A DNA stretch of 52,397 nucleotides. Source: Oscillospiraceae bacterium (GTDB taxonomy: Bacteria; Bacillota; Clostridia; Oscillospirales; Oscillospiraceae). Positions within the stretch are counted from its first letter, which is position 1, and each line of letters starts with the position of its first letter. Positions 1 to 52,397 of this stretch are shown here, one piece after another. The translations under genes and the position numbers were made by a program. The stretch covers positions 1-52,397 of the forward strand of contig JAFQNL010000040.1 of NCBI GenBank assembly GCA_017395935.1. Reading direction: 5' to 3'. The notes below the pieces were generated by a model. The model was not told the DNA's origin. It did not search any database and saw only the letters and a program-made list of their open reading frames with translations.

Positions 1-160
1 AATTATTGAAGCTATCTTCTAGCATCAAAGAAATGACTTGAGTTCGTTTAAGTTCACGAATTCAAGTAAGAAAAAATCCTTATCTGGTGCTTCGTTTGTT
101 TCACGTTGTTTAATTTACAAGATACAGACCGCTGCCTCCCTCGCGGTGGACAGCTTATTT
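1..160 (-). promoter_or_regulatory. Probable leader of an rRNA operon lying left of the window
   Basis: No gene is visible here. The stretch lies just downstream (leftward) of two consensus promoters in tandem and has no ribosome site or convincing reading frame. Tandem strong promoters followed by an untranslated leader are typical of rRNA operons near the origin in Firmicutes, so I infer that a 16S gene begins just beyond position 1. I did not find a clear boxA antitermination motif, so the identity of the transcript is inference. Confidence 0.4.
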
Positions 161-189
161 AGTATATCAGCACTCTCCCCGCTTGTCAA
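161..189 (-). promoter_or_regulatory. Sigma-A promoter P2, leftward
   Basis: Reading the minus strand, TTGACA (189-184) is followed after exactly 17 bases by TATACT (166-161). A/T-rich DNA resembling an UP element lies just upstream (about 190-225). It is the inner of two tandem promoters. Confidence 0.83.
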
Positions 190-298
190 GCTCTTTTTTC
201 TCTTTTTTGGGAAAAAGTTTTGACGGCCGGAACCAGGTGCCGAGTTGCTGCTCCATCCGACCGATCCGGCAACCGGGCCGCTCGGTGAAAGCTTTGTT

Positions 299-327
299 AT
301 TATATCAGCGGAATTTTACTTTGTCAA
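299..327 (-). promoter_or_regulatory. Sigma-A promoter P1, leftward, perfect consensus
   Basis: On the minus strand TTGACA (327-322), a 17-base spacer and TATAAT (304-299) form a perfect consensus promoter, preceded by an A/T-rich tract at 328-365. Both promoters carry CTGA immediately before the -10 box and sit 138 bp apart, like rrn P1/P2 pairs. Confidence 0.86.
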
Positions 328-420
328 CCGTTTTTTCTTATTTTTTCCGTACTTTTTGTTCTTTTTTCTGACCCACTAAATATATGAATCCTGCCAGTTT
401 TTCTCTACCAAATATTGTGT

Positions 421-1533
421 CTATTTTCTCTTTCGGGCCAGTATCAGCACACTTGCCCCCATTGGCAGCAGCCAGCAGAGGCCGATATCCCACCAAAGGA
501 GCCGCTGCTGCCAGATCCGTTCCAGCGCGAAGAGATCGGGGGCAATCCAATAGCCCAGTACCGCCGCCCCGGCAGCCCAGAGCAGAGACCGCCGTCTCCA
601 GCTTTTCTCTGTCTCCTCCGCTTCCTTCTTTTCCAGCAGCTTGGTCCCTGTCCAGACCAGCATCAGCTGGAGGGACAGATCCGAAAAGACCCAGACGGCG
701 GCCACCAGCGCCTCCAGCCGCTCGAAGACTGCCAGCAGCGTGATCTCCTTTGCCATACTGAAGAGGGGGTTCTGCAGCCGGGCGGCAGTCTGCCAGCCGA
801 ACATGCCAATTATCGTCATGGCCAGCAGCGCCAGAATCAGCAGAAAGGCGGCCAACCAGCGGCAGATTACCCCCTGTCTGCCCTTCTCTCCAGTAAGTCT
901 TCCGGGGGTAAAGAGAAGCGGAATGCCCACTCCCATGACCCGAAGCAGCGGCAGGGCCGAATCGGCAATCCCCTGCCATCCCGACTGCCAGAAGGGATAG
1001 ATATGGTACAGCCGGATTTCCCCTGACGCCAGCAGGATGAGCAGGCCCACCAGCACCAGCAGGGCCCAGAAGAAGATCTGACCCATCCGGCAGAGGGCGG
1101 CCAACCCCTTCCCGGCGCCCACCCATGCCAGCAGAATCAGGCTGATCAGAAAGAGCCAGAGATCGGTATCCGGATAGATCGAGGAGACAAAGCTCTCGGC
1201 ACTCATGCGCAGGGCGGAGGCCGACACCACCAGCAGCCACAGTCCTGTCGCAGCCGCGGCCAGCTTTCCCAGCCCGGGTCCCAGCGCCGCCCGGTAGAGC
1301 TGGGCCAGACCCGCCTCCGGAGGCAGGCGGCGCAGCCCCTTTCCTACCAGCCCGCAGCCGGCTGCCAGCGGCAGCAGAACCAGCAGCGGCGCCAGCCAGC
1401 CTCCGGCACCTGCCAGCGGGGCTGTCTGCCGGGGAATAATCCGCATGGCGGGGGCCAGCAGAGCGGCAAAGAGCAGCGCCATCTGCTCCTTGGGCGAGAG
1501 GGGGGATCTATGATGCTTGTCCACGGTATTCAT
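421..1533 (-). CDS. gerAB: Spore germination permease, GerAB/GerKB family
   Basis: This 370-residue, very hydrophobic protein fits the GerAB family, a branch of the amino acid permease (APC) superfamily with about ten membrane helices. In the spore inner membrane it forms the small-molecule-sensing subunit of a GerA-type receptor. Family-like features are the N-terminal LSPKEQMALLFAALL segment before helix 1, the CRMGQIFFWALLVLVG helix in the middle and the YPFWQSGW loop. It is the last gene of a three-gene operon, and its start lies inside the end of gerAC (26-bp overlap), which suggests translational coupling. The germinant cannot be read from sequence. I see no clear hairpin terminator between its stop and the leftward promoters. 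Confidence 0.88.
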   Translation of the reverse strand: MNTVDKHHRSPLSPKEQMALLFAALLAPAMRIIPRQTAPLAGAGGWLAPLLVLLPLAAGCGLVGKGLRRLPPEAGLAQLYRAALGPGLGKLAAAATGLWLLVVSASALRMSAESFVSSIYPDTDLWLFLISLILLAWVGAGKGLAALCRMGQIFFWALLVLVGLLILLASGEIRLYHIYPFWQSGWQGIADSALPLLRVMGVGIPLLFTPGRLTGEKGRQGVICRWLAAFLLILALLAMTIIGMFGWQTAARLQNPLFSMAKEITLLAVFERLEALVAAVWVFSDLSLQLMLVWTGTKLLEKKEAEETEKSWRRRSLLWAAGAAVLGYWIAPDLFALERIWQQRLLWWDIGLCWLLPMGASVLILARKRK

Positions 1534-2722
1534 CTCCCATCGGTCGGTCGATATTATAGCTGCGCTGGATCTCTCCTCTTACCTCCAGCCGGATCTCCAT
1601 CCGGGAAAAGTTCTGCTGCCACCATTGCTCCAGCTCGGAAGCCATCAGGGGATATCGGAGGATCAGACTTCTTTTTAAATGGAGAAAATCGGTCTCCTCC
1701 TGCCGGCTTCGGTTCAGCGCCGCCCGGCAGCGTTCCTCCAGCAGCCGGCAGCAGCCCGCCTCGATCTCCCGGAGGACATCGGGATCCCAGGGATCTGCCC
1801 AGCCCCGGATCTCGTTCAGGTCTCCCTTCATAGACAGGCTCAGCACCAGCCCTTCGGCCTCTCCCGCTTCATTCCTTAGCAGCCGAGGCTCCATTTTCGC
1901 CCACACCAGCTGCACCGAGGCCATCGTTCCTCCGTCCAGCTCCACTGTCAGGCTGTCCAGCTGGTTCTGATCGGTGAGCAGGGCGGCGCCCAGCGACTCT
2001 TCCCGGGTGAGAATTCCGCCCAGCCGATCGCCCCGGAAGAAGCAGAGGCCGTCCAGCGAAAGCTTGCCTTTGCTCTGGCTGTCCTCTTTGGCCGGGTCAT
2101 AGTCCGGATTCTCCTCCAGACGGAGAACGGGGAGCAGGGCGGTCCCATTGTCGGCCAGCTGACTGAGAAAGGAGCGGACATGGTAGTTCCAGCCCCGGCC
2201 TCCATAGACCCGGTCAGACCGAAGGGCCTCCAGACGCAGCGAGAGCGAGGAGGCGGCAGAGGCCAGATCCTCCACCGCCGCGCCGCCCTCCTCCTCCCGC
2301 AGGAGATAGAGATCGGTGTCCAGACGCATGGAAAAGTCCCGCTCCAGAAAGTCCAGCAGACCCTGTATCCCCGCCTCCGCCTGCTCCTGACCAATCACAC
2401 AGTCTTTCACATGGCCAAACTCCACCGCCCCATTGCTCTGGCGCTCCAGGTCCATCACCGCAGTAAGCAGGCTGTCCGCCTCCGCCTTCAGAATCAGAGG
2501 GGGACGGGTCTGGCCTCCGGTCCCCTCCCGCCGGGGATCGCCCGAGGCAGTGAGCCGGACTCCGCCCTCCTCCCCCTGATCCAGAGCAACGGAGCGCATG
2601 AGGCTGACCTGTGTAATATCCTGTATTTTTGGTGTCAGGTCGCTGAGGCTGTGGGTGAGCAGGAGATAGAGTCCAGCCAGACAGAGGACCCAGAGCAGAC
2701 CCCGTTTTTTCTTTCCCCTCAT
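1508..2722 (-). CDS. gerAC: Spore germination protein, Ger(x)C family
   Basis: A 404-residue protein of the GerAC type, normally a lipoprotein on the outer face of the spore inner membrane and the third subunit of the germinant receptor. It begins MRGKKKRGLLWVLCLAGLYL, a basic then hydrophobic export signal. The usual lipobox (L-A/S-G/A-C) is not evident; the only nearby cysteine is in WVLCLAG, so this copy may be membrane-anchored without lipidation. The remainder is soluble, with alternating strand and helix segments and the family's C-terminal CRRLLEERCRAALNRSR-type helix. Its ATG overlaps the stop of gerAA by 4 bp, so the two are translationally coupled. Divergence from well-studied GerAC proteins is high, and position in the operon supports the call. 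Confidence 0.8.
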   Translation of the reverse strand: MRGKKKRGLLWVLCLAGLYLLLTHSLSDLTPKIQDITQVSLMRSVALDQGEEGGVRLTASGDPRREGTGGQTRPPLILKAEADSLLTAVMDLERQSNGAVEFGHVKDCVIGQEQAEAGIQGLLDFLERDFSMRLDTDLYLLREEEGGAAVEDLASAASSLSLRLEALRSDRVYGGRGWNYHVRSFLSQLADNGTALLPVLRLEENPDYDPAKEDSQSKGKLSLDGLCFFRGDRLGGILTREESLGAALLTDQNQLDSLTVELDGGTMASVQLVWAKMEPRLLRNEAGEAEGLVLSLSMKGDLNEIRGWADPWDPDVLREIEAGCCRLLEERCRAALNRSRQEETDFLHLKRSLILRYPLMASELEQWWQQNFSRMEIRLEVRGEIQRSYNIDRPMGDEYRGQAS

Positions 2723-4197
2723 CGGCGCTTTCTCCGATTGGCCGTATTGAGGAAGGCGGGCCGATACTTGACCCGGGGTACCGGTCGTCGGATGACCGGA
2801 TGGTTTTCCTCCGGCGTGGGGCCGGGGCCGGTAAAGCTGGCCAAATAGGCAAGGCCGTAGTCCTCCAGCCCGGCCAGATGGACAATCAGTCCGGCGCTGC
2901 CCAGCGCCAGGCCGTAGATACCCAGTCCGGCCGAGAGCAGGGTCAGCAGAAAGCGCCAGATCCGCAGGGCGTTGGACAGATCCTGATTGGGCATGGTAAA
3001 CCCGGACACACCGGCCGCCGCCACCACGATCACCACCACCGGCGAGACAATCTTGGCCTCTACCGCCGCCTGGCCCACCACCAGACCACCGATAATAGAG
3101 ACAGTCTGGCCGATGGTATTGGGCAGACGGAGGCCGGCCTCCTGCAGTACCTCAAAGGCCAGCAGCAGACCCAGCACCTCCAGCGCCGTGGGAAAGGGGA
3201 CGTCCTGTTTACTGGCAATAATGGAGAGGGCCAGCTTGGTGGGGATGAGCTCAAAGTGGAACTGGGCCATGGCCACATAGAGGCCGGGCAGCAGCAGAGT
3301 AAGGACCATACAGAGGTAGCGCAGACAGGTCAGGCTGGAGGCTGCCAGCCAGTGGTCGCTCCGGTCCTGCGGGGCCTGCAGAAACTGGCTCAGCTCCCCG
3401 GGCAGAATACATCCCTGCGGCACCCCGTCAATCAACAGGGCCACCCGGCCCTCCAGCAGCCCCTGACAGACCCGGTCGGGCCGCTGGGTAAAAAAGAGCC
3501 GGGGGAAGGGGGAGGACCGGGTGGGGATCAGATAGTCCTCCAGTTCGGCGGTAGTCAGCAGGGCATCCTCCTGAATCTCCTCCAGCCGGCCGGCGATCCG
3601 GGCAGGCCAGGCCGGGTCACAGAGGCCCCGGATCCAGAGCATTTCCACCGGCGTCCGGGTCTGACGGCCCACCAGATGGCGGCGGATGATCAGCTCCGGA
3701 GTCCGGAGCCGGCTGCGGATCAGCGAGGTATTCACCCGGACCGACTCGGTAAAGCTGTCCTTGGCTCCCTTGATTCCGCTCTCGTTTTCCGGCTTCTCCA
3801 CCCCTCGTCGGTCCTCGGTAGGGACCATACATTCCAGTACCCCCTCCCGGGTAAAGATCAGGCAGGCCCCCTCAATCAGTCCATAGACGGCCTGATCGGT
3901 GCTGCCGCAGGGCCGGGGATTCTGGTTCCAGAGGATCTCCTCCTCCAGCTGGCGCTGCCAGTTTCCCTCGGGATCGAAGTGGGCGGTGAGAATGGGGTGG
4001 AAGATATAGTCGTTGAGCCGCTCGGCCTTCACTCTGCCGTCCAGCCAACAGACCCGGATGGCCCGCTCTCCCTCCCCGGCCGGGCAGAGCTTCCGGCGGC
4101 CAAAGTCGGCGCAGTCGGCATAGACGGCCGTCACCGCCTCCCAGCTCAGGGGCTGGGGATAGCGGGGCTGCCTGGGTGGATGATAGCGGCTGATCAT
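2719..4197 (-). CDS. gerAA: Spore germination protein, GerAA/GerKA family
   Basis: This 492-residue protein is the large subunit of a GerA-type germinant receptor. Residues 1 to about 285 are the soluble N-terminal domain; the C-terminal part carries about five membrane helices. The segment around PFPTALEVLGLLLAFEVLQE followed by AGLRLP is a family hallmark, and SGFTMPNQDLSNALRIWRF is also typical. GerAA proteins oligomerise into an ion-release channel that opens when germinant binds the permease subunit. The start is supported by AAAGGGG about 6 bases upstream. It is the first gene of gerAA-gerAC-gerAB, presumably made in the forespore under sigma-G, but I could not fix a sigma-G promoter in the 136 bp upstream. 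Confidence 0.92.
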   Translation of the reverse strand: MISRYHPPRQPRYPQPLSWEAVTAVYADCADFGRRKLCPAGEGERAIRVCWLDGRVKAERLNDYIFHPILTAHFDPEGNWQRQLEEEILWNQNPRPCGSTDQAVYGLIEGACLIFTREGVLECMVPTEDRRGVEKPENESGIKGAKDSFTESVRVNTSLIRSRLRTPELIIRRHLVGRQTRTPVEMLWIRGLCDPAWPARIAGRLEEIQEDALLTTAELEDYLIPTRSSPFPRLFFTQRPDRVCQGLLEGRVALLIDGVPQGCILPGELSQFLQAPQDRSDHWLAASSLTCLRYLCMVLTLLLPGLYVAMAQFHFELIPTKLALSIIASKQDVPFPTALEVLGLLLAFEVLQEAGLRLPNTIGQTVSIIGGLVVGQAAVEAKIVSPVVVIVVAAAGVSGFTMPNQDLSNALRIWRFLLTLLSAGLGIYGLALGSAGLIVHLAGLEDYGLAYLASFTGPGPTPEENHPVIRRPVPRVKYRPAFLNTANRRKRR

Positions 4198-4271
4198 AGC
4201 GCGTACCCCTTTCCGTTTCCATCGTTGTAGAGAAGAGTTTGCCCCGGAGGGCGGGTTTTATTCCCTCTTTC

Positions 4272-4300
4272 TTGCCCTGAGGCAGGATCTGTGCTACCAT
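4272..4300 (+). promoter_or_regulatory. Candidate sigma-A promoter for the GNAT gene
   Basis: TTGCCC (4272-4277), a 17-base spacer and TACCAT (4295-4300) sit 34 bp before the GNAT start. Both boxes are imperfect. Confidence 0.4.
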
Positions 4301-4333
4301 AAGGGGAAGAAACGCGCAAAGGAGCCCTGCCCC

Positions 4334-4894
4334 ATGATCATCCGCACCGCCACCCCCAAGGACGCCCCCGGACTCCGGGAGATCTTTCTCCACTATATTG
4401 AAAAGCCGGTCACCTTCCTCTACGAGATGCCCTCAGAGGAGGACATCGCCTGGACGGTGGTGGACATTCTCCGGCGCTACCCCTATCTGGTGGCCGAGGA
4501 GGAGGGAAAGATTCTGGGCTACGCCTATGCCCATCCTCTGCGGGAATATGTGGCCTACGGCTGGGACGCGGAGCTGACCATCTATCTCCATCCCGACGCC
4601 ACCGGCCGGGGCATCGGCAGCCGGCTCTACACCGCCCTCATGGAGCTGCTCCGGCTTCAGGGCATCAAAAACGCCTACGGCTGCGTCACTACCCCCAATC
4701 CGGCCAGCGAGTCGCTCCACCGGAAAATGGGCTTTGCCTATGTGGGCGGCTTCCATCAGACGGGCTATAAGTCGGGCAAATGGCAGGACGTGGTCTGGTT
4801 TGAAAAGAATCTGGCGCCCTGTGACGGACCCCCCGATCCCGTCCGCCCCTTCCCCCAGCTGGAGGAGGAAGAGGTAGCTCAGGCGCTGAAATAA
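4334..4894 (+). CDS. GNAT N-acetyltransferase, phosphinothricin-acetyltransferase-like
   Basis: A 186-residue GCN5-related acetyltransferase that would transfer an acetyl group from acetyl-CoA to the amine of a small molecule. The acetyl-CoA loop is visible as ATGRGIGSRLYTAL near residues 94-107. The layout (IRTATPKDAPGLREIF at the N-terminus, the AELTIYLHPDATGRGIG strand-loop, NPASESLHRKMGFAYVGGFH near the C-terminus) matches the Pat/Bar-like subgroup, which acetylates amino-acid-like toxins such as methionine sulfoximine; actual substrates vary widely. It stands alone on the plus strand, divergent from the ger operon, and is followed by a strong terminator. The last 25 residues are acidic and probably disordered. 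Confidence 0.82.
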   Translation: MIIRTATPKDAPGLREIFLHYIEKPVTFLYEMPSEEDIAWTVVDILRRYPYLVAEEEGKILGYAYAHPLREYVAYGWDAELTIYLHPDATGRGIGSRLYTALMELLRLQGIKNAYGCVTTPNPASESLHRKMGFAYVGGFHQTGYKSGKWQDVVWFEKNLAPCDGPPDPVRPFPQLEEEEVAQALK

Positions 4895-4978
4895 GCGCCG
4901 CCTCCCCCGCCTGCCGGACTGGCGCGCACAATCGCTCCCTCCAAGGAGCCTTCACCCTCAACTGCCTACAGACGAAAC

Positions 4979-5013
4979 GGGTGCTGACAGACAACTGTCG
5001 GCACCCGTTTTTT
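4979..5013 (+). terminator. Rho-independent terminator after the GNAT gene
   Basis: Arms 4979-4990 and 4995-5006 form a 12-bp stem (one G-U pair) with loop ACAA, followed by T6 at 5008-5013. Confidence 0.9.
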
Positions 5014-5049
5014 GCGTCGTCTCTTATCGCGCCGCTCTTACCACGATTA

Positions 5050-5080
5050 AGGGCGCGGGTGGAACCTCTCCCCGCGCCCT
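5050..5080. other. Perfect 10-bp hairpin in the transporter remnant's 3' flank
   Basis: AGGGCGCGGG (5050-5059) pairs with CCCGCGCCCT (5071-5080). There is no T tract on either side. The gap 4895-5182 otherwise holds only the GNAT terminator and GC-rich sequence without a convincing gene. Confidence 0.5.
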
Positions 5081-5182
5081 TCCGGCTTTCAGTAAACGCC
5101 CGGAGCGTCCTCCGGGATCGCCCAGGATTGCCCGGCTCTCTTTCCGGGCGACTGTCTTTTTGAGTTTGCTTTCGCTCCTGTC

Positions 5183-5498
5183 TTATCCCCTTGCCCCCGT
5201 CTGGCGCCGGTAAAGGGTAAACATATAGGCCGCCGCAAACAGCGATCCGCAGACGAGAGCGTTTTTCATGCCCAGCTTTCCGGCAAGCCAGCAGCGCAAG
5301 GAAGCTGGCAATGGAAAAGATAGGAAGCACAAGGGCGCAGGCTGCCGTTCCGTCCGGCCCCACTCCCTGTCCTATGGCAATGGTGTCCACAAGGCTGTAG
5401 GCCGCTACCGCAACGGCGCTGCTGACGGCAGAAATCAGAAAGTGATACAGCAGCTTCCGTACATCGTCTTTAATCAGATCCACTGCCGTTCTCTCCAC
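5183..5498 (-). pseudogene. Remnant of a MATE-type multidrug transporter, internally deleted
   Basis: From a GTG at 5498 (ribosome site GAAGGGG just upstream) the frame reads VERTAVDLIKDDVRKLLYHF and then a helix ending VDTIAIGQGVGPDG, which resembles the first helices of a MATE-family exporter. After about 80 codons homology is lost. In another frame the DNA reads AGKLGMKNALVCGSLFAAAY and ends with a basic tail at the stop at 5183, which looks like the last helix and tail of a transporter, perhaps of the MFS type. So only the two ends of a transporter, or of two fused ones, survive, out of frame with each other. It overlaps the end of the marR gene, as in marR-efflux pump operons. Functional transport is very unlikely. 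Confidence 0.6.
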
Positions 5499-5931
5499 AT
5501 TCCCCTTCTTCGTCAAAGGCCTCTTTCAGGCTCGCGCCGAAGAACTCAATCACTTCAATAAAGCTGTCAGAGTACTGTTCAAGGGTCTTTTCCAGGGCCC
5601 GGTCCTCGGCCCGATACAGAAAGCCCAGAAACTGCCTGGCATAGCTCCGGCCGGCATCGGTGAGGCAGATATGCATCTCTCTGCGTCTGCCGGGAATGGG
5701 GACCATCGTCACCAGACCCTCCTTCTCCCAGCGCTTGACAATGGTATTCACAGATGTTTTGGCAACCAGCCATTCCCGGGAGATCTCCCGCTGGGAATGG
5801 GGCTTGCCGTCGTCCAGCGCGTACATGACGCACAGCTCCGCGTCGGATACCTTTTTCTTGGCCTCGTTGAGGTAATATACCTCGTCAATATTGCATAAGG
5901 CCCGAATCAGCCGTCTTGCCTTCTCTCTCAT
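5470..5931 (-). CDS. MarR-family transcriptional regulator
   Basis: A 153-residue winged-helix regulator of the MarR type, normally a dimer that represses its own gene and a neighbouring exporter until a ligand binds. The central HTH is visible as SQREISREWLVAKTSVNTIV (residues 46-65), followed by the wing GLVTMVPIPGRRREMHICLT and long terminal helices for dimerisation. AGGAGG lies upstream of the ATG. It is first in a two-gene operon whose second gene is now a transporter remnant, so the regulator has outlived its likely target. A consensus promoter overlapping an inverted repeat lies upstream and may be its autoregulatory site. Confidence 0.87.
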   Translation of the reverse strand: MREKARRLIRALCNIDEVYYLNEAKKKVSDAELCVMYALDDGKPHSQREISREWLVAKTSVNTIVKRWEKEGLVTMVPIPGRRREMHICLTDAGRSYARQFLGFLYRAEDRALEKTLEQYSDSFIEVIEFFGASLKEAFDEEGECGENGSGSD

Positions 5932-5962
5932 ATCAGATACTCCTCCTCCAAAAGTCCGACAA

Positions 5963-6002
5963 CGTACTTATACAGCATAGTACGGCAGCGAGCCTTTGTC
6001 AA
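5963..6002 (-). promoter_or_regulatory. marR promoter with overlapping inverted repeat (candidate operator)
   Basis: On the minus strand TTGACA (6002-5997), 17 bases and TATGCT (5979-5974) form a sigma-A promoter. A perfect 6-bp inverted repeat, CGTACT (5963-5968) and AGTACG (5979-5984), brackets the -10 box, the position expected for a MarR autorepression site. The promoter is clear; operator function is inferred. Confidence 0.72.
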
Positions 6003-6033
6003 GCCAATCCTCCGCCCGGAGAAAAAACAAAAA

Positions 6034-6135
6034 AGCAGCGGCCTGCTGATACCGCTGCTTTTTATGGAAGGAGAGGAGAAAATGAAAAAGATACTGCTTG
6101 CTGATCATAAGATAGCAAAGGGTTGTTACAAAAAT
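6034..6135 (+). repeat. Imperfect direct repeat, copy 1 (hairpin plus mini-ORF start)
   Basis: The unit begins with a hairpin (AGCAGCGG 6034-6041 with CCGCTGCT 6052-6059, then T5) and continues with a purine-rich ribosome-site-like stretch, ATGAAAAAG, GCTTGCTG and then TAAGATAGCA, AGGGTTGTTACAAAAA. A related unit lies at 6199-6304. TTGTTACAAAAA recurs once more at 6145-6156. Confidence 0.6.
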
Positions 6136-6162
6136 TCAAAAAGAGTTGTTACAAAAATATGA
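6082..6162 (+). CDS. Possible 26-residue peptide inside repeat copy 1
   Basis: An ATG at 6082 preceded by GGAAGGAGAGGAGA opens a 26-codon frame that starts MKKILLADHKIAKGCYKN. The second repeat copy can read DKIAEGCYKNKR in one frame, so part of the peptide is preserved between copies. However, copy 2's own ATG (6247) gives only MKKKLAVSVRIR before a stop, so the reading frame is not kept intact. It may be a leader peptide, a decayed secreted-protein start, or no gene at all. Confidence 0.22.
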   Translation: MKKILLADHKIAKGCYKNSKRVVTKI

Positions 6163-6198
6163 AATTGAAAAAATATTTCTCCCGGCGGGAAAAGAATA

Positions 6199-6304
6199 AC
6201 GGCGGTCTTGGGGGAGCCGCCGTACTCTAAAAGAAGGGAGGATGAAATGAAAAAGAAGCTTGCTGTCTCTGTAAGGATAAGATAGCAGAGGGTTGTTACA
6301 AAAA
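6199..6304 (+). repeat. Imperfect direct repeat, copy 2
   Basis: This copy has a hairpin at its left end (ACGGCGG 6199-6205 with CCGCCGT 6217-6223), then GAAGGGAGGATGAA, ATGAAAAAG, GCTTGCTG and GATAAGATAGCAGAGGG, TTGTTACAAAAA. It shares most of its order and much of its sequence with copy 1, but its hairpin stem is different in sequence. No other gene is visible between the marR promoter and tadA. Confidence 0.6.
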
Positions 6305-6318
6305 TAAGAGATGAGATA

Positions 6319-6798
6319 TTACAAATCTGTGAAATCCCCGTCTTTTTTCTCTTTTTGTCGGAGCTGGGCGAAAAAGTCTCCCAGCACCGCCCTGCACTCC
6401 TCCTCCAGCACGCCCGCCTTTACCGGCGGAAAGGGAGTAAAGCCCTCCAGACCCAGATGGAGTCGGGAGCCGCAGCAGCCCGACCGCTCCTCGCCGGCTC
6501 CAAAGACCACCCGGCCCAGCCGGGCGTTCCAGATTGCCCCGGCGCACATGGGACAGGGTTCCAGCGTTACATAGAGGGTGCAGTCTTCCAGACGCCAGCG
6601 GCCCAGCCGCCGGCTGGCGGAGCGGATGGCCTCCATCTCGGCGTGGGCAGTGGCATCCGCCCGGTCCTCCCGGCGGTTTCGGCCCTGAGCGATAATCTCG
6701 CCCTGCCGGACAATCACGCAGCCCACGGGCACATCTCCCGTCTGCGCCGCCTCCCGGGCCAGCTCCAGCGCCCGGGCCATGCAGTCCCGGTCGGTCAT
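6319..6798 (-). CDS. tadA: tRNA-specific adenosine deaminase
   Basis: A 159-residue zinc deaminase that converts adenosine-34 in tRNA-Arg(ACG) to inosine, allowing decoding of CGU/CGC/CGA. Catalytic features are complete: HAE at residues 52-54 (His52 zinc ligand, Glu54 proton shuttle) and PCPMC at 81-85 (Cys82 and Cys85 zinc ligands). The N-terminal DVPVGCVIV strand and the ATAHAEMEAI helix are typical. The start overlaps the prmA stop by one base (TGATG), so the two are translationally coupled. Length is normal for bacterial TadA. Confidence 0.94.
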   Translation of the reverse strand: MTDRDCMARALELAREAAQTGDVPVGCVIVRQGEIIAQGRNRREDRADATAHAEMEAIRSASRRLGRWRLEDCTLYVTLEPCPMCAGAIWNARLGRVVFGAGEERSGCCGSRLHLGLEGFTPFPPVKAGVLEEECRAVLGDFFAQLRQKEKKDGDFTDL

Positions 6799-7769
6799 CA
6801 GCTCCGCTGGGTGATATAGGCCACCCAGCCCTCCCGGTCATGGCGCTCAAGAATGGTATAGCCGTTTTCCTTCAGGGTATTGGCCACGTCTTCGGCCCGG
6901 TGCTCGATAATACCGGAGGTGAGGAACTTGCCGCCCGGGGCCAGAAAGTCCTTGACGTAAGGGATCAGGGGAATGATCACGTCAGGGATAATATTGGCAA
7001 GAACCAGATCGTAGCATCCGGCCAGCTTCTCCCGCAAGCCGTCGTCACCGATCACATCGCCGGTCTCCACCCGGAACTGGCTGGAAATACCGTTATAGGA
7101 GGCGTTCTCGGCAGCCACCCGGCTGGCCTTGGGATCAATATCGCAGCCCACTGCCTCGCTGGCGCCCAGCAGGATGGCGGCAATGGAGAGAATACCGCTG
7201 CCGGTACCCAGATCCAGCACCCGATCTCCCTCTTTCGCAAAGCGCTCCACGCCCTCCAGACAGAGGCGGGTCGTGCCGTGGGAACCGGTACCGAAAATAA
7301 GGCCGGGATTGAGGATCATGGCGGTCCGTCCCTCCGGCACCTCCATCTCCCGCATCCACTCGGGGACCACATAGAGCTTCTCTCCCACCGGGAAGGGCTG
7401 ATAGTACTTCTGCCAGTTATGGGCCCAGTCCTCCTCCCGGAGGCTGACAGTGGAGACGGCCAGACTGCCGCAGTCCTTACCCACCCGGTCCCGGAAGGCG
7501 GGCAGGCCGGCCTTTACCTCCTCCAGCCGGGCATGGCCGTCCTCGTCGTCGGTGACGTAGAACTTGACCCGGGAGAGGCCCTTGAACGAGTCCTTGAACT
7601 CCTCGTCGATCTCCGACCAGCAGGCCTGCTGCTCGTCTTCAAACTGCTCCAGATCGTTCTCGTCCTCAATGACCAGACCTACGATTCCCCGGGCGGTGAG
7701 ATAGGCGGCCACGTCATCCAGACAGGGGGAGACGGTATCAATTCGGACTTCCAGCCAGGTTTCATACAT
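6798..7769 (-). CDS. prmA: Ribosomal protein L11 methyltransferase
   Basis: A 323-residue S-adenosylmethionine-dependent methyltransferase that trimethylates L11. The N-terminal substrate-recognition domain (residues 1 to about 90) is followed by the Rossmann-like catalytic domain, with SAM-binding motif VLDLGTGSGILSIAA near 184-198. The PrmA signatures PGLIFGTGSHGTTRLCL (about 155-171) and LANIIPDVI are present. GAGGT sits 8 bases before the ATG. It lies in a leftward operon with the CPBP protease upstream (30-bp gap) and tadA downstream (1-bp overlap). Confidence 0.95.
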   Translation of the reverse strand: MYETWLEVRIDTVSPCLDDVAAYLTARGIVGLVIEDENDLEQFEDEQQACWSEIDEEFKDSFKGLSRVKFYVTDDEDGHARLEEVKAGLPAFRDRVGKDCGSLAVSTVSLREEDWAHNWQKYYQPFPVGEKLYVVPEWMREMEVPEGRTAMILNPGLIFGTGSHGTTRLCLEGVERFAKEGDRVLDLGTGSGILSIAAILLGASEAVGCDIDPKASRVAAENASYNGISSQFRVETGDVIGDDGLREKLAGCYDLVLANIIPDVIIPLIPYVKDFLAPGGKFLTSGIIEHRAEDVANTLKENGYTILERHDREGWVAYITQRS

Positions 7770-7799
7770 AACAGATTACCTCGATTCTCAGGATAGCAT

Positions 7800-8693
7800 T
7801 CACATGGAAATATAGTACAGGGAAAGGCCCAGATGGACCAGCAGGCAGACCCAGAAAGCCGGAGTGGTCAGCAGGATCCGCAGCTTCTCTCCGCCGCCAA
7901 AGCCGTCAGATCCGGACCGGAAGTCCTTCCAGGGCCGGCGAATCAGGCAGCGGATGGCATAGACGATGGCGTAGAGGATCAGTCCGCCGAAAAGGGTCAT
8001 ATAGGCCTCCGAGTCGCCGAAGAGATCCAGCATAACGCTGCAGACCAGATTGATGGCCATATGCAGCAGAGTGTTCCAGAGGGTACTGCCGGTGACAATC
8101 CGCACATAGCCCAGCACCATGCCCACGGCAAAGGCGTAGAAGAACTGATAGAGATTGGTATGGAAGAGGCCAAAGAAGAGGGAGGACAGCAGCAGCGCCG
8201 TCCAGTCGCCCAGAAAGAGCAGCCGGTCCAGCAGCAGCCGGCGGAAGATCAGTTCCTCAAATACCGGCGCCAGAACCACCGCCGTAAGCAGCTGGTAGCC
8301 CAGAGGGATCTGACTGATAAACTCGTTGGTATAGTCCACCGTCTCCGTCCCTGACAGAAGGAAGAGGGTAAAGTAGTTGGCCAGATACATAATACCCAGC
8401 GCGACCAGAAAGCCGGACCAGATCTCCTTGAGTCCGGGTCGGACCCTGACCCGATGGACAGCCCGGGGCAGAGACTTGAGCGTATAGCTCATGGCAAAGA
8501 TGCCAGCGGGGTAGGCGATCAGCGGACTGCCCAGATAGTAGTATAGGTCGCTGAAATACAGCTCCTGAGCGCCCAGATAGTAGGGCAGCTCATAGATGGC
8601 CGCTCCGAGCTGAATCAGAGCGGTATAAACCAGCAGCGACAGGCTGACGACGGTAAAAACACTCCTGAGCTGGAGCCGGGAGTCAGAGAACAC
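7800..8693 (-). CDS. CPBP-family intramembrane protease-like protein
   Basis: A 297-residue integral membrane protein with about eight helices and the Rce1-like CPBP domain. The core motifs are visible: EELIFRR at 146-152 (Glu146, Glu147, Arg151), FGLFHTN with His178 and NTLLHMAINL with His211, all inferred to face the active site. Bacterial CPBP proteins act in bacteriocin self-immunity, peptide processing or protein-modification processing; which applies here is unknown. The start codon is GTG with AAGGA about 11 bases upstream. It is first in an operon with prmA and tadA, an association that does not explain its role. Confidence 0.83.
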   Translation of the reverse strand: MFSDSRLQLRSVFTVVSLSLLVYTALIQLGAAIYELPYYLGAQELYFSDLYYYLGSPLIAYPAGIFAMSYTLKSLPRAVHRVRVRPGLKEIWSGFLVALGIMYLANYFTLFLLSGTETVDYTNEFISQIPLGYQLLTAVVLAPVFEELIFRRLLLDRLLFLGDWTALLLSSLFFGLFHTNLYQFFYAFAVGMVLGYVRIVTGSTLWNTLLHMAINLVCSVMLDLFGDSEAYMTLFGGLILYAIVYAIRCLIRRPWKDFRSGSDGFGGGEKLRILLTTPAFWVCLLVHLGLSLYYISM

Positions 8694-8772
8694 GGCGCTT
8701 CACTTCCTTTTTCTCCGGACGGGAGAGGGTCTGGAAATATTCTACCACAATGCCGAAAATAATGATACCATT

Positions 8773-8802
8773 TTGAAGGGGCATCGGCTATAATAATATA
8801 GT
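8773..8802 (+). promoter_or_regulatory. Candidate promoter for the FAD dehydrogenase
   Basis: TTGAAG (8773-8778), an 18-base spacer and TATAGT (8797-8802). An alternative -10, TATAAT at 8789-8794, lacks a partner at the right distance. Confidence 0.5.
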
Positions 8803-8889
8803 ATCAGGAACCTTCTTTCCGGCGAGTGATACAGACACATAAATTGAATTGCGGCAGCCAGTCGCACATTCAGAGGAGGAACTGTCACT

Positions 8890-10290
8890 ATGAGTAAACG
8901 TGCAGACGTAGTCATCATCGGCTGCGGCGAAGCTGGCGTCTTCGCAAGCTATGAACTGTCCCGGCGCTGCCCCGAGCTGAATATCGTGGTGCTGGAACAG
9001 GGCGCTGATATCTACGCCCGTACCTGCCCGATCGTTCAGGGCAAAGTCAACCGCTGCATCCAGTGCAAAACCTGCGGCACCATGTGCGGCTTCGGAGGGG
9101 CCGGCGCCTTTTCCGACGGCAAGTTTAACTTTACCACCGCCTTCGGCGGCTGGCTCACCGACTACATGGACGAGAAAGAGGTCATGGAACTGATCCACTA
9201 TGTGGACTCAGTAAATGTCCGCTTCGGAGCTACCGAAAAAGTCTACTCCACCACCACTCCCGAGGCCCTGCAGCTGGAGCGGGAGGCGCTGAAATATGAC
9301 CTGCACCTGCTGCAGGCCCAGTGCAAGCACCTGGGTACCGAGAATAACCTGCGTATTCTGGCCAATATCTACGAATACCTGAAGGAGCGGGTGGAATTCC
9401 ACTTCCATACCGCCGTCCAGAAGATCGAGCAGCTGCCCGAGGGCGGCTACCGGCTGATCTGCGACAAGGGTGACTTCGACTGCACCTATCTGGTGGCCGC
9501 CCCCGGCCGCTCCGGCGCCGAGTGGTTTGCCCAGCAGTGCAAGGGTCTGGGAATCCCCCTGATCAACAATCAGGTGGATATCGGCGTCCGTGTAGAGGTG
9601 CCGGCCAAGGTCTTTAAGCATATCACCGACGTAGTCTACGAGTCCAAGCTGGTCTATCGGACCAAGCAGTACGGCGACAGCGTCCGCACCTTCTGCATGA
9701 ACCCCTACGGCCACGTGGTGGCCGAGAACGTGGAGGGCATTATCACCGTCAACGGCCACTCCTATTCCGACCAGAGCCTGCGCAGCGAGAACACCAACTT
9801 CGCCCTGCTGGTCTCCAATCGGTTCACCGAGCCCTTTAAGGAGCCCTACCGCTACGGTAAGCATATCGCCTCTCTGAGCAATATGCTGGCCGGCGGCGTG
9901 CTGGTCCAGCGCTTCGGCGATCTGGTCAACGGTATTCGTACCAACGAGCACCGGCTGAGCAAGAGCTTCGTCCGGCCCACTCTGACCGCCGCCGTCCCCG
10001 GCGACCTGTCTCTGGCCCTGCCCAAGCGCCAGCTGGACGATATTATTGAGATGATCTACGCCCTGGACAAGGTGGCTCCCGGTACCGCCAACTACGATAC
10101 CCTCCTCTACGGCGCCGAGGTCAAGTTCTACTCCAGCCGAATCCAGCTCTCCCGGGAGCTGGAGACCCCGCTGCCCGGCTTCTTCGCCATCGGCGACGGC
10201 GCCGGCACCACCCGCGGTCTGGCTCAGGCCGGCGCATCCGGCATCAAGGTCGCACAGGTTCTGGCCGACCGGATCCTCAGCCGGAATTGA
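8890..10290 (+). CDS. Uncharacterised NAD(P)/FAD-dependent dehydrogenase (COG2509-like)
   Basis: A 466-residue flavoprotein. The N-terminal FAD-binding Rossmann motif is VVIIGCGEAGVFASYELSRR (about 7-26). Next comes a cysteine-rich patch (TCPIVQGKVNRCIQCKTCGT, then MCG) and FGGAGAFSDGKFN, both typical of the COG2509 family of FAD-dependent dehydrogenases whose substrates are unknown. The C-terminal GFFAIGDGAGTTRGLAQAGA segment is the second FAD contact and is characteristic. The cysteines could hold a metal or redox-active pair. GAGGAGG lies 9 bases upstream of the ATG. It is monocistronic, closed by a strong terminator. High use of C/G-ending codons suggests good expression. Confidence 0.85.
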   Translation: MSKRADVVIIGCGEAGVFASYELSRRCPELNIVVLEQGADIYARTCPIVQGKVNRCIQCKTCGTMCGFGGAGAFSDGKFNFTTAFGGWLTDYMDEKEVMELIHYVDSVNVRFGATEKVYSTTTPEALQLEREALKYDLHLLQAQCKHLGTENNLRILANIYEYLKERVEFHFHTAVQKIEQLPEGGYRLICDKGDFDCTYLVAAPGRSGAEWFAQQCKGLGIPLINNQVDIGVRVEVPAKVFKHITDVVYESKLVYRTKQYGDSVRTFCMNPYGHVVAENVEGIITVNGHSYSDQSLRSENTNFALLVSNRFTEPFKEPYRYGKHIASLSNMLAGGVLVQRFGDLVNGIRTNEHRLSKSFVRPTLTAAVPGDLSLALPKRQLDDIIEMIYALDKVAPGTANYDTLLYGAEVKFYSSRIQLSRELETPLPGFFAIGDGAGTTRGLAQAGASGIKVAQVLADRILSRN

Positions 10291-10322
10291 TCGACTGCAA
10301 AAAGTACAAAACACCCTCTGAC

Positions 10323-10349
10323 AACACCCCTGCCTTCGGCAGGGGTGTT
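10323..10349 (+). terminator. Terminator after the FAD dehydrogenase
   Basis: AACACCCCTGCC (10323-10334) pairs perfectly with GGCAGGGGTGTT (10338-10349) around a 3-base TTC loop; the T tract is short. Confidence 0.8.
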
Positions 10350-10456
10350 TCGCATTCGTTGTCATTTATGCCAACCAGCGCCCCAGTTTCCTCCTCTTTC
10401 CCCTTTGCACTGCAAAATGTTTTCTCATATTCCGGTTGGAAGAGTTTTCCGGAAAG

Positions 10457-10662
10457 TTTTGCACAGTTTCCACACGGTTTTCCACACAACTTTTCCTCAG
10501 GAGGACGGAAATTCCCGTCGGTTGTAGTTTACATAATCGTGTTGAAAGTAACATTTTGTAATGAAAAGGGAAAAATGTGCCCGATTTTCTTTGACTGCAA
10601 AAAGTTTTGGAAGGGAATCTGCAAAAGAATAACCACCGGCAGGAAAGCTCCATTTTTCCACA
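10457..10662 (+). other. DnaA-box cluster, about 21 kb from dnaA
   Basis: Three sites match TTWTNCACA exactly: TTTTGCACA (10457-10465), TTTTCCACA (10478-10486) and TTTTCCACA (10654-10662); GTTTCCACA (10466-10474) has one mismatch. The first three are nearly contiguous and all four point the same way. A/T-rich DNA lies between. The 17-mer TTTTTCCACAGTTTCCG at 10653-10669 is identical to one in the main origin (32700-32716). The motif CTGCAAAA also recurs at 10295, 10410 and 10595. No gene is visible in 10350-10676. DnaA binding is inferred from motif matches only. Confidence 0.6.
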
Positions 10663-10676
10663 GTTTCCGACAAAAG

Positions 10677-10708
10677 CAGAAGCCGTCCCGGTCCCGGGAC
10701 GGCTTCTG
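10677..10708 (-). terminator. Terminator after the AraC-family gene
   Basis: CAGAAGCCGTCCCG (10677-10690) pairs with CGGGACGGCTTCTG (10695-10708), a perfect 14-bp stem; on the minus strand it is followed by CTTTTG. Confidence 0.82.
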
Positions 10709-10722
10709 AAAGGGCGGGGGAT

Positions 10723-11562
10723 TTATTTTTCCCGGAACTCCTTGGGAGAGCACCGGTAGGCGTTCCGGAAGGCCCGGAGGAAGGTGGAGTAGTCGGAGAA
10801 ACCGCTTTTGGCGGCGGCGGTCATGACCGGGGTGCCGGAGCGGATCAGGGAGGCGGCCTGAATGAGCCGCTTCTGGAGGATATACTGATGGAGGGTGCAG
10901 CCGGTGACCTCCTTGAAGCGGTGCATCAGCCAGGAAGCGGAGAGGTAGAACCGGCCGGCCAGAGACTGGATGGTCAGGTTCTGGTGAAGGTTGGCGTTGA
11001 TATAGGCCAGAATCTCCTCAATCTTGGGATCAGAGCGGAAGGTATGGCTGTCGGTCAGGGCCAGATTGGTCTGGTTGCCCCGGTTGAGGGCGATCAGAAA
11101 CTGGAGGCAGAGGGTCTCGGCCAGCAGGCGGTGGCCAAACTCGGTGTCTCTGCCCGCCTGTTCCAGCTGGCTGAGCAGGCTCATGAGCCGGGCCGAGAGG
11201 ATATCGCCGGTACGCAGGATATGAAAGCCGGTCTCCCGGGCCTGATCGAAGCAGACGGAGAGGCCCTTTTCCTCCAGAAAGGCAGGGTCCAGCCAGAGGA
11301 TATAGCGCTCATAGGTGGCCCCGCCGATATCCGGCTGGTGGATATGATGATGGGGCACCAGCAGCAGGTCGCCGGGGGAGAGGAAATAGGCTCTGCCCTC
11401 TACGGTGTAGGTGACCTGACCGGAGAGAAAGACCACCACCTTGTCAAACTCATGATAATGGTAATCAAAGCGCTGGGCGCGGCTCTCCTTGAGATGAAAG
11501 AGCCGGAAGTCCTCCAGCAGATAGCCCCGACTTTCCGCGTCGGAAGAGATGAATCTGTTCAT
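10723..11562 (-). CDS. AraC-family transcriptional regulator with cupin sensor domain
   Basis: The most likely start is the ATG at 11562, preceded by AGGAGG with good spacing, giving 279 residues. The N-terminal half is a cupin-like ligand pocket (YHYHEFDKVVVFLSGQVTYT, GDLLLVPHHHIHQPDIGG). The C-terminal 100 residues hold two helix-turn-helix motifs of the AraC/XylS family, including LAGRFYLSASWLMHRFKEVT and the signature MTAAAKSGFSDYSTFLRAFR. Such proteins usually activate sugar or stress genes. It is divergent from the malic enzyme gene, which is a possible but unproven target. The frame stays open upstream of the chosen start to 11793, but that part overlaps the divergent promoter region. 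Confidence 0.86.
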   Translation of the reverse strand: MNRFISSDAESRGYLLEDFRLFHLKESRAQRFDYHYHEFDKVVVFLSGQVTYTVEGRAYFLSPGDLLLVPHHHIHQPDIGGATYERYILWLDPAFLEEKGLSVCFDQARETGFHILRTGDILSARLMSLLSQLEQAGRDTEFGHRLLAETLCLQFLIALNRGNQTNLALTDSHTFRSDPKIEEILAYINANLHQNLTIQSLAGRFYLSASWLMHRFKEVTGCTLHQYILQKRLIQAASLIRSGTPVMTAAAKSGFSDYSTFLRAFRNAYRCSPKEFREK

Positions 11563-11725
11563 AAATTCCTCCTGTAGCAGGGGTAAGGGATGGGCCCGGC
11601 TTCGGCAGCGCCGGAGATCCGCCGCCATGACTCTGGGCCGGGGCTCGAATTTCTCCCGCTCCTTCGGCATCTTTTGCATAGATGGAAGCTTTCTATCCCG
11701 CCGAGTCGGTAAAATCTCCTGTTCC

Positions 11726-11734
11726 ATTATAGCA
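11726..11734 (-). promoter_or_regulatory. Extended -10 promoter for the AraC-family gene
   Basis: On the minus strand TGC precedes TATAAT (11731-11726). There is no clear -35 box. The 16-mer GAAAGTATGCTATAAT around it also occurs at the HD-domain gene's promoter near 50850. Confidence 0.55.
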
Positions 11735-11798
11735 TACTTTCTCCCTCCGGCGCATCTTTTTTCTTTGGGTCCGGCCCTTGAATCTTTATTCAAAATCG

Positions 11799-11827
11799 TT
11801 GCATATGGCCGGAGTTTGGTGTATAAT
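11799..11827 (+). promoter_or_regulatory. Promoter of the malic enzyme gene
   Basis: TTGCAT (11799-11804), 17-base spacer, TATAAT (11822-11827), 55 bp before the chosen start. Confidence 0.78.
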
Positions 11828-11882
11828 GCTCCTCGTTGAGAATTTGGGCCGATGGCCCTTGAGATCAGAAAGGCGACGCGTC

Positions 11883-13055
11883 ATGAACTATGCTGAGCAA
11901 TCCTTAAAGCTCCACTATCAGTGGAAGGGCAAGCTGTCCACTGTACCGAAGATGGAGGTCCGCGACAAGGAGGCCCTCTCTCTGGCCTATACTCCCGGCG
12001 TGGCCCAGCCCTGTCTGGAGATCCAGAAGGACGTAAACAAGAGCTACGAGCTCACCGGCCGCTGGAATACGGTAGCGGTGGTCACCGACGGCTCTGCCGT
12101 TCTGGGTCTGGGCGATATCGGCCCGGAGGCCGGAATGCCGGTCATGGAGGGCAAGTGCGTCCTCTTTAAGGCCTTTGGCGACGTGGACGCCGTCCCTCTG
12201 TGTATCAAGAGCAAGGACGTGGATCAGATCGTGGACACCGTCGCCCTTCTCTCCGGCTCCTTTGGCGGCGTCAATCTGGAGGATATCTCCGCCCCCCGCT
12301 GCTTTGAGATCGAGCGGAAGCTGAAGGAGCGCTGTGATATCCCCATCTTCCACGACGACCAGCACGGTACCGCCGTGGTCTGTCTGGCCGCTCTGACCAA
12401 CGCCCTGAAGCTCGTGGGCAAGAAGATGGAGGACATTACTGTGGTTACCTGCGGCGCCGGCGCTGCCGGTATCGCCATTATCAAGCTCCTCCTGGCCCGG
12501 GGTCTGCAAAAGGTTATTATGTGCGACCGTCAGGGCGCCATCTATGAGGGCCGGCCCGGTCTGAATCAGGCCAAGGCCGAGATCGCCGCCATTACCAACC
12601 GGGAAAAGCGCTCGGGTTCTCTGGCCGAGATGCTGGCCGGTGCCGACGTATTTATTGGCGTCTCCGCTCCCGGCATGGTCACCGCTGAAATGGTGGCCTC
12701 CATGGCTCCCGGAGCCATCCTCTTCCCCATGGCCAACCCCACCCCCGAGATCATGCCCGACGTGGCGCTGGCGGCAGGCGCCGCTGTGGTGGGTACCGGC
12801 CGATCCGACTTCCCCAACCAGATCAATAACGTACTGGCCTTCCCGGGCATCTTCCGGGGCGCTTTTGACGTCCGGGCCAGCGATATCAACGACGAGATGA
12901 AGCTGGCCGCCGCTCAGGCGCTGGCCGAGCTGGTCCGGCCCAGCGAGCTGGCTCCCGACTACATCCTTCCCTATCCCTTTGATAAGCGGGTCCGGGGCGC
13001 TGTAGCTCAGGCCGTCAGCAAGGCCGCCCGGGAATCGGGCGTTGCCAGAATCTGA
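11883..13055 (+). CDS. NAD-dependent malic enzyme (malate dehydrogenase, decarboxylating)
   Basis: A 390-residue short bacterial malic enzyme that decarboxylates L-malate to pyruvate with reduction of NAD(P). I placed the start at MNYAEQSLKLHYQWKGKL (ATG 11883, AAAGG upstream); the in-frame sequence before it carries the promoter. Visible motifs: YTPGVAQPC with the catalytic tyrosine, VLGLGDIGPEAGMPVMEGK with the catalytic lysine, FHDDQHGTAVV metal-binding aspartates, and the dinucleotide loop VVTCGAGAAGIAIIKLLL. There is no phosphotransacetylase-like C-terminal domain. It has its own promoter and terminator and is divergent from the AraC-type regulator. Cofactor preference cannot be settled by eye. 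Confidence 0.93.
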   Translation: MNYAEQSLKLHYQWKGKLSTVPKMEVRDKEALSLAYTPGVAQPCLEIQKDVNKSYELTGRWNTVAVVTDGSAVLGLGDIGPEAGMPVMEGKCVLFKAFGDVDAVPLCIKSKDVDQIVDTVALLSGSFGGVNLEDISAPRCFEIERKLKERCDIPIFHDDQHGTAVVCLAALTNALKLVGKKMEDITVVTCGAGAAGIAIIKLLLARGLQKVIMCDRQGAIYEGRPGLNQAKAEIAAITNREKRSGSLAEMLAGADVFIGVSAPGMVTAEMVASMAPGAILFPMANPTPEIMPDVALAAGAAVVGTGRSDFPNQINNVLAFPGIFRGAFDVRASDINDEMKLAAAQALAELVRPSELAPDYILPYPFDKRVRGAVAQAVSKAARESGVARI

Positions 13056-13076
13056 GTCCTTCTCCTGTCCCTGACA

Positions 13077-13112
13077 CCCCCGCAGACCGCTCCGTCTGCG
13101 GGGGATCTTTTT
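13077..13112 (+). terminator. Terminator after malic enzyme
   Basis: CCCCCGCAGAC (13077-13087) pairs with GTCTGCGGGGG (13094-13104), followed by ATCTTTTT. Confidence 0.9.
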
Positions 13113-13160
13113 CGCCCGCCGCCGGCCATAACTTTTCCCCCGAATATCCCCTCCGATCCA

Positions 13161-13189
13161 TTGCATTCCGGGAAAAAGGGGGATATAAT
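13161..13189 (+). promoter_or_regulatory. Promoter of azlCD
   Basis: TTGCAT (13161-13166), 17-base spacer, TATAAT (13184-13189). Confidence 0.78.
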
Positions 13190-13235
13190 AGTAAACTGAT
13201 GTAGTTTGCGGCCGAAGCCGGGAGGAGGTAGGAAG

Positions 13236-13928
13236 ATGGAACTGAAGGGGCTGAAGGCAGCCTTTCCCCATACCCTTCCCGTCATGGCCGGATATCTGGC
13301 TCTGGGTACCGCCTATGGTATTCTCATGGACACGATCGGCATGAATGCCCTCTGGACGGCCTTCTCCTCACTGACCGTCTTTGCCGGCTCAGCCCAGATG
13401 CTGTCCATCTCCCTGCTGGAGACGGCAGCCCCGCTGATTCAGGCGGCGCTGCTGACGCTGGTGCTCAATTTCCGCCACCTCTTCTACGGGCTCAGCCTGA
13501 TCGGCCAGTACCGGGAGACGGGCTGGCGCAAGCCCTATCTCATCTTCGGTCTCACCGACGAGACCTACGCCATTCTTACGGCCACGCCGGTCCCTCCCGG
13601 GGTGCTGCCCGGCGACTTCTATTTCTTCGTTACCCTGCTCAACCAGTCCTACTGGGTGGCAGGCTCTGTACTGGGCACGCTGATTGGCTCGCTGATCACC
13701 TTCTCCACCCAGGGCGTGGACTTTGCCATGACCGCCCTCTTCGTCGTCCTGCTCACCGAGCAGGTGAAGAAGAAGGAGAACCGGCTGCCCGCCGGGATCG
13801 GACTGGCCTTCTCGCTGGTCTTTCTCCTGCTGCTGGGTCCGGACAGGTTTCTGATCCCCTCTCTGGCCGCTATCACCCTCTGTCTGCTGGCTCTGGGCGG
13901 GAAAGGAAAGGAGCTGAGTCCCCCATGA
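13236..13928 (+). CDS. azlC: AzlC-family branched-chain amino acid exporter subunit
   Basis: A 230-residue membrane protein of the AzlC (LIV-E, TC 2.A.78) family, the large subunit of a two-protein exporter of branched-chain amino acids. I chose the ATG at 13236 because GGAGGAGGT lies 6 bases upstream; the ten in-frame codons before it lack a ribosome site. About six helices are predicted. The stretch AAFPHTLPVMAGYLALGTAY and the FAGSAQMLSISLLE segment are family-typical, as is the NFRHLFYGLSL helix. Its stop overlaps the azlD start by 4 bp (ATGA), so the two are coupled. Confidence 0.9.
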   Translation: MELKGLKAAFPHTLPVMAGYLALGTAYGILMDTIGMNALWTAFSSLTVFAGSAQMLSISLLETAAPLIQAALLTLVLNFRHLFYGLSLIGQYRETGWRKPYLIFGLTDETYAILTATPVPPGVLPGDFYFFVTLLNQSYWVAGSVLGTLIGSLITFSTQGVDFAMTALFVVLLTEQVKKKENRLPAGIGLAFSLVFLLLLGPDRFLIPSLAAITLCLLALGGKGKELSPP

Positions 13929-14248
13929 TCCATTCTCTGCTCCTGCTGCTGGTCATGGCCGCCGTCACCCTGCTCACCCGGGCCCTGCCCTTCCTGCTCT
14001 TTGACCGGCCGGGAGAGCTGCCCGACTGGATCAGCTGGCTGGGCCGTGTCCTGCCGCCGGCCATTATGGCTCTGCTGGTGGTCTACTGTCTGCGCAATAT
14101 CGACCTGCTCTCGGCCAGCCATGGGCTGCCTGAGCTGCTGGGTGTGGCCGCCGCCGCCCTGCTCCATCTCTGGAAGGGCAATACCATGCTGAGTATCTTC
14201 GGCGCCACCGTCTTTTATATGCTGCTCATTCAGGGCGGGCTCTTTTGA
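13925..14248 (+). CDS. azlD: AzlD-family branched-chain amino acid exporter small subunit
   Basis: A 107-residue protein with about four helices, the usual partner of AzlC. The N-terminal half carries ALPFLLF and the family segment WLGRVLPPAIMALLVVYCLR. It depends on azlC for translation start (4-bp overlap). No separate promoter is seen, so the pair forms a two-gene operon with the promoter at 13161. Downstream prfC begins 62 bp later with its own ribosome site and may be cotranscribed, since I see no terminator in between. Confidence 0.88.
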   Translation: MIHSLLLLLVMAAVTLLTRALPFLLFDRPGELPDWISWLGRVLPPAIMALLVVYCLRNIDLLSASHGLPELLGVAAAALLHLWKGNTMLSIFGATVFYMLLIQGGLF

Positions 14249-14310
14249 CCGGCCCCTCCTGCTGTTTTAACGTTCCTTTTGTTTACCGAATTTATCACGG
14301 AGGTTTTCCC

Positions 14311-15909
14311 ATGTCTCAATACGCATCTGAAATCAACCGCCGCCGTACCTTTGCCATCATCTCCCACCCCGACGCCGGTAAGACCACGCTGACGGAAAAG
14401 TTCCTCCTCTACGGAGGCGCCATCAATCAGGCCGGCGTAGTCAAGGGCAAGCGCAATGCCCGGGCCGCCACCTCCGACTGGATGGAGATCGAGAAGCAGC
14501 GCGGTATCTCGGTCACCAGCTCGGTCATGCAGTTCCAGTACGACGGATACTGTATCAATATTCTGGATACCCCCGGCCATCAGGACTTCTCTGAGGACAC
14601 CTATCGGACGCTGATGGCCGCTGACTCGGCCGTCATGGTCATTGACGGCGCCAAGGGCGTGGAGGCTCAGACCAGAAAGCTCTTTAAGGTCTGCGCCATG
14701 CGGGATATCCCCATCTTCACCTTTATTAATAAGATGGACCGGGAGGCCCGAGACCCCTTCGACCTGTGCGAAGAGATTGAGCACGAGCTGGGCATTGATA
14801 CCTGCCCGGTCAACTGGCCCATCGGCTGCGGCAAGGACTTTAAGGGCGTCTACGACCGGTCCCACGGCCATATCCTCAACTTCACCAGCCATGGCAGCGC
14901 CCGGGCTGCCGACTGCCGGGTACTGGAGATGGACGATCCCGATCTGCCCTCAGTAATCGGCCAGAGCCGTCTGGATCAGCTCAACGACGAGCTGGAGCTG
15001 CTGGACGGCGCCGGCGAGGAGCTGGATCTGGACGCCGTCCGCCACGGCAAGCTCTCCCCCGTCTTCTTCGGCTCGGCTCTGACCAGCTTTGGTATCGAGG
15101 CCTTTCTGGAGCAGTTTCTCCGTATGACCACCGCGCCTCTGGCCCGGAAGGCCGGCGAACAGGTCATTGACTCCTTCGGCGACGACTTCTCCGGCTTCGT
15201 CTTTAAGATTCAGGCCAATATGAACAAAGCTCACCGGGACCGGATCGCCTTTGTCCGGGTCTGCTCCGGCCGGTTCGACGCCGAGAAGGAGGTCTACCAC
15301 GTTCAGGGCGACCGGAAGCTCCGTCTTTCCCGGCCTCAGCAGCTCATGGCCGCCGAGCGGGAGATCATTGAAGAGGCCTATGCCGGCGATATTATCGGCG
15401 TCTTTGACCCGGGTATCTTCTCCATCGGCGACACCATCTGCGCCCCCAGCGCCAAGTGCCGCTTTGATCCCATCCCCACCTTCGCCCCCGAGCACTTCCG
15501 CCGGGTCCGGCCCAAGGACACCCTGAAGCGGAAGCAGTTCATTAAGGGCACCGAGCAGATCGCTCAGGAAGGCGCCATCCAGATCTTCAAGATCCCCTAC
15601 ACCGGTATGGAAGAGGTTATCGTCGGCGTGGTAGGTACCCTCCAGTTCGACGTATTTGAGTACCGGCTGAAGAACGAGTACAAGGTGGATCTGGTCATGG
15701 ACAGCCTGCCCTATGAGTACGTCCGCTGGATCGACCAGTGCCCCTGCCCGCTGGATGAGCTGATCATCGGCGACGGTCAGGACGTGAAGATTGTAGAGGA
15801 TTACCACGGCGGCAAGCTCATGCTCTTCTCCGCCCCCTGGTCCATCAACTGGGTACTGGACAAGAACAAGGGTCTGGTCCTCAGCGAGTTCGGCGGCGCC
15901 CGGCTTTGA
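14311..15909 (+). CDS. prfC: Peptide chain release factor 3 (RF3)
   Basis: A 532-residue translational GTPase that removes RF1/RF2 from the ribosome after termination. GGAGG nine bases upstream supports the ATG at 14311. G-domain motifs: G1 SHPDAGKTTLTEK, G2 region around RGISVTSSVM, G3 DTPGHQDFSEDTYRTL and G4 NKMDREARDP. RF3-specific features are NWPIGCGKDFKGVYDR and the C-terminal domain with VVGTLQFDVFEYRLKNEY. The length is as expected for RF3. Transcription ends at a clear hairpin 22 bp after the stop. Confidence 0.95.
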   Translation: MSQYASEINRRRTFAIISHPDAGKTTLTEKFLLYGGAINQAGVVKGKRNARAATSDWMEIEKQRGISVTSSVMQFQYDGYCINILDTPGHQDFSEDTYRTLMAADSAVMVIDGAKGVEAQTRKLFKVCAMRDIPIFTFINKMDREARDPFDLCEEIEHELGIDTCPVNWPIGCGKDFKGVYDRSHGHILNFTSHGSARAADCRVLEMDDPDLPSVIGQSRLDQLNDELELLDGAGEELDLDAVRHGKLSPVFFGSALTSFGIEAFLEQFLRMTTAPLARKAGEQVIDSFGDDFSGFVFKIQANMNKAHRDRIAFVRVCSGRFDAEKEVYHVQGDRKLRLSRPQQLMAAEREIIEEAYAGDIIGVFDPGIFSIGDTICAPSAKCRFDPIPTFAPEHFRRVRPKDTLKRKQFIKGTEQIAQEGAIQIFKIPYTGMEEVIVGVVGTLQFDVFEYRLKNEYKVDLVMDSLPYEYVRWIDQCPCPLDELIIGDGQDVKIVEDYHGGKLMLFSAPWSINWVLDKNKGLVLSEFGGARL

Positions 15910-15930
15910 TCCTGTCATAACAGCATAAGA

Positions 15931-15961
15931 AAACGCAGAGTCTTTCGGCTCTGCGTTTTTT
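15931..15961 (+). terminator. Terminator after prfC
   Basis: AACGCAGAG (15932-15940) pairs with CTCTGCGTT (15949-15957), followed by T4. Confidence 0.88.
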
Positions 15962-16042
15962 CCTTTCCGGTCCCTCTGTGTCGGGGAATGTCGATATTTG
16001 TCGATAACCGTCGCAGTATATTGATGCCCGGCGGGCCGGGCC

Positions 16043-16990
16043 TCAGTCTCCCTCAGTCTCCAGCAGCCGGCTGTCCTCCAGATCGGCCTTGAAGAGGTCC
16101 ACCTTTCGGGGAGAGAGCTTGTCATACCATTTATAATAGCAGATCCCCCGGCTCACATTCATGCAGCTGGTGTACTGGGTGTAGTCCCATTCTCCCTCCG
16201 GGCTCCGGACGCTGCCCATGGGCAGGGAGCAGGCGGCCAGCAGATGGAACATATGGCTCACCCGCCCCTCCTCCTTCTCCGGCCATCGGCTGGCCGCGGA
16301 AAAGTAGGCGGCCCGGACCAGACGGGCAGGGGAGGACAGCTCCCCCGGCAGACCAAAGCTGCCCAGACCCCGGCTCAAGGCCGTCAGCTTCAGCTGCCGG
16401 GCCAGCCGGCCCGGCCGGGGCTCTTCCGGATCCAGAGGAAGGAAGGTTCGCAGATGGGTCATCTGCCAGTCATAGTCCGGGCTGTTGGTCAGCACCCCTG
16501 CCGGCGCTTCATGGAGCCGGAGGCCGGACTCCACCGGCTCCAGTACCAGCGACCGCTCCCGGTCGGAGAGGAGAAAATGCAGCGGGGTCAGGGGGACCCG
16601 GCTGCTGAAGGGCTCCTCTGTCAGCCGGGTCCTTCGCAGCAGGGCCACCGCGTCTCCCACCGAGGCGCACTGGCCCAGCAGCCATGGAATAAGCTCAAAG
16701 GGCGCGATCTCCTCCTCCCCCTCTCCGGTGCCGTATTGGGCCCAGCCGGGAAAGTTGAGCGCGGCCACAGCAAGGCCTCCTTCGTTCATCGCCTCGTAAT
16801 ACAAGGGGCAGCCCTCCTCCTGCCGTCCCATGCCCAGAATGGCATAGTGCCGATCCAGGCTCCGGCGGCGGCAAAAGGAGATGGGGCAGTTTCGGGGCAG
16901 GATCAGGATCCGACCCTCCAGCGGCGGGGCCAGATCCATGGTCCGGCCGAAATAGTGGTCGGAGGGGGTAAGACTGATGGCGGTACACAT
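16043..16990 (-). CDS. Choloylglycine hydrolase family protein (bile salt hydrolase / penicillin V acylase-like)
   Basis: An Ntn-hydrolase of about 315 residues. The start is the ATG at 16990 because it places the nucleophilic Cys at position 2 (MCTAISLTPSDHYFGRTMDL); in-frame codons upstream are spurious. Expected active-site residues are visible: Cys2, Arg16, Asp19, Asn in NEGGLAVAALNFPGW, Asn in VLTNSPDYDW and Arg in SSPARLVRAAYFSA. GLGSFGLPGELSSPARLVRA is close to the family consensus. Members hydrolyse either conjugated bile acids or penicillin V, or other N-acyl amides; TNSP rather than TNNP leans slightly to acylase-type members but does not decide. There is no signal peptide, so it acts in the cytoplasm. 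Confidence 0.87.
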   Translation of the reverse strand: MCTAISLTPSDHYFGRTMDLAPPLEGRILILPRNCPISFCRRRSLDRHYAILGMGRQEEGCPLYYEAMNEGGLAVAALNFPGWAQYGTGEGEEEIAPFELIPWLLGQCASVGDAVALLRRTRLTEEPFSSRVPLTPLHFLLSDRERSLVLEPVESGLRLHEAPAGVLTNSPDYDWQMTHLRTFLPLDPEEPRPGRLARQLKLTALSRGLGSFGLPGELSSPARLVRAAYFSAASRWPEKEEGRVSHMFHLLAACSLPMGSVRSPEGEWDYTQYTSCMNVSRGICYYKWYDKLSPRKVDLFKADLEDSRLLETEGD

Positions 16991-17077
16991 GAAGGGTACG
17001 TCTCCTTTTCTGGAATAGATCTGGCCAGCAGTATACCCCGCGTTCCCCTGCGAGAGCAAGGGAAGTCTGTCGTCCGG

Positions 17078-17332
17078 TCAGTCCGGGTGATATTTTTTCC
17101 GGGTGGCAAGACCGCCCCGGATATGGCGCTGGGCCTTGTTTTCCTCCAGAATGGGCAGTACCTGCAGGTAGAGTCCCCGGTCAATCCGGGGCAGATGGGT
17201 CTGCAAGTCCTTGTGGACGGTACTCTTGGAGATACCGAAGGCGGCAGCAGCCGAGCGGACGGTGGCCCGATGCTCTACCATGTACTCTCCCAGCCGGACG
17301 GCCCGCTGCTCAGGATCTCCCTTCATACCCAT
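17078..17332 (-). CDS. spoIIID: Sporulation transcriptional regulator SpoIIID
   Basis: An 84-residue DNA-binding protein that adjusts mother-cell gene expression between sigma-E and sigma-K. The fold is recognisable: RAVRLGEYMVEHRATVRSAA, then the helix-turn-helix AAFGISKSTVHKDLQTHLP (about 35-53), and the C-terminal basic segment IRGGLATRKKYHPD that contacts DNA. It is near-colinear with B. subtilis SpoIIID as I recall it. It is about 150 bp from the small acidic gene to its right, with a terminator in between, and is read leftward toward the hydrolase gene. Confidence 0.93.
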   Translation of the reverse strand: MGMKGDPEQRAVRLGEYMVEHRATVRSAAAAFGISKSTVHKDLQTHLPRIDRGLYLQVLPILEENKAQRHIRGGLATRKKYHPD

Positions 17333-17417
17333 TCCTCCCTGTTTTTCTAATCGGTAGAGGATATGAGGCCGAGGGCCGGTCTATGACCGGCTGCCGGGCA
17401 GGGCCCGGGGGAGAGAG

Positions 17418-17453
17418 AAAAAAACCGCCGGTCCCCCTTCCGGAGGCCGGCAG
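17418..17453 (-). terminator. Terminator after the 76-residue gene
   Basis: On the minus strand a 13-bp stem (17453-17442 with 17437-17425, loop GGAA, one mismatch and G-U pairs) is followed by T7 (17424-17418). Confidence 0.85.
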
Positions 17454-17484
17454 CTTCTCTCTGTTTTCCGTTTTATGGGTTCTC

Positions 17485-17715
17485 TTACAGCTCGTCCAGC
17501 AGCTCCATGACCTCGTCGGCCATGTCTTCCAACTCCTCGTGGCACTGGGCCCAGTCCTCATAGGCCTCGCTGGTCATGCTCCGGGGCTCCTTTTCGTCCA
17601 GCTGGGCGATCCGCTGCTTCAGCAGCTTCAGATAGGCCAGCAGACCGTCCCGGTCCAGCTCCTTCAGGTCGGGTTCCTGAGGCAGAAAGGCGCCGAAGTC
17701 GATGATCTTTGCCAT
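17485..17715 (-). CDS. Small acidic protein of unknown function
   Basis: A 76-residue protein beginning MAKIIDFGAFLPQEPDLKEL. About a quarter of its residues are Asp or Glu, and the sequence is almost entirely helical, with two amphipathic helices (about 18-42 and 47-76) that could form a coiled hairpin. It contains no cysteine pair, membrane segment or recognisable motif. GAGGAGG is placed well before the ATG, and the gene ends at its own terminator, so I consider it real. I do not recognise the family and no function is proposed. Confidence 0.72.
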   Translation of the reverse strand: MAKIIDFGAFLPQEPDLKELDRDGLLAYLKLLKQRIAQLDEKEPRSMTSEAYEDWAQCHEELEDMADEVMELLDEL

Positions 17716-17801
17716 GGTGGGTCTCCTCCTCGGTAAGGTAGTCTGTGCTCAGTATAGCAGAAAAAGGGCCGGCAGGGAAGACGGGAAGGGCGGGCCGGCA
17801 A

Positions 17802-17828
17802 AAAGCCCCGGCCTGCTGCCGGGGCTTT
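17802..17828 (-). terminator. Terminator of the nine-gene catabolic operon
   Basis: AAAGCCCCGG (17802-17811) pairs with CCGGGGCTTT (17819-17828), followed on the minus strand by TTGCC; it is symmetrical and may work in both directions. Confidence 0.85.
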
Positions 17829-17841
17829 CCGATTGGCTTGT

Positions 17842-18633
17842 TTACCAGGCGCCCTGATACTGGAGGGTGACGCTGGAATTTTCCGCGCCCATCTTCATGG
17901 AGGTGGGGATATCGTTGCCCAGCATAATGCCCCGGAGGAAGCCGGCAATAAAGCTGTCACCGGCGCCCATGGTGTCTACCACCTGGCAGGGGATAATGCC
18001 AAAGCGATGGAACTGCTGGCCGTCGTAGCAGACGCTACCGTTGATGCCCAGCGTGGTAATTACCATCTTGGGGCCCCGGGCATGCTGCTTCTTCATGAAG
18101 GCCATCAGCTCCTCGTCCACCTCGGCGTCTCCCCAGCTGAAGAAGGCATAGTCCACATAGGGCATGGCCTGCTCCACCACGGGGTGGTTGGGCTGGTCGG
18201 AGAAGTCAAAGGCGATGGGGGTGCCCATGGCGTGGAGCCGGGGCAGGTCGGGATGGATCTCGCCCCAGATACCGGAGATAATAATATCATGGCTGGCCAG
18301 GAAGTCGAAGTCCTCTTCCCGGAGCTTATAGTGGTCCATGACGCCGCCCTCATAGGCGCTGAAGATACGCTCGCCGTCCCGGACGATGACCTTGGTAATG
18401 GCGGTAGAGCCGTCCACCACCTGAACATGGCTCACGTCAATGCCCCGGTCACGGAGCATTTTCAGCATGATTTCACCATACTTATCGGTGCCGACTACGC
18501 CGGAATAGGAGACCTCTTCGCCCAGACGGCGGAGGTAAACAGATACGTTAAGAGGGTTGCCGCCGCCATAGACCTGGCCCAGCTCCTCATAAACGTCCAT
18601 ACAGTTGTCGCCAACAGTTGCAAAACGGATCAT
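17842..18633 (-). CDS. PfkB-family sugar kinase resembling fructoselysine 6-kinase (FrlD)
   Basis: A 263-residue ribokinase-fold kinase. The ATG at 18633 has GAGGAGG upstream. The catalytic motif DTMGAGDSFIAGFLRG (near the C-terminus) contains the base Asp and anion hole. From memory it resembles E. coli FrlD along its length: ATVGDNCMDVY, YGGGNPLNVSVYLRRLG, GIDVSHVQ, EGVMDHY, IWGEIHPDLPRLHAMGTPIA, FDFSD, and the final QYQGAW. FrlD phosphorylates fructoselysine at C6 for later deglycation by FrlB. No FrlB-like SIS-domain deglycase is in this window, so the true substrate may be another ketosamine or ketose. It is the last gene of the nine-gene operon. Confidence 0.82.
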   Translation of the reverse strand: MIRFATVGDNCMDVYEELGQVYGGGNPLNVSVYLRRLGEEVSYSGVVGTDKYGEIMLKMLRDRGIDVSHVQVVDGSTAITKVIVRDGERIFSAYEGGVMDHYKLREEDFDFLASHDIIISGIWGEIHPDLPRLHAMGTPIAFDFSDQPNHPVVEQAMPYVDYAFFSWGDAEVDEELMAFMKKQHARGPKMVITTLGINGSVCYDGQQFHRFGIIPCQVVDTMGAGDSFIAGFLRGIMLGNDIPTSMKMGAENSSVTLQYQGAW

Positions 18634-18727
18634 TGGAATATGCCTCCTCATTGATTTGCCAACGGCCCGAAGGCCGGGGTCAAACAGGTGGATAGAACAG
18701 ACCGGTTCTCCCTCTCCGCCGGGGGGT

Positions 18728-18755
18728 GGGCTGCCGGGACTTCACCCGGCAGCCC
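18728..18755. other. Perfect hairpin between yjbQ and the kinase gene
   Basis: GGGCTGCCGGG (18728-18738) pairs with CCCGGCAGCCC (18745-18755), loop of 6. No T tract follows, so it is more likely an mRNA-stability or processing element than a terminator. Confidence 0.6.
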
Positions 18756-18777
18756 CGCGAAGAAAGGAGTTGATCAT

Positions 18778-19206
18778 TCATTCCCCCTGAACGATCACAT
18801 TGATAGTACGATGGGCCGGACCGTCAAACTCACAGAAGTAGATCTCCTGAGCGCCGCCGCAGAGGATCTTGCCGTCCACAATGGGGAAATGGCAGTGGTT
18901 GCCGGTGAGATGGGCTTTCAGATGGCCGGTGGGATTGCCGGCGGTGGAGCCGTAGTCCCGGAGCATACGGGCATGGGCATAGGGATGATCCTCGGGGACC
19001 AGCCGCTCCAGAAACTCAGCGATATCGCTCTCCAGACACTCCAGCGCCTCGTTGACGGTGACGCCAGTGGTGGTGTGCTTGGTAATAACGGTGATCATAC
19101 CGTTCTTGATGCCGCTCTCGGCGGCGATCCGGCGGACGTCCTCGGTAATCAGAATGAACTGATTATAGGTCTTGGTCCGCATGGAAATGGAATCTACATA
19201 CATCAT
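18778..19206 (-). CDS. YjbQ / UPF0047 family protein
   Basis: A 142-residue protein of the YjbQ fold, members of which form trimers and show weak thiamine-phosphate-synthase activity in vitro; the physiological role is unknown. Signatures are ITKHTTTGVTVNEALECLES with conserved His and Glu, HGN-like HLTGNHCHFPIVDGKILCGG, and the C-terminal IYFCEFDGPAHRT. The usual LGTWQ turn reads CGGAQ here. AAGGAGG sits upstream of tandem ATG codons. It lies 15 bp after the amidohydrolase gene and is surely cotranscribed. In this context it may act on a sugar or its adduct, but that is inference. Confidence 0.88.
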   Translation of the reverse strand: MMYVDSISMRTKTYNQFILITEDVRRIAAESGIKNGMITVITKHTTTGVTVNEALECLESDIAEFLERLVPEDHPYAHARMLRDYGSTAGNPTGHLKAHLTGNHCHFPIVDGKILCGGAQEIYFCEFDGPAHRTINVIVQGE

Positions 19207-19221
19207 GGCCTTTTTCCCTCC

Positions 19222-20076
19222 TTAGTCCAGTCCGCCCAGGAACTCAATGGCATTCTGGCCCTTGATCAGCTCCAGAGTGCTCTCCCGGAAGCCCAGCTTG
19301 CCGATGACCTCGGCCATACGGATCTGCTCAAAGCGGGGATTGCTGCTGCCGAACATGACCTGATGGCGCAGAGACCGGTCGATCCAGGTACGGGGCACGT
19401 CCACCGTCAGCATCTGGGTCAGGAACTCACGGGCGCAGTCGAAGTAGAGGGCGCCGATATCGGTATAGACGTTGGGGAACTTGAGCATGAGCATTGCAGT
19501 CTCCCGGCACCAGGGCCAGCCGAACTGTCCCAGGCAAATACGCAGGTTGGGACGGGAGGCGGCCAGCTCCTCGAAGGTATCGGGACGGCAGTACTTGGTC
19601 AGAGTATTGGGCTCCCAGGACAGGCCGCTGTGGAAGATAATGGGCTTATTATACTTTTCGCAGATATCATACAGGGGCTGGGCCACGGCGTCGTTGGGAT
19701 AGAAATGGAGCCGGCCGGGATGGAGATAGAGGCCCTTGAGCTTGAGCTGAGTGAAGGCGTGCTCCAGCTTCTCGGCGGCCTTGGGGTCAAAGGGGTCCAC
19801 GCTGGCAAAGCCAATAAACTTATCCGGAGCCAGCTCCACCAGCTTGGCGATCTCCTCATTGGAGACCAGAGTAATCCCGTTCTGCTGGGTATTGTAGTCC
19901 TGTGGCAGAAGGGTCAGTTTGTCCAGACCGGCGCAGCGCATCTGGTTAAAGATATGCTCCAGAGCGGCGGTACCGTTTTTATGAATATCCAGCGTCTCGT
20001 GCCGGAGCTCTTCCATGGCCTCGTCCTCGTTGATGGGCTCATAGAAGGCGGGGAAAACATGAATATCAATGAACAT
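19222..20076 (-). CDS. Amidohydrolase-superfamily (COG2159-like) protein with altered active site
   Basis: A 284-residue TIM-barrel protein. Overall layout fits amidohydrolase family 2: MFIDIHVFP at strand 1, PIIFHSGLSWEPNT at strand 5, FPNVYTDIGALYFD, and RHQVMFGSSNPRF at strand 8. Several ligands that are normally conserved are changed by my eye alignment. HxH is HxF (IDIHVF), the LxH of strand 6 is LGQFGWPW (Gln), and the final GSD/GTD-x-P is GSSNP (Ser for Asp). His in FHSG is kept. The protein may have lost metal chemistry, bind metal differently or catalyse a new reaction. It is seventh in the operon, 138 bp after frlC-like and 15 bp before yjbQ. Confidence 0.8.
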   Translation of the reverse strand: MFIDIHVFPAFYEPINEDEAMEELRHETLDIHKNGTAALEHIFNQMRCAGLDKLTLLPQDYNTQQNGITLVSNEEIAKLVELAPDKFIGFASVDPFDPKAAEKLEHAFTQLKLKGLYLHPGRLHFYPNDAVAQPLYDICEKYNKPIIFHSGLSWEPNTLTKYCRPDTFEELAASRPNLRICLGQFGWPWCRETAMLMLKFPNVYTDIGALYFDCAREFLTQMLTVDVPRTWIDRSLRHQVMFGSSNPRFEQIRMAEVIGKLGFRESTLELIKGQNAIEFLGGLD

Positions 20077-20112
20077 GGGGGGATCATCCTTTCCGGTTCA
20101 GAATCGGTCTTA

Positions 20113-20198
20113 AATTGGTATGGTTTGAAAAATGGGATCAGACCAATTCCGGTGCCATAAAAGCAGTTCAGGCAGAGAGCCCCGAAGGGCCCTCTGCC
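20113..20198. other. Inverted repeat and hairpin between frlC-like gene and amidohydrolase gene
   Basis: AATTGGT (20113-20119) and ACCAATT (20142-20148) form a 7-bp inverted repeat 22 bp apart; CAGACCAAT inside it recurs near 24866. A second hairpin (arms about 20171-20182 and 20186-20198, loop CGAA) follows. Either could tune expression of the downstream three genes; neither has a T tract. Confidence 0.45.
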
Positions 20199-20214
20199 GG
20201 GAGAATACTGTCGA

Positions 20215-21045
20215 TCAATAGCCGACTTCAGCCATCATGGCGCGGACATTGTCGATGGCCCGCTTGGCATACATACGGGGCTCATTGATGTAGCCCAGCA
20301 CCAGCTCGATGGTGGCGGTCTTGTCATAGCCGCAGCGCTTCATCTCGTAGAGCATCTCCTTCAGGGGCATTGCGCCCTCGCCGGGCATGATGTGGCTGTC
20401 AGTGCCCTGCTCGCCGTCGATGATGTGGAAGTGATCCATCTTGTCGCCGCACTTGGTGATGTAGGCTGCGATGCTCTCATGCTGCACGAAGGGAGGCACC
20501 ACGTCGCACATACCCACGATCCAGGGGTTGTCCACTCTCTTGAACAGCTCCACCAGGTCGTTGGCGCGGGTGAAGAAGTTGGACTCATAGGGGGTCAGGG
20601 TCTCGACGGTGACCTTCACGCCCACCTTGGCGGCGTGATCGCCCAGCTCCTGCATGGTCTTGATCAGGCGGGGCCACAGCTCGTCGTAGGTAGCCAGATA
20701 GCCGCCGTTGGCGGGGCTGGTCAGCATGTACTCAGCGCCCATCTCCTTGGCCATATCCAGAGAGAGCTTCAGATACTCCACGGCGTCCTGACGCTGGGCC
20801 TCGGAGCCGATCATGTAGTTATAAGGATAGCCATTATGCTCGGGAGTGAAGCCGAGAACGGGCATCTCATACTTGTCGATCAGGCGCTTAACCTCGTTAA
20901 TATCGCCGGCCTTCAGATCGGGGGCGTAAGCGTGAGGACGGCCGCCCCACAGTTCGACGTAATCATAGCCAAATTCCTTGGCGTCCTGGAATACATGTTC
21001 CAGAGGGTTACGCTGGTAACCAGAAGTAAACATACCAATTTTCAT
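20215..21045 (-). CDS. Sugar isomerase/epimerase resembling fructoselysine 3-epimerase (FrlC)
   Basis: A 276-residue xylose-isomerase-like TIM barrel. The ATG at 21045 has AAAAAAGGAG upstream; codons before it are spurious. From memory it is strikingly similar to E. coli FrlC: MKIGMFTSGYQRNPLEHVF, DYVELWGGRPHAYAPDLKAG, GYPYNYMIG, DMAKEMGAEY, and the C-terminal YINEPRMYAKRAIDNVRA. The four metal-binding residues expected in this fold are in VETLTP (Glu), MCDVVP (Asp), HFHIID (His) and ATIELV (Glu). FrlC interconverts fructoselysine and psicoselysine at C3. It sits in the second half of the operon with an FrlD-like kinase, which supports action on a ketosamine. Confidence 0.86.
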   Translation of the reverse strand: MKIGMFTSGYQRNPLEHVFQDAKEFGYDYVELWGGRPHAYAPDLKAGDINEVKRLIDKYEMPVLGFTPEHNGYPYNYMIGSEAQRQDAVEYLKLSLDMAKEMGAEYMLTSPANGGYLATYDELWPRLIKTMQELGDHAAKVGVKVTVETLTPYESNFFTRANDLVELFKRVDNPWIVGMCDVVPPFVQHESIAAYITKCGDKMDHFHIIDGEQGTDSHIMPGEGAMPLKEMLYEMKRCGYDKTATIELVLGYINEPRMYAKRAIDNVRAMMAEVGY

Positions 21046-21169
21046 ACAAGACACTCCTTTTTTCATTTCGCGTTTTTCGCTTGGGGGATTGGGTCCTTTC
21101 GGTCGGAGACCTTTGGGACAGGGACTATCGTTATTGCCAGTGGCAACAAGTGACGCTATGATTTCCCGC

Positions 21170-21820
21170 TCAGGGCTGGCCGTAGTAGCCCCGGGGAGCA
21201 TCCTCGGCGGCAATCTGCTCTTCCGTCAGAACGGGGATGGGCCGGCCCACGGCCAGCGCCTTCAGGTAGACCTCGCAGCTCTCCTCCAGATAGACCACGG
21301 CAGCCAGCGCCTGATCCATATTCCGGCCGTAGGCGATAACGCCATGATGCTTGAGGATGACGGCCAGAGCCCGGCCGGCGTGTTCTACGGTGGCAATTCC
21401 CATACCCTCGTCGCTGCTGATGGTAAAGGGGGCCACCCGGACGGTATGTTTGATCTCGTCCACCATGGTGGTGGAGATGACCGGCAGCTCATCGGCCACC
21501 AGACTCAGGGCGATAGCGGCAGGCTGATGGGTATGCAGAACCACATTCATCTCCGGCATCTCCCGGAGGATATAGAGGATGGCCTTCCAGTCACTGGTGG
21601 GACGGCGGAAGCCCTCTACGGTATTGCCCTGCATATCAATCAGGACGATATCCTCGGGGACCATATTCTCATAGCCCATGGCCGAGGGGGTGACCAGCAC
21701 ATTGCCGCAAGGCATTCTCATACTCACATTGCCGCCGGAGAGCTTGACCAGACCCATTTTTTCCATGGTCCGGGCGGTATCAATGAGCATCTGACGTTCT
21801 TTCTCATACAGCACGGTCAT
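21170..21820 (-). CDS. Class II aldolase/adducin family protein (AraD/FucA-like)
   Basis: A 216-residue zinc aldolase or epimerase. ATG 21820 has AGGAG close upstream and overlaps the end of the preceding gene by 17 bp, so translation is coupled. Family features: LVKLSGGNVSMRM (phosphate-binding loop), RRPTSDWKAILYI with Asp where FucA has Glu and AraD has Asp, VVLHTHQPAA with two zinc-binding histidines, and AVILKHHGVIAYGRNM with a third. These suggest cleavage or 4-epimerisation of a ketose phosphate, giving DHAP or an aldehyde. The context with an FGGY kinase and an Rpe-like epimerase supports a ketose-phosphate substrate. Confidence 0.87.
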   Translation of the reverse strand: MTVLYEKERQMLIDTARTMEKMGLVKLSGGNVSMRMPCGNVLVTPSAMGYENMVPEDIVLIDMQGNTVEGFRRPTSDWKAILYILREMPEMNVVLHTHQPAAIALSLVADELPVISTTMVDEIKHTVRVAPFTISSDEGMGIATVEHAGRALAVILKHHGVIAYGRNMDQALAAVVYLEESCEVYLKALAVGRPIPVLTEEQIAAEDAPRGYYGQP

Positions 21821-22475
21821 CACGCTCCTGTTCATACTTTCTGCCCAGAGCCAGCAGACGGCGGTAAGCGGCGCTGGGATCCTCGGCCTTAAAGACGGCC
21901 CGGCCCTGAACGATGGCGTCGGCGCCGGCGTCGATAACCGATTTGAGGTTGGACTCGTTGACCCCTCCGTCCACCCAGATGGTCACATGGTCGGGCAGCA
22001 TTGCCCGGGCCTGCTCCACCTTCTTCAAAATACCCGGCCGGAAGGGCAGCCCCTCGGCGTCGGCTTCCACCGAGACAAAGAGGACGCAGTCCAGCTGGTC
22101 AATATAGGGTTCCAGATAGGCCACCGGCGTCTTGATATTCAGGGCCAGACCGGCCTTTTTGCCATACTGATGGACGGTGGAGAGGAAAAGGCTGGGAAAG
22201 GGCAGCGTCTCCACATGGGCCACAATCTGCTCCACGCCGCACCGGCAGAGGGGCTCGACATAGTCCATGGGGTTAAGCACCTCCAGATGGGCATCCAGCG
22301 GGATCTCCGTGGCCTGAGCCAGAGGCTGGATAAAGTCCATGCCAAAGCTGATACCCCGGACGAAGTTTCCGTCGTCCACGTCCAGATGCAGATGTTCAAA
22401 GTCCTGACACTGGCGCAGTACGCCGCGCACATCCAGCAGATCGGCGGAATAGAGGGAGGGACTGATGGTAAACAT
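21804..22475 (-). CDS. Ribulose-phosphate 3-epimerase family protein (AlsE/SgcE-like)
   Basis: A 223-residue TIM barrel of the Rpe family; the ATG at 22475 has AAGGAG nearby. Strand-end residues expected for metal and catalysis are seen: SPSLYSAD at the N-terminus, HLHLDVDDGNFV (the classic HxDxMDG has DDG here), AHVET, and WVDGGVNESN. The altered DDG and low similarity to housekeeping Rpe suggest it acts on a hexulose or other ketose phosphate, as AlsE does on allulose 6-phosphate. Its 3' end overlaps the aldolase start. It is fourth in the operon, 10 bp after the FGGY kinase. Confidence 0.84.
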   Translation of the reverse strand: MFTISPSLYSADLLDVRGVLRQCQDFEHLHLDVDDGNFVRGISFGMDFIQPLAQATEIPLDAHLEVLNPMDYVEPLCRCGVEQIVAHVETLPFPSLFLSTVHQYGKKAGLALNIKTPVAYLEPYIDQLDCVLFVSVEADAEGLPFRPGILKKVEQARAMLPDHVTIWVDGGVNESNLKSVIDAGADAIVQGRAVFKAEDPSAAYRRLLALGRKYEQERDDRAV

Positions 22476-22485
22476 GGTATTCTCC

Positions 22486-23997
22486 TTACAGATGCTCCGC
22501 CAGCAGATCCACCGCCTGCAGGGCGGCTTCATAGCGGGCCAGCTTCTTCTTGTAGATATCGGCATATTCCGGTCTGGGGGTATAGACCTTGCCCAGCTGG
22601 ACCATCGACTGTGCCGCCTCTTCCAGATCCTTGAACAGGCCGCAGGCCACGCCGGCACCCATGGCGGCGCCCTTGGCGCCGGGCTCGGTACCATTCAGGG
22701 TCTCGATGGAAATCTGGAGGGCGTCGGCCATCATCTGGCTCCAGACGGGGCTGTTGGTGACGCCGCCGGAGAGCCGGGCGCAGGAGTAGGAGTCCATGGG
22801 CCGGTTGAGATTGTTCACATGATGGCAGCTGGAGAAGACTACGCCCTCATAGACTGCCCGTAGCAGAGCGGCCCGGTCGTCCATGGAGGAGATATTCAGG
22901 AAGGCGCCTCTGGCGTCGGGGTGGGTGGCGCTGCCAAAGAGGTAGGGGACGAAGATAACGCTGCTGTCCTCGGGGCTGATGGACTCTACCAGACGGTTGC
23001 ACTCGTCATACAGCTCGCTTCTGGGCATATCCGGCCGGTCGGCGGCCACCAGATTGTTCAGGAACCAGTTGAAGTTGCTGGCCGAGGTGGGGGTGGAGTC
23101 CTCCATAATATAGTAGCCGGGGAGGTAGCTGAGGGTGGCGGTATTTTCCTTCTTGTCGATATCGTTGGGGGTGCTGTCGCTGAGGAACTCATTAATGCTC
23201 CAGGTGCCGGCGATCAGGCAGAGCATATCCGGGGAGAGGATACCGCTGGCCAGCGCGTTGGCGTCGATATCGAAGTAGCCGGCTGCCACAGGGGTGCCCG
23301 CGGCCAGACCGGTGAGGGCGGCGGCCTCTTCGGTGACCCGGCCGCTGACCTCGGTACACTCGAGAATGGGGGGCATCTTGTCATAACAGTTCTCGATCCC
23401 CAGAATCTCAAAGAGCTTGGGCTCGTACCGTCTGGTATCCAGATCTACCAGACAGCCGGCAGAGGCGTCGGTAATCTCGGTAGCGAAGACGCCGGTAAGG
23501 CGATGACGGATCAGGTCCTTGATGGAGATAATCCAGCGGGCCTGTTCCAGCACTTCCGGCTTATGATCCCGGAACCAGGGCAGCAGGGCGGCCGGCTGGG
23601 CAGACCAGGTGGTCTGGCGGGTGTAAGGGAAGAGGGCCCGGTCAATACCGCCGGCCCGGAACTTTCTGGGATATTCGCTGGCCCGGTCGTCGGTGGAGAC
23701 AACTACAGGGTAGACACACTGGCCCTTCTCGTCGGTAAAGACGATACCGCAGCCGTAGCCGGTCAGACCGATACCGGCCACTTCCTGGCCGGTAATACCT
23801 GCCTTGGCCATGGCCTCACGGATTACGGAACGGTTGGCCTGCCAGACGGCTTCGCCGTCACGCTCAGTCCAGCCGGGATGAGGCAGATCCATGGGCACCT
23901 GTGCCCGGGCGATGGCAATTTCATTGCCTTTGAGGTCGAAAATAGCGCACTTGATATCGCTTCCGCCGTTATCAATACCCATTAAGTACTTGGCCAT
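22486..23997 (-). CDS. FGGY-family carbohydrate kinase
   Basis: A 503-residue sugar kinase with two actin-like domains. The N-terminal phosphate loop is KYLMGIDNGGSDIKCAIFD; the middle has GIGLTGYGCGIVFTD and WIISIKDLIRHRLTG; the C-terminal domain carries the adenosine-binding segment LSGGVTNSPVWSQMMADALQ followed by AKGAAMGAGVACG. It resembles xylulose/L-xylulose kinases more than glycerol or gluconate kinases, but substrate cannot be read safely. AAAAGGAG precedes the ATG. It presumably phosphorylates the free ketose before the epimerase and aldolase encoded next. Confidence 0.9.
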   Translation of the reverse strand: MAKYLMGIDNGGSDIKCAIFDLKGNEIAIARAQVPMDLPHPGWTERDGEAVWQANRSVIREAMAKAGITGQEVAGIGLTGYGCGIVFTDEKGQCVYPVVVSTDDRASEYPRKFRAGGIDRALFPYTRQTTWSAQPAALLPWFRDHKPEVLEQARWIISIKDLIRHRLTGVFATEITDASAGCLVDLDTRRYEPKLFEILGIENCYDKMPPILECTEVSGRVTEEAAALTGLAAGTPVAAGYFDIDANALASGILSPDMLCLIAGTWSINEFLSDSTPNDIDKKENTATLSYLPGYYIMEDSTPTSASNFNWFLNNLVAADRPDMPRSELYDECNRLVESISPEDSSVIFVPYLFGSATHPDARGAFLNISSMDDRAALLRAVYEGVVFSSCHHVNNLNRPMDSYSCARLSGGVTNSPVWSQMMADALQISIETLNGTEPGAKGAAMGAGVACGLFKDLEEAAQSMVQLGKVYTPRPEYADIYKKKLARYEAALQAVDLLAEHL

Positions 23998-24052
23998 AAG
24001 ATACTCCTTTTATATCAGCACGAGGCGTTATTTTGTTGCTTACTTATGACGG

Positions 24053-24847
24053 TTATACCTCCACGCCGGCCAGAGAGACGATCTCCACGGCGGCATGGTG
24101 GTTGTTGTCCAGTCGGGTCACGTAGTCGGCGATGTCCTTAACCTCCTGAGGGGAGTTGGCTACGGCCACGCCCAACCCGGCCATACGGATCATATCCATA
24201 TCGTTATAATAGTTGCCGGCAGCAATCACATCTTCGGTGGGAATATCCAGCAGCCGGGAGAGGATCTCAATCCCGTCCCATTTCCGGATACCCGGGGCCA
24301 TAATATCAATGCACTCGGGCTCAGAATGGACATAGCTGGCACCGGGAAGATTTTCTTCGATATAGCGGCTGATGGGGTCCCAGTCACAGGTGGCCATAAA
24401 GCCTTCCAGGCCCTTCTCCCATTCGGTCTCTTCCAGAGAGCGGAAGACGCCGGGCACGATACCCAGAGAGCGGGCGTAGTCCATGGTACCTTCAGTCATA
24501 CGGGTGACAATCCAGGTCATTCCGTCACAGATATGGAGCTGAAGATCCTGCTCCAGCGCGTACTCGATGAGCTTCCGGCAGTCCTCCGGAGCGATGGTCT
24601 TATTATAGAGCACGGCGCCGTCGCTGTTTCGGACTACCTTGCCTCCGTTATTGAGAACCATATAGTCGGCGCAGGGAATATCGTGGCGCATATTATACAT
24701 ATCCACGTCCCGCCGTCCGGTCACATAGGCCACCACATGGCCGGCCTCCCGGGCCCTGGCCAGAGCCCGCTTGCTCTCCTCGGTAAGTACATAGTCGTCG
24801 TTGACAATCGTCCCGTCCAGATCCAGCGCCAGCAGCTTTCTCTTCAT
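24053..24847 (-). CDS. HAD-superfamily hydrolase, Cof-type sugar phosphatase
   Basis: A 264-residue phosphatase. The ATG at 24847 has AAAGGAGG upstream. Motif I is LLALDLDGTIV with nucleophile Asp9 and Asp11; motif II is YVTGRRD; motif III/IV is in IPTEDVIAAGNYYNDMDMIRMAG. The cap is of the C2B type, as in Cof/YidA phosphatases that act on sugar phosphates. In this operon it may relieve sugar-phosphate stress or generate the free sugar for the kinases. It is separated from the BtpA-like gene by a 141-bp gap containing two inverted repeats, and from the FGGY kinase by 55 bp. Confidence 0.9.
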   Translation of the reverse strand: MKRKLLALDLDGTIVNDDYVLTEESKRALARAREAGHVVAYVTGRRDVDMYNMRHDIPCADYMVLNNGGKVVRNSDGAVLYNKTIAPEDCRKLIEYALEQDLQLHICDGMTWIVTRMTEGTMDYARSLGIVPGVFRSLEETEWEKGLEGFMATCDWDPISRYIEENLPGASYVHSEPECIDIMAPGIRKWDGIEILSRLLDIPTEDVIAAGNYYNDMDMIRMAGLGVAVANSPQEVKDIADYVTRLDNNHHAAVEIVSLAGVEV

Positions 24848-24865
24848 AGGGCCCCTCCTTTCTTT

Positions 24866-24954
24866 CAGACCAATAACTTTAACTGGTCTGGCTTTCTTTT
24901 CTTCCTGTGAAACAGGATAATAGGCTTCGAAGAGGGCCAAAGCCCTCTTCGAAG
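24866..24954. other. Operator-like inverted repeat and 13-bp hairpin between btpA-like and HAD genes
   Basis: CAGACCA (24866-24872) and TGGTCTG (24884-24890) are perfect 7-bp arms; GACCA/TGGTC half-sites are common in GntR-family operators. A separate perfect 13-bp hairpin, arms 24925-24937 and 24942-24954 with loop CAAA, lies further upstream in the transcript and lacks a T tract. It may be a processing or stability element that sets different levels for btpA and the rest. Confidence 0.5.
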
Positions 24955-24988
24955 GTGATAATGCTGAAGTTAAAAAAGGAGAGATGTA

Positions 24989-25801
24989 TTACAGGGTCTC
25001 ACGATACTTGCGGACCACGTCCATGAAAGCCTTAACCCGCTCTACGTCTACCCGCTCCTCGAAGATACCGTCCTTCTTGAAGGTGGTACCAACAACAGCG
25101 GCGTCAGCGGTGGCCAGCTTGCGCTCGATGGTATTGATCCGGCAGCCGGTATTGCACAGAACCACCACGTCGGGGTTAGCCTGCTTGACGCTGGCAATCA
25201 GGGCGTCGTCCACGTCCTGGCCGGCGGCGTTGGCAGAGATGCAGAGGCCGTCGGGGTTGGCCTTGGCCATGGTGCTCTTGGCGATATCGGCCAGAGGACG
25301 GGTGTCCAGATTCCGGTCGGACTCGGGGTTGATGAAGTAGAGCATCTTCAGGTCGTCCAGATGGAGAGCGGCCTTCCGGCGCAGCAGGTCGGAGAAGTCA
25401 TTGTTGTACAGACCGCCGTCACCCACATAGACGCCGCAGAAGGTGCCGCGGACGAACTGGGCCTTGACAGCGGCAGCCAGCTCCAGGCAGGCCTTGCCGT
25501 CGCTGATGGCGTCCACGCCGTAGGGAACGCGGATCTCGGAGCGGATGCAGCCAATAACATAGGCCATAGCGGCAGGAGTAACATAGTCCATCTTACGCTG
25601 ATAGGGGAGGCTGAACTCGTTGGAAATAATGATACCATCAACGCCGCCGTCCTGAAGAGCCTTCAGATCAGCGCGGGCATGCTCAATTACAGTATCCATG
25701 TCGCTGTCATGTTTATACAGCGGATCACCGGGCAGAGCGTCCAGATGGAGCATTGCAATAATGGGCTTTTTAACGCCAAAGAGTTTTTCAGTCCAAAGCA
25801 T
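24989..25801 (-). CDS. BtpA/SgcQ family TIM-barrel protein
   Basis: A 270-residue protein of the BtpA family. It starts MLWTEKLFGVKKPIIAMLHL, a family-typical opening, followed by LPGDPLYKHD, GVDGIIISNEFSLPY, FVRGTFCGVYVGDGGLYNND and the C-terminal ADAAVVGTTFKKDGIFEERV (phosphate-loop-like). BtpA is named for photosystem I biogenesis in cyanobacteria, but its bacterial relative SgcQ sits in sugar-phosphotransferase operons beside an SgcE epimerase, as here with an Rpe-like protein. A sugar-related catalytic role is therefore likely but unproven. First gene of the nine-gene operon, with AAAAGGAG upstream and a 115-base leader. Confidence 0.87.
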   Translation of the reverse strand: MLWTEKLFGVKKPIIAMLHLDALPGDPLYKHDSDMDTVIEHARADLKALQDGGVDGIIISNEFSLPYQRKMDYVTPAAMAYVIGCIRSEIRVPYGVDAISDGKACLELAAAVKAQFVRGTFCGVYVGDGGLYNNDFSDLLRRKAALHLDDLKMLYFINPESDRNLDTRPLADIAKSTMAKANPDGLCISANAAGQDVDDALIASVKQANPDVVVLCNTGCRINTIERKLATADAAVVGTTFKKDGIFEERVDVERVKAFMDVVRKYRETL

Positions 25802-25920
25802 GATGTGATTTCTCCTTTTAATTATAATAATACAGTGGTATGCACGTAGCGCAAGAATTCAGTGAAAGACTTTTTAGAAATAGATAACTTACCGAAAAAA
25901 GAACACAATTCACCACCAAG

Positions 25921-25950
25921 ATTATACCACTTGCTGATTTAGCTTTGCAA
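25921..25950 (-). promoter_or_regulatory. Promoter of the nine-gene operon
   Basis: On the minus strand TTGCAA (25950-25945), 18 bases, TATAAT (25926-25921). The region 25802-26308 is A/T-rich, unlike the genes around it, and holds this promoter and the divergent one; no further gene was found in it. Confidence 0.68.
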
Positions 25951-26158
25951 TCCCTTTTTCATTTTGACAAAAAGAGTCTTGGCATTTTGTCCAACTATCA
26001 TAAATAGTGAAAAAAGGGGATACTTTGTACGAAAATGCTCTTTAGAGCTATATGAGTTTCTAAAAAAATAGACCAAAATCAGAAAAATAAGCAGTAATTT
26101 TAATCTGAACATCTGTTTTTTTGTCAATTACACCAAACACTTTATCATAAATTACTAC

Positions 26159-26187
26159 TTGTCTTTACTGTGGAAAAGTGTTATTCT
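26159..26187 (+). promoter_or_regulatory. Divergent promoter for the 58-residue ORF and nhaC-like gene
   Basis: TTGTCT (26159-26164), 17-base spacer, TATTCT (26182-26187). The leader of about 115 bases precedes the small ORF. Confidence 0.58.
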
Positions 26188-26308
26188 ATATGAAAATCTG
26201 CTCGGGGCCGCCATTATATCTGATTACTATTTTGATGGGAAACCCCGAAAGTTTTTCAAAAAGAGCCATGAAACTGGTATGAAAAAGAGGAAAGGAGGTA
26301 CACCCGTA

Positions 26309-26485
26309 ATGACCAGCGCTATCCGTGCGTTTACTTGCAGCGCCACCTGTGTACCTCAGACCGAATACTCCCGGCTGAAAGGCGGTCTCTCCGGCAGCAA
26401 GGATCATACTCCCATTATCCAGAAGGTCAGCCGGTTTATGGCCGATTTGGGTCAGATCCATACCATCAAACATGTGCAGTTCTAA
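26309..26485 (+). CDS. 58-residue protein of unknown function upstream of the transporter
   Basis: An ATG at 26309 with a strong ribosome site (AAAGGAGGT) opens a 58-codon frame starting MTSAIRAFTCSATCVPQTEY and ending HTIKHVQF. Codon use is like that of neighbouring genes (GCC, ACC, ATC, CAG), which argues for a real gene. It has a CxxxC pair at residues 10 and 14 and is basic with no membrane segment. A hairpin terminator stands 56 bp after its stop and before the nhaC-like gene, so it could be a regulatory leader ORF or an independent small protein. I do not recognise it. Confidence 0.55.
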   Translation: MTSAIRAFTCSATCVPQTEYSRLKGGLSGSKDHTPIIQKVSRFMADLGQIHTIKHVQF

Positions 26486-26540
26486 GGTCCTTTTTCCTGA
26501 CAGGAGGGCCCCCCGGACTGCGCCTAAAACCCGTGCAGTT

Positions 26541-26574
26541 CGAGGCAACAGAAGGTAGGCTGTTGCCTCGTTTT
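26541..26574 (+). terminator. Terminator or attenuator between the 58-residue ORF and the transporter
   Basis: CGAGGCAACAG (26541-26551) pairs with CTGTTGCCTCG (26560-26570) followed by T4. It lies 52 bp before the nhaC-like start, with no clear promoter in between, so transcription of the transporter probably depends on read-through. Confidence 0.72.
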
Positions 26575-26625
26575 CATGCAAATATGCATTGAGAAAATGA
26601 AAAACAATTAGGAGTGAGAAAAGAT

Positions 26626-28176
26626 ATGGAACCTGTCTATGTCGGATGGTTATCCATCTTACCCCCGGTCATCGCCATCGTGCTGGCTCTGATCACCAAA
26701 GAAGTGCTCTTCTCTCTGGTCTTCGGCTGCCTCTCCGGCGCTCTGATCTACAGCCTGTCCGCCGGTCTGAATCCCGTGGTCGGCACCGTTCAGGTCACCT
26801 TTGACACCATGATTGCAAAGGCTGACATGAATATTATGATCTTCTGCTTCCTGCTGGGCGCTCTGGTCTGCGTCATCAATAAGGCAGGCGGCGCCAAGGC
26901 CTACGGCCGCTGGGCTACCAAGGTCATCCATTCCAAGCGCTCTTCCCTGCTGACTACCAGCGGACTGGGCTGCCTGATCTTCGTGGACGACTACTTCAAC
27001 TGCCTCACCGTCGGCACCGTTATGAAGCCGGTCACCGACCGCTTCAAGGTCAGCCGTGCCAAGCTGGCCTATGTGATCGACTCCACCGCCGCCCCCGTCT
27101 GCATTATCGCCCCCATCTCCAGCTGGGCCGCCGCCGTGGGCAGCTATCTGAAGAGCTCGGGCGCCTTCGAATCTGACTTCGCCGCCTTCTGCTCCACCAT
27201 TCCCTTCAACCTCTACGCTCTGCTCAGCCTGCTGATGGTCTTCCTGATCGCCGTCTTTAAGTGGGACTTCGGCCCCATGGCCAAGTTCGAGCGCAGAGCC
27301 GAGCTGGAAAACCAGCTGGGCGCTCTGGAAGAGAAGAACAAGACCGGCGTGATCGACGAGGATCGGAACGGCACTGTAGCCGATATGCTGGTTCCCATTA
27401 TCGTTCTGATCGTACTGGGTATTACCGGTATGCTCTATAATGGCGGCTTCTTTGGTGATGATCCTGCCTATCGTTATCAGTTCGTGGCCGCTCTGGGCAA
27501 CTGCGTTGCTGCTCAGGCTCTGGTCTGGGGCAACTTCGCCGCTCTGATCGTCGCTATGCTCATGTATGTCCCCCGTGGCCTGATGAAGTTCAGCGAGTTT
27601 ATGGGCTATGTGGCCGAGGGTATGGGTAATATGATCACCTCCGGCTGCATCCTGATGCTGGCCTGGACCATCGGCGGTATCTGCCGCGACCTGCTGTCCA
27701 CCCAGATCTTTGTTACCGATCTGGTCCAGAACACCGGTATGCCCGGCTTCCTGCTGCCTGTGATCATCTTCCTGATCGCCGCCTTCCTCTCCTTCGCCAC
27801 CGGCACCAGCTGGGGCACCTTCGGTATCCTGATCCCCATCGTTATTCCCGTGGCTCAGGCCATCTGCCCCGAGCTGCTGGTCTGCTCTCTGGCCGCCTCT
27901 CTGGCCGGCTCCGTCTTTGGCGATCATACCTCCCCCATCTCCGACACCACCATTCTCTCCTCCGCCGGCGCCGGCTGCAACCATCTGGACCATGTGTCCA
28001 CTCAGATGGTCTATGCGGGCGTGGTGGCAAGCTGCTGCATTGTGGGTTACATCCTGGCCGGCCTGAGCTCCGCCAACCTCCTTCTGACCCTGGGCGTCCC
28101 TGCTGTTCTGCTGGTCGTCGTCACCTTCCTGATCCACAAGATCAGCGAGAAGAGACTGGCTGCCAAGCAGGCTTAA
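26626..28176 (+). CDS. NhaC-family sodium/proton antiporter-like transporter
   Basis: A 516-residue membrane protein with 11 to 13 helices. It begins MEPVYVGWLSILPPVIAIVL, an NhaC-like opening, and carries ion-transporter-superfamily landmarks such as GCLIFVDDYFNCLTVGTVMK and PISDTTILSSAGAGCNHLDH near the C-terminus. NhaC-type proteins exchange sodium for protons or couple solute transport to them. No other transporter is in or beside the nine-gene catabolic operon, and the two are divergently transcribed, so this protein might import that operon's substrate; that is inference. Start at 26626 has TAGGAG upstream. Its plus-strand orientation opposes most genes left of dnaA. Confidence 0.87.
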   Translation: MEPVYVGWLSILPPVIAIVLALITKEVLFSLVFGCLSGALIYSLSAGLNPVVGTVQVTFDTMIAKADMNIMIFCFLLGALVCVINKAGGAKAYGRWATKVIHSKRSSLLTTSGLGCLIFVDDYFNCLTVGTVMKPVTDRFKVSRAKLAYVIDSTAAPVCIIAPISSWAAAVGSYLKSSGAFESDFAAFCSTIPFNLYALLSLLMVFLIAVFKWDFGPMAKFERRAELENQLGALEEKNKTGVIDEDRNGTVADMLVPIIVLIVLGITGMLYNGGFFGDDPAYRYQFVAALGNCVAAQALVWGNFAALIVAMLMYVPRGLMKFSEFMGYVAEGMGNMITSGCILMLAWTIGGICRDLLSTQIFVTDLVQNTGMPGFLLPVIIFLIAAFLSFATGTSWGTFGILIPIVIPVAQAICPELLVCSLAASLAGSVFGDHTSPISDTTILSSAGAGCNHLDHVSTQMVYAGVVASCCIVGYILAGLSSANLLLTLGVPAVLLVVVTFLIHKISEKRLAAKQA

Positions 28177-28206
28177 GTGCCCGCCCCTCTTTCCTGACCA
28201 TAAAAA

Positions 28207-28250
28207 ACTGCCGAGACAAGGGCCCGTCCCCTGCCTCGGCAGTCTTTTTT
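28207..28250 (+). terminator. Terminator after the NhaC-like gene
   Basis: ACTGCCGAG (28207-28215) pairs with CTCGGCAGT (28235-28243), followed by CTTTTTT. Confidence 0.88.
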
Positions 28251-28255
28251 CTTCC

Positions 28256-28534
28256 TCAAAGCAGCGCCAGCGCGCAGACTGCCGCCCCCAGCAGACCACC
28301 GGCCAGAAACCAGAGCTGGCGTCCGTACCGCCTGAGCCAGCCCAATCGGGTTCCCAACGCCGAATGCCGCCGAAGGTAGCTGTCGGCAGCCTCGCTGGCC
28401 TGCCGGATCAGCTGCTGGGCAGTGATCGGGTTTTCCTGGGTAATATCCTCCTTCAGCAGAAAGATTGCCTGCTCAAAGAGCCGCTCGTCCGGAGAACGGA
28501 CGACAATTACCCGTCTTGAGGTCCCTTTTACCAT
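28256..28534 (-). CDS. Small protein with C-terminal membrane anchor, unknown function
   Basis: A 92-residue protein from ATG 28534 (MVKGTSRRVIVVRSPDERLF); a GTG three codons upstream is an alternative but has poor ribosome-site spacing. The first 60 residues are soluble and charged, with a basic region (LRRHSALGTRLGWLRRYGRQ), and the last 20 residues (WFLAGGLLGAAVCALALL) form a single membrane helix. This suggests a tail-anchored protein facing the cytoplasm. It lies just downstream of spoIIE on the same strand and could be cotranscribed, pointing weakly to a sporulation role. I do not recognise the family. Confidence 0.62.
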   Translation of the reverse strand: MVKGTSRRVIVVRSPDERLFEQAIFLLKEDITQENPITAQQLIRQASEAADSYLRRHSALGTRLGWLRRYGRQLWFLAGGLLGAAVCALALL

Positions 28535-28597
28535 CCTTACCACACCTTTCCATGGTCTGGTCTCAGTATGGCCCTCCAGAGGCCTCTTTATCCCTCC

Positions 28598-30766
28598 CTA
28601 TCCCGCTTTTTCCCGGGACAGTACGTTCTTCTTTCCCGCCGCTCTCACCCCCTCTCCCGTCCGCTCACCGGCTGTGAGAGGCCGTTTCCGGATCTGCAGG
28701 ACAATCACCGTCCGGTCATCTCCTCCGCCCTTTCCCGCCTCCAGAATGGCGTGGGCCAGCTCCCGGGGACTCTGGCCGTGAAAGTCCCGGATCAGCTGCC
28801 AGATCCAGTCGTCTCCCACTCCGTCGGTAATCCCGTCGCTGAGCAGGATAATCAGATCCTCTCCGGCAATCTGGAAGGATCGGACGTCCGGCCGGCTCTC
28901 CCGGCCAAAGTCCAGCCCCGCCGGCAGACTGGAGCCGGAGATCTTCTTTACCCGGCCCTGCTGGCGGAGATAGGTCGGTCCGCCGCCCAGCTTATAGCTC
29001 CGGCAGCTGCCGGAAAAGAGATCCAGACCCAACAGGTCGATGGTAGTAAAGCCCAGCTCCTGCTCTCCCCGGAGGGCCAGCGCCCCGGAGATGGTGGAAA
29101 GGGCCAGCTCCGCGCTCACCCCGGAGCGGAGAAAGTCCTCCAGCAGCCGGAGGGCCAGCCTGCTCTGGGCCGCCGCGCCCGGCCCTGAGCCCATCCCGTC
29201 GCAGAGAACCACCCACAGCCAGCCGTCCCGGTCCCGGAACCAGTTGCCCCCGTCTCCCGAGACCGTCTGCCCATCCCGGGCCAACGCGGCCACGCCGGCG
29301 GTGGCCTGAAGGGTGTCCTCCTGTACCAGCGTCATATGCTGACCCTGCCGGTCCCGCTGGATGGGAGAGCGGGCAAAGTCCATGCCCATATTGGAGCAGA
29401 GATCGGGAAAGAGCCTGCCCTGCTCCATGAGAGAGAGATCCTCTCCCGAAAGTTGTATGACTAGTCGTCCCCGCCGGTCCCTGCCCATCCGGACCCCGGC
29501 CTCCAGCCCATGGCGCCGGAGGAAACGGAGAACGGGCAGGGTATGCTCCGGCTCCGGGGAGAGCTCGTCCTCCAGCTCCCGGGCCGCCTGATCCAGCAGC
29601 TGGGCCAGCTGGCTGTACTGCTGCCAGACGGCGGCTCTGCTGGCGCTGAGCCGGGCCTCCAGCTGCCGGCGATGGAGGAGGGAGGCGTATTCCACATTGG
29701 CTGCCGCCACCAGCTCGGTCCCCCGGCCGCAGCGGCTTTGAAAATACTTGGGCGCGTCGGTCAGCTTGCCATAGCCCCGCTCCCGGGTGGCTTCCAGCAT
29801 CTGACGGAAGGCCTGATACGTCTCGTGGTAGTCCTGTTTCCAGCACAGGGGGTAACGGATACAGTCCTGGCAGACCTGCTCGGCCGCCCGGTCAAAGACC
29901 TGTTCCAGTCGTGTCTGAGAGGGCCGGTTCTGACTCAGCCCCTTTCGCATATCCTCGCTGAGAGTCTGGAAGGCTTTGGCCTGGCCGGCCAGCTTGCTGC
30001 CCAGCTGTCTCCGGGCATAGCTGCCGGAGAGCGATTCCTGTCCGGACAGCTGCTCCTCCTGACCGGGCCGGTCTCTGGCCCTGGGCGCGGCTTTTCTCCG
30101 TCTGAGCAGGATCAGACCGGCGCCCAGCGCCATAGTTAGCCCGGTAGAGAGCCATGGGCTGACAGATAGCCACCGGCCCGCCGCCGGCCCCAGAGCCGCC
30201 CAGAGGCCCAGCAGAGAGATCTCCCGGGCCGCCCGGGGCAGAGCCTTGTCCGCCTCCGGCCGGAGGGCCTGAAAAAGAAGGGTGGATGTAAAGACCAGTC
30301 CTGTCTCCAGCGGCAGTCCCTGCCAGCTGAGCGCCCCGCTTCGGGGGGAGGAGAGGGCCATCAGCCCGGTCAGCAAATTTACCGCCGCCCCTCCCGCCGG
30401 CATGAACCAGAACTTCTCACAGACCTTGCTCTCCCAGAAGGCAAAGCAGAGGGCGTAAATCAGCAGGGCCGCCGCCGTATACCGAAGGCCGGTAACCAGT
30501 CCCATGGAGGTCAGATAACCGCCACAGGCCCCTGTAAGGGCCCAGAGGCCCCGGGCGCCTCCTCCCGCCCCGGCAGTCAGCCCCAGTGCGAAGGGGGCGC
30601 AGAAGGGCCCCAGACGGCTGTGAGCAAGGCCGAAGGCCAGCAGCAGCGACAGGACCCATTCCCCTGCCGGCGGCAGGGCGGCCTTTGTCCCCGGATCCGC
30701 TCCCGCCCGGGGCAGGGCTGGCAAACGTTTGGACAGCGGGGTGACGGATGAAAGCAGTCTGGTCAT
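28598..30766 (-). CDS. spoIIE: Stage II sporulation protein E, membrane-bound serine phosphatase
   Basis: A 722-residue protein with about ten hydrophobic segments in the first 240 residues, a central regulatory region, and a PP2C-type phosphatase domain from about 500. Metal-binding motifs are LCDGMGSGPGAAAQS and LLSDGITDGVGDDW, and GGDDRTVIVLQI closes the domain. SpoIIE dephosphorylates SpoIIAA, releasing sigma-F in the forespore, and interacts with FtsZ at the polar septum. It is about 100 residues shorter than the B. subtilis protein, as is common in Clostridia. AGGAG precedes the ATG. A possible Spo0A box (CCGTCGAA on the minus strand, 30926-30919) lies upstream. It is divergent from dnaA. 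Confidence 0.92.
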   Translation of the reverse strand: MTRLLSSVTPLSKRLPALPRAGADPGTKAALPPAGEWVLSLLLAFGLAHSRLGPFCAPFALGLTAGAGGGARGLWALTGACGGYLTSMGLVTGLRYTAAALLIYALCFAFWESKVCEKFWFMPAGGAAVNLLTGLMALSSPRSGALSWQGLPLETGLVFTSTLLFQALRPEADKALPRAAREISLLGLWAALGPAAGRWLSVSPWLSTGLTMALGAGLILLRRRKAAPRARDRPGQEEQLSGQESLSGSYARRQLGSKLAGQAKAFQTLSEDMRKGLSQNRPSQTRLEQVFDRAAEQVCQDCIRYPLCWKQDYHETYQAFRQMLEATRERGYGKLTDAPKYFQSRCGRGTELVAAANVEYASLLHRRQLEARLSASRAAVWQQYSQLAQLLDQAARELEDELSPEPEHTLPVLRFLRRHGLEAGVRMGRDRRGRLVIQLSGEDLSLMEQGRLFPDLCSNMGMDFARSPIQRDRQGQHMTLVQEDTLQATAGVAALARDGQTVSGDGGNWFRDRDGWLWVVLCDGMGSGPGAAAQSRLALRLLEDFLRSGVSAELALSTISGALALRGEQELGFTTIDLLGLDLFSGSCRSYKLGGGPTYLRQQGRVKKISGSSLPAGLDFGRESRPDVRSFQIAGEDLIILLSDGITDGVGDDWIWQLIRDFHGQSPRELAHAILEAGKGGGDDRTVIVLQIRKRPLTAGERTGEGVRAAGKKNVLSREKAG

Positions 30767-31039
30767 GGTTATCTTCTCCTCTCAGAGGGCGGGATGCCTC
30801 GGTTCCGGCGGTACTCGGATTGGGTGGGCTCCTGCTTTGGATGAGCAGATCATACCACCTGCCGGGTGGGAGATCCGGTCGGGAAAAGGGAGGATATTCC
30901 GGAAATCGCAGCCCTTCTTTCGACGGCTTTTCCCGGGGAAAAAAGACGGAAAAGGGGAGGTAAAAATCCAATGTCACCATGGCTAAAGTTGCCCTCTTCC
31001 ACACCCTTATTTTTATTTAAATGTATAGGTCTATTTGCC

Positions 31040-31068
31040 TTGCTGAAAAGGCCGGTTTGTGGTATAAT
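31040..31068 (+). promoter_or_regulatory. Promoter of dnaA
   Basis: TTGCTG (31040-31045), 17-base spacer, TATAAT (31063-31068), about 140 bp before the start codon. The region 30767-31039 is otherwise the divergent spoIIE upstream sequence; no strict DnaA box was seen upstream of dnaA. Confidence 0.72.
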
Positions 31069-31211
31069 ATGATCGATCAATTATGGGCAATTTACAGCCC
31101 GCTTTTTTCTGTTTTCTCCGCCTTTGGAGAACAATAGTAAGCCTTTTCCCCGCTCCCTGTGAGCAGGTATTTTTTGGGGCTTTTCCGCCCTGTCAGGAGG
31201 TCACGCACTCT

Positions 31212-32534
31212 ATGAATCCCGCCGCCGAAATCTGGCCCAGCGTTATGACATTGCTGGAAGCCGAACTTACCGCCACCGCCGTCACCTCCTGGTTTGGCGA
31301 CGCCAAGGCCATTGATCTCAAGGAGGATCAGATCGTCATCAGCGTCCCCAATCAGGTCATTAAGAACATTATCCTCTCCCGCTATCTGCCTCAGCTGAAG
31401 AAGGTGCTCTACGACCTCTTTGCCGCCGAACTGGATGTACTGGTACTGACGACAGAGGAGGCCGAGAAATACAAGGCCAATAACGCCGGAGCGAAAAACG
31501 AGAATATCCTCATTGGCAGCGAGCAGTTTACCTTCCAGCGCTTTGTGGTAGGCTCCTGCAATGTCTTTGCCTATAACGCCGCCTGCAGCGTGGCCGATCA
31601 TCCCGGCCAGAGCTATAACCCCCTCTTTATCTACGGCGACTCCGGTCTGGGCAAGACCCACCTGCTTTACGCCATCTATCATAAGATCCGTCAGGACCAT
31701 CCGGAGTACAAGATCTGTTTCGTCAAAGGTGACCAGTTCTCCAACGAGCTTCAGGAGGCCATCCGGACCAAGACCACCGATCAGTTCCGCCAGAGATATC
31801 GGGATAAGGACCTGCTCATGGTGGACGATATCCAGTTCATCGCCGGCAAGGAGTCTACTCAGGAGGAGTTCTTCAATACCTTCAATAACCTCCATGAGGC
31901 CGGACGGCAGATCGTCCTCACCTCCGACCGCTCCCCCTCGGAGATGTCCCGGCTGGAGCAGCGGCTGAAGACCCGTTTTGAATGGGGCCTGATGGCCGAT
32001 ATTCAGCCCCCCGACTATGAGACCCGCTGTGCCATTATCAAGAATAAGGCCATTATGCTGGGTCTGGACCTGCCTGCCGATGTTCTGGAGTACATCGCCC
32101 GGAATATTACCGACAATGTCCGCTCTCTGGAGGGCACCGTCAAGCGTCTTTTGGCTCACCGGGATCTGATGGGCCAGTCCATCAACAGCGAGAGCGCCTC
32201 CCGGGCCATTCAGGCTCTCATCCGGGCCAAGGACGAATACACCCCCTCTCCCGAGATCATTATTGAGGAAACGGCCAAGTACTACAATATGGATCCGGCC
32301 GTTATCCGAGGCTCCACCCGGACCAAGGACGTGGTTCTGGTCCGCCAGATCTCTATCCATCTGATCCGGACGATTACCAACCTTTCCCTGCCCGATATCG
32401 GCAAGGTCTTTGGCCAGCATCATACCACCATCATGCACTCGCTGGACAAGATCGAAAAGCAGCTCAAAGAGGACCGGAGTCTGAGTGAGATCGTCCGGGA
32501 TATTCGGAGCAATATCAACAGCAGAAGCTACTGA
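31212..32534 (+). CDS. dnaA: Chromosomal replication initiator DnaA
   Basis: A 440-residue AAA+ initiator that binds DnaA boxes and melts the origin. The ATG at 31212 follows AGGAGGT; the in-frame codons upstream contain no ribosome site. Domain I is residues 1 to about 85, domain II is short, domain III holds Walker A GDSGLGKTHLLYAIYH and Walker B LLMVDDIQFI, and domain IV ends with the signature DIGKVFGQHHTTIMHSLDKI that contacts the box. Length is normal for Clostridia. The main origin lies immediately downstream, before dnaN. Confidence 0.97.
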   Translation: MNPAAEIWPSVMTLLEAELTATAVTSWFGDAKAIDLKEDQIVISVPNQVIKNIILSRYLPQLKKVLYDLFAAELDVLVLTTEEAEKYKANNAGAKNENILIGSEQFTFQRFVVGSCNVFAYNAACSVADHPGQSYNPLFIYGDSGLGKTHLLYAIYHKIRQDHPEYKICFVKGDQFSNELQEAIRTKTTDQFRQRYRDKDLLMVDDIQFIAGKESTQEEFFNTFNNLHEAGRQIVLTSDRSPSEMSRLEQRLKTRFEWGLMADIQPPDYETRCAIIKNKAIMLGLDLPADVLEYIARNITDNVRSLEGTVKRLLAHRDLMGQSINSESASRAIQALIRAKDEYTPSPEIIIEETAKYYNMDPAVIRGSTRTKDVVLVRQISIHLIRTITNLSLPDIGKVFGQHHTTIMHSLDKIEKQLKEDRSLSEIVRDIRSNINSRSY

Positions 32535-32550
32535 TAGCTCCTCCCCTCTC

Positions 32551-32760
32551 TCTTCCACATAATCCACACCCTTTTTCCTCTCTGTGGAAAAGCCCCGGAC
32601 TCTTTTTCTGACGGACCGGGGAAAGACTGTGGATATCTGCCCAACTTATGCACAGGGGCTGTGCAGGGCAAAATCCAGTGGTTTCAAGGCTTTTGCCCCT
32701 TTTTCCACAGTTTCCGCGTCCCCTACTGCTACTACTAATTTTATTAATATCTTCTTTCTT
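32551..32760 (+). other. oriC: Chromosomal origin oriC with DnaA boxes and DnaA-trio unwinding element
   Basis: The dnaA-dnaN gap carries TTATGCACA (32646-32654, exact), TTTTCCACA (32701-32709, exact to TTWTNCACA), its reverse at 32583-32591, and one-mismatch boxes at 32560-32568 and 32628-32636. After the last box come a GC block (about 32711-32722), then CTA-CTG-CTA-CTA-CTA (32723-32737), whose complement reads five DnaA-trios (3'-GAT/GAC-5'), then an A/T-rich stretch. Box, GC block and trios in that order match the bacterial basal unwinding system described for B. subtilis. Strand preference of the housekeeping genes also changes near here. Confidence 0.88.
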
Positions 32761-32782
32761 TATAAAGCGAACGGAGGTCAGT

Positions 32783-33928
32783 ATGAAATTTTCCTGCGAG
32801 AAGGCACTGCTGATGAACGCAATCAGCCAGGCTTCCAAGACGGTAGCCGTTAAGAGCTCGATTCCCGCTCTGGAGGGCCTGCTGCTGGAGGCCCTTGCCA
32901 ACGATCTGGTCCGGGTCACCGGCTATGATCTCAAAACCGGTATCCGGGCGCTGGTCCCGGCAGATATCCGGGAAACCGGCTCGCTGGTCCTGTCGGCCCG
33001 GCTCTTTGGCGAGATCATCCGGAAGATGCCCGACGATACCGTTTATATCACCACCGACGGCTTTACCGTCAATCTCCGCTGCGGACTCAGCGAGTTCAAT
33101 ATTCAGGCCATCGACGCCTCCGAGTATCCTGACCTGCCGGCGGTTGAGTATCTGAATACCTTTGAGATGAAGCAGGAAGACCTCCGGGATATGATTGAGC
33201 GTACCGGCTTTGCCATCTCTCAGAACGACGCCCGGCCGGTCCATACCGGCGCCCTGTTCGAGGTAGAGCCCACGGAAGAGGGAAAGCATAAGCTGACTAT
33301 GGTGGCTGTGGACGGCTACCGGCTGGCTCTGCGCCGGGAGGAGGTCATCCGGGTCCACGGGGCGAAAACCTTTAAGTTTGTGGTTCCCGGCTCGGCTCTG
33401 AAAGAGGTTAAGACCATTGTGGGCGCGATTGACGACTATGTGGAGGTTATTCAGGGCGAGCGGCATATTATGTTCAAGACCGGAGACGTGATTCTGGTCA
33501 CCCGCCGGCTGGAGGGCGAGTTCCTGAACTATAAGCAGGCCATTCCCTCCAACTCCTCGATCCGGGTCACCACCGATACCCGCCGGCTGATCCAGTCCAT
33601 TGAGCGCTGCTCTCTGATTATCAACGAGACCCAGAAGAGCCCCCTGCGCTGCACCTTTACTGACGGCTGTATCCAGATTAAGACCTCTACCGTACTGGGC
33701 AACGCCTACGACGAGTGCCCGGTGATCGGTAACGGCAACCAGCTGGAGATCGGCTTCAATAACCGCTATATGCTCGATGCCCTGAAGGCAGTTCCCGCCG
33801 CTACGGTGGATCTGTCTCTGAATACCGCTGTCTCCCCCTGTATTATTACCCGGGCCGAGGGCGTGGACGCCCCTCTGGACAGCTTTACCTATATGGTTCT
33901 GCCCGTCCGGCTGAGAGCGGGCAATTAA
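32783..33928 (+). CDS. dnaN: DNA polymerase III beta clamp
   Basis: A 381-residue sliding clamp that encircles DNA as a dimer and tethers the polymerase. The start [20 protein letters not shown] at 32783 follows ACGGAGGT. Three repeated clamp domains are visible, with the C-terminal hydrophobic-pocket sequence ending [12 protein letters not shown], the canonical tail with the M-x-P-x-R motif. The gene directly follows oriC and has only 13 bp to rlbA, so it heads the dnaN-rlbA-recF cluster. Confidence 0.96.
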
Positions 33929-33941
33929 GGAGAGTACTGCT

Positions 33942-34151
33942 ATGATCCGGAAAACCAAGATCAATACTGAATTTATTAAGCTGGACTCGCTGCTCAAGTA
34001 CGAAGGTATGGTAGAGACCGGCGGAGAGGCCAAGATCATCATTCAGGAAGGTGAGGTCAAGGTCAACGGCCAGGTCTGCACCATGCGGGGCAAGAAGATC
34101 CGTCCCGGCGACAAGGTGGAGCTGGACGGCGTGACGCTGGTCGTCGAATGA
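33942..34151 (+). CDS. rlbA: S4-domain RNA-binding protein RlbA (YaaA)
   Basis: A 69-residue protein made of a single S4 RNA-binding domain: [53 protein letters not shown]. It is the standard small gene between dnaN and recF in Firmicutes, linked to ribosome maturation. GGAG precedes the ATG. Its stop overlaps the recF start by 4 bp (ATGA). Confidence 0.93.
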
Positions 34152-35251
34152 TTGCCCATCGACTGAAGCTGGAGGGCTTTCGCAACTATCGGCAGCTGGA
34201 CGTGAGCTTTCATCCGGGAGTCAATGTAATCGTGGGTGACAACGCCCAGGGCAAGACCAACCTGATAGAGGCCATCCGCTACTTCTCCTCCTGCCGGAGC
34301 CATCGGGCCCGGACAGACCGGGAGCTGATCGGCTTTGACCATGAGGCGGCCCGGATGGAGCTCTTTCTGGAGAGCCGGAACCGGGACTTTAAGCTGGAAG
34401 CCCAGCTTCGCCGGGGCCAGAGGCGGAGCGTCTGGTCCAACGGCGTCCGGCTCAAGAGCGCCGGTGAGCTGTCGGGTATTTTGAATACCGTCCTCTTCTG
34501 TCCGGAGGATCTCTCCCTCATCAAGGCCGGCGGCGCCGAGCGCCGGCGGTTTCTGGACGAGGCCATCAGTCAGCTCCGGCCCCGGTACGCCGAGGCCATT
34601 GCCGCCTATCGGCGCCTTCAGGAGCAGAAGACGAGGGTGCTCAAGGACTATCAGGATGACCCGGCCATGGTCTCTACGCTGGAGATCTACAGCCAGCAGA
34701 TGTGCCGGCTGGGAGCCCAGATTATCCATTACAGGACCTACTATCTGGATAAGCTCAACGAATTCGCCCCCCGTATTCACCGGGACTTCTCCGGCGGCCG
34801 GGAGGAGCTGGGTCTGAGCTATCAGACGGTGAGCACGGTAACCGATCCCCATCTTCCCCTCCCCCAGCTCTATGAGGCACTTTTGGAGCATATGGAGTCT
34901 CACAGGCGGGCAGAATGGGAGAGCAGAAGCTGTCTGTCCGGCCCACATAAGGATGATATTGCCGTGGAGATCAACGGCGTGTCCGCCCGGACCTTTGGCT
35001 CTCAGGGCCAGACCAGAACCGCCGCCCTCTCGCTCAAGCTGGCGGAACGGGAGATCGTCCGGGACGACCGGGAGGAATACCCGGTTTTGCTGCTGGATGA
35101 CGTGCTCTCCGAGCTGGATCCCCGGCGGCAGGAGTTCGTCCTCAACCGGATTGACCGGGGGCAGGTGTTCATCACCTGCTGCGAGGAGGAAAAGCAGGGC
35201 AGTCTCCGGGCAGGAAAGGTAATCCGGGTGGAGAACGGCCGGGCGATCTGA
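34148..35251 (+). CDS. recF: DNA replication and repair protein RecF
   Basis: A 367-residue SMC-like ATPase that helps load RecA at gaps. Walker A is [20 protein letters not shown], the signature region is [16 protein letters not shown], and Walker B is [19 protein letters not shown]. The middle holds the coiled region. It is translationally coupled to rlbA. Length is normal. Remnants of DNA-repair partners (recO, recR) are not in the window, as usual. Confidence 0.95.
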
Positions 35252-35306
35252 TCGCTTATCTGTCAGGGCGGCGTATCCATCCCCCCTCTTACAAGGAGCG
35301 TTTTTT

Positions 35307-35591
35307 ATGTATCTGCACCTCGGCCCGTCCACGGTGGTCCGTGACAGCGATATTATCGGTATCTTTGATCTGGATATTACCAGCCAGTCCTACCGGACCC
35401 GGCAGTATCTGAACCGGGCGGAAAAGGCCGGCCAGGTCATCGACGCGGCCGAGGAGCAGCTGCCTAAGAGCTTTGTCCTCTGTCAGCGGAAGGGAGAGGG
35501 GAGTCAGCGGGTCTATCTGGCCCAGCCCAATCCCGCCACGCTGGCCAAGCGAGCCCGGCAGGACAGAAGGATAACAGAAAAAGCCGTCTGA
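35307..35591 (+). CDS. remB: Extracellular matrix regulator RemB (DUF370 family)
   Basis: A 94-residue protein beginning MYLHLGPSTVVRDSDIIGIF. DUF370/RemB proteins are paralogues of the DNA-binding regulator RemA; in B. subtilis this gene (yaaB) sits between recF and gyrB, just as here. Basic residues late in the sequence (KRARQDRR) give it a positive tail. The C-terminal 25 residues extend past the core. AAGGAG lies 11 bases before the ATG. Its function outside Bacillus is not established. Confidence 0.88.
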   Translation: MYLHLGPSTVVRDSDIIGIFDLDITSQSYRTRQYLNRAEKAGQVIDAAEEQLPKSFVLCQRKGEGSQRVYLAQPNPATLAKRARQDRRITEKAV

Positions 35592-35725
35592 GCAGCGGAG
35601 GATATCCCTTATATTTCTCTCTTCCGTTCAGGGTCGGCCGGCCGGACCCCCCTTCGGCCCGCGGACCTTGCACGGAAGAAACCGGGAGGAGAGCTGCACC
35701 CCTCCCGCCCCTTATTTCAGGATAG

Positions 35726-37681
<1,956 letters not shown>

Positions 37682-37682
37682 T

Positions 37683-38762
37683 ATGGAAGAGAAACAGGTT
37701 ATCACTCCGTCTCTTTCCGGCGGAGAGAGAAAGCGGCTGGACTGGCTGGACGTGGCCAAGGGCCTTGGTATCTTTCTGGTGGTCTACGGCCACGCCAAGG
37801 CGCCCAGAAGCATTCTGGTCTATCTGTTCCATATGCCGCTGTTCTTCCTGCTCTCCGGCTTTGTCCACAACAGCCGGGACAGTCTGAAGGACTTCGTTCT
37901 GAAAAAGATCCGGTCCATCTATCTGCCTTATGTGGGCTGGAACACGATCTTTCTTATCCTGCGTACCCTGCCTAAGTTTTTCCGGGGAGAGGCCACGGAG
38001 AACTATCTCCGGCGGCAGCTGGAGCTCTGGCTGAAGGTGCTGCTGACAGTGGAGAAGGAGGGAGCCTATCTGGGAGCAACCTGGTTTTTGGGCGCCCTGT
38101 TCTCCGTCCAGATCCTGTACAAGCTCTTTGAGGTCTCGGTGAAGGAGGGCAGGTACAAGTATACCCTGCTCTTTCTCCTCTTCGCCCTGCCGGCTCTGTC
38201 CTCCTTCTATCTCCCGCTGCCCGGCTTTTTGAACCGGACGGTTATTCTGTCCATGTTCTATCCCATGGGACATCTTATGAGACGGAATTGGGAGCAGCTG
38301 AAGGACTGCTTCCACCCGGTAACCGGTCTCTGGGCCGCCCTGATCTTCTGGTGGCTGGGTCAGAGCACGAGAGCGAATATGGGAAGCAATGAATACAGTA
38401 ATATCGGACTCTTTCTAATCGCCGCCCTGCTGGGCAGCTACGCGGTGATCTGCCTGTCTATGGTCATTGGCCGGTGGCAGGAGGGGCCTGTTCTCGGGCT
38501 GAAGAAGGTCTGCTCCCTCTTTGGAAGAGGCAGTCTGGATATTGTAATCTGGCATTTCGTCCTCTTTCGTCTGGTCTCCGGCCTGCAGTTCTGGCTGGAG
38601 GGCAAATCGGTGCTCAACGCGCTGGGCGTCAAGGTCTATGAGGCCGGAAACGGCTGGTGGCTGGCCTATCTGGCAGTCGGTCTCTTCGGGTCGCTGGCAC
38701 TGGCCAGGCTGCTGCGGGCCGGGCCCTGGGGCAGGGCGCTGAAGAAGATCCACCTGGTGTAA
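37683..38762 (+). CDS. Acyltransferase family 3 membrane protein inserted between gyrB and gyrA
   Basis: A 359-residue protein with about ten membrane helices and the acyltransferase-3 architecture. The N-terminal RLDWLDVAKGLGIFLVVYGH with the catalytic-type histidine is characteristic, followed by LVYLFHMPLFFLLSGF and a conserved Arg-containing loop. Members acylate cell-surface glycans or other exported molecules. It starts one base after the gyrB stop with no convincing ribosome site, so it is probably translated by coupling. Its C-terminus is basic (GRALKKIHLV). Codon use is like its neighbours, so no sign of very recent transfer. Substrate unknown. Confidence 0.82.
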   Translation: MEEKQVITPSLSGGERKRLDWLDVAKGLGIFLVVYGHAKAPRSILVYLFHMPLFFLLSGFVHNSRDSLKDFVLKKIRSIYLPYVGWNTIFLILRTLPKFFRGEATENYLRRQLELWLKVLLTVEKEGAYLGATWFLGALFSVQILYKLFEVSVKEGRYKYTLLFLLFALPALSSFYLPLPGFLNRTVILSMFYPMGHLMRRNWEQLKDCFHPVTGLWAALIFWWLGQSTRANMGSNEYSNIGLFLIAALLGSYAVICLSMVIGRWQEGPVLGLKKVCSLFGRGSLDIVIWHFVLFRLVSGLQFWLEGKSVLNALGVKVYEAGNGWWLAYLAVGLFGSLALARLLRAGPWGRALKKIHLV

Positions 38763-38797
38763 GGCAAGGATCCTGTCTGTGATCTCAGGAGGTCAAT

Positions 38798-38857
38798 ATG
38801 AATCGTATCCCTCTCTCCGGCGGCTGCGGCCGTCCGGATCTGTACAAAGTCAATTAA
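38798..38857 (+). CDS. Candidate 18-residue upstream peptide coupled to gyrA
   Basis: CAGGAGGT precedes an ATG at 38798 that opens a 19-codon frame (MNRIPLSGGCGRPDLYKVN) ending at TAA 38857. The stop overlaps the GGAGG ribosome site of gyrA (TTAAGGAGG), a typical arrangement for translational coupling. The peptide has no known relative I can recall. It is either a leader peptide setting gyrA expression or a fortuitous ORF with a strong ribosome site. Confidence 0.4.
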   Translation: MNRIPLSGGCGRPDLYKVN

Positions 38858-38872
38858 GGAGGCGGCGCGGTG

Positions 38873-41368
38873 ATGGCTAAGAAACCCAGTTACGATCCGG
38901 AGGAAATCCGTTATCCGGATCAGATTATTGTCTCCTCCCCTCTGGTCCCCGAGATGGAGCAGAGCTATATTGAGTACGCCATGAGCGTTATCGTGGGCCG
39001 TGCTCTTCCCGACGTTCGGGACGGCCTTAAGCCGGTCCATCGCCGGATCCTCTACGCCATGTATGAGGACAATCTCACCCATGACCGTCCCTTTAAGAAG
39101 TCGGCCACCTGCGTGGGCGACGTGCTGGGCCGGTACCATCCCCATGGTGACGCCTCCGTTTATGACGCCATGGTCCGTCTGGCTCAGGACTTCTCCATGC
39201 GCTATCCTCTGGTGGATGGCCATGGTAACTTTGGCTCCATCGACGGCGATCCCCCCGCCGCCTACCGTTATACCGAGGCCCGTATGTCCCGGATCTCGGA
39301 CGAGATGCTCCGGGATATCGAGAAGGAGACGGTGGATTGGGACCCCAACTTTGACGAGAGCCGGAAGGAGCCCAGGGTCCTTCCCTCCCGGTTTCCCAAT
39401 CTGCTGGTCAACGGCTCCTCCGGTATTGCCGTAGGTATGGCCACCAATATCCCCCCTCATAACCTGACCGAGGTAATCAATGCGGCCATCTGCGTGCTGG
39501 ACGATCCCGAGGCCACGCTGGGCGATCTCATGGAGCACGTTCAGGGCCCCGATTTCCCCACCCGGGGCATTATTATGGGCAGAGCCGGTATCCGGGCCGC
39601 CTACGCCACCGGCCGGGGCAAGATCACCGTCCGGGCCAGACATGAGTTCGAGGAGTTCGGCAAGGACCGGACCCGGATCATTATTACCGAGCTGCCCTAT
39701 CAGGTCAATAAGCGGATGCTGATCAAGAATATGGCCGAGCAGGTAGAGGACAAGCGTCTGGAAGGAATCTCCGATCTCCGGGACGAGTCCGACCGGAACG
39801 GTATGCGGATTGTAATCGAGCTGAAGCGGGACGCCAACGCTCAGGTGGTGCTCAACCGGCTGTTTAACCAGACTCAGCTCCAGACCACCTTTGCCATCAA
39901 TATGCTGGCTCTGGTGGACAACCAGTCCCAGCCCCGGATCCTCTCTCTCCGGCATATTCTGGACGAGTATATCTCCTTCCAGGAGGAGATTATCCTCCGC
40001 CGGACCAGATTCGACCTGCGAAAGGCAGAGGAGCGGTCCCATCTGCTTCAGGGTCTGCTGATCGCCCAGGAGAATATTGACGAGGTAATCCGGATTATCC
40101 GCTCCTCCTATGACAAGGCCAAGGAGAATCTGATGGAACGCTTTGGCCTGTCCGACGTTCAGGCTCAGGCCATTCTGGATATGCAGCTCAAGCGGCTGCA
40201 GGGTCTGGAGCGGGAGAAGCTGGAGAAGGAGTTTGAGGAGCTGCAGGAGAAGATCCGTTACTTCCAGCGGCTGCTGTCCGATCATGATCTGCTCCGTGAG
40301 ACCCTGAAGGGCGAGCTGATCGCCATTCGGGACAGATTCGGAGACAAGCGGGTGACCGAGATTCAGGACGTGGAAGACGAGATTGATATCGAGGACCTGA
40401 TCGAAGAGGAACAGTGCGTCTTTACGCTCTCCCACGCCGGCTACATCAAGCGTACTCCCGCCTCCGCCTACCGGGCTCAGCGCCGGGGCGGCAAGGGCGT
40501 GACCGCTCAGAACCTCCGGGAGGAGGACTATGTGGTCAGCCTCTTTACCTGCTCTACCCATGACTTTATCCTCTTCTTCACCAATTACGGCCGGGTCCAC
40601 CGCCGGAAGGGATATCAGATTCCGGAGTCAGCCCGTGTAGCCCGGGGCACCAATCTGGTCAATATCCTGCCGCTGGAGCCGGGAGAAAAGGTGACAACGA
40701 TGATCCACTGCCGGGAGTTCCGGGAGGATACCTTCTTCGTTCTGGCCACCAGAAACGGCACCGTTAAGCGGATCACCACCTCCTGTATCAATACCGCCCG
40801 TAAGGCCGGTATCCGGGCCATTACGCTGGACGAGGGAGATGAGCTGATTGCCGCCCGCTACTCCTGCGGCAGCGACAATGTAATGCTGGCCACCCATGAG
40901 GGCATGAGTATCTGCTTTGCCGAGGAGGATATCCGCTGCATGGGCCGGGACGCTGTGGGCGTCCGGGGCATTAAGCTCAGAGGAGAGGACTATGTGGTTG
41001 GCTGCGAGATTGCCAGCCACGGCGAGGCCCTCTTTACCGTTACCGAGCGGGGCTATGGCAAGCGGACGCTGGTGGAGGAATACTCCCTCCAGAACCGGGG
41101 CGGCTATGGCATGAAGAACTATAATATTACCTCCAAGACCGGCAGAGTAGTGGGTACCGCCATTGTGGATCCCACCGATGACGTGCTGATTATCTCCGAT
41201 GACGGTACAATTATCCGTACCCCCGCCGCGGATATCAGTATGTATTCCCGGGTCACTCAGGGTGTCCGGGTCATGAGTCTGGCCGAAGGGGTGCAGGTAA
41301 TCTCTCTGGCCAAGAGCCGGGACTATATCTCCGAGCTGAGCGAAGAGAGAGCGGAGACCGGAGAATAA
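38873..41368 (+). CDS. gyrA: DNA gyrase subunit A
   Basis: An 831-residue DNA-cleaving subunit, starting [25 protein letters not shown] sits 10 bases before the ATG. The breakage-reunion domain includes the winged helix with [20 protein letters not shown] and the catalytic tyrosine in [18 protein letters not shown]. The C-terminal beta-pinwheel has six repeats with a GyrA-box-like [11 protein letters not shown]. The residue equivalent to E. coli Ser83, a site of quinolone contact, reads Ala (GDASVYD), while the Asp87 equivalent is kept. Ala there is also the natural state in some other bacteria. Confidence 0.96.
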
Positions 41369-41401
41369 ACCGGCCGGTCAGCCGAAACAAACAAGCAACT
41401 T

Positions 41402-41459
41402 GATCCGCCCCCTTTCGGGGCGGATCTGGCTTAAGAGGGGGGAAAGAGCTTCCCCCTCT
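41402..41459 (+). terminator. Two hairpins after gyrA
   Basis: GATCCGCCCC (41402-41411) pairs with GGGGCGGATC (41417-41426); then AGAGGGGG (41434-41441) pairs with CCCCCTCT (41452-41459), followed by CTTTATC. T tracts are weak, so partial read-through to rnhA is likely. Confidence 0.55.
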
Positions 41460-41489
41460 CTTTATCCGGCCAGGAAAGGCAGAGATACT

Positions 41490-41927
41490 ATGAAAACCGT
41501 TACCCTGTATACAGACGGCGCCTGCTCCGGCAATCCCGGTCCCGGGGGCTGGGCGGCCATTCTGATCTACGGATCCTATCAAAAAGAACTCAGCGGCGGT
41601 GAGGCGCGGACCACCAATAACCGGATGGAGCTGACCGGCGTGATCCGGGGTCTGGAGACGCTGAATCAGCCCTGTGTGGTGGAGCTGTATTCCGACTCCA
41701 AATATGTGATCGACGCGCTGGAAAAGGGCTGGGCCCGGGGCTGGCAGGCCAGAGGCTGGATCAAGAGCGATAAAAAGCCGGCGCTGAACCCTGACCTGTG
41801 GCAGCGGCTGCTGGAGCTGTGCGATTACCACACAGTCAACCTCCACTGGGTCAAGGGCCATGCCAGCAACCCAATGAACAACCGCTGTGACGAGCTGGCG
41901 GTGGCTGAGTGGAAGAAGTTCCGGTAA
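41490..41927 (+). CDS. rnhA: Ribonuclease HI
   Basis: A 145-residue enzyme that cuts RNA in RNA-DNA hybrids. ATG 41490 has AGGAAAGG upstream. The four catalytic carboxylates are in [17 protein letters not shown] (Asp), [14 protein letters not shown] (Glu), [12 protein letters not shown] (Asp) and NNRCDELA (Asp); HWVKGHASN holds the catalytic histidine. The last 50 bases of coding sequence before GTGGCTGAG (41852-41901) are repeated exactly at 42070-42119, downstream of the stop. Confidence 0.95.
41852..41901 (+). repeat. 50-bp perfect direct repeat, copy inside rnhA
   Basis: This 50-bp segment codes for the [16 protein letters not shown] part of RNase HI and is identical to 42070-42119, which lies 168 bp beyond. 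The gene copy is intact. Confidence 0.95.
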
Positions 41928-41971
41928 AAGAGGCCCTTGACCCAGATCGGGCCCAGTGGCCCGTCACAAGA

Positions 41972-42066
41972 GTTTTTCCGGCGGAAAAACCTTGAACAGC
42001 TCCGAATTGAGTTCGGAGCTGTTGGTTCAATAGAGGGGCCCCCGAAAAGTCGGAGACTTTTTGGGG
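41972..42066. repeat. Cluster of palindromes between the two rnhA repeats
   Basis: Three hairpins lie in 95 bp: GTTTTTCCG/CGGAAAAAC (41972-41980, 41982-41990), ACAGCTCCGAA/TTCGGAGCTGT (41996-42006, 42012-42022) and CCCCGAAAAGTC/GACTTTTTGGGG (42040-42051, 42055-42066; one G-U pair). A fourth, GCTCTCCC/GGGAGAGC, is at 42143-42161 beyond the repeat. The pattern resembles a small palindromic mobile element. No coding sequence is evident in 41928-42190. Confidence 0.7.
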
Positions 42067-42069
42067 AGA

Positions 42070-42119
42070 CAAGGGCCATGCCAGCAACCCAATGAACAAC
42101 CGCTGTGACGAGCTGGCGG
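42070..42119 (+). repeat. 50-bp perfect direct repeat, copy downstream of rnhA
   Basis: Identical to 41852-41901. It is flanked upstream by the palindrome cluster and followed by CGAAGCCGACTGAGAGGG and a CTCTCCC hairpin, a sequence type I associate with dispersed repeats in gut Clostridia (recollection, not searched). Confidence 0.95.
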
Positions 42120-42196
42120 CGAAGCCGACTGAGAGGGACTTGGCTCTCCCAAAGGGAGAGCTAAGACTACTGCAATCGAATGTATGGATATAAAAA

Positions 42197-42226
42197 ATGG
42201 AGCGCATCGGTATTGATACGCTCCAT
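42197..42226 (-). terminator. Terminator of the rpmH-rnpA-yidD-yidC-jag operon
   Basis: On the minus strand ATGGAGCGTATC (42226-42215) pairs with GATGCGCTCCAT (42208-42197; one mismatch or wobble), followed by T5-6. Confidence 0.85.
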
Positions 42227-42270
42227 TAACTGTTTTACGGACACCTGCTCGAAGATACGTCCTTTTCTTA

Positions 42271-43149
42271 TTACTTGTTGTAGGCCACTACAATGCGGCG
42301 ATTGGGCTCAGTGCCGGTGGAATAGGTGGAGATATTGGGATGATACTCCTGAAGCTCTGCGTGGATTACATGGCGCTCATAGGCGTTCATGGGCTCCAGC
42401 ATCATATTCCGGCGGTACTTGACAGCCTTGCCGGCGGTCTTCCGGGCCAGACGCTGGAGGGATTCCTCCCGCTTGGCACGGTAGTTCTCACAGTCTACAT
42501 GGACCCGAACCCGCTTATTCTGGCCGTGGTTCATGGCGTAGTTGGTCAGCTGCTGAATGGCGTCCAGCGTCTCGCCCCGGCGGCCAATCAGAGCGCCCAG
42601 ATCCTCGCCTTCCAGCTTAACGTCATAGGTACCCTCTTCATTGACGGTAATGACGGGAGTGGCCTCCACGTCCAGATGGGCCATCAGGCCGGTGAGAAAG
42701 GCGGCGATATCGCCGGTCCGGTCGACAGCGGCCTTCTTCTCCTCGGTCCCGTGGGCCTCGGCAGCCTTTGCCTCAGGGGCGGGAGCGGCCTTCTCTGCCT
42801 TGGGAGCGGACTCCTTCTTGGGGGCCTGCTTTTTGGCCTTGGGTGCCTTCTCGCGCTTGGGAGGCGTCTGCTTCTTCTCCTCGGCCTGAGGGGCTTTGGG
42901 AGCGGGGACAGCTTCCTTTACCGGCTGGACTGGCTGTTCCGGCTGAACTGCGGGCTCAGCCTTGACCTCGTCGGGAGCCTCGTAGCTGACCCGGACCTTG
43001 GCAGGGCAGGAGCCGATGCCCAGAAAACCGGTCTTGGCCCGGTTGATGATCTCAACGGAGACGTCATCCCGGTCCATGCCGAGCTGCTCAAGAGCGGCGG
43101 CAATGGCCAGATCTTCCGTCTTACCGGTGGTCTCAATAAACTTGATCAT
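42271..43149 (-). CDS. jag: Jag/KhpB RNA-binding protein
   Basis: A 292-residue RNA-binding protein. The ATG at 43149 follows AAGGAG. The Jag-N domain (MIKFIETTGKTEDLAIAAAL to about 50) has the FLGIG turn. Residues about 60-145 form a long Lys/Ala/Pro/Glu-rich linker, then come a KH domain with the LGALIGRRGETLDAIQQL motif and a C-terminal R3H domain (NAYERHVIHAELQEYHPNIS). KhpB pairs with KhpA and affects cell-division and envelope-related transcripts. It is last in the rpmH operon, just after yidC, its standard place. Confidence 0.93.
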   Translation of the reverse strand: MIKFIETTGKTEDLAIAAALEQLGMDRDDVSVEIINRAKTGFLGIGSCPAKVRVSYEAPDEVKAEPAVQPEQPVQPVKEAVPAPKAPQAEEKKQTPPKREKAPKAKKQAPKKESAPKAEKAAPAPEAKAAEAHGTEEKKAAVDRTGDIAAFLTGLMAHLDVEATPVITVNEEGTYDVKLEGEDLGALIGRRGETLDAIQQLTNYAMNHGQNKRVRVHVDCENYRAKREESLQRLARKTAGKAVKYRRNMMLEPMNAYERHVIHAELQEYHPNISTYSTGTEPNRRIVVAYNK

Positions 43150-43161
43150 GGGTATCACTCC

Positions 43162-44481
43162 TTATTCCTGAGCCTGGGTGTCAGGGGTCTCGGTCTCCTC
43201 TTCGGTCTCCACCAGATCGGCGATCTCGGGAAGTTCCTCAGGGACCAGCTCCTTCTTGCCCCGCTTGCTCAGAGCGCGCTCGAGAGCCTCTTCGTCCAGA
43301 ACGTCCTGAGGATCCCGATAGGGAGTGGTGGGATAACGGTCGGCCTCATAGGCACGGCCACGGGCATAGCGGCGGACACCGATAGCGCCGGCGGCGCTGT
43401 CCCGGTTCTTCTTCTGAGCCAGCTTGACGGCCCGCTTGCCGCCCTTCTTCATCAGCTCTTCTTCCATAGCGGCCCGGCGGGCAGCGATCTCGGCCTTCTT
43501 GGCCTTCTCCTGCTCACGGGCTTCGGCAATCTTGGCCTTGCGCTGAGCGGCCTCGGCGGCAAAGCGCTTATTCAGGAACTTGGAGAAGATCACGTCCTGA
43601 ACGGCGGAGAAGACGGTGCTGGCAGCCATGTAGACGCACATACCGGCAGGCATGATGTAGCCAAACCAGAGGTACATGAGGGGCATAACAGCCATCATGC
43701 CCTTGTTGGGGTTGGCAGCGGGGGTCTCGTCAACCTTCTTCTTTTTCTTCTTGGCATCCTCTTCCTCGGTGACCTCGTTCTTGATCTGGTTGGTCTTGAG
43801 GGAGAACTGGGTGTAGAAGTAGTTGAGAACGGTAATGGCGATGGGGATCAGGAAGAGACCGATATGGGCCCAGTCAAAGGCGTCCCACTTCCAGAACTGC
43901 CAGCTGGGGATGGAGCCCAGATCCAGACCGAACAGGTCGAAGCTGATCAGCTGGAGCTTGTCAGCGGCCTCGCCCAGAGCGGAAGAGACGGCGTTATACA
44001 GGCCGCTGTCATGGTTCATGGCGCTCATGAGGGTGATCTCCTGATAGGAAATGCTGGTGCCCTCGGTGAGGACCAGACCGAAGTCGGCGGCGGCGTCCAT
44101 AGCGGTGGAAATGCTCTCTTCACTCAGGCAGAGCATGAAGCGCATGGGACGGCGGATGACCGAGTAAAGGCCGATCAGAACAGGCATGGGGAGCAGAGAC
44201 CAGAGGCAGCCGCCCATGGGGTTGACGCCCTGCTCTTCATAGAGCTTGGACAGCTCCATCTGGTAGCGCTGCTGATCTTTGCCATACTGCTTCTGGAGCC
44301 GGGCCTGCTCTTCCTGCAGAGCGTTCATCTGCATCATGCTCCGCTTACCCTTGTAGGACAGGGGGAAGAGGACCACCTTGGTCAGCAGGGTGAACAGAAT
44401 CAGAGCCAGGGCATAGCTGCCGCAGAAGTTGTAGATCCAGAGCAGGATCTTACCGAAGAATTCTAAGATGAAATCAAACAA
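43162..44481 (-). CDS. yidC: Membrane protein insertase YidC/OxaI
   Basis: A 439-residue insertase that helps membrane proteins fold, with or without SecYEG. It begins with the first helix FDFILEFFGKILLWIYNFCG and lacks a lipoprotein signal. The core has LALILFTLLTKVVLFPLSYK with the conserved Arg-bearing groove (KGKRSMMQMNALQEEQARLQ), NPMGGCLWSLLPMPVLIGLY, and FGYIMPAGMCVYMAASTVFS near the end. After residue about 310 there is a long charged C-terminal tail, some Lys-rich, ending in acidic repeats; such tails bind ribosomes or Jag. There are only 12 bp to jag. Confidence 0.93.
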   Translation of the reverse strand: MFDFILEFFGKILLWIYNFCGSYALALILFTLLTKVVLFPLSYKGKRSMMQMNALQEEQARLQKQYGKDQQRYQMELSKLYEEQGVNPMGGCLWSLLPMPVLIGLYSVIRRPMRFMLCLSEESISTAMDAAADFGLVLTEGTSISYQEITLMSAMNHDSGLYNAVSSALGEAADKLQLISFDLFGLDLGSIPSWQFWKWDAFDWAHIGLFLIPIAITVLNYFYTQFSLKTNQIKNEVTEEEDAKKKKKKVDETPAANPNKGMMAVMPLMYLWFGYIMPAGMCVYMAASTVFSAVQDVIFSKFLNKRFAAEAAQRKAKIAEAREQEKAKKAEIAARRAAMEEELMKKGGKRAVKLAQKKNRDSAAGAIGVRRYARGRAYEADRYPTTPYRDPQDVLDEEALERALSKRGKKELVPEELPEIADLVETEEETETPDTQAQE

Positions 44482-44549
44482 AGTGTGTTGCCTCCTCGTG
44501 TCAGGTCGATTTTCTGACGCATTAGCAGGTGGAAAGGTTCCTCCACCGA

Positions 44550-44768
44550 CTATGGCACAGGGTCATATTCGATGGATTTCTGCCGATGGAAGGGGTGACA
44601 CCTGGATAACCGTTTTGCTGCAAGGAGCGTTCCTTTGGCCGCGCCATATTTTTCCACCGCCTGCCGGGCATATTCCGAGCAGGAGGGGAGAAAGCGGCAG
44701 GAAGGAGGCCGCAGCGGGGAAATCTCCCGTTGATAGACGCGGATCGCTGATAAAATAAGCCGCTTCAA
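44550..44768 (-). CDS. yidD: Membrane protein insertion efficiency factor YidD
   Basis: A 72-residue protein whose start is probably TTG at 44768 (GGAGGAG upstream), overlapping the rnpA stop by 4 bases (TTGA). The in-frame sequence further upstream lies inside rnpA and is not part of it. The family core is complete: IRVYQREISPLRPPSCRFLP, SCSEYARQAVEKYG, and LSRCHPFH, with three conserved cysteines. It works with YidC, encoded 68 bp downstream. Confidence 0.9.
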   Translation of the reverse strand: MKRLILSAIRVYQREISPLRPPSCRFLPSCSEYARQAVEKYGAAKGTLLAAKRLSRCHPFHRQKSIEYDPVP

Positions 44769-45118
44769 GGTCTTTTCTCCTCCGGAGGGAGCAGACCCAG
44801 CTTCCGGGCCATCTTCTGAAAGTCCCGGTCCAGCTTCCAATAGTCTACCTGAGGAGCCCGAGCCCGGGCCACAATGACCAGATCCATGCCCCGCTTGAGC
44901 TCCAGCTCATGGAGCCGGTAAATCTCCCGGAGCCGGCGGCGGATCTTATTGCGCGTCACAGCATGACCCAGCTTGGTGCTCACAGTCAGACCCAGTCTGT
45001 TCTGATCCAGACGATTGGGCCGCCAGTAGAGGACCATAGTGGAGCAGGCAGCGAACTTGCCCCGGCTGTAAAGCCGGCGGAAATCTCGATTCAGTTTCAG
45101 AGAAACGGAATATTTCAC
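44765..45118 (-). CDS. rnpA: Ribonuclease P protein component
   Basis: A 117-residue basic protein that supports the RNase P RNA in trimming tRNA 5' ends. It begins MKYSVSLKLNRDFRRLYSRG, has the RNR motif as TRNKIRRRLREIYRLHE, and the central strand TMVLYWRPN. It lies second in the rpmH operon. The RNase P RNA gene itself is not in the window. Confidence 0.95.
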   Translation of the reverse strand: MKYSVSLKLNRDFRRLYSRGKFAACSTMVLYWRPNRLDQNRLGLTVSTKLGHAVTRNKIRRRLREIYRLHELELKRGMDLVIVARARAPQVDYWKLDRDFQKMARKLGLLPPEEKRP

Positions 45119-45228
45119 AGGAAAACGATCTCCTTTTGGATGGCGGGCGGTCCGTCCGTGTCATCCAATCGACAGTAGGGGGGGAAATGCGGCGTGGTAG
45201 GGAAAAGGGAGACAATTAGCTATGTTTT

Positions 45229-45277
45229 AGGGGTGGAAGATCATTCTTTGGCCCCGTGGCCCGGATCATCCACCCCT
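45229..45277. other. Hairpin between rpmH and rnpA
   Basis: AGGGGTGGA (45229-45237) pairs with TCCACCCCT (45269-45277), with a GC-rich 31-base loop. No T tract follows on the minus strand. It may help balance the large L34 demand against rnpA, by processing or partial termination. The 196-bp gap 45119-45314 holds no other feature. Confidence 0.5.
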
Positions 45278-45314
45278 GAAAAATCATGGCGCTATTTGTT
45301 TCCTTTGCCCTTCA

Positions 45315-45455
45315 TCAGTGGGTCAGACGGATACGACCCTTGGCACGACGGCGGGCCAGAACCTTGCGGCCGTTAGCGGTAGCCATTCTCTTGCGGAAAC
45401 CGTGGACCTTGGAACGATGAAGCTTCTTGGGCTGGTAGGTACGTTTGGTAGCCAT
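45315..45455 (-). CDS. rpmH: 50S ribosomal protein L34
   Basis: A 46-residue ribosomal protein. The minus strand from ATG 45455 reads [20 protein letters not shown] and then [20 protein letters not shown], ending RIRLTH, which is full-length L34. GGAGGT lies upstream. It is too short for many gene callers. It heads the rpmH-rnpA-yidD-yidC-jag operon and has a strong promoter. Confidence 0.97.
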
Positions 45456-45570
45456 AAATAACACCTCCGACTTTCATATTGCTCAACAAGCCGGACAGCG
45501 CCGGCCGTAGCTGACTGGTTTAGACGTGAGCGGGAGATGAGGGTACATTCCAACTCACAATGCAACAGAT

Positions 45571-45600
45571 ATTATAAACCAATCTTTTTGCTTATGTCAA
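45571..45600 (-). promoter_or_regulatory. Promoter of the rpmH operon
   Basis: TTGACA (45600-45595), an 18-base spacer and TATAAT (45576-45571) on the minus strand: consensus in both boxes. Confidence 0.85.
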
Positions 45601-45793
45601 CAGTATTTTACGCATTTTTAGAGAAAAAACTTGTGAGATTGGGTGGTTCAGCAGATAAAACACAATATCTTGTGTTGGAGGAAAGGGAAAATACTTGTCA
45701 AAGTCCCGGACTGCCTCCGGTCCGGGGACCGGCAGTTCCCTTCCTCCGCCGGAGATCCGGCCGGAGAGGAAGTAAAGACGGGCGCAGGAAGAG

Positions 45794-45839
45794 AAAAATC
45801 CCCTGCCCGCCTCCGTCCGGAAGTGAGCAGGGGGGATTT
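45794..45839 (-). terminator. Terminator of lepA, beyond the repeat array
   Basis: On the minus strand AAATCCCCCC-TGC (45839-45827) pairs with GCAGGGGATTT (45806-45796) and is followed by TTT. It lies after the 75-bp elements, so the elements are in the lepA 3' untranslated region unless they terminate first. Confidence 0.72.
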
Positions 45840-45860
45840 GATTCCAGTCTGAGACAGCGG

Positions 45861-45881
45861 CTATGCCGTCAGGGTGGCAGT
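45861..45881. repeat. Truncated copy (last 21 bp) of the 75-bp two-hairpin element
   Basis: Identical to the last 21 bp of the full elements (CTATGCCGTCAGGG then TGGCAGT). The left part is replaced by unrelated sequence. It is followed by the same 34-bp spacer as the next copy. Confidence 0.85.
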
Positions 45882-45915
45882 ACTTGTTACTGGGAATCTA
45901 ACTTCAATACTGCCA

Positions 45916-45990
45916 CCGCAGCGTTAAGAAAATATGCCGGTGGCATATTTTTAGCGTAGGCCCTGACGGCTATGCCGTCAGGGTGGCAGT
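45916..45990. repeat. 75-bp two-hairpin element, copy 1 (after lepA)
   Basis: The element begins CCGCAGCGTTAAG and ends GGGTGGCAGT. Hairpin I is AAAATATGCC-GGT-GGCATATTTT; hairpin II is CCCTGACGG-CTATG-CCGTCAGGG. It is separated from copy 2 by 34 bp that repeat the last codons of lepA; the full period is 109 bp. Confidence 0.95.
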
Positions 45991-46024
45991 ACTTGTTACT
46001 GGGAATCCAACTTCAATACTGCCA

Positions 46025-46099
46025 CCGCAGCGTTAAGAAAACGTGCCGGGGGCACGTTTTTAGCGTAGGCCCTGACGGCTATGCCGTCAGGGTGGCAGT
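46025..46099. repeat. 75-bp two-hairpin element, copy 2 (adjoining lepA)
   Basis: It differs from copy 1 only within hairpin I: stem bases TA and the opposing TA both become CG, keeping every pair (AAAACGTGCC-GGG-GGCACGTTTT), plus the loop. It ends 5 bp before the lepA stop codon's last base, so the lepA tail forms the next spacer. T-rich ends on both sides of hairpin I make it a plausible bidirectional terminator. Confidence 0.95.
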
Positions 46100-46104
46100 A
46101 CTTG

Positions 46105-47910
46105 TTACTGGGAATCTAACTTCAATACTGCCATGAACGCCTCGGTAGAGAGCTGAACGGTGCCCAGAGAGCGCATCTTCTTCTTTCCTCGCTTCTGCTT
46201 TTCCAGCAGCTTCTTCTTACGGGTGATATCGCCGCCGTAGCACTTGGCCAGAACGTCCTTCCGGACCGCCTTAACCGTCTCACGGGCGATAATCTTGCCG
46301 CCGATGGCCGCCTGAATGGGCACTTCGAACTGCTGTCGGGAGATATTCTCCTTCAGCTTCTCGCAGATCCGGCGGGCTCTGGCGTAGGCGTTGTCCTTAT
46401 GGGCGATAAAGCTGAGCGCGTCCACCTTGTCGCCGTTGAGGAGCAGATCCACCTTGACCAGATTACTGGGCTTGTACTCGCCCAGCTCATAGTCCAGAGA
46501 GGCGTAGCCTTTGGTATTGGCCTTGAGGGTATCGAAGAAGTCGTAAATGGTCTCGTTGAGGGGCATGGAGTAGTGGAGCTCCACCAGCTTGGAGTCCAGA
46601 TACTGCATATCCTTATACTCACCCCGGCGATTCTGGCAGATGGGCATAATATCGCCCACATAGTCGTTGGGGGTAATAATGGTCACGTTGACATAGGGCT
46701 CCTGGGCGTCCTTAATGGTGCCGGGATCGGGGTAGTTATGGGGGTTGTCCACCCGGATTACAGTGCCGTCGGTCTTGGTCACGTTATAGATAACGTTGGG
46801 CAGGGTGGTGACCAGATCCAGATCGAACTCCCGCTCCAGACGCTCCTGAATGACCTCCATATGGAGCAGGCCCAAAAAGCCGCAGCGGAAGCCAAAGCCC
46901 AGAGCGGCCGAGCTCTCCGGCTCAAAGACCAGAGAGGCGTCGTTGAGCTGGAGCTTTTCCAGTGCCTCCCGGAGATCGGGATACTTGGAGCCGTCCTCGG
47001 TATAGATACCGCAGTAAACCATGGGCTGGGCGGGCCGGTAGCCGGGAAGGGGCTCGGAGATGGGATTGGCGGCGGAGGTGACGGTATCGCCTACGCTGGT
47101 ATCCCGGACGTTTTTAATGCTGGCGGTGAAGTAGCCTACCTCGCCGGCGGTCAGCTCGCCGCAGGGGTCCATGCCGATGGGGAGCAGATGGCCGCATTCC
47201 AGTACCTTATAGGTGGCGCCGGAGGCCATCATCTTGACCTCGTCGCCCACCTTCAGCTTGCCGTCCATGAGCCGGACCAGCACCACAACGCCCTTATAGG
47301 CGTCGTATTGGCTGTCAAAGATAAGGGCCTTCAGGGGCGCGTCGGGGTCGCCGGAGGGGGCGGGGATATTGGCCACAATATCGTCCAGCACGGCGGGGAT
47401 ATTGATACCCGCCTTGGCGGAGATCTCCGGAGCGTCCTCGGCGGGCAGGCCGATAATATTCTCCACTTCCTCCTTCACCCGCTTGGGGTCGGCGGCAGGC
47501 AGGTCGATCTTATTGATAACCGGCAGGATCTCCAGCTCATGCTCCAGAGCCAGATAGGTATTGGCCAGCGTCTGGGCCTCAACGCCCTGACTGGCGTCCA
47601 CCACCAGAACCGCGCCCTCACAGGCGGCCAGAGAGCGGCTGACCTCATAGTTGAAGTCCACGTGGCCCGGGGTGTCGATCAGGTTGAGCAGGTACTCTTC
47701 CCCGTCAGGGGCGGTGTAGTTGAGGGTAATGGCCCGGGCCTTGATGGTAATACCCCGCTCCTGCTCCAGCTCCATATTGTCCAGCAGCTGGCTGGACATC
47801 TCACGTTCGGAGACAGCGCCGCAGAGCTCAATCAGCCGGTCTGACAGCGTGGATTTACCGTGGTCAATGTGGGCGATAATGGAGAAATTACGAATGTTGC
47901 TTTGTTTCAT
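46105..47910 (-). CDS. lepA: Elongation factor 4 (LepA)
   Basis: A 601-residue translational GTPase. G1 is [21 protein letters not shown]3 [20 protein letters not shown] and G4 [10 protein letters not shown]. The LepA-specific C-terminal domain follows ([60 protein letters not shown]). The usual C-terminal end is present but the final residues KLDSQ lie within the 34-bp segment that is also repeated between downstream 75-bp elements, so the element probably inserted at or near the stop codon. It back-translocates or remodels stalled ribosomes; precise role is debated. Confidence 0.96.
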
Positions 47911-48037
47911 AACAGCACTCCTAAATAATAATAGGCAAGCGATCCGCTCTGTCGGTGGGGCGTACAGGCTGTATGGGCAGTAAACTCCTGCCGCGGGCGG
48001 AGTTTGGCTCCGCCGGGAAAGAAAAGGGGGACCGGTC

Positions 48038-48736
48038 TCAGAATCCCTTCTTCCGGACCAGAGCGTCCTCGCTCAGATGGCCGGCAATCCGCCGGCTGCA
48101 CTCTTCGCTCAGCTCCAGAAAGACGGGATAGGAGGCCGGATAGTCCCGGGCCAGAGTCTCCTCCGACAGGTCGGGGAAGGGTCGGGACTGAAGACTGTGG
48201 TTGGTCAGTTCCAGATCGTACCGGCTCCGGCAGAGCTGGAGTTCAGCCTCGGCCAGACCAGCCTGAAAGGCCTCGTCGGGCAGAGAGGGCAGGGGCCGGT
48301 TCTCAGAGATACCGGCCGTCAGGCGGAGCCGGCGGATCAGCTGATAGAGTCCGGTGGACAGATAGCGGCTGGCAGCGTTGAGCAGACTGGGATTTTCCGT
48401 CCGGCTGAGCAGGTCGAAAAAGAGGACCAGAGAGCTGATAATGGGCTTGGAGGCGGAGGCGGCCTGACGGCGCTCCCGGGCCCGGTCGGAGAGAAGGGTG
48501 GTGGGCGCCTGAACAACGATACCGTCCCGGTCCATGGTCCGGCCCAGCAGATAGTCGGCGCTGACATGGTAAAAGTCACAGGCCCGGGTGACAAACTGGA
48601 GACCGGGCTCCCGGATTCCGTTTTCATAGTGGCTGAGCAGAGCCTGGCTGATCCCCAGTGCCTCGGCGGCAGCCCGCTGGCTGATTTTCTTCTCCCGGCG
48701 GAGCTGGGAGAGAGTACGGCCAAAATCCTGATTCAT
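48038..48736 (-). CDS. XRE-family helix-turn-helix regulator
   Basis: A 232-residue protein. Residues 1-65 form a Cro/C1-type DNA-binding domain ([25 protein letters not shown] is the recognition part, read as two segments), followed by [14 protein letters not shown]. The remaining 165 residues are mostly helical with no domain I recognise, perhaps for dimerisation or sensing. Ribosome-site GAGGAG lies 13 bases upstream of the ATG, and TATAAT overlaps the start region, so the transcript may have a very short leader. It lies just upstream of lepA in the same direction, without a shared function being evident. Confidence 0.82.
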
Positions 48737-49097
48737 ATTATATCATGCACTCCTCGTGTTTGAAAACAAGTGAACTAGAAAAAACGCGGCCCCTTTTCCA
48801 ACCTGTCTCCCAGAGTCAGCCCCACAGGAAAAGCAGGGAAAAAAAGACCGGATAATCTGGCATCGGGGAAAGAATATCTCTCCCCCGCCGAAAAACGAAC
48901 AGTAATATGATAACCAACTGTATTCAAAAAAGCAAGAAGAAGTTTGTTCTGATGCTCGTTAAAAAGTTATCAAGTTACATTTGAACAAAAGAGAGCTATA
49001 ACCTATTGCAATTTTTAGAGAGAAGTGATAAATTTATAGGAGACTATGTCCGCGCAGACTCTGTGCGAATGCAAAATACTGTTAGGAGGTAACTGAC
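48737..49097 (+). promoter_or_regulatory. A/T-rich divergent region between the XRE gene and pta
   Basis: No gene is seen. It is clearly A/T-richer than the flanking genes. For pta a weak promoter, TTGCAA (49006-49011), 17 bases, TAAATT (49029-49034), is possible. No palindrome or repeat of note was found, apart from an A-rich tract near 48925-48945. Confidence 0.4.
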
Positions 49098-50090
49098 ATG
49101 GCATTTGGTTTCGGTTCCATGATCGCTCAGCTGAAGAAAAACCCCAAGACTATCGTATTTACCGAGGGTACTGACCCCCGTATTCTGGAGGCTTCCTCCC
49201 GTCTGCTGGCCAGCACCTTCCTCACCCCCATCCTCATCGGTAAGGCAGAGGATATCTTCAGCGCCGCCGAAGAGGCTGGCTATAATGTCCGCGGTGCCAC
49301 CATTATTGACCCGGAAAACTATGACCGGTTCGACGAGATGGTAGAGATTTTCTGCCAGCTGCGCAAGAGCAAGGGCATGACCCCTGAGAAGGCCGCCCCC
49401 ATCCTCCGTCAGGCCAACTACTTCGGTACCATGCTGGTCAAGATGGGCGTTGCCGACTCCCTGCTGGGCGGCGCTACTTATTCTACCGCCGATACCGTCC
49501 GTCCCGCTCTGCAGATCATCAAGACTAAGCCCGGCTATGAGAGCGTCTCCTCCTGCTTCATTCTGGTCCGTGCTTCCGCCTCCGGTGAGAACGAGGTTCT
49601 GGCCTTTGGTGACTGCGCCATCAATATCCATCCCACTGCCAAGCAGATCGCTGAGACCGGCGTCTACTGCGCCGAGTGCGGCAAGATCTTCGGTATTGAT
49701 CCCAAGGTGGCCTTCCTGAGCTTCTCCACCCACGGCTCCGGCAAGGACCCTGACGTGGACAAGATGCGCGAGGCCACCCGTATGGCCAAGGCCATGGCTC
49801 CTGAACTGGCCATTGACGGCGAGCTCCAGTTTGACGCCGCCGTTTCTCCCCGTGTGGCAATGACCAAGTGCCCCGGCTCCAAGGTGGCCGGCCACGCCAA
49901 CGTCTTCATCTTCCCCGACATCAACGCCGGCAATATCGGCTACAAGATTGCCCAGCGTATGGGTAACTTCGACGCCTATGGCCCCATCCTGCTGGGTCTG
50001 AACGCACCCATCAACGACCTGTCCCGGGGCTGCAACGGTATGGAGGTCTACTCCATGGCCATTATCACCGCCGCTCTGGCCAACCAGTAA
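49098..50090 (+). CDS. pta: Phosphate acetyltransferase
   Basis: A 330-residue enzyme that converts acetyl-CoA and phosphate to acetyl-phosphate, the first step in ATP-yielding acetate formation with acetate kinase. It has the Pta_PTB core: TIVFTEGTDPRILEASSRLL, ADSLLGGATYSTADTVRPAL, SFSTHGSGKDPDVDKMREAT, GELQFDAAVSPRVAMTKCPG and FIFPDINAGNIGYKIAQRMG. The lone short form lacks the N-terminal DRTGG and P-loop domains of E. coli Pta, as usual in Clostridia. AGGAGGT precedes the ATG. No ackA follows. Confidence 0.95.
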   Translation: MAFGFGSMIAQLKKNPKTIVFTEGTDPRILEASSRLLASTFLTPILIGKAEDIFSAAEEAGYNVRGATIIDPENYDRFDEMVEIFCQLRKSKGMTPEKAAPILRQANYFGTMLVKMGVADSLLGGATYSTADTVRPALQIIKTKPGYESVSSCFILVRASASGENEVLAFGDCAINIHPTAKQIAETGVYCAECGKIFGIDPKVAFLSFSTHGSGKDPDVDKMREATRMAKAMAPELAIDGELQFDAAVSPRVAMTKCPGSKVAGHANVFIFPDINAGNIGYKIAQRMGNFDAYGPILLGLNAPINDLSRGCNGMEVYSMAIITAALANQ

Positions 50091-50107
50091 GATCTGTCCT
50101 CTTGTTT

Positions 50108-50141
50108 CGGTGTCCTCCTGTCCGGAGGGCACCGTTTTTTT
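50108..50141 (+). terminator. Terminator after pta
   Basis: CGGTGTCCTCC (50108-50118) pairs with GGAGGGCACCG (50124-50134; one G-U), then T7. Confidence 0.9.
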
Positions 50142-50157
50142 GCGCCCCGGCCCGGAA

Positions 50158-50201
50158 CGAAAGAAGGGGAGACAGCCGGTCAGAGATCGACTGTCTCCCC
50201 C
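50158..50201 (-). terminator. Terminator after the HD-domain gene
   Basis: Stem GGGGAGACAG (50167-50176) with CTGTCTCCCC (50192-50201); the minus strand continues TTCTTTC. Confidence 0.72.
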
Positions 50202-50230
50202 AGAGGGCAGGGACATGGATGGGAGCGGGC

Positions 50231-50812
50231 TCAGGCCTCGCCCTCCAGAAAATAGGTGGCCTCCATATCGGCAACCGACAGGGCAAAGGCCAGGGGATAC
50301 ATCTGGAAGGCCTTGCCCACGGCGTTCTTCTCCTCGCTGCCGGAGAAACCCATATGATAGCGGATGGCAAAGGCCTCCTCCCGGGTCAGACGGAGAAAGC
50401 CGTTGACCACGTAGACGCTCTTCTCCCCGTGGCCATAGGGCATGGGGTCTTCAAACTGGTAGGAGGGGACCTGAGTCCAGCGTCCGTCCTCCCCCTTGAC
50501 GTTGCGCATGGTCTGCTTATAGCAGCCGATCTTGCACAGGTCATGGAGCAGGGCGACGATGGCGATCGACTCCTCCGAATACTCCAGGCCGTAGAGCTCG
50601 GCTACCCGCTCCCGGCAGAGATAGTCGGACAGACAGTGGTAGACGTTCAGACTGTGCTCGCAGAGACCGCCCTCGTAGGCCCCATGATACCGGGCGGAGG
50701 CAGGGGCGGTAAAAAAGTCGCTCTTATTGCACAGATAGTCCAGCAGAGCGTCAGCGCCCTTGCGCTGGATCTTCTCCTGAAAGATTTCGATAAATTCTTC
50801 CTTGCAGGACAT
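50231..50812 (-). CDS. HD-domain protein, probable phosphohydrolase
   Basis: A 193-residue protein with an HD-type metal-binding site: HGAYEGGLCEHSLNVYHCLS contributes the first histidine region and IVALLHDLCKIGCYK the HD pair, with a further His in GHGEKSVYVVNGFLRLTREE and in IRYHMGFSG. This matches the metal-dependent HD phosphohydrolase layout (nucleotide or cyclic-dinucleotide phosphatases). The target nucleotide is not readable. ATG 50812 has AAGGAGG about 8 bases upstream. It has its own extended -10 promoter and terminator, so it is monocistronic. Confidence 0.8.
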   Translation of the reverse strand: MSCKEEFIEIFQEKIQRKGADALLDYLCNKSDFFTAPASARYHGAYEGGLCEHSLNVYHCLSDYLCRERVAELYGLEYSEESIAIVALLHDLCKIGCYKQTMRNVKGEDGRWTQVPSYQFEDPMPYGHGEKSVYVVNGFLRLTREEAFAIRYHMGFSGSEEKNAVGKAFQMYPLAFALSVADMEATYFLEGEA

Positions 50813-50844
50813 GATACTTGTCCTCCTTTTTTGATTCTGCCCCG

Positions 50845-50853
50845 ATTATAGCA
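50845..50853 (-). promoter_or_regulatory. Extended -10 promoter for the HD-domain gene
   Basis: TGC-TATAAT on the minus strand (50853-50845), inside the 16-mer GAAAGTATGCTATAAT shared with the AraC-family gene's promoter. The -35 region (CTGTCA, 18 bp upstream) is poor. Confidence 0.55.
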
Positions 50854-50988
50854 TACTTTCCGTCCCATTGACAGGACAGACCGGCTATTTTTCCCCCATA
50901 TTTTCCATCTCTCCGGCTCTTTTCTTCTCTGGCGGGCCGTGGTATACTATATAGGCTGAGAACTTATGCCACGGAAGTGATGATATAC

Positions 50989-51714
50989 ATGAAAAAGACC
51001 CTGCGCGCCCTGATCCCCCTCTTTCTGGGTCTGATCTGCGGGCTCTTTCGCCGGACCATCTGGAGCGTTACCTATGACCCGGCTACCCAGCTGATCACCG
51101 AGCCAGAGCTCCCCGGTCTGTCCCACGGGCTGATGGTGGTGTCAGTGCTTATTGTGGTGCTGCTGGTGATCAAGAACTGGCCGGAGGGCCGGGAGATGGC
51201 GTCCCCCTACCCTGCCCGAACCCCCTTCCATAGAATCTGCCGGCTGGCGGCCGGCGGGATTGGGCTGGTGTCCGGCCTGATGATGGGGGCAGAGCAGCTC
51301 TCCCATCAGCCTCTGGCCCTGATCGCCCTGCTCATGTGCCTGTTTCAGACGGCGGCCGGCGGGTCAATGGTGCTGATGGGACTGGACCGGAAGGCGAAGG
51401 GGAAGAACTATTCCACGCTGCTGCTGGTGCCCTCCTTCTGCTGCTGCTACTGGATGGTGGCATTTTACCATGTCTTTGGCTCCCATCCCCATGCCGAAAC
51501 CTATCTGTACCCCATTCTGGCCGGTATTCTGGTCATGTTCTGCTGGATCTTCTATGCCGGATTCCACTTCCGGCCGGGAGAGAGCCGGAAGTTTGCTCTG
51601 GCCTGGGCGCTGCTCATGCTGGTCATGCCCTCCGCCCTCACCGCTCCTCTCACCATCCCCTATCAGCTCAGTCTGCTGGCCCAGCTGGTCTGGTTCCTGC
51701 CGGTTATGATCTGA
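50989..51714 (+). CDS. Integral membrane protein of unknown function
   Basis: A 241-residue protein with about seven membrane helices; I chose ATG 50989 (MKKTLRALIPLFLGLICGLF), though an ATG nine bases earlier is possible. The helices are near residues 6-22, 50-66, 88-103, 112-130, 143-165, 172-190 and 200-240. The cysteine run FCCCYWMVAFYHVFG in the fifth helix and a short periplasmic His-rich loop (GSHPHAETYLY) are notable. It resembles proteins annotated only as hypothetical in Oscillospirales, by recollection. It has its own terminator. Confidence 0.6.
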   Translation: MKKTLRALIPLFLGLICGLFRRTIWSVTYDPATQLITEPELPGLSHGLMVVSVLIVVLLVIKNWPEGREMASPYPARTPFHRICRLAAGGIGLVSGLMMGAEQLSHQPLALIALLMCLFQTAAGGSMVLMGLDRKAKGKNYSTLLLVPSFCCCYWMVAFYHVFGSHPHAETYLYPILAGILVMFCWIFYAGFHFRPGESRKFALAWALLMLVMPSALTAPLTIPYQLSLLAQLVWFLPVMI

Positions 51715-51734
51715 AGAGACGTGAAGCCTGTTCA

Positions 51735-51768
51735 GCCGCCCTCCTTTCCGGAGGGCGGCTTGTTTTTT
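51735..51768 (+). terminator. Terminator after the membrane protein
   Basis: GCCGCCCTCC (51735-51744) pairs with GGAGGGCGGC (51750-51759), followed by TTGTTTTTT. Confidence 0.88.
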
Positions 51769-51813
51769 GGAGGGAAGTCAGGTTGGGATGCCCGTCTTGA
51801 GGTCTGGTCAGAA

Positions 51814-51845
51814 GAGAAAAAGGGCACTCCCGAAGGAGTGCCCTT
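51814..51845 (-). terminator. Terminator A (outer copy), downstream of the gap remnant
   Basis: AAGGGCACTCC (51820-51830) pairs with GGAGTGCCCTT (51835-51845), loop CGAA; minus strand T-rich tail. Its stem differs from the copy at 52045-52070 but its surroundings are similar. Confidence 0.85.
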
Positions 51846-51850
51846 GAAAA

Positions 51851-51902
51851 CGCTATACCTAACAGTACGGCAAAGACTTGGAGATTAGCCCAGCTCAGCG
51901 AA
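51851..51902. repeat. Diverged duplicate of the gap 3' end and untranslated region
   Basis: The last 19 bases (51884-51902) are identical to the gap 3' end at 52110-52128. The 33 bases before them are similar to 52076-52109 with substitutions and short gaps. It looks like the end of a second gap copy or of a duplicated 3' region. Confidence 0.75.
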
Positions 51903-51977
51903 CCGCAGCGTAAAGAAAACGTGCCGGGGGCACGTTTTTAGCGTAGGCCCCGGCGTCCTAACCGCCGGGGTGGCAGT
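51903..51977. repeat. 75-bp two-hairpin element, copy 3 (near gap)
   Basis: Same length and framework as the two lepA copies. Hairpin I equals that of copy 2. Hairpin II is CCCCGGCG-TCCTAAC-CGCCGGGG, in which two pairs (T-A and A-T) of copies 1 and 2 are replaced by C-G and G-C. It abuts the duplicated gap tail. Confidence 0.93.
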
Positions 51978-52044
51978 CCGTTTCGGCGCTTGGGCTATCC
52001 TGACTTTTGAGGAGCTGAGCTGGGATTTGCGTGGCTATGAGAAA

Positions 52045-52070
52045 AGCGCCACCCCTTTTGGGGTGGCGCT
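52045..52070 (-). terminator. Terminator B, proper terminator of gap
   Basis: AGCGCCACCCC (52045-52055) pairs with GGGGTGGCGCT (52060-52070), loop TTTT; the minus strand continues TTTTC. It stands 41 bp after the gap stop. Confidence 0.88.
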
Positions 52071-52110
52071 GAATTCGCTAAACCTTAGAGGTACAGCACA
52101 GAGCGGTCAA

Positions 52111-52397
52111 TTAGCCCAGCTCAGCGAAGTACTTGATGGTGCGGACCATCTGAGAGGTGTAGGAGTTCTCGTTGTCGTACCAGGAGACGACCTGGACCTG
52201 AGAGGTGCCGTTGTCCATAACGGTGACCATGGTCTGGGTAGCGTCAAACAGGGAGCCGAAACGCATGCCGATGACGTCGGAGGAGACGATCTCGTCGGTG
52301 TTGTAGCCGAAGGACTCGGTAGCGGCAGCCTTCATAGCGGCGTTGATGCCTTCCTTGGTGGCCTCACCCTCGACAACAGCGGTCAGGATGGTGGTGG
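52111..52397 (-). CDS. gap: Glyceraldehyde-3-phosphate dehydrogenase, C-terminal part, runs off the right edge
   Basis: Only the last 95 codons are in the window; the start lies beyond 52397. The visible residues include [40 protein letters not shown] and the catalytic-domain NAD-contact segment [20 protein letters not shown] ending KYFAELG. This is the conserved C-terminus of type I phosphorylating GAPDH. Its 3' end and terminator are partly duplicated downstream. Confidence 0.95.

Follow-up and report, generated by a model that had tools for sequence, protein, structure and literature searches.

The three 75-bp repeats in the contig of an Oscillospiraceae bacterium analysed here (the window, 52,397 bp in full) are members of a dispersed, non-autonomous element family of approximately 75–110 bp in Oscillospiraceae, and in a part of the copies the upstream host sequence begins again precisely where the element stops on its 3′ side. 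We are inclined to interpret the family as a mobile hairpin element that makes a long duplication of variable length on insertion, after which the resulting gene-end alleles have spread between species.

The initial annotation of the window had described three full copies of exactly 75 bp, and this length was verified for all of them (Table 1). A truncated fourth copy, not noticed by the earlier reader, was also detected. The hairpin C core follows the pattern AAAAA-NRTGCC-NNN-GGCAYN-TTTT, and a degenerate core pattern gave three matches in the window compared to none in 100 shuffles. Copies 1 and 2 showed five differences, with a single loop base in addition to the compensated hairpin C pairs 18/32 and 19/31. 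The ten differences between copies 2 and 3 comprised the compensated hairpin B pairs 49/65 and 51/63, five apical changes in hairpin B (54 and 56–59) and one change at position 10. Compensation, as originally claimed, was confirmed for two pairs in hairpin C (between copies 1 and 2) and two in hairpin B (copies 1 and 2 versus copy 3), but not every change keeps pairing, as hairpin B of copy 3 has 9 pairs instead of 11 in the plus-strand fold. Since the hairpin C core is identical between copies 2 and 3, block exchange explains the stem changes within the window as well as repeated compensation does.

Copies 1 and 2 were found to be units of a tandem array with a period of 109 bp, in which a 34-bp stretch from the 3′ end of the host gene, which we take to be lepA (elongation factor 4), forms the spacer. 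Copy 3 lies downstream of a gene that is presumably gap (GAPDH), and a displaced copy of the gap 3′ end follows the element on the strand of the element. UTR and terminator could be aligned after both gap ends (score 76 versus a shuffled maximum of 62, n = 500). The gene-end origin of the spacers and the second gap end after copy 3 are the key feature that the earlier reader missed. The lepA array may have been formed by repeated insertion or by tandem duplication, and the gap insertion would be older.

Table 1. Positions of the element copies, their hairpins and the associated host gene ends in the window
Feature	Position	Strand	Remarks
Truncated fourth copy (hairpin B part and 5′ end)	45858..45881	-	24/24 identical to copy 2
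lepA 3′ end, third copy	45882..45915	-	
Element copy 1, full 75 bp	45916..45990	-	Covariance model 93.7 bits; in training set
Hairpin C core, copy 1 (hairpin I of the initial annotation)	45929..45952	-	
Hairpin B, copy 1 (hairpin II of the initial annotation)	45960..45984	-	11 pairs, plus-strand fold
lepA 3′ end, second copy	45991..46024	-	1 synonymous difference
Element copy 2, full 75 bp	46025..46099	-	Covariance model 92.4 bits; in training set
Hairpin C core, copy 2	46038..46061	-	
Hairpin B, copy 2	46069..46093	-	11 pairs, plus-strand fold
lepA 3′ end, functional copy (last codons, stop, 5 nt)	46100..46133	-	
lepA, host gene of the array	46105..47910	-	
Terminator-like hairpin after displaced gap end	51820..51845	-	
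gap 3′ end, displaced copy	51884..51902	-	19/19 identical to 52110-52128
Element copy 3, full 75 bp	51903..51977	-	Covariance model 78.3 bits; in training set
Hairpin C core, copy 3	51916..51939	-	
Hairpin B, copy 3	51947..51971	-	9 pairs, plus-strand fold
Terminator-like hairpin after functional gap end	52045..52070	-	
gap C-terminal part, host gene upstream of copy 3	52111..52395	-	

Further copies were found in related genomes by covariance-model search, with matches in 15 of 32 genomes of the genus and 33 of 150 genomes of the family (29 of 106 genera), and a reversed-pattern control gave no match. Six of the 15 element-positive genus genomes were called on weak matches (G013, G015, G019, G023, G026, and G030; E 2.7e-5 to 4.5e-4). 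At least 118 stretches matched in the element scan of the genome contigs, 80 of which are listed. Element-free sites were present in related genomes, and the suggested location near gene 3′ ends was borne out by a bias towards positions downstream of a gene in sense orientation (52 of 76, with gene neighbours from a crude ORF caller that also placed 41 of 100 elements within ORFs of ≥90 codons). Additional copies were looked for in the source genome too, which was found to hold only the three full copies and the fragment. In the highest-copy genus genomes, the element made up one domain within a larger repeat that begins with TTCCTTAGAT, and the copy counts of these genomes therefore do not correspond to solo insertions.

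The conserved body consists of hairpin B, a linker and hairpin C with covarying stems, preceded by a variable 5′ arm and terminated by a sharp 3′ end, mostly ...CTTNACGCTGCGG. The elements have no coding capacity, and their bodies are conserved between unrelated sites and genera. More covariation was found in the further copies, with 97.9% of cells paired and double changes at eight pairs; the alignment was picked with a hairpin C pairing rule, on which its counts for that hairpin depend. Independent of this rule, pairing was seen in 121 of 121 copies (not clustered) at two stem pairs that had been left unconstrained. Only one in 242 pairs was a wobble pair, and a copying mechanism that repairs stems, as raised initially, may be the source of the covariation. 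Hairpin C was absent from copies at infB and lepA (L407 and L418) and had a different tip in L424. The outer arms of 100 copies showed a pairing energy of −18.8 kcal/mol compared to −16.7 kcal/mol with shuffled partners (p 0.0002).

After dropping near-identical copies (98 reduced to 65 in the first set and 74 to 35 in the second) and copies near locus ends, upstream host sequence was found to re-start exactly at the element 3′ end in 16 of 65 copies versus 6 of 640 controls, and in 5 of 35 copies versus 1 of 341 controls in the second set. No duplication at the threshold was detected in 49 of the 65 and 30 of the 35 non-redundant copies. The direct duplications varied between approximately 16 and 103 bp, matches of 11–15 bp being uncertain. 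Three of the 16 are doubtful (L198, L201, and L250), as their match lies on the tail of another interspersed repeat, seen 11 times in 15 loci, and they may not represent target duplications. In L213, L215, L231, L232, and L235, the second gene end was followed by other sequence and no further element copy, and in the infB arrays L411 and L414 by another element-like arm. Besides, a second, different hairpin element showed a matching gene-end pattern, so the gene-end copies may have a host-wide cause and not one peculiar to this element.

The junction was located at one and the same lepA nucleotide in 8 of 400 genomes (six genera) and at one infB nucleotide in 9 of 400 (five genera), the latter after removal of three chance coding hits (L409, L415, and L416) from a raw count of 12 places in 11 genomes. 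Pairs of gene-end copies from 11 independently found loci showed 20 synonymous and no non-synonymous changes (p 7e-11); only these loci are decisive, as the lepA and infB pattern searches and the protein search favour synonymous variants. Plain target duplication with free decay of the second copy was rejected, since the copies differ almost only synonymously. Decayed displaced copies were nevertheless found, with four non-synonymous differences in the long copy in L231, two in L407 and one in L411, and the second infB end was absent from L241. As decayed copies escape detection, the search is biased towards conserved gene-end copies. Among 23 elements, similarity was 0.778 for the same target in different genera, 0.719 for different targets and 0.732 for different targets within a genus; L407 and L418 (without hairpin C) and L424 (different hairpin C tip) were missed by the regular expression and left out of this comparison. 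One lepA element was found with two downstream flanks (L421 versus L419 and L420).

According to the interpretation that we favour, a trans-acting enzyme would insert the element and leave a long target duplication of variable length, and insertion into the final codons of an essential gene would be tolerated, since the duplication leaves that gene intact. The insertion-bearing gene end could then reach other species via homologous recombination or descent, in which case the upstream gene end would be the donor's and the downstream copy the recipient's former end. Such transfer of a donor end would account for the synonymous-only differences, the homology stopping at the stop codon and the target-specific lineages. 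Few loci bear on the donor origin of the upstream end, and donor and recipient are indistinguishable in L422. Tentatively, the mobile unit could comprise the gene end together with the hairpin element, with target-specific lineages (lepA, infB, HIT protein, and tpiA) carrying intact, synonymously different ends. Geneless DNA of approximately 110 bp would then insert at the end of an essential gene of a different species, provide a functional new end and displace the old one downstream. Pairing between the 5′ arm and the target was strong at lepA (window), thiolase and gap, and was not found at HIT, tpiA, parS and the lepA of G096; permutation gave p 0.04 for 14 cases and 0.018 with one case per target for arms that were hand-picked. 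A guide-like role of the 5′ arm was rejected on these mixed results between targets.

An alternative is a motif that functions at gene 3′ ends, in RNA or DNA, to terminate transcription, stabilise the mRNA or serve as a site of processing. Spread of such a motif by ordinary duplication, with the gene-end copies arising through tandem duplication of a 3′ module, would agree with the sense bias, the covarying stems, the tandem array of the window and the other infB arrays. We consider this unlikely, as no second element follows the gene end in the five loci listed above, bodies are kept between unrelated sites and genera, and the wobble frequency of 1 in 242 is unlike that of most RNA helices. 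The element could in itself plausibly act as a 3′ hairpin or terminator, and it may be the mobile terminator proposed in the initial annotation. A/T tracts flank hairpin C on either side, and TTTTCTT follows it; a terminator consensus scan gave none at hairpin C, and plus-strand sites overlapped the hairpin B edge in copies 1 and 2 and the truncated copy. No Rfam match was found in the window at gathering scores or in seven loci at E ≤ 0.1. In 20 loci at E ≤ 1, a single sub-threshold overlap, BcKCsr2 in L106 (E 0.28, 23.9 of 40 bits), was dismissed as chance.

It seems improbable that the element is a passenger of a DNA transposase, either of the REP/IS200-IS605 type or an IS1202-group-like enzyme with 16–28 bp duplications. 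Duplications of 16, 20, 22, 23, and 27 bp lie within the range given for the IS1202 group (PMC10132070), and GTAG is present between the hairpins, by hairpin B on the other strand, in 92 of 169 copies. Against this, terminal inverted repeats were absent from six elements (0–6 of 13–15 positions in register), duplications reach 103 bp, and Y1 transposase was found in 2 of 15 element-positive versus 5 of 17 element-negative genus genomes. Y1 transposase, which had no match in the draft genome G000, was rejected as mover, as its presence does not track the element among genus genomes. Retroposition, in which a structured RNA is copied by target-primed reverse transcription as in SINEs, was judged slightly more improbable still. 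It would give a 3′ end that is precise, with variation at the 5′ end and in the target duplications, which agrees with the sharp 3′ boundary and the variation in 5′ arm, element length and duplication length, but wobble pairs are nearly absent, and with one Pfam model on draft genomes RVT_1 was found in 5 of 15 element-positive versus 11 of 17 element-negative genus genomes and had no match in the copy-rich drafts G005, G014, G016, and G020. An RVT_1 reverse transcriptase was rejected as mover because its presence does not follow the element. A plasmid search gave one weak match, a Subdoligranulum record (25% of the query at 79% identity), and a phage search with the L114 query gave none.

Small palindromic repeats are common in bacteria, and to our knowledge the insertion mode of many of them is not known. 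In the family described here the junctions are legible: the elements stop sharply at the 3′ side and vary at the 5′ side, the duplications are long, and on both sides of the element the host gene ends are preserved at protein level. The same lepA and infB nucleotides are reused between genera and provide fixed test sites. Insertion of this kind would account for the terminators and partial gene ends found behind housekeeping genes in this major group of gut bacteria, and offers a possible route for exchange of essential-gene ends between species. A limited search of the open-access literature found nothing on such an element in Oscillospiraceae.

For comparison, MITEs are bounded by terminal inverted repeats and make short target duplications of fixed length, the target duplication of bcr1 is likewise short and fixed, and integrative elements regenerate a tRNA or gene 3′ end at one junction, with the old end at the other. 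The initial suggestion of a REP-like element moved in trans stands as to kind, that is, a dispersed element without coding capacity, but not as to REP proper, as the elements are longer, have two different hairpins and no invariant GTAG, and are not tracked by Y1 transposase. REP/REPIN sequences with RAYT are GTAG- and CGTC-tagged (PMC3733652; PMC3116915); like the present elements, they are palindromic repeats that are dispersed outside genes, lack coding capacity and are probably mobilised in trans, but they are 20–40 bp palindromes tagged at one end, compared to 75–110 bp with two dissimilar hairpins, an internal and variable GTAG equivalent, long host duplications and no Y1 match in 13 of 15 element-positive genus genomes. 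With prokaryotic MITEs (PMC10969869), the elements share short length, non-autonomy, structure and variable copy number, but inverted ends were absent from the six duplication-defined elements and duplications are variable. The interspersed intergenic repeats bcr1-bcr18 of the Bacillus cereus group, some MITE-like, some with conserved secondary structure and partly transcribed in UTRs, are similar but belong to another taxon, and gene-end copies are not mentioned for them in the available part of the source (PMC3446304). IS1202-group target duplications are unusually long (16–28 bp), and members carry their own transposase and terminal inverted repeats (PMC10132070), whereas the elements here are geneless; some duplication lengths fitted this group, and inverted-repeat ends (5′-TGT) were absent. 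As in integrative elements, a regenerated host gene end is present on one side and the old end on the other, but where those encode an integrase and are kilobases long, the same arrangement is found here around approximately 110 bp without a gene.

The three 75-bp copies of the two-hairpin element were confirmed at the positions given by the initial annotation. Both BLAST and a covariance model detected only these as full copies in the genome of the window (2.07 Mb, 46 contigs), with one truncated copy found in addition by BLAST. The core pattern matched three times in the window and in none of 100 shuffles. Copies 1 and 2 differed at 5 positions, four of which form two compensated pairs in hairpin I (hairpin C below). 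Copies 2 and 3 differed at 10 positions, including two compensated pairs in hairpin II (hairpin B below); five others lie at the top of this hairpin and reduce its stem from 11 pairs to 9. The claim that differences keep stem pairing thus holds for two pairs per hairpin, but not for these five changes.

Both loci contained displaced gene ends that had been overlooked before. On the minus strand, the order was lepA end, element, lepA end, element, lepA end, truncated element, and the 34-bp units alternating with copies 1 and 2 were shown to be the lepA 3′ end (last codons, stop codon and five further bases). Copy 3 was located downstream of gap and was followed by a second gap end with 19 bases identical to the functional one, and then by a UTR and terminator which, although diverged, could be aligned to the functional ones (score 76; maximum 62 among 500 shuffled).

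Element copies in the window and second-type multi-hairpin elements
Feature	Locus	Position	Strand	Contains
Copy 1	window	45916-45990	-	
Copy 2	window	46025-46099	-	
Copy 3	window	51903-51977	-	
Truncated copy	window	45858-45881		
Second-type element	L215	850-1420	-	GGCGGATTCACTCCGCCCGAG
Second-type element	L231	900-1420		GGCGGATTCACTCCGCCCGAG
Second-type element	L364	near 7016	-	

With copy 2 as query, BLAST hit 15 of 32 genus genomes, and the pattern AAAAANRTGCCNNNGGCAYNTTTT was found in 22 of 150 family genomes compared to 0 of 150 for the reversed pattern. An alignment of 26 examples, in which hairpin B is joined through a linker to hairpin C and the 3′ tail is conserved, was used to make the covariance model, and the search for further copies proposed earlier was successful with it (15/32 genus and 33/150 family genomes). 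By this model 29 of 106 genera were positive, and a single genome had as many as 38 copies. In those genus genomes with the most copies, each aligned copy forms one domain of a longer repeat beginning TTCCTTAGAT, so that copy counts there do not equal counts of solo insertions. This longer repeat is MITE-like, has TTCCTTAGAT at one of its ends and was seen in L015-L031, L101 and L121-L145 (14 aligned), L137 having CATCTAAGGA further along. When named genomes were scanned for an exact pattern, at least 118 stretches matched. The 80 matches listed by title belonged to Flavonifractor, Pseudoflavonifractor, Oscillibacter, Intestinimonas, Evtepia, Galloscillospira, Pelethomonas and other Oscillospiraceae, a few being titled only Clostridia or Clostridiales. 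Since F. plautii ATCC 29863, Oscillibacter valericigenes An860 and the complete genome CE91-St43 were among the matches listed, the element itself cannot be put down to metagenome assembly. Duplicated gene ends were present in the F. plautii isolate draft (L364) and in genome G148 (L213); the other gene-end cases include metagenome assemblies. No Rfam family matched the window or the sampled loci at its thresholds, and a sub-threshold overlap with BcKCsr2 in L106 (E 0.28) was taken as chance.

In the 26-sequence alignment, in which hairpin C was preselected for pairing and hairpin B was not, 97.9% of pair cells were standard, eight pairs showed double changes, and the covariation score was reached by none of 500 shuffles. 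Two stem pairs left free in the named set were both paired in 121 of 121 copies (counted without similarity clustering), in seven combinations and with G-T at just one of the 242 pairs, so that the covariation predicted for further copies was indeed seen. Pairing of the outer arms was stronger than with shuffled partners. The near-absence of wobble pairs would fit a DNA-level constraint or repair as well as, or better than, selection on RNA. Hairpin C had been lost from the elements of L407 (infB) and L418 (lepA), in which hairpin B, the precise 3′ end and the copied gene end were all retained.

The 3′ end of the element was found to be sharp and the 5′ end variable. A 14-mer starting five bases past ACGC, sought upstream 36-320 bases before hairpin C, recurred in 16 of 65 non-redundant copies, including the window's two loci, compared to 6 of 640 cross-locus controls (no duplication detected in 49/65); in three of the 16 (L198, L201, L250) the match fell on the tail of a different interspersed repeat, and these are doubtful as duplications. 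Leftward, the match did not extend in 13 of the 16, extended by one base in two and by eight in L187. A second, non-overlapping set gave 5 of 35 versus 1 of 341 controls, with no duplication detected in 30/35. The clearer duplicated stretches were 16-103 bp and included parS-like sites, a tRNA end, terminators and gene ends. In L005, L155, L209, L210, L214, L307 and L353 the element lies inside or beside a parS-like site (TGTTTCA|CGTGAAACA or close variants), presumably the Spo0J binding sequence. Duplicated tRNA 3′ ends surround it in L109 and L095, and L109 has a degenerate partial tRNA end upstream. Terminal inverted repeats were absent in the six elements tested. The location near gene 3′ ends suggested earlier agrees with 52 of 76 copies lying downstream of a same-strand gene, the other 24 being placed otherwise (left neighbour within 350 bases; crude ORF calling).

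At lepA (A|TGGC) the same nucleotide adjoined the element 3′ end in 8 of 400 family genomes (6 genera). At infB (A|TGGAGCAG) this was so in 9 of 400 (5 genera), down from 12 places in 11 genomes once three chance coding hits had been removed. Other targets were gap and genes we take to be those for a HIT-family protein, tpiA and a thiolase. Homology ended 0-3 bases past the stop codon (manual count) in all 17 lepA, infB, tpiA and HIT loci whose second end runs into other sequence, some of them from related species and three tandem arrays (window lepA, L411, L414) being left out; for thiolase and gap it continued through the terminator. An element-like arm directly past the second infB end makes L411 and L414 arrays like that at lepA in the window. 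Functional and displaced ends at 21 loci showed 40 synonymous and 3 non-synonymous differences, and eleven loci found without use of gene-end sequence showed 20 and 0. A freely decaying relic, expected to give about 69% non-synonymous differences, was rejected on this pattern. Counter-examples were L241, with no recognisable second infB end, and L231 (long copy), L407 and L411, with non-synonymous changes. Among 23 elements, likeness was 0.778 for the same gene in different genera, 0.719 for different genes and 0.732 for different genes in the same genus. Three species of genus g66 carried the same lepA element, L421 alone having a different downstream flank and gene end.

From these sequences we read two layers. 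The element would insert with a long target duplication of variable length, as the non-coding duplications support; the gene would be left complete, so that an insertion within the last codons of an essential gene could survive. Insertion-bearing gene ends would then be inherited and passed between species, probably through homologous recombination in conserved coding sequence. Support for this second layer comes from the predominantly synonymous differences, the lineages tied to particular targets and L421. After transfer the functional end would derive from the donor and the displaced one from the recipient, each having been under selection as protein. Beyond the stop codon the species have little sequence in common, which would explain why homology ends there. 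That gene end and hairpins together form the mobile unit is possible, though less likely than not. Y1 transposase was matched in 2 of 15 element-positive versus 5 of 17 element-negative genus genomes, and RVT_1 in 5 of 15 versus 11 of 17.

A different multi-hairpin type was present at infB (L215, L364), HIT (L231) and lepA (L070, L302, L431, L438, L441, L446), followed by a longer gene-end copy (~75-90 bases), to whose start its 5′ arm was complementary in L215, L231, L070 and L302. Synonymous:non-synonymous counts over 72-84 bases were 13:0 (L438), 7:0 (L302), 3:0 (L446), 2:0 (L431, L215), 1:0 (L364) and 13:1 (L441), with the exception of L231 (2:4); L431, L438, L441 and L446 were detected by protein search, a method biased towards synonymous copies. 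A second lepA end in L419 showed 8:0. Compared to the element-free lepA end of G148 (L436), the displaced lepA end and terminator of L438 had 2 mismatches in 57 bases and its functional end 6 in 57 (manual counts). As different hairpin elements in these bacteria share the gene-end duplication, its cause may be a host process. A third type, in which a terminator-like hairpin is combined with an A-tract hairpin of the kind GTGCCNNNGGCAC, was seen at gap 3′ regions of genus genomes (L036, L040, L045, L048, L051, L052), followed by a partial gap gene-end copy, several with UTR, and mostly by a different terminator.

The element differs from MITEs in having neither inverted repeats nor a short duplication. 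Its earlier description as REP-like fails on tag, size and Y1 transposase, but stands in so far as the element works as an interspersed repeat, like REP, MITE and bcr1-type repeats.
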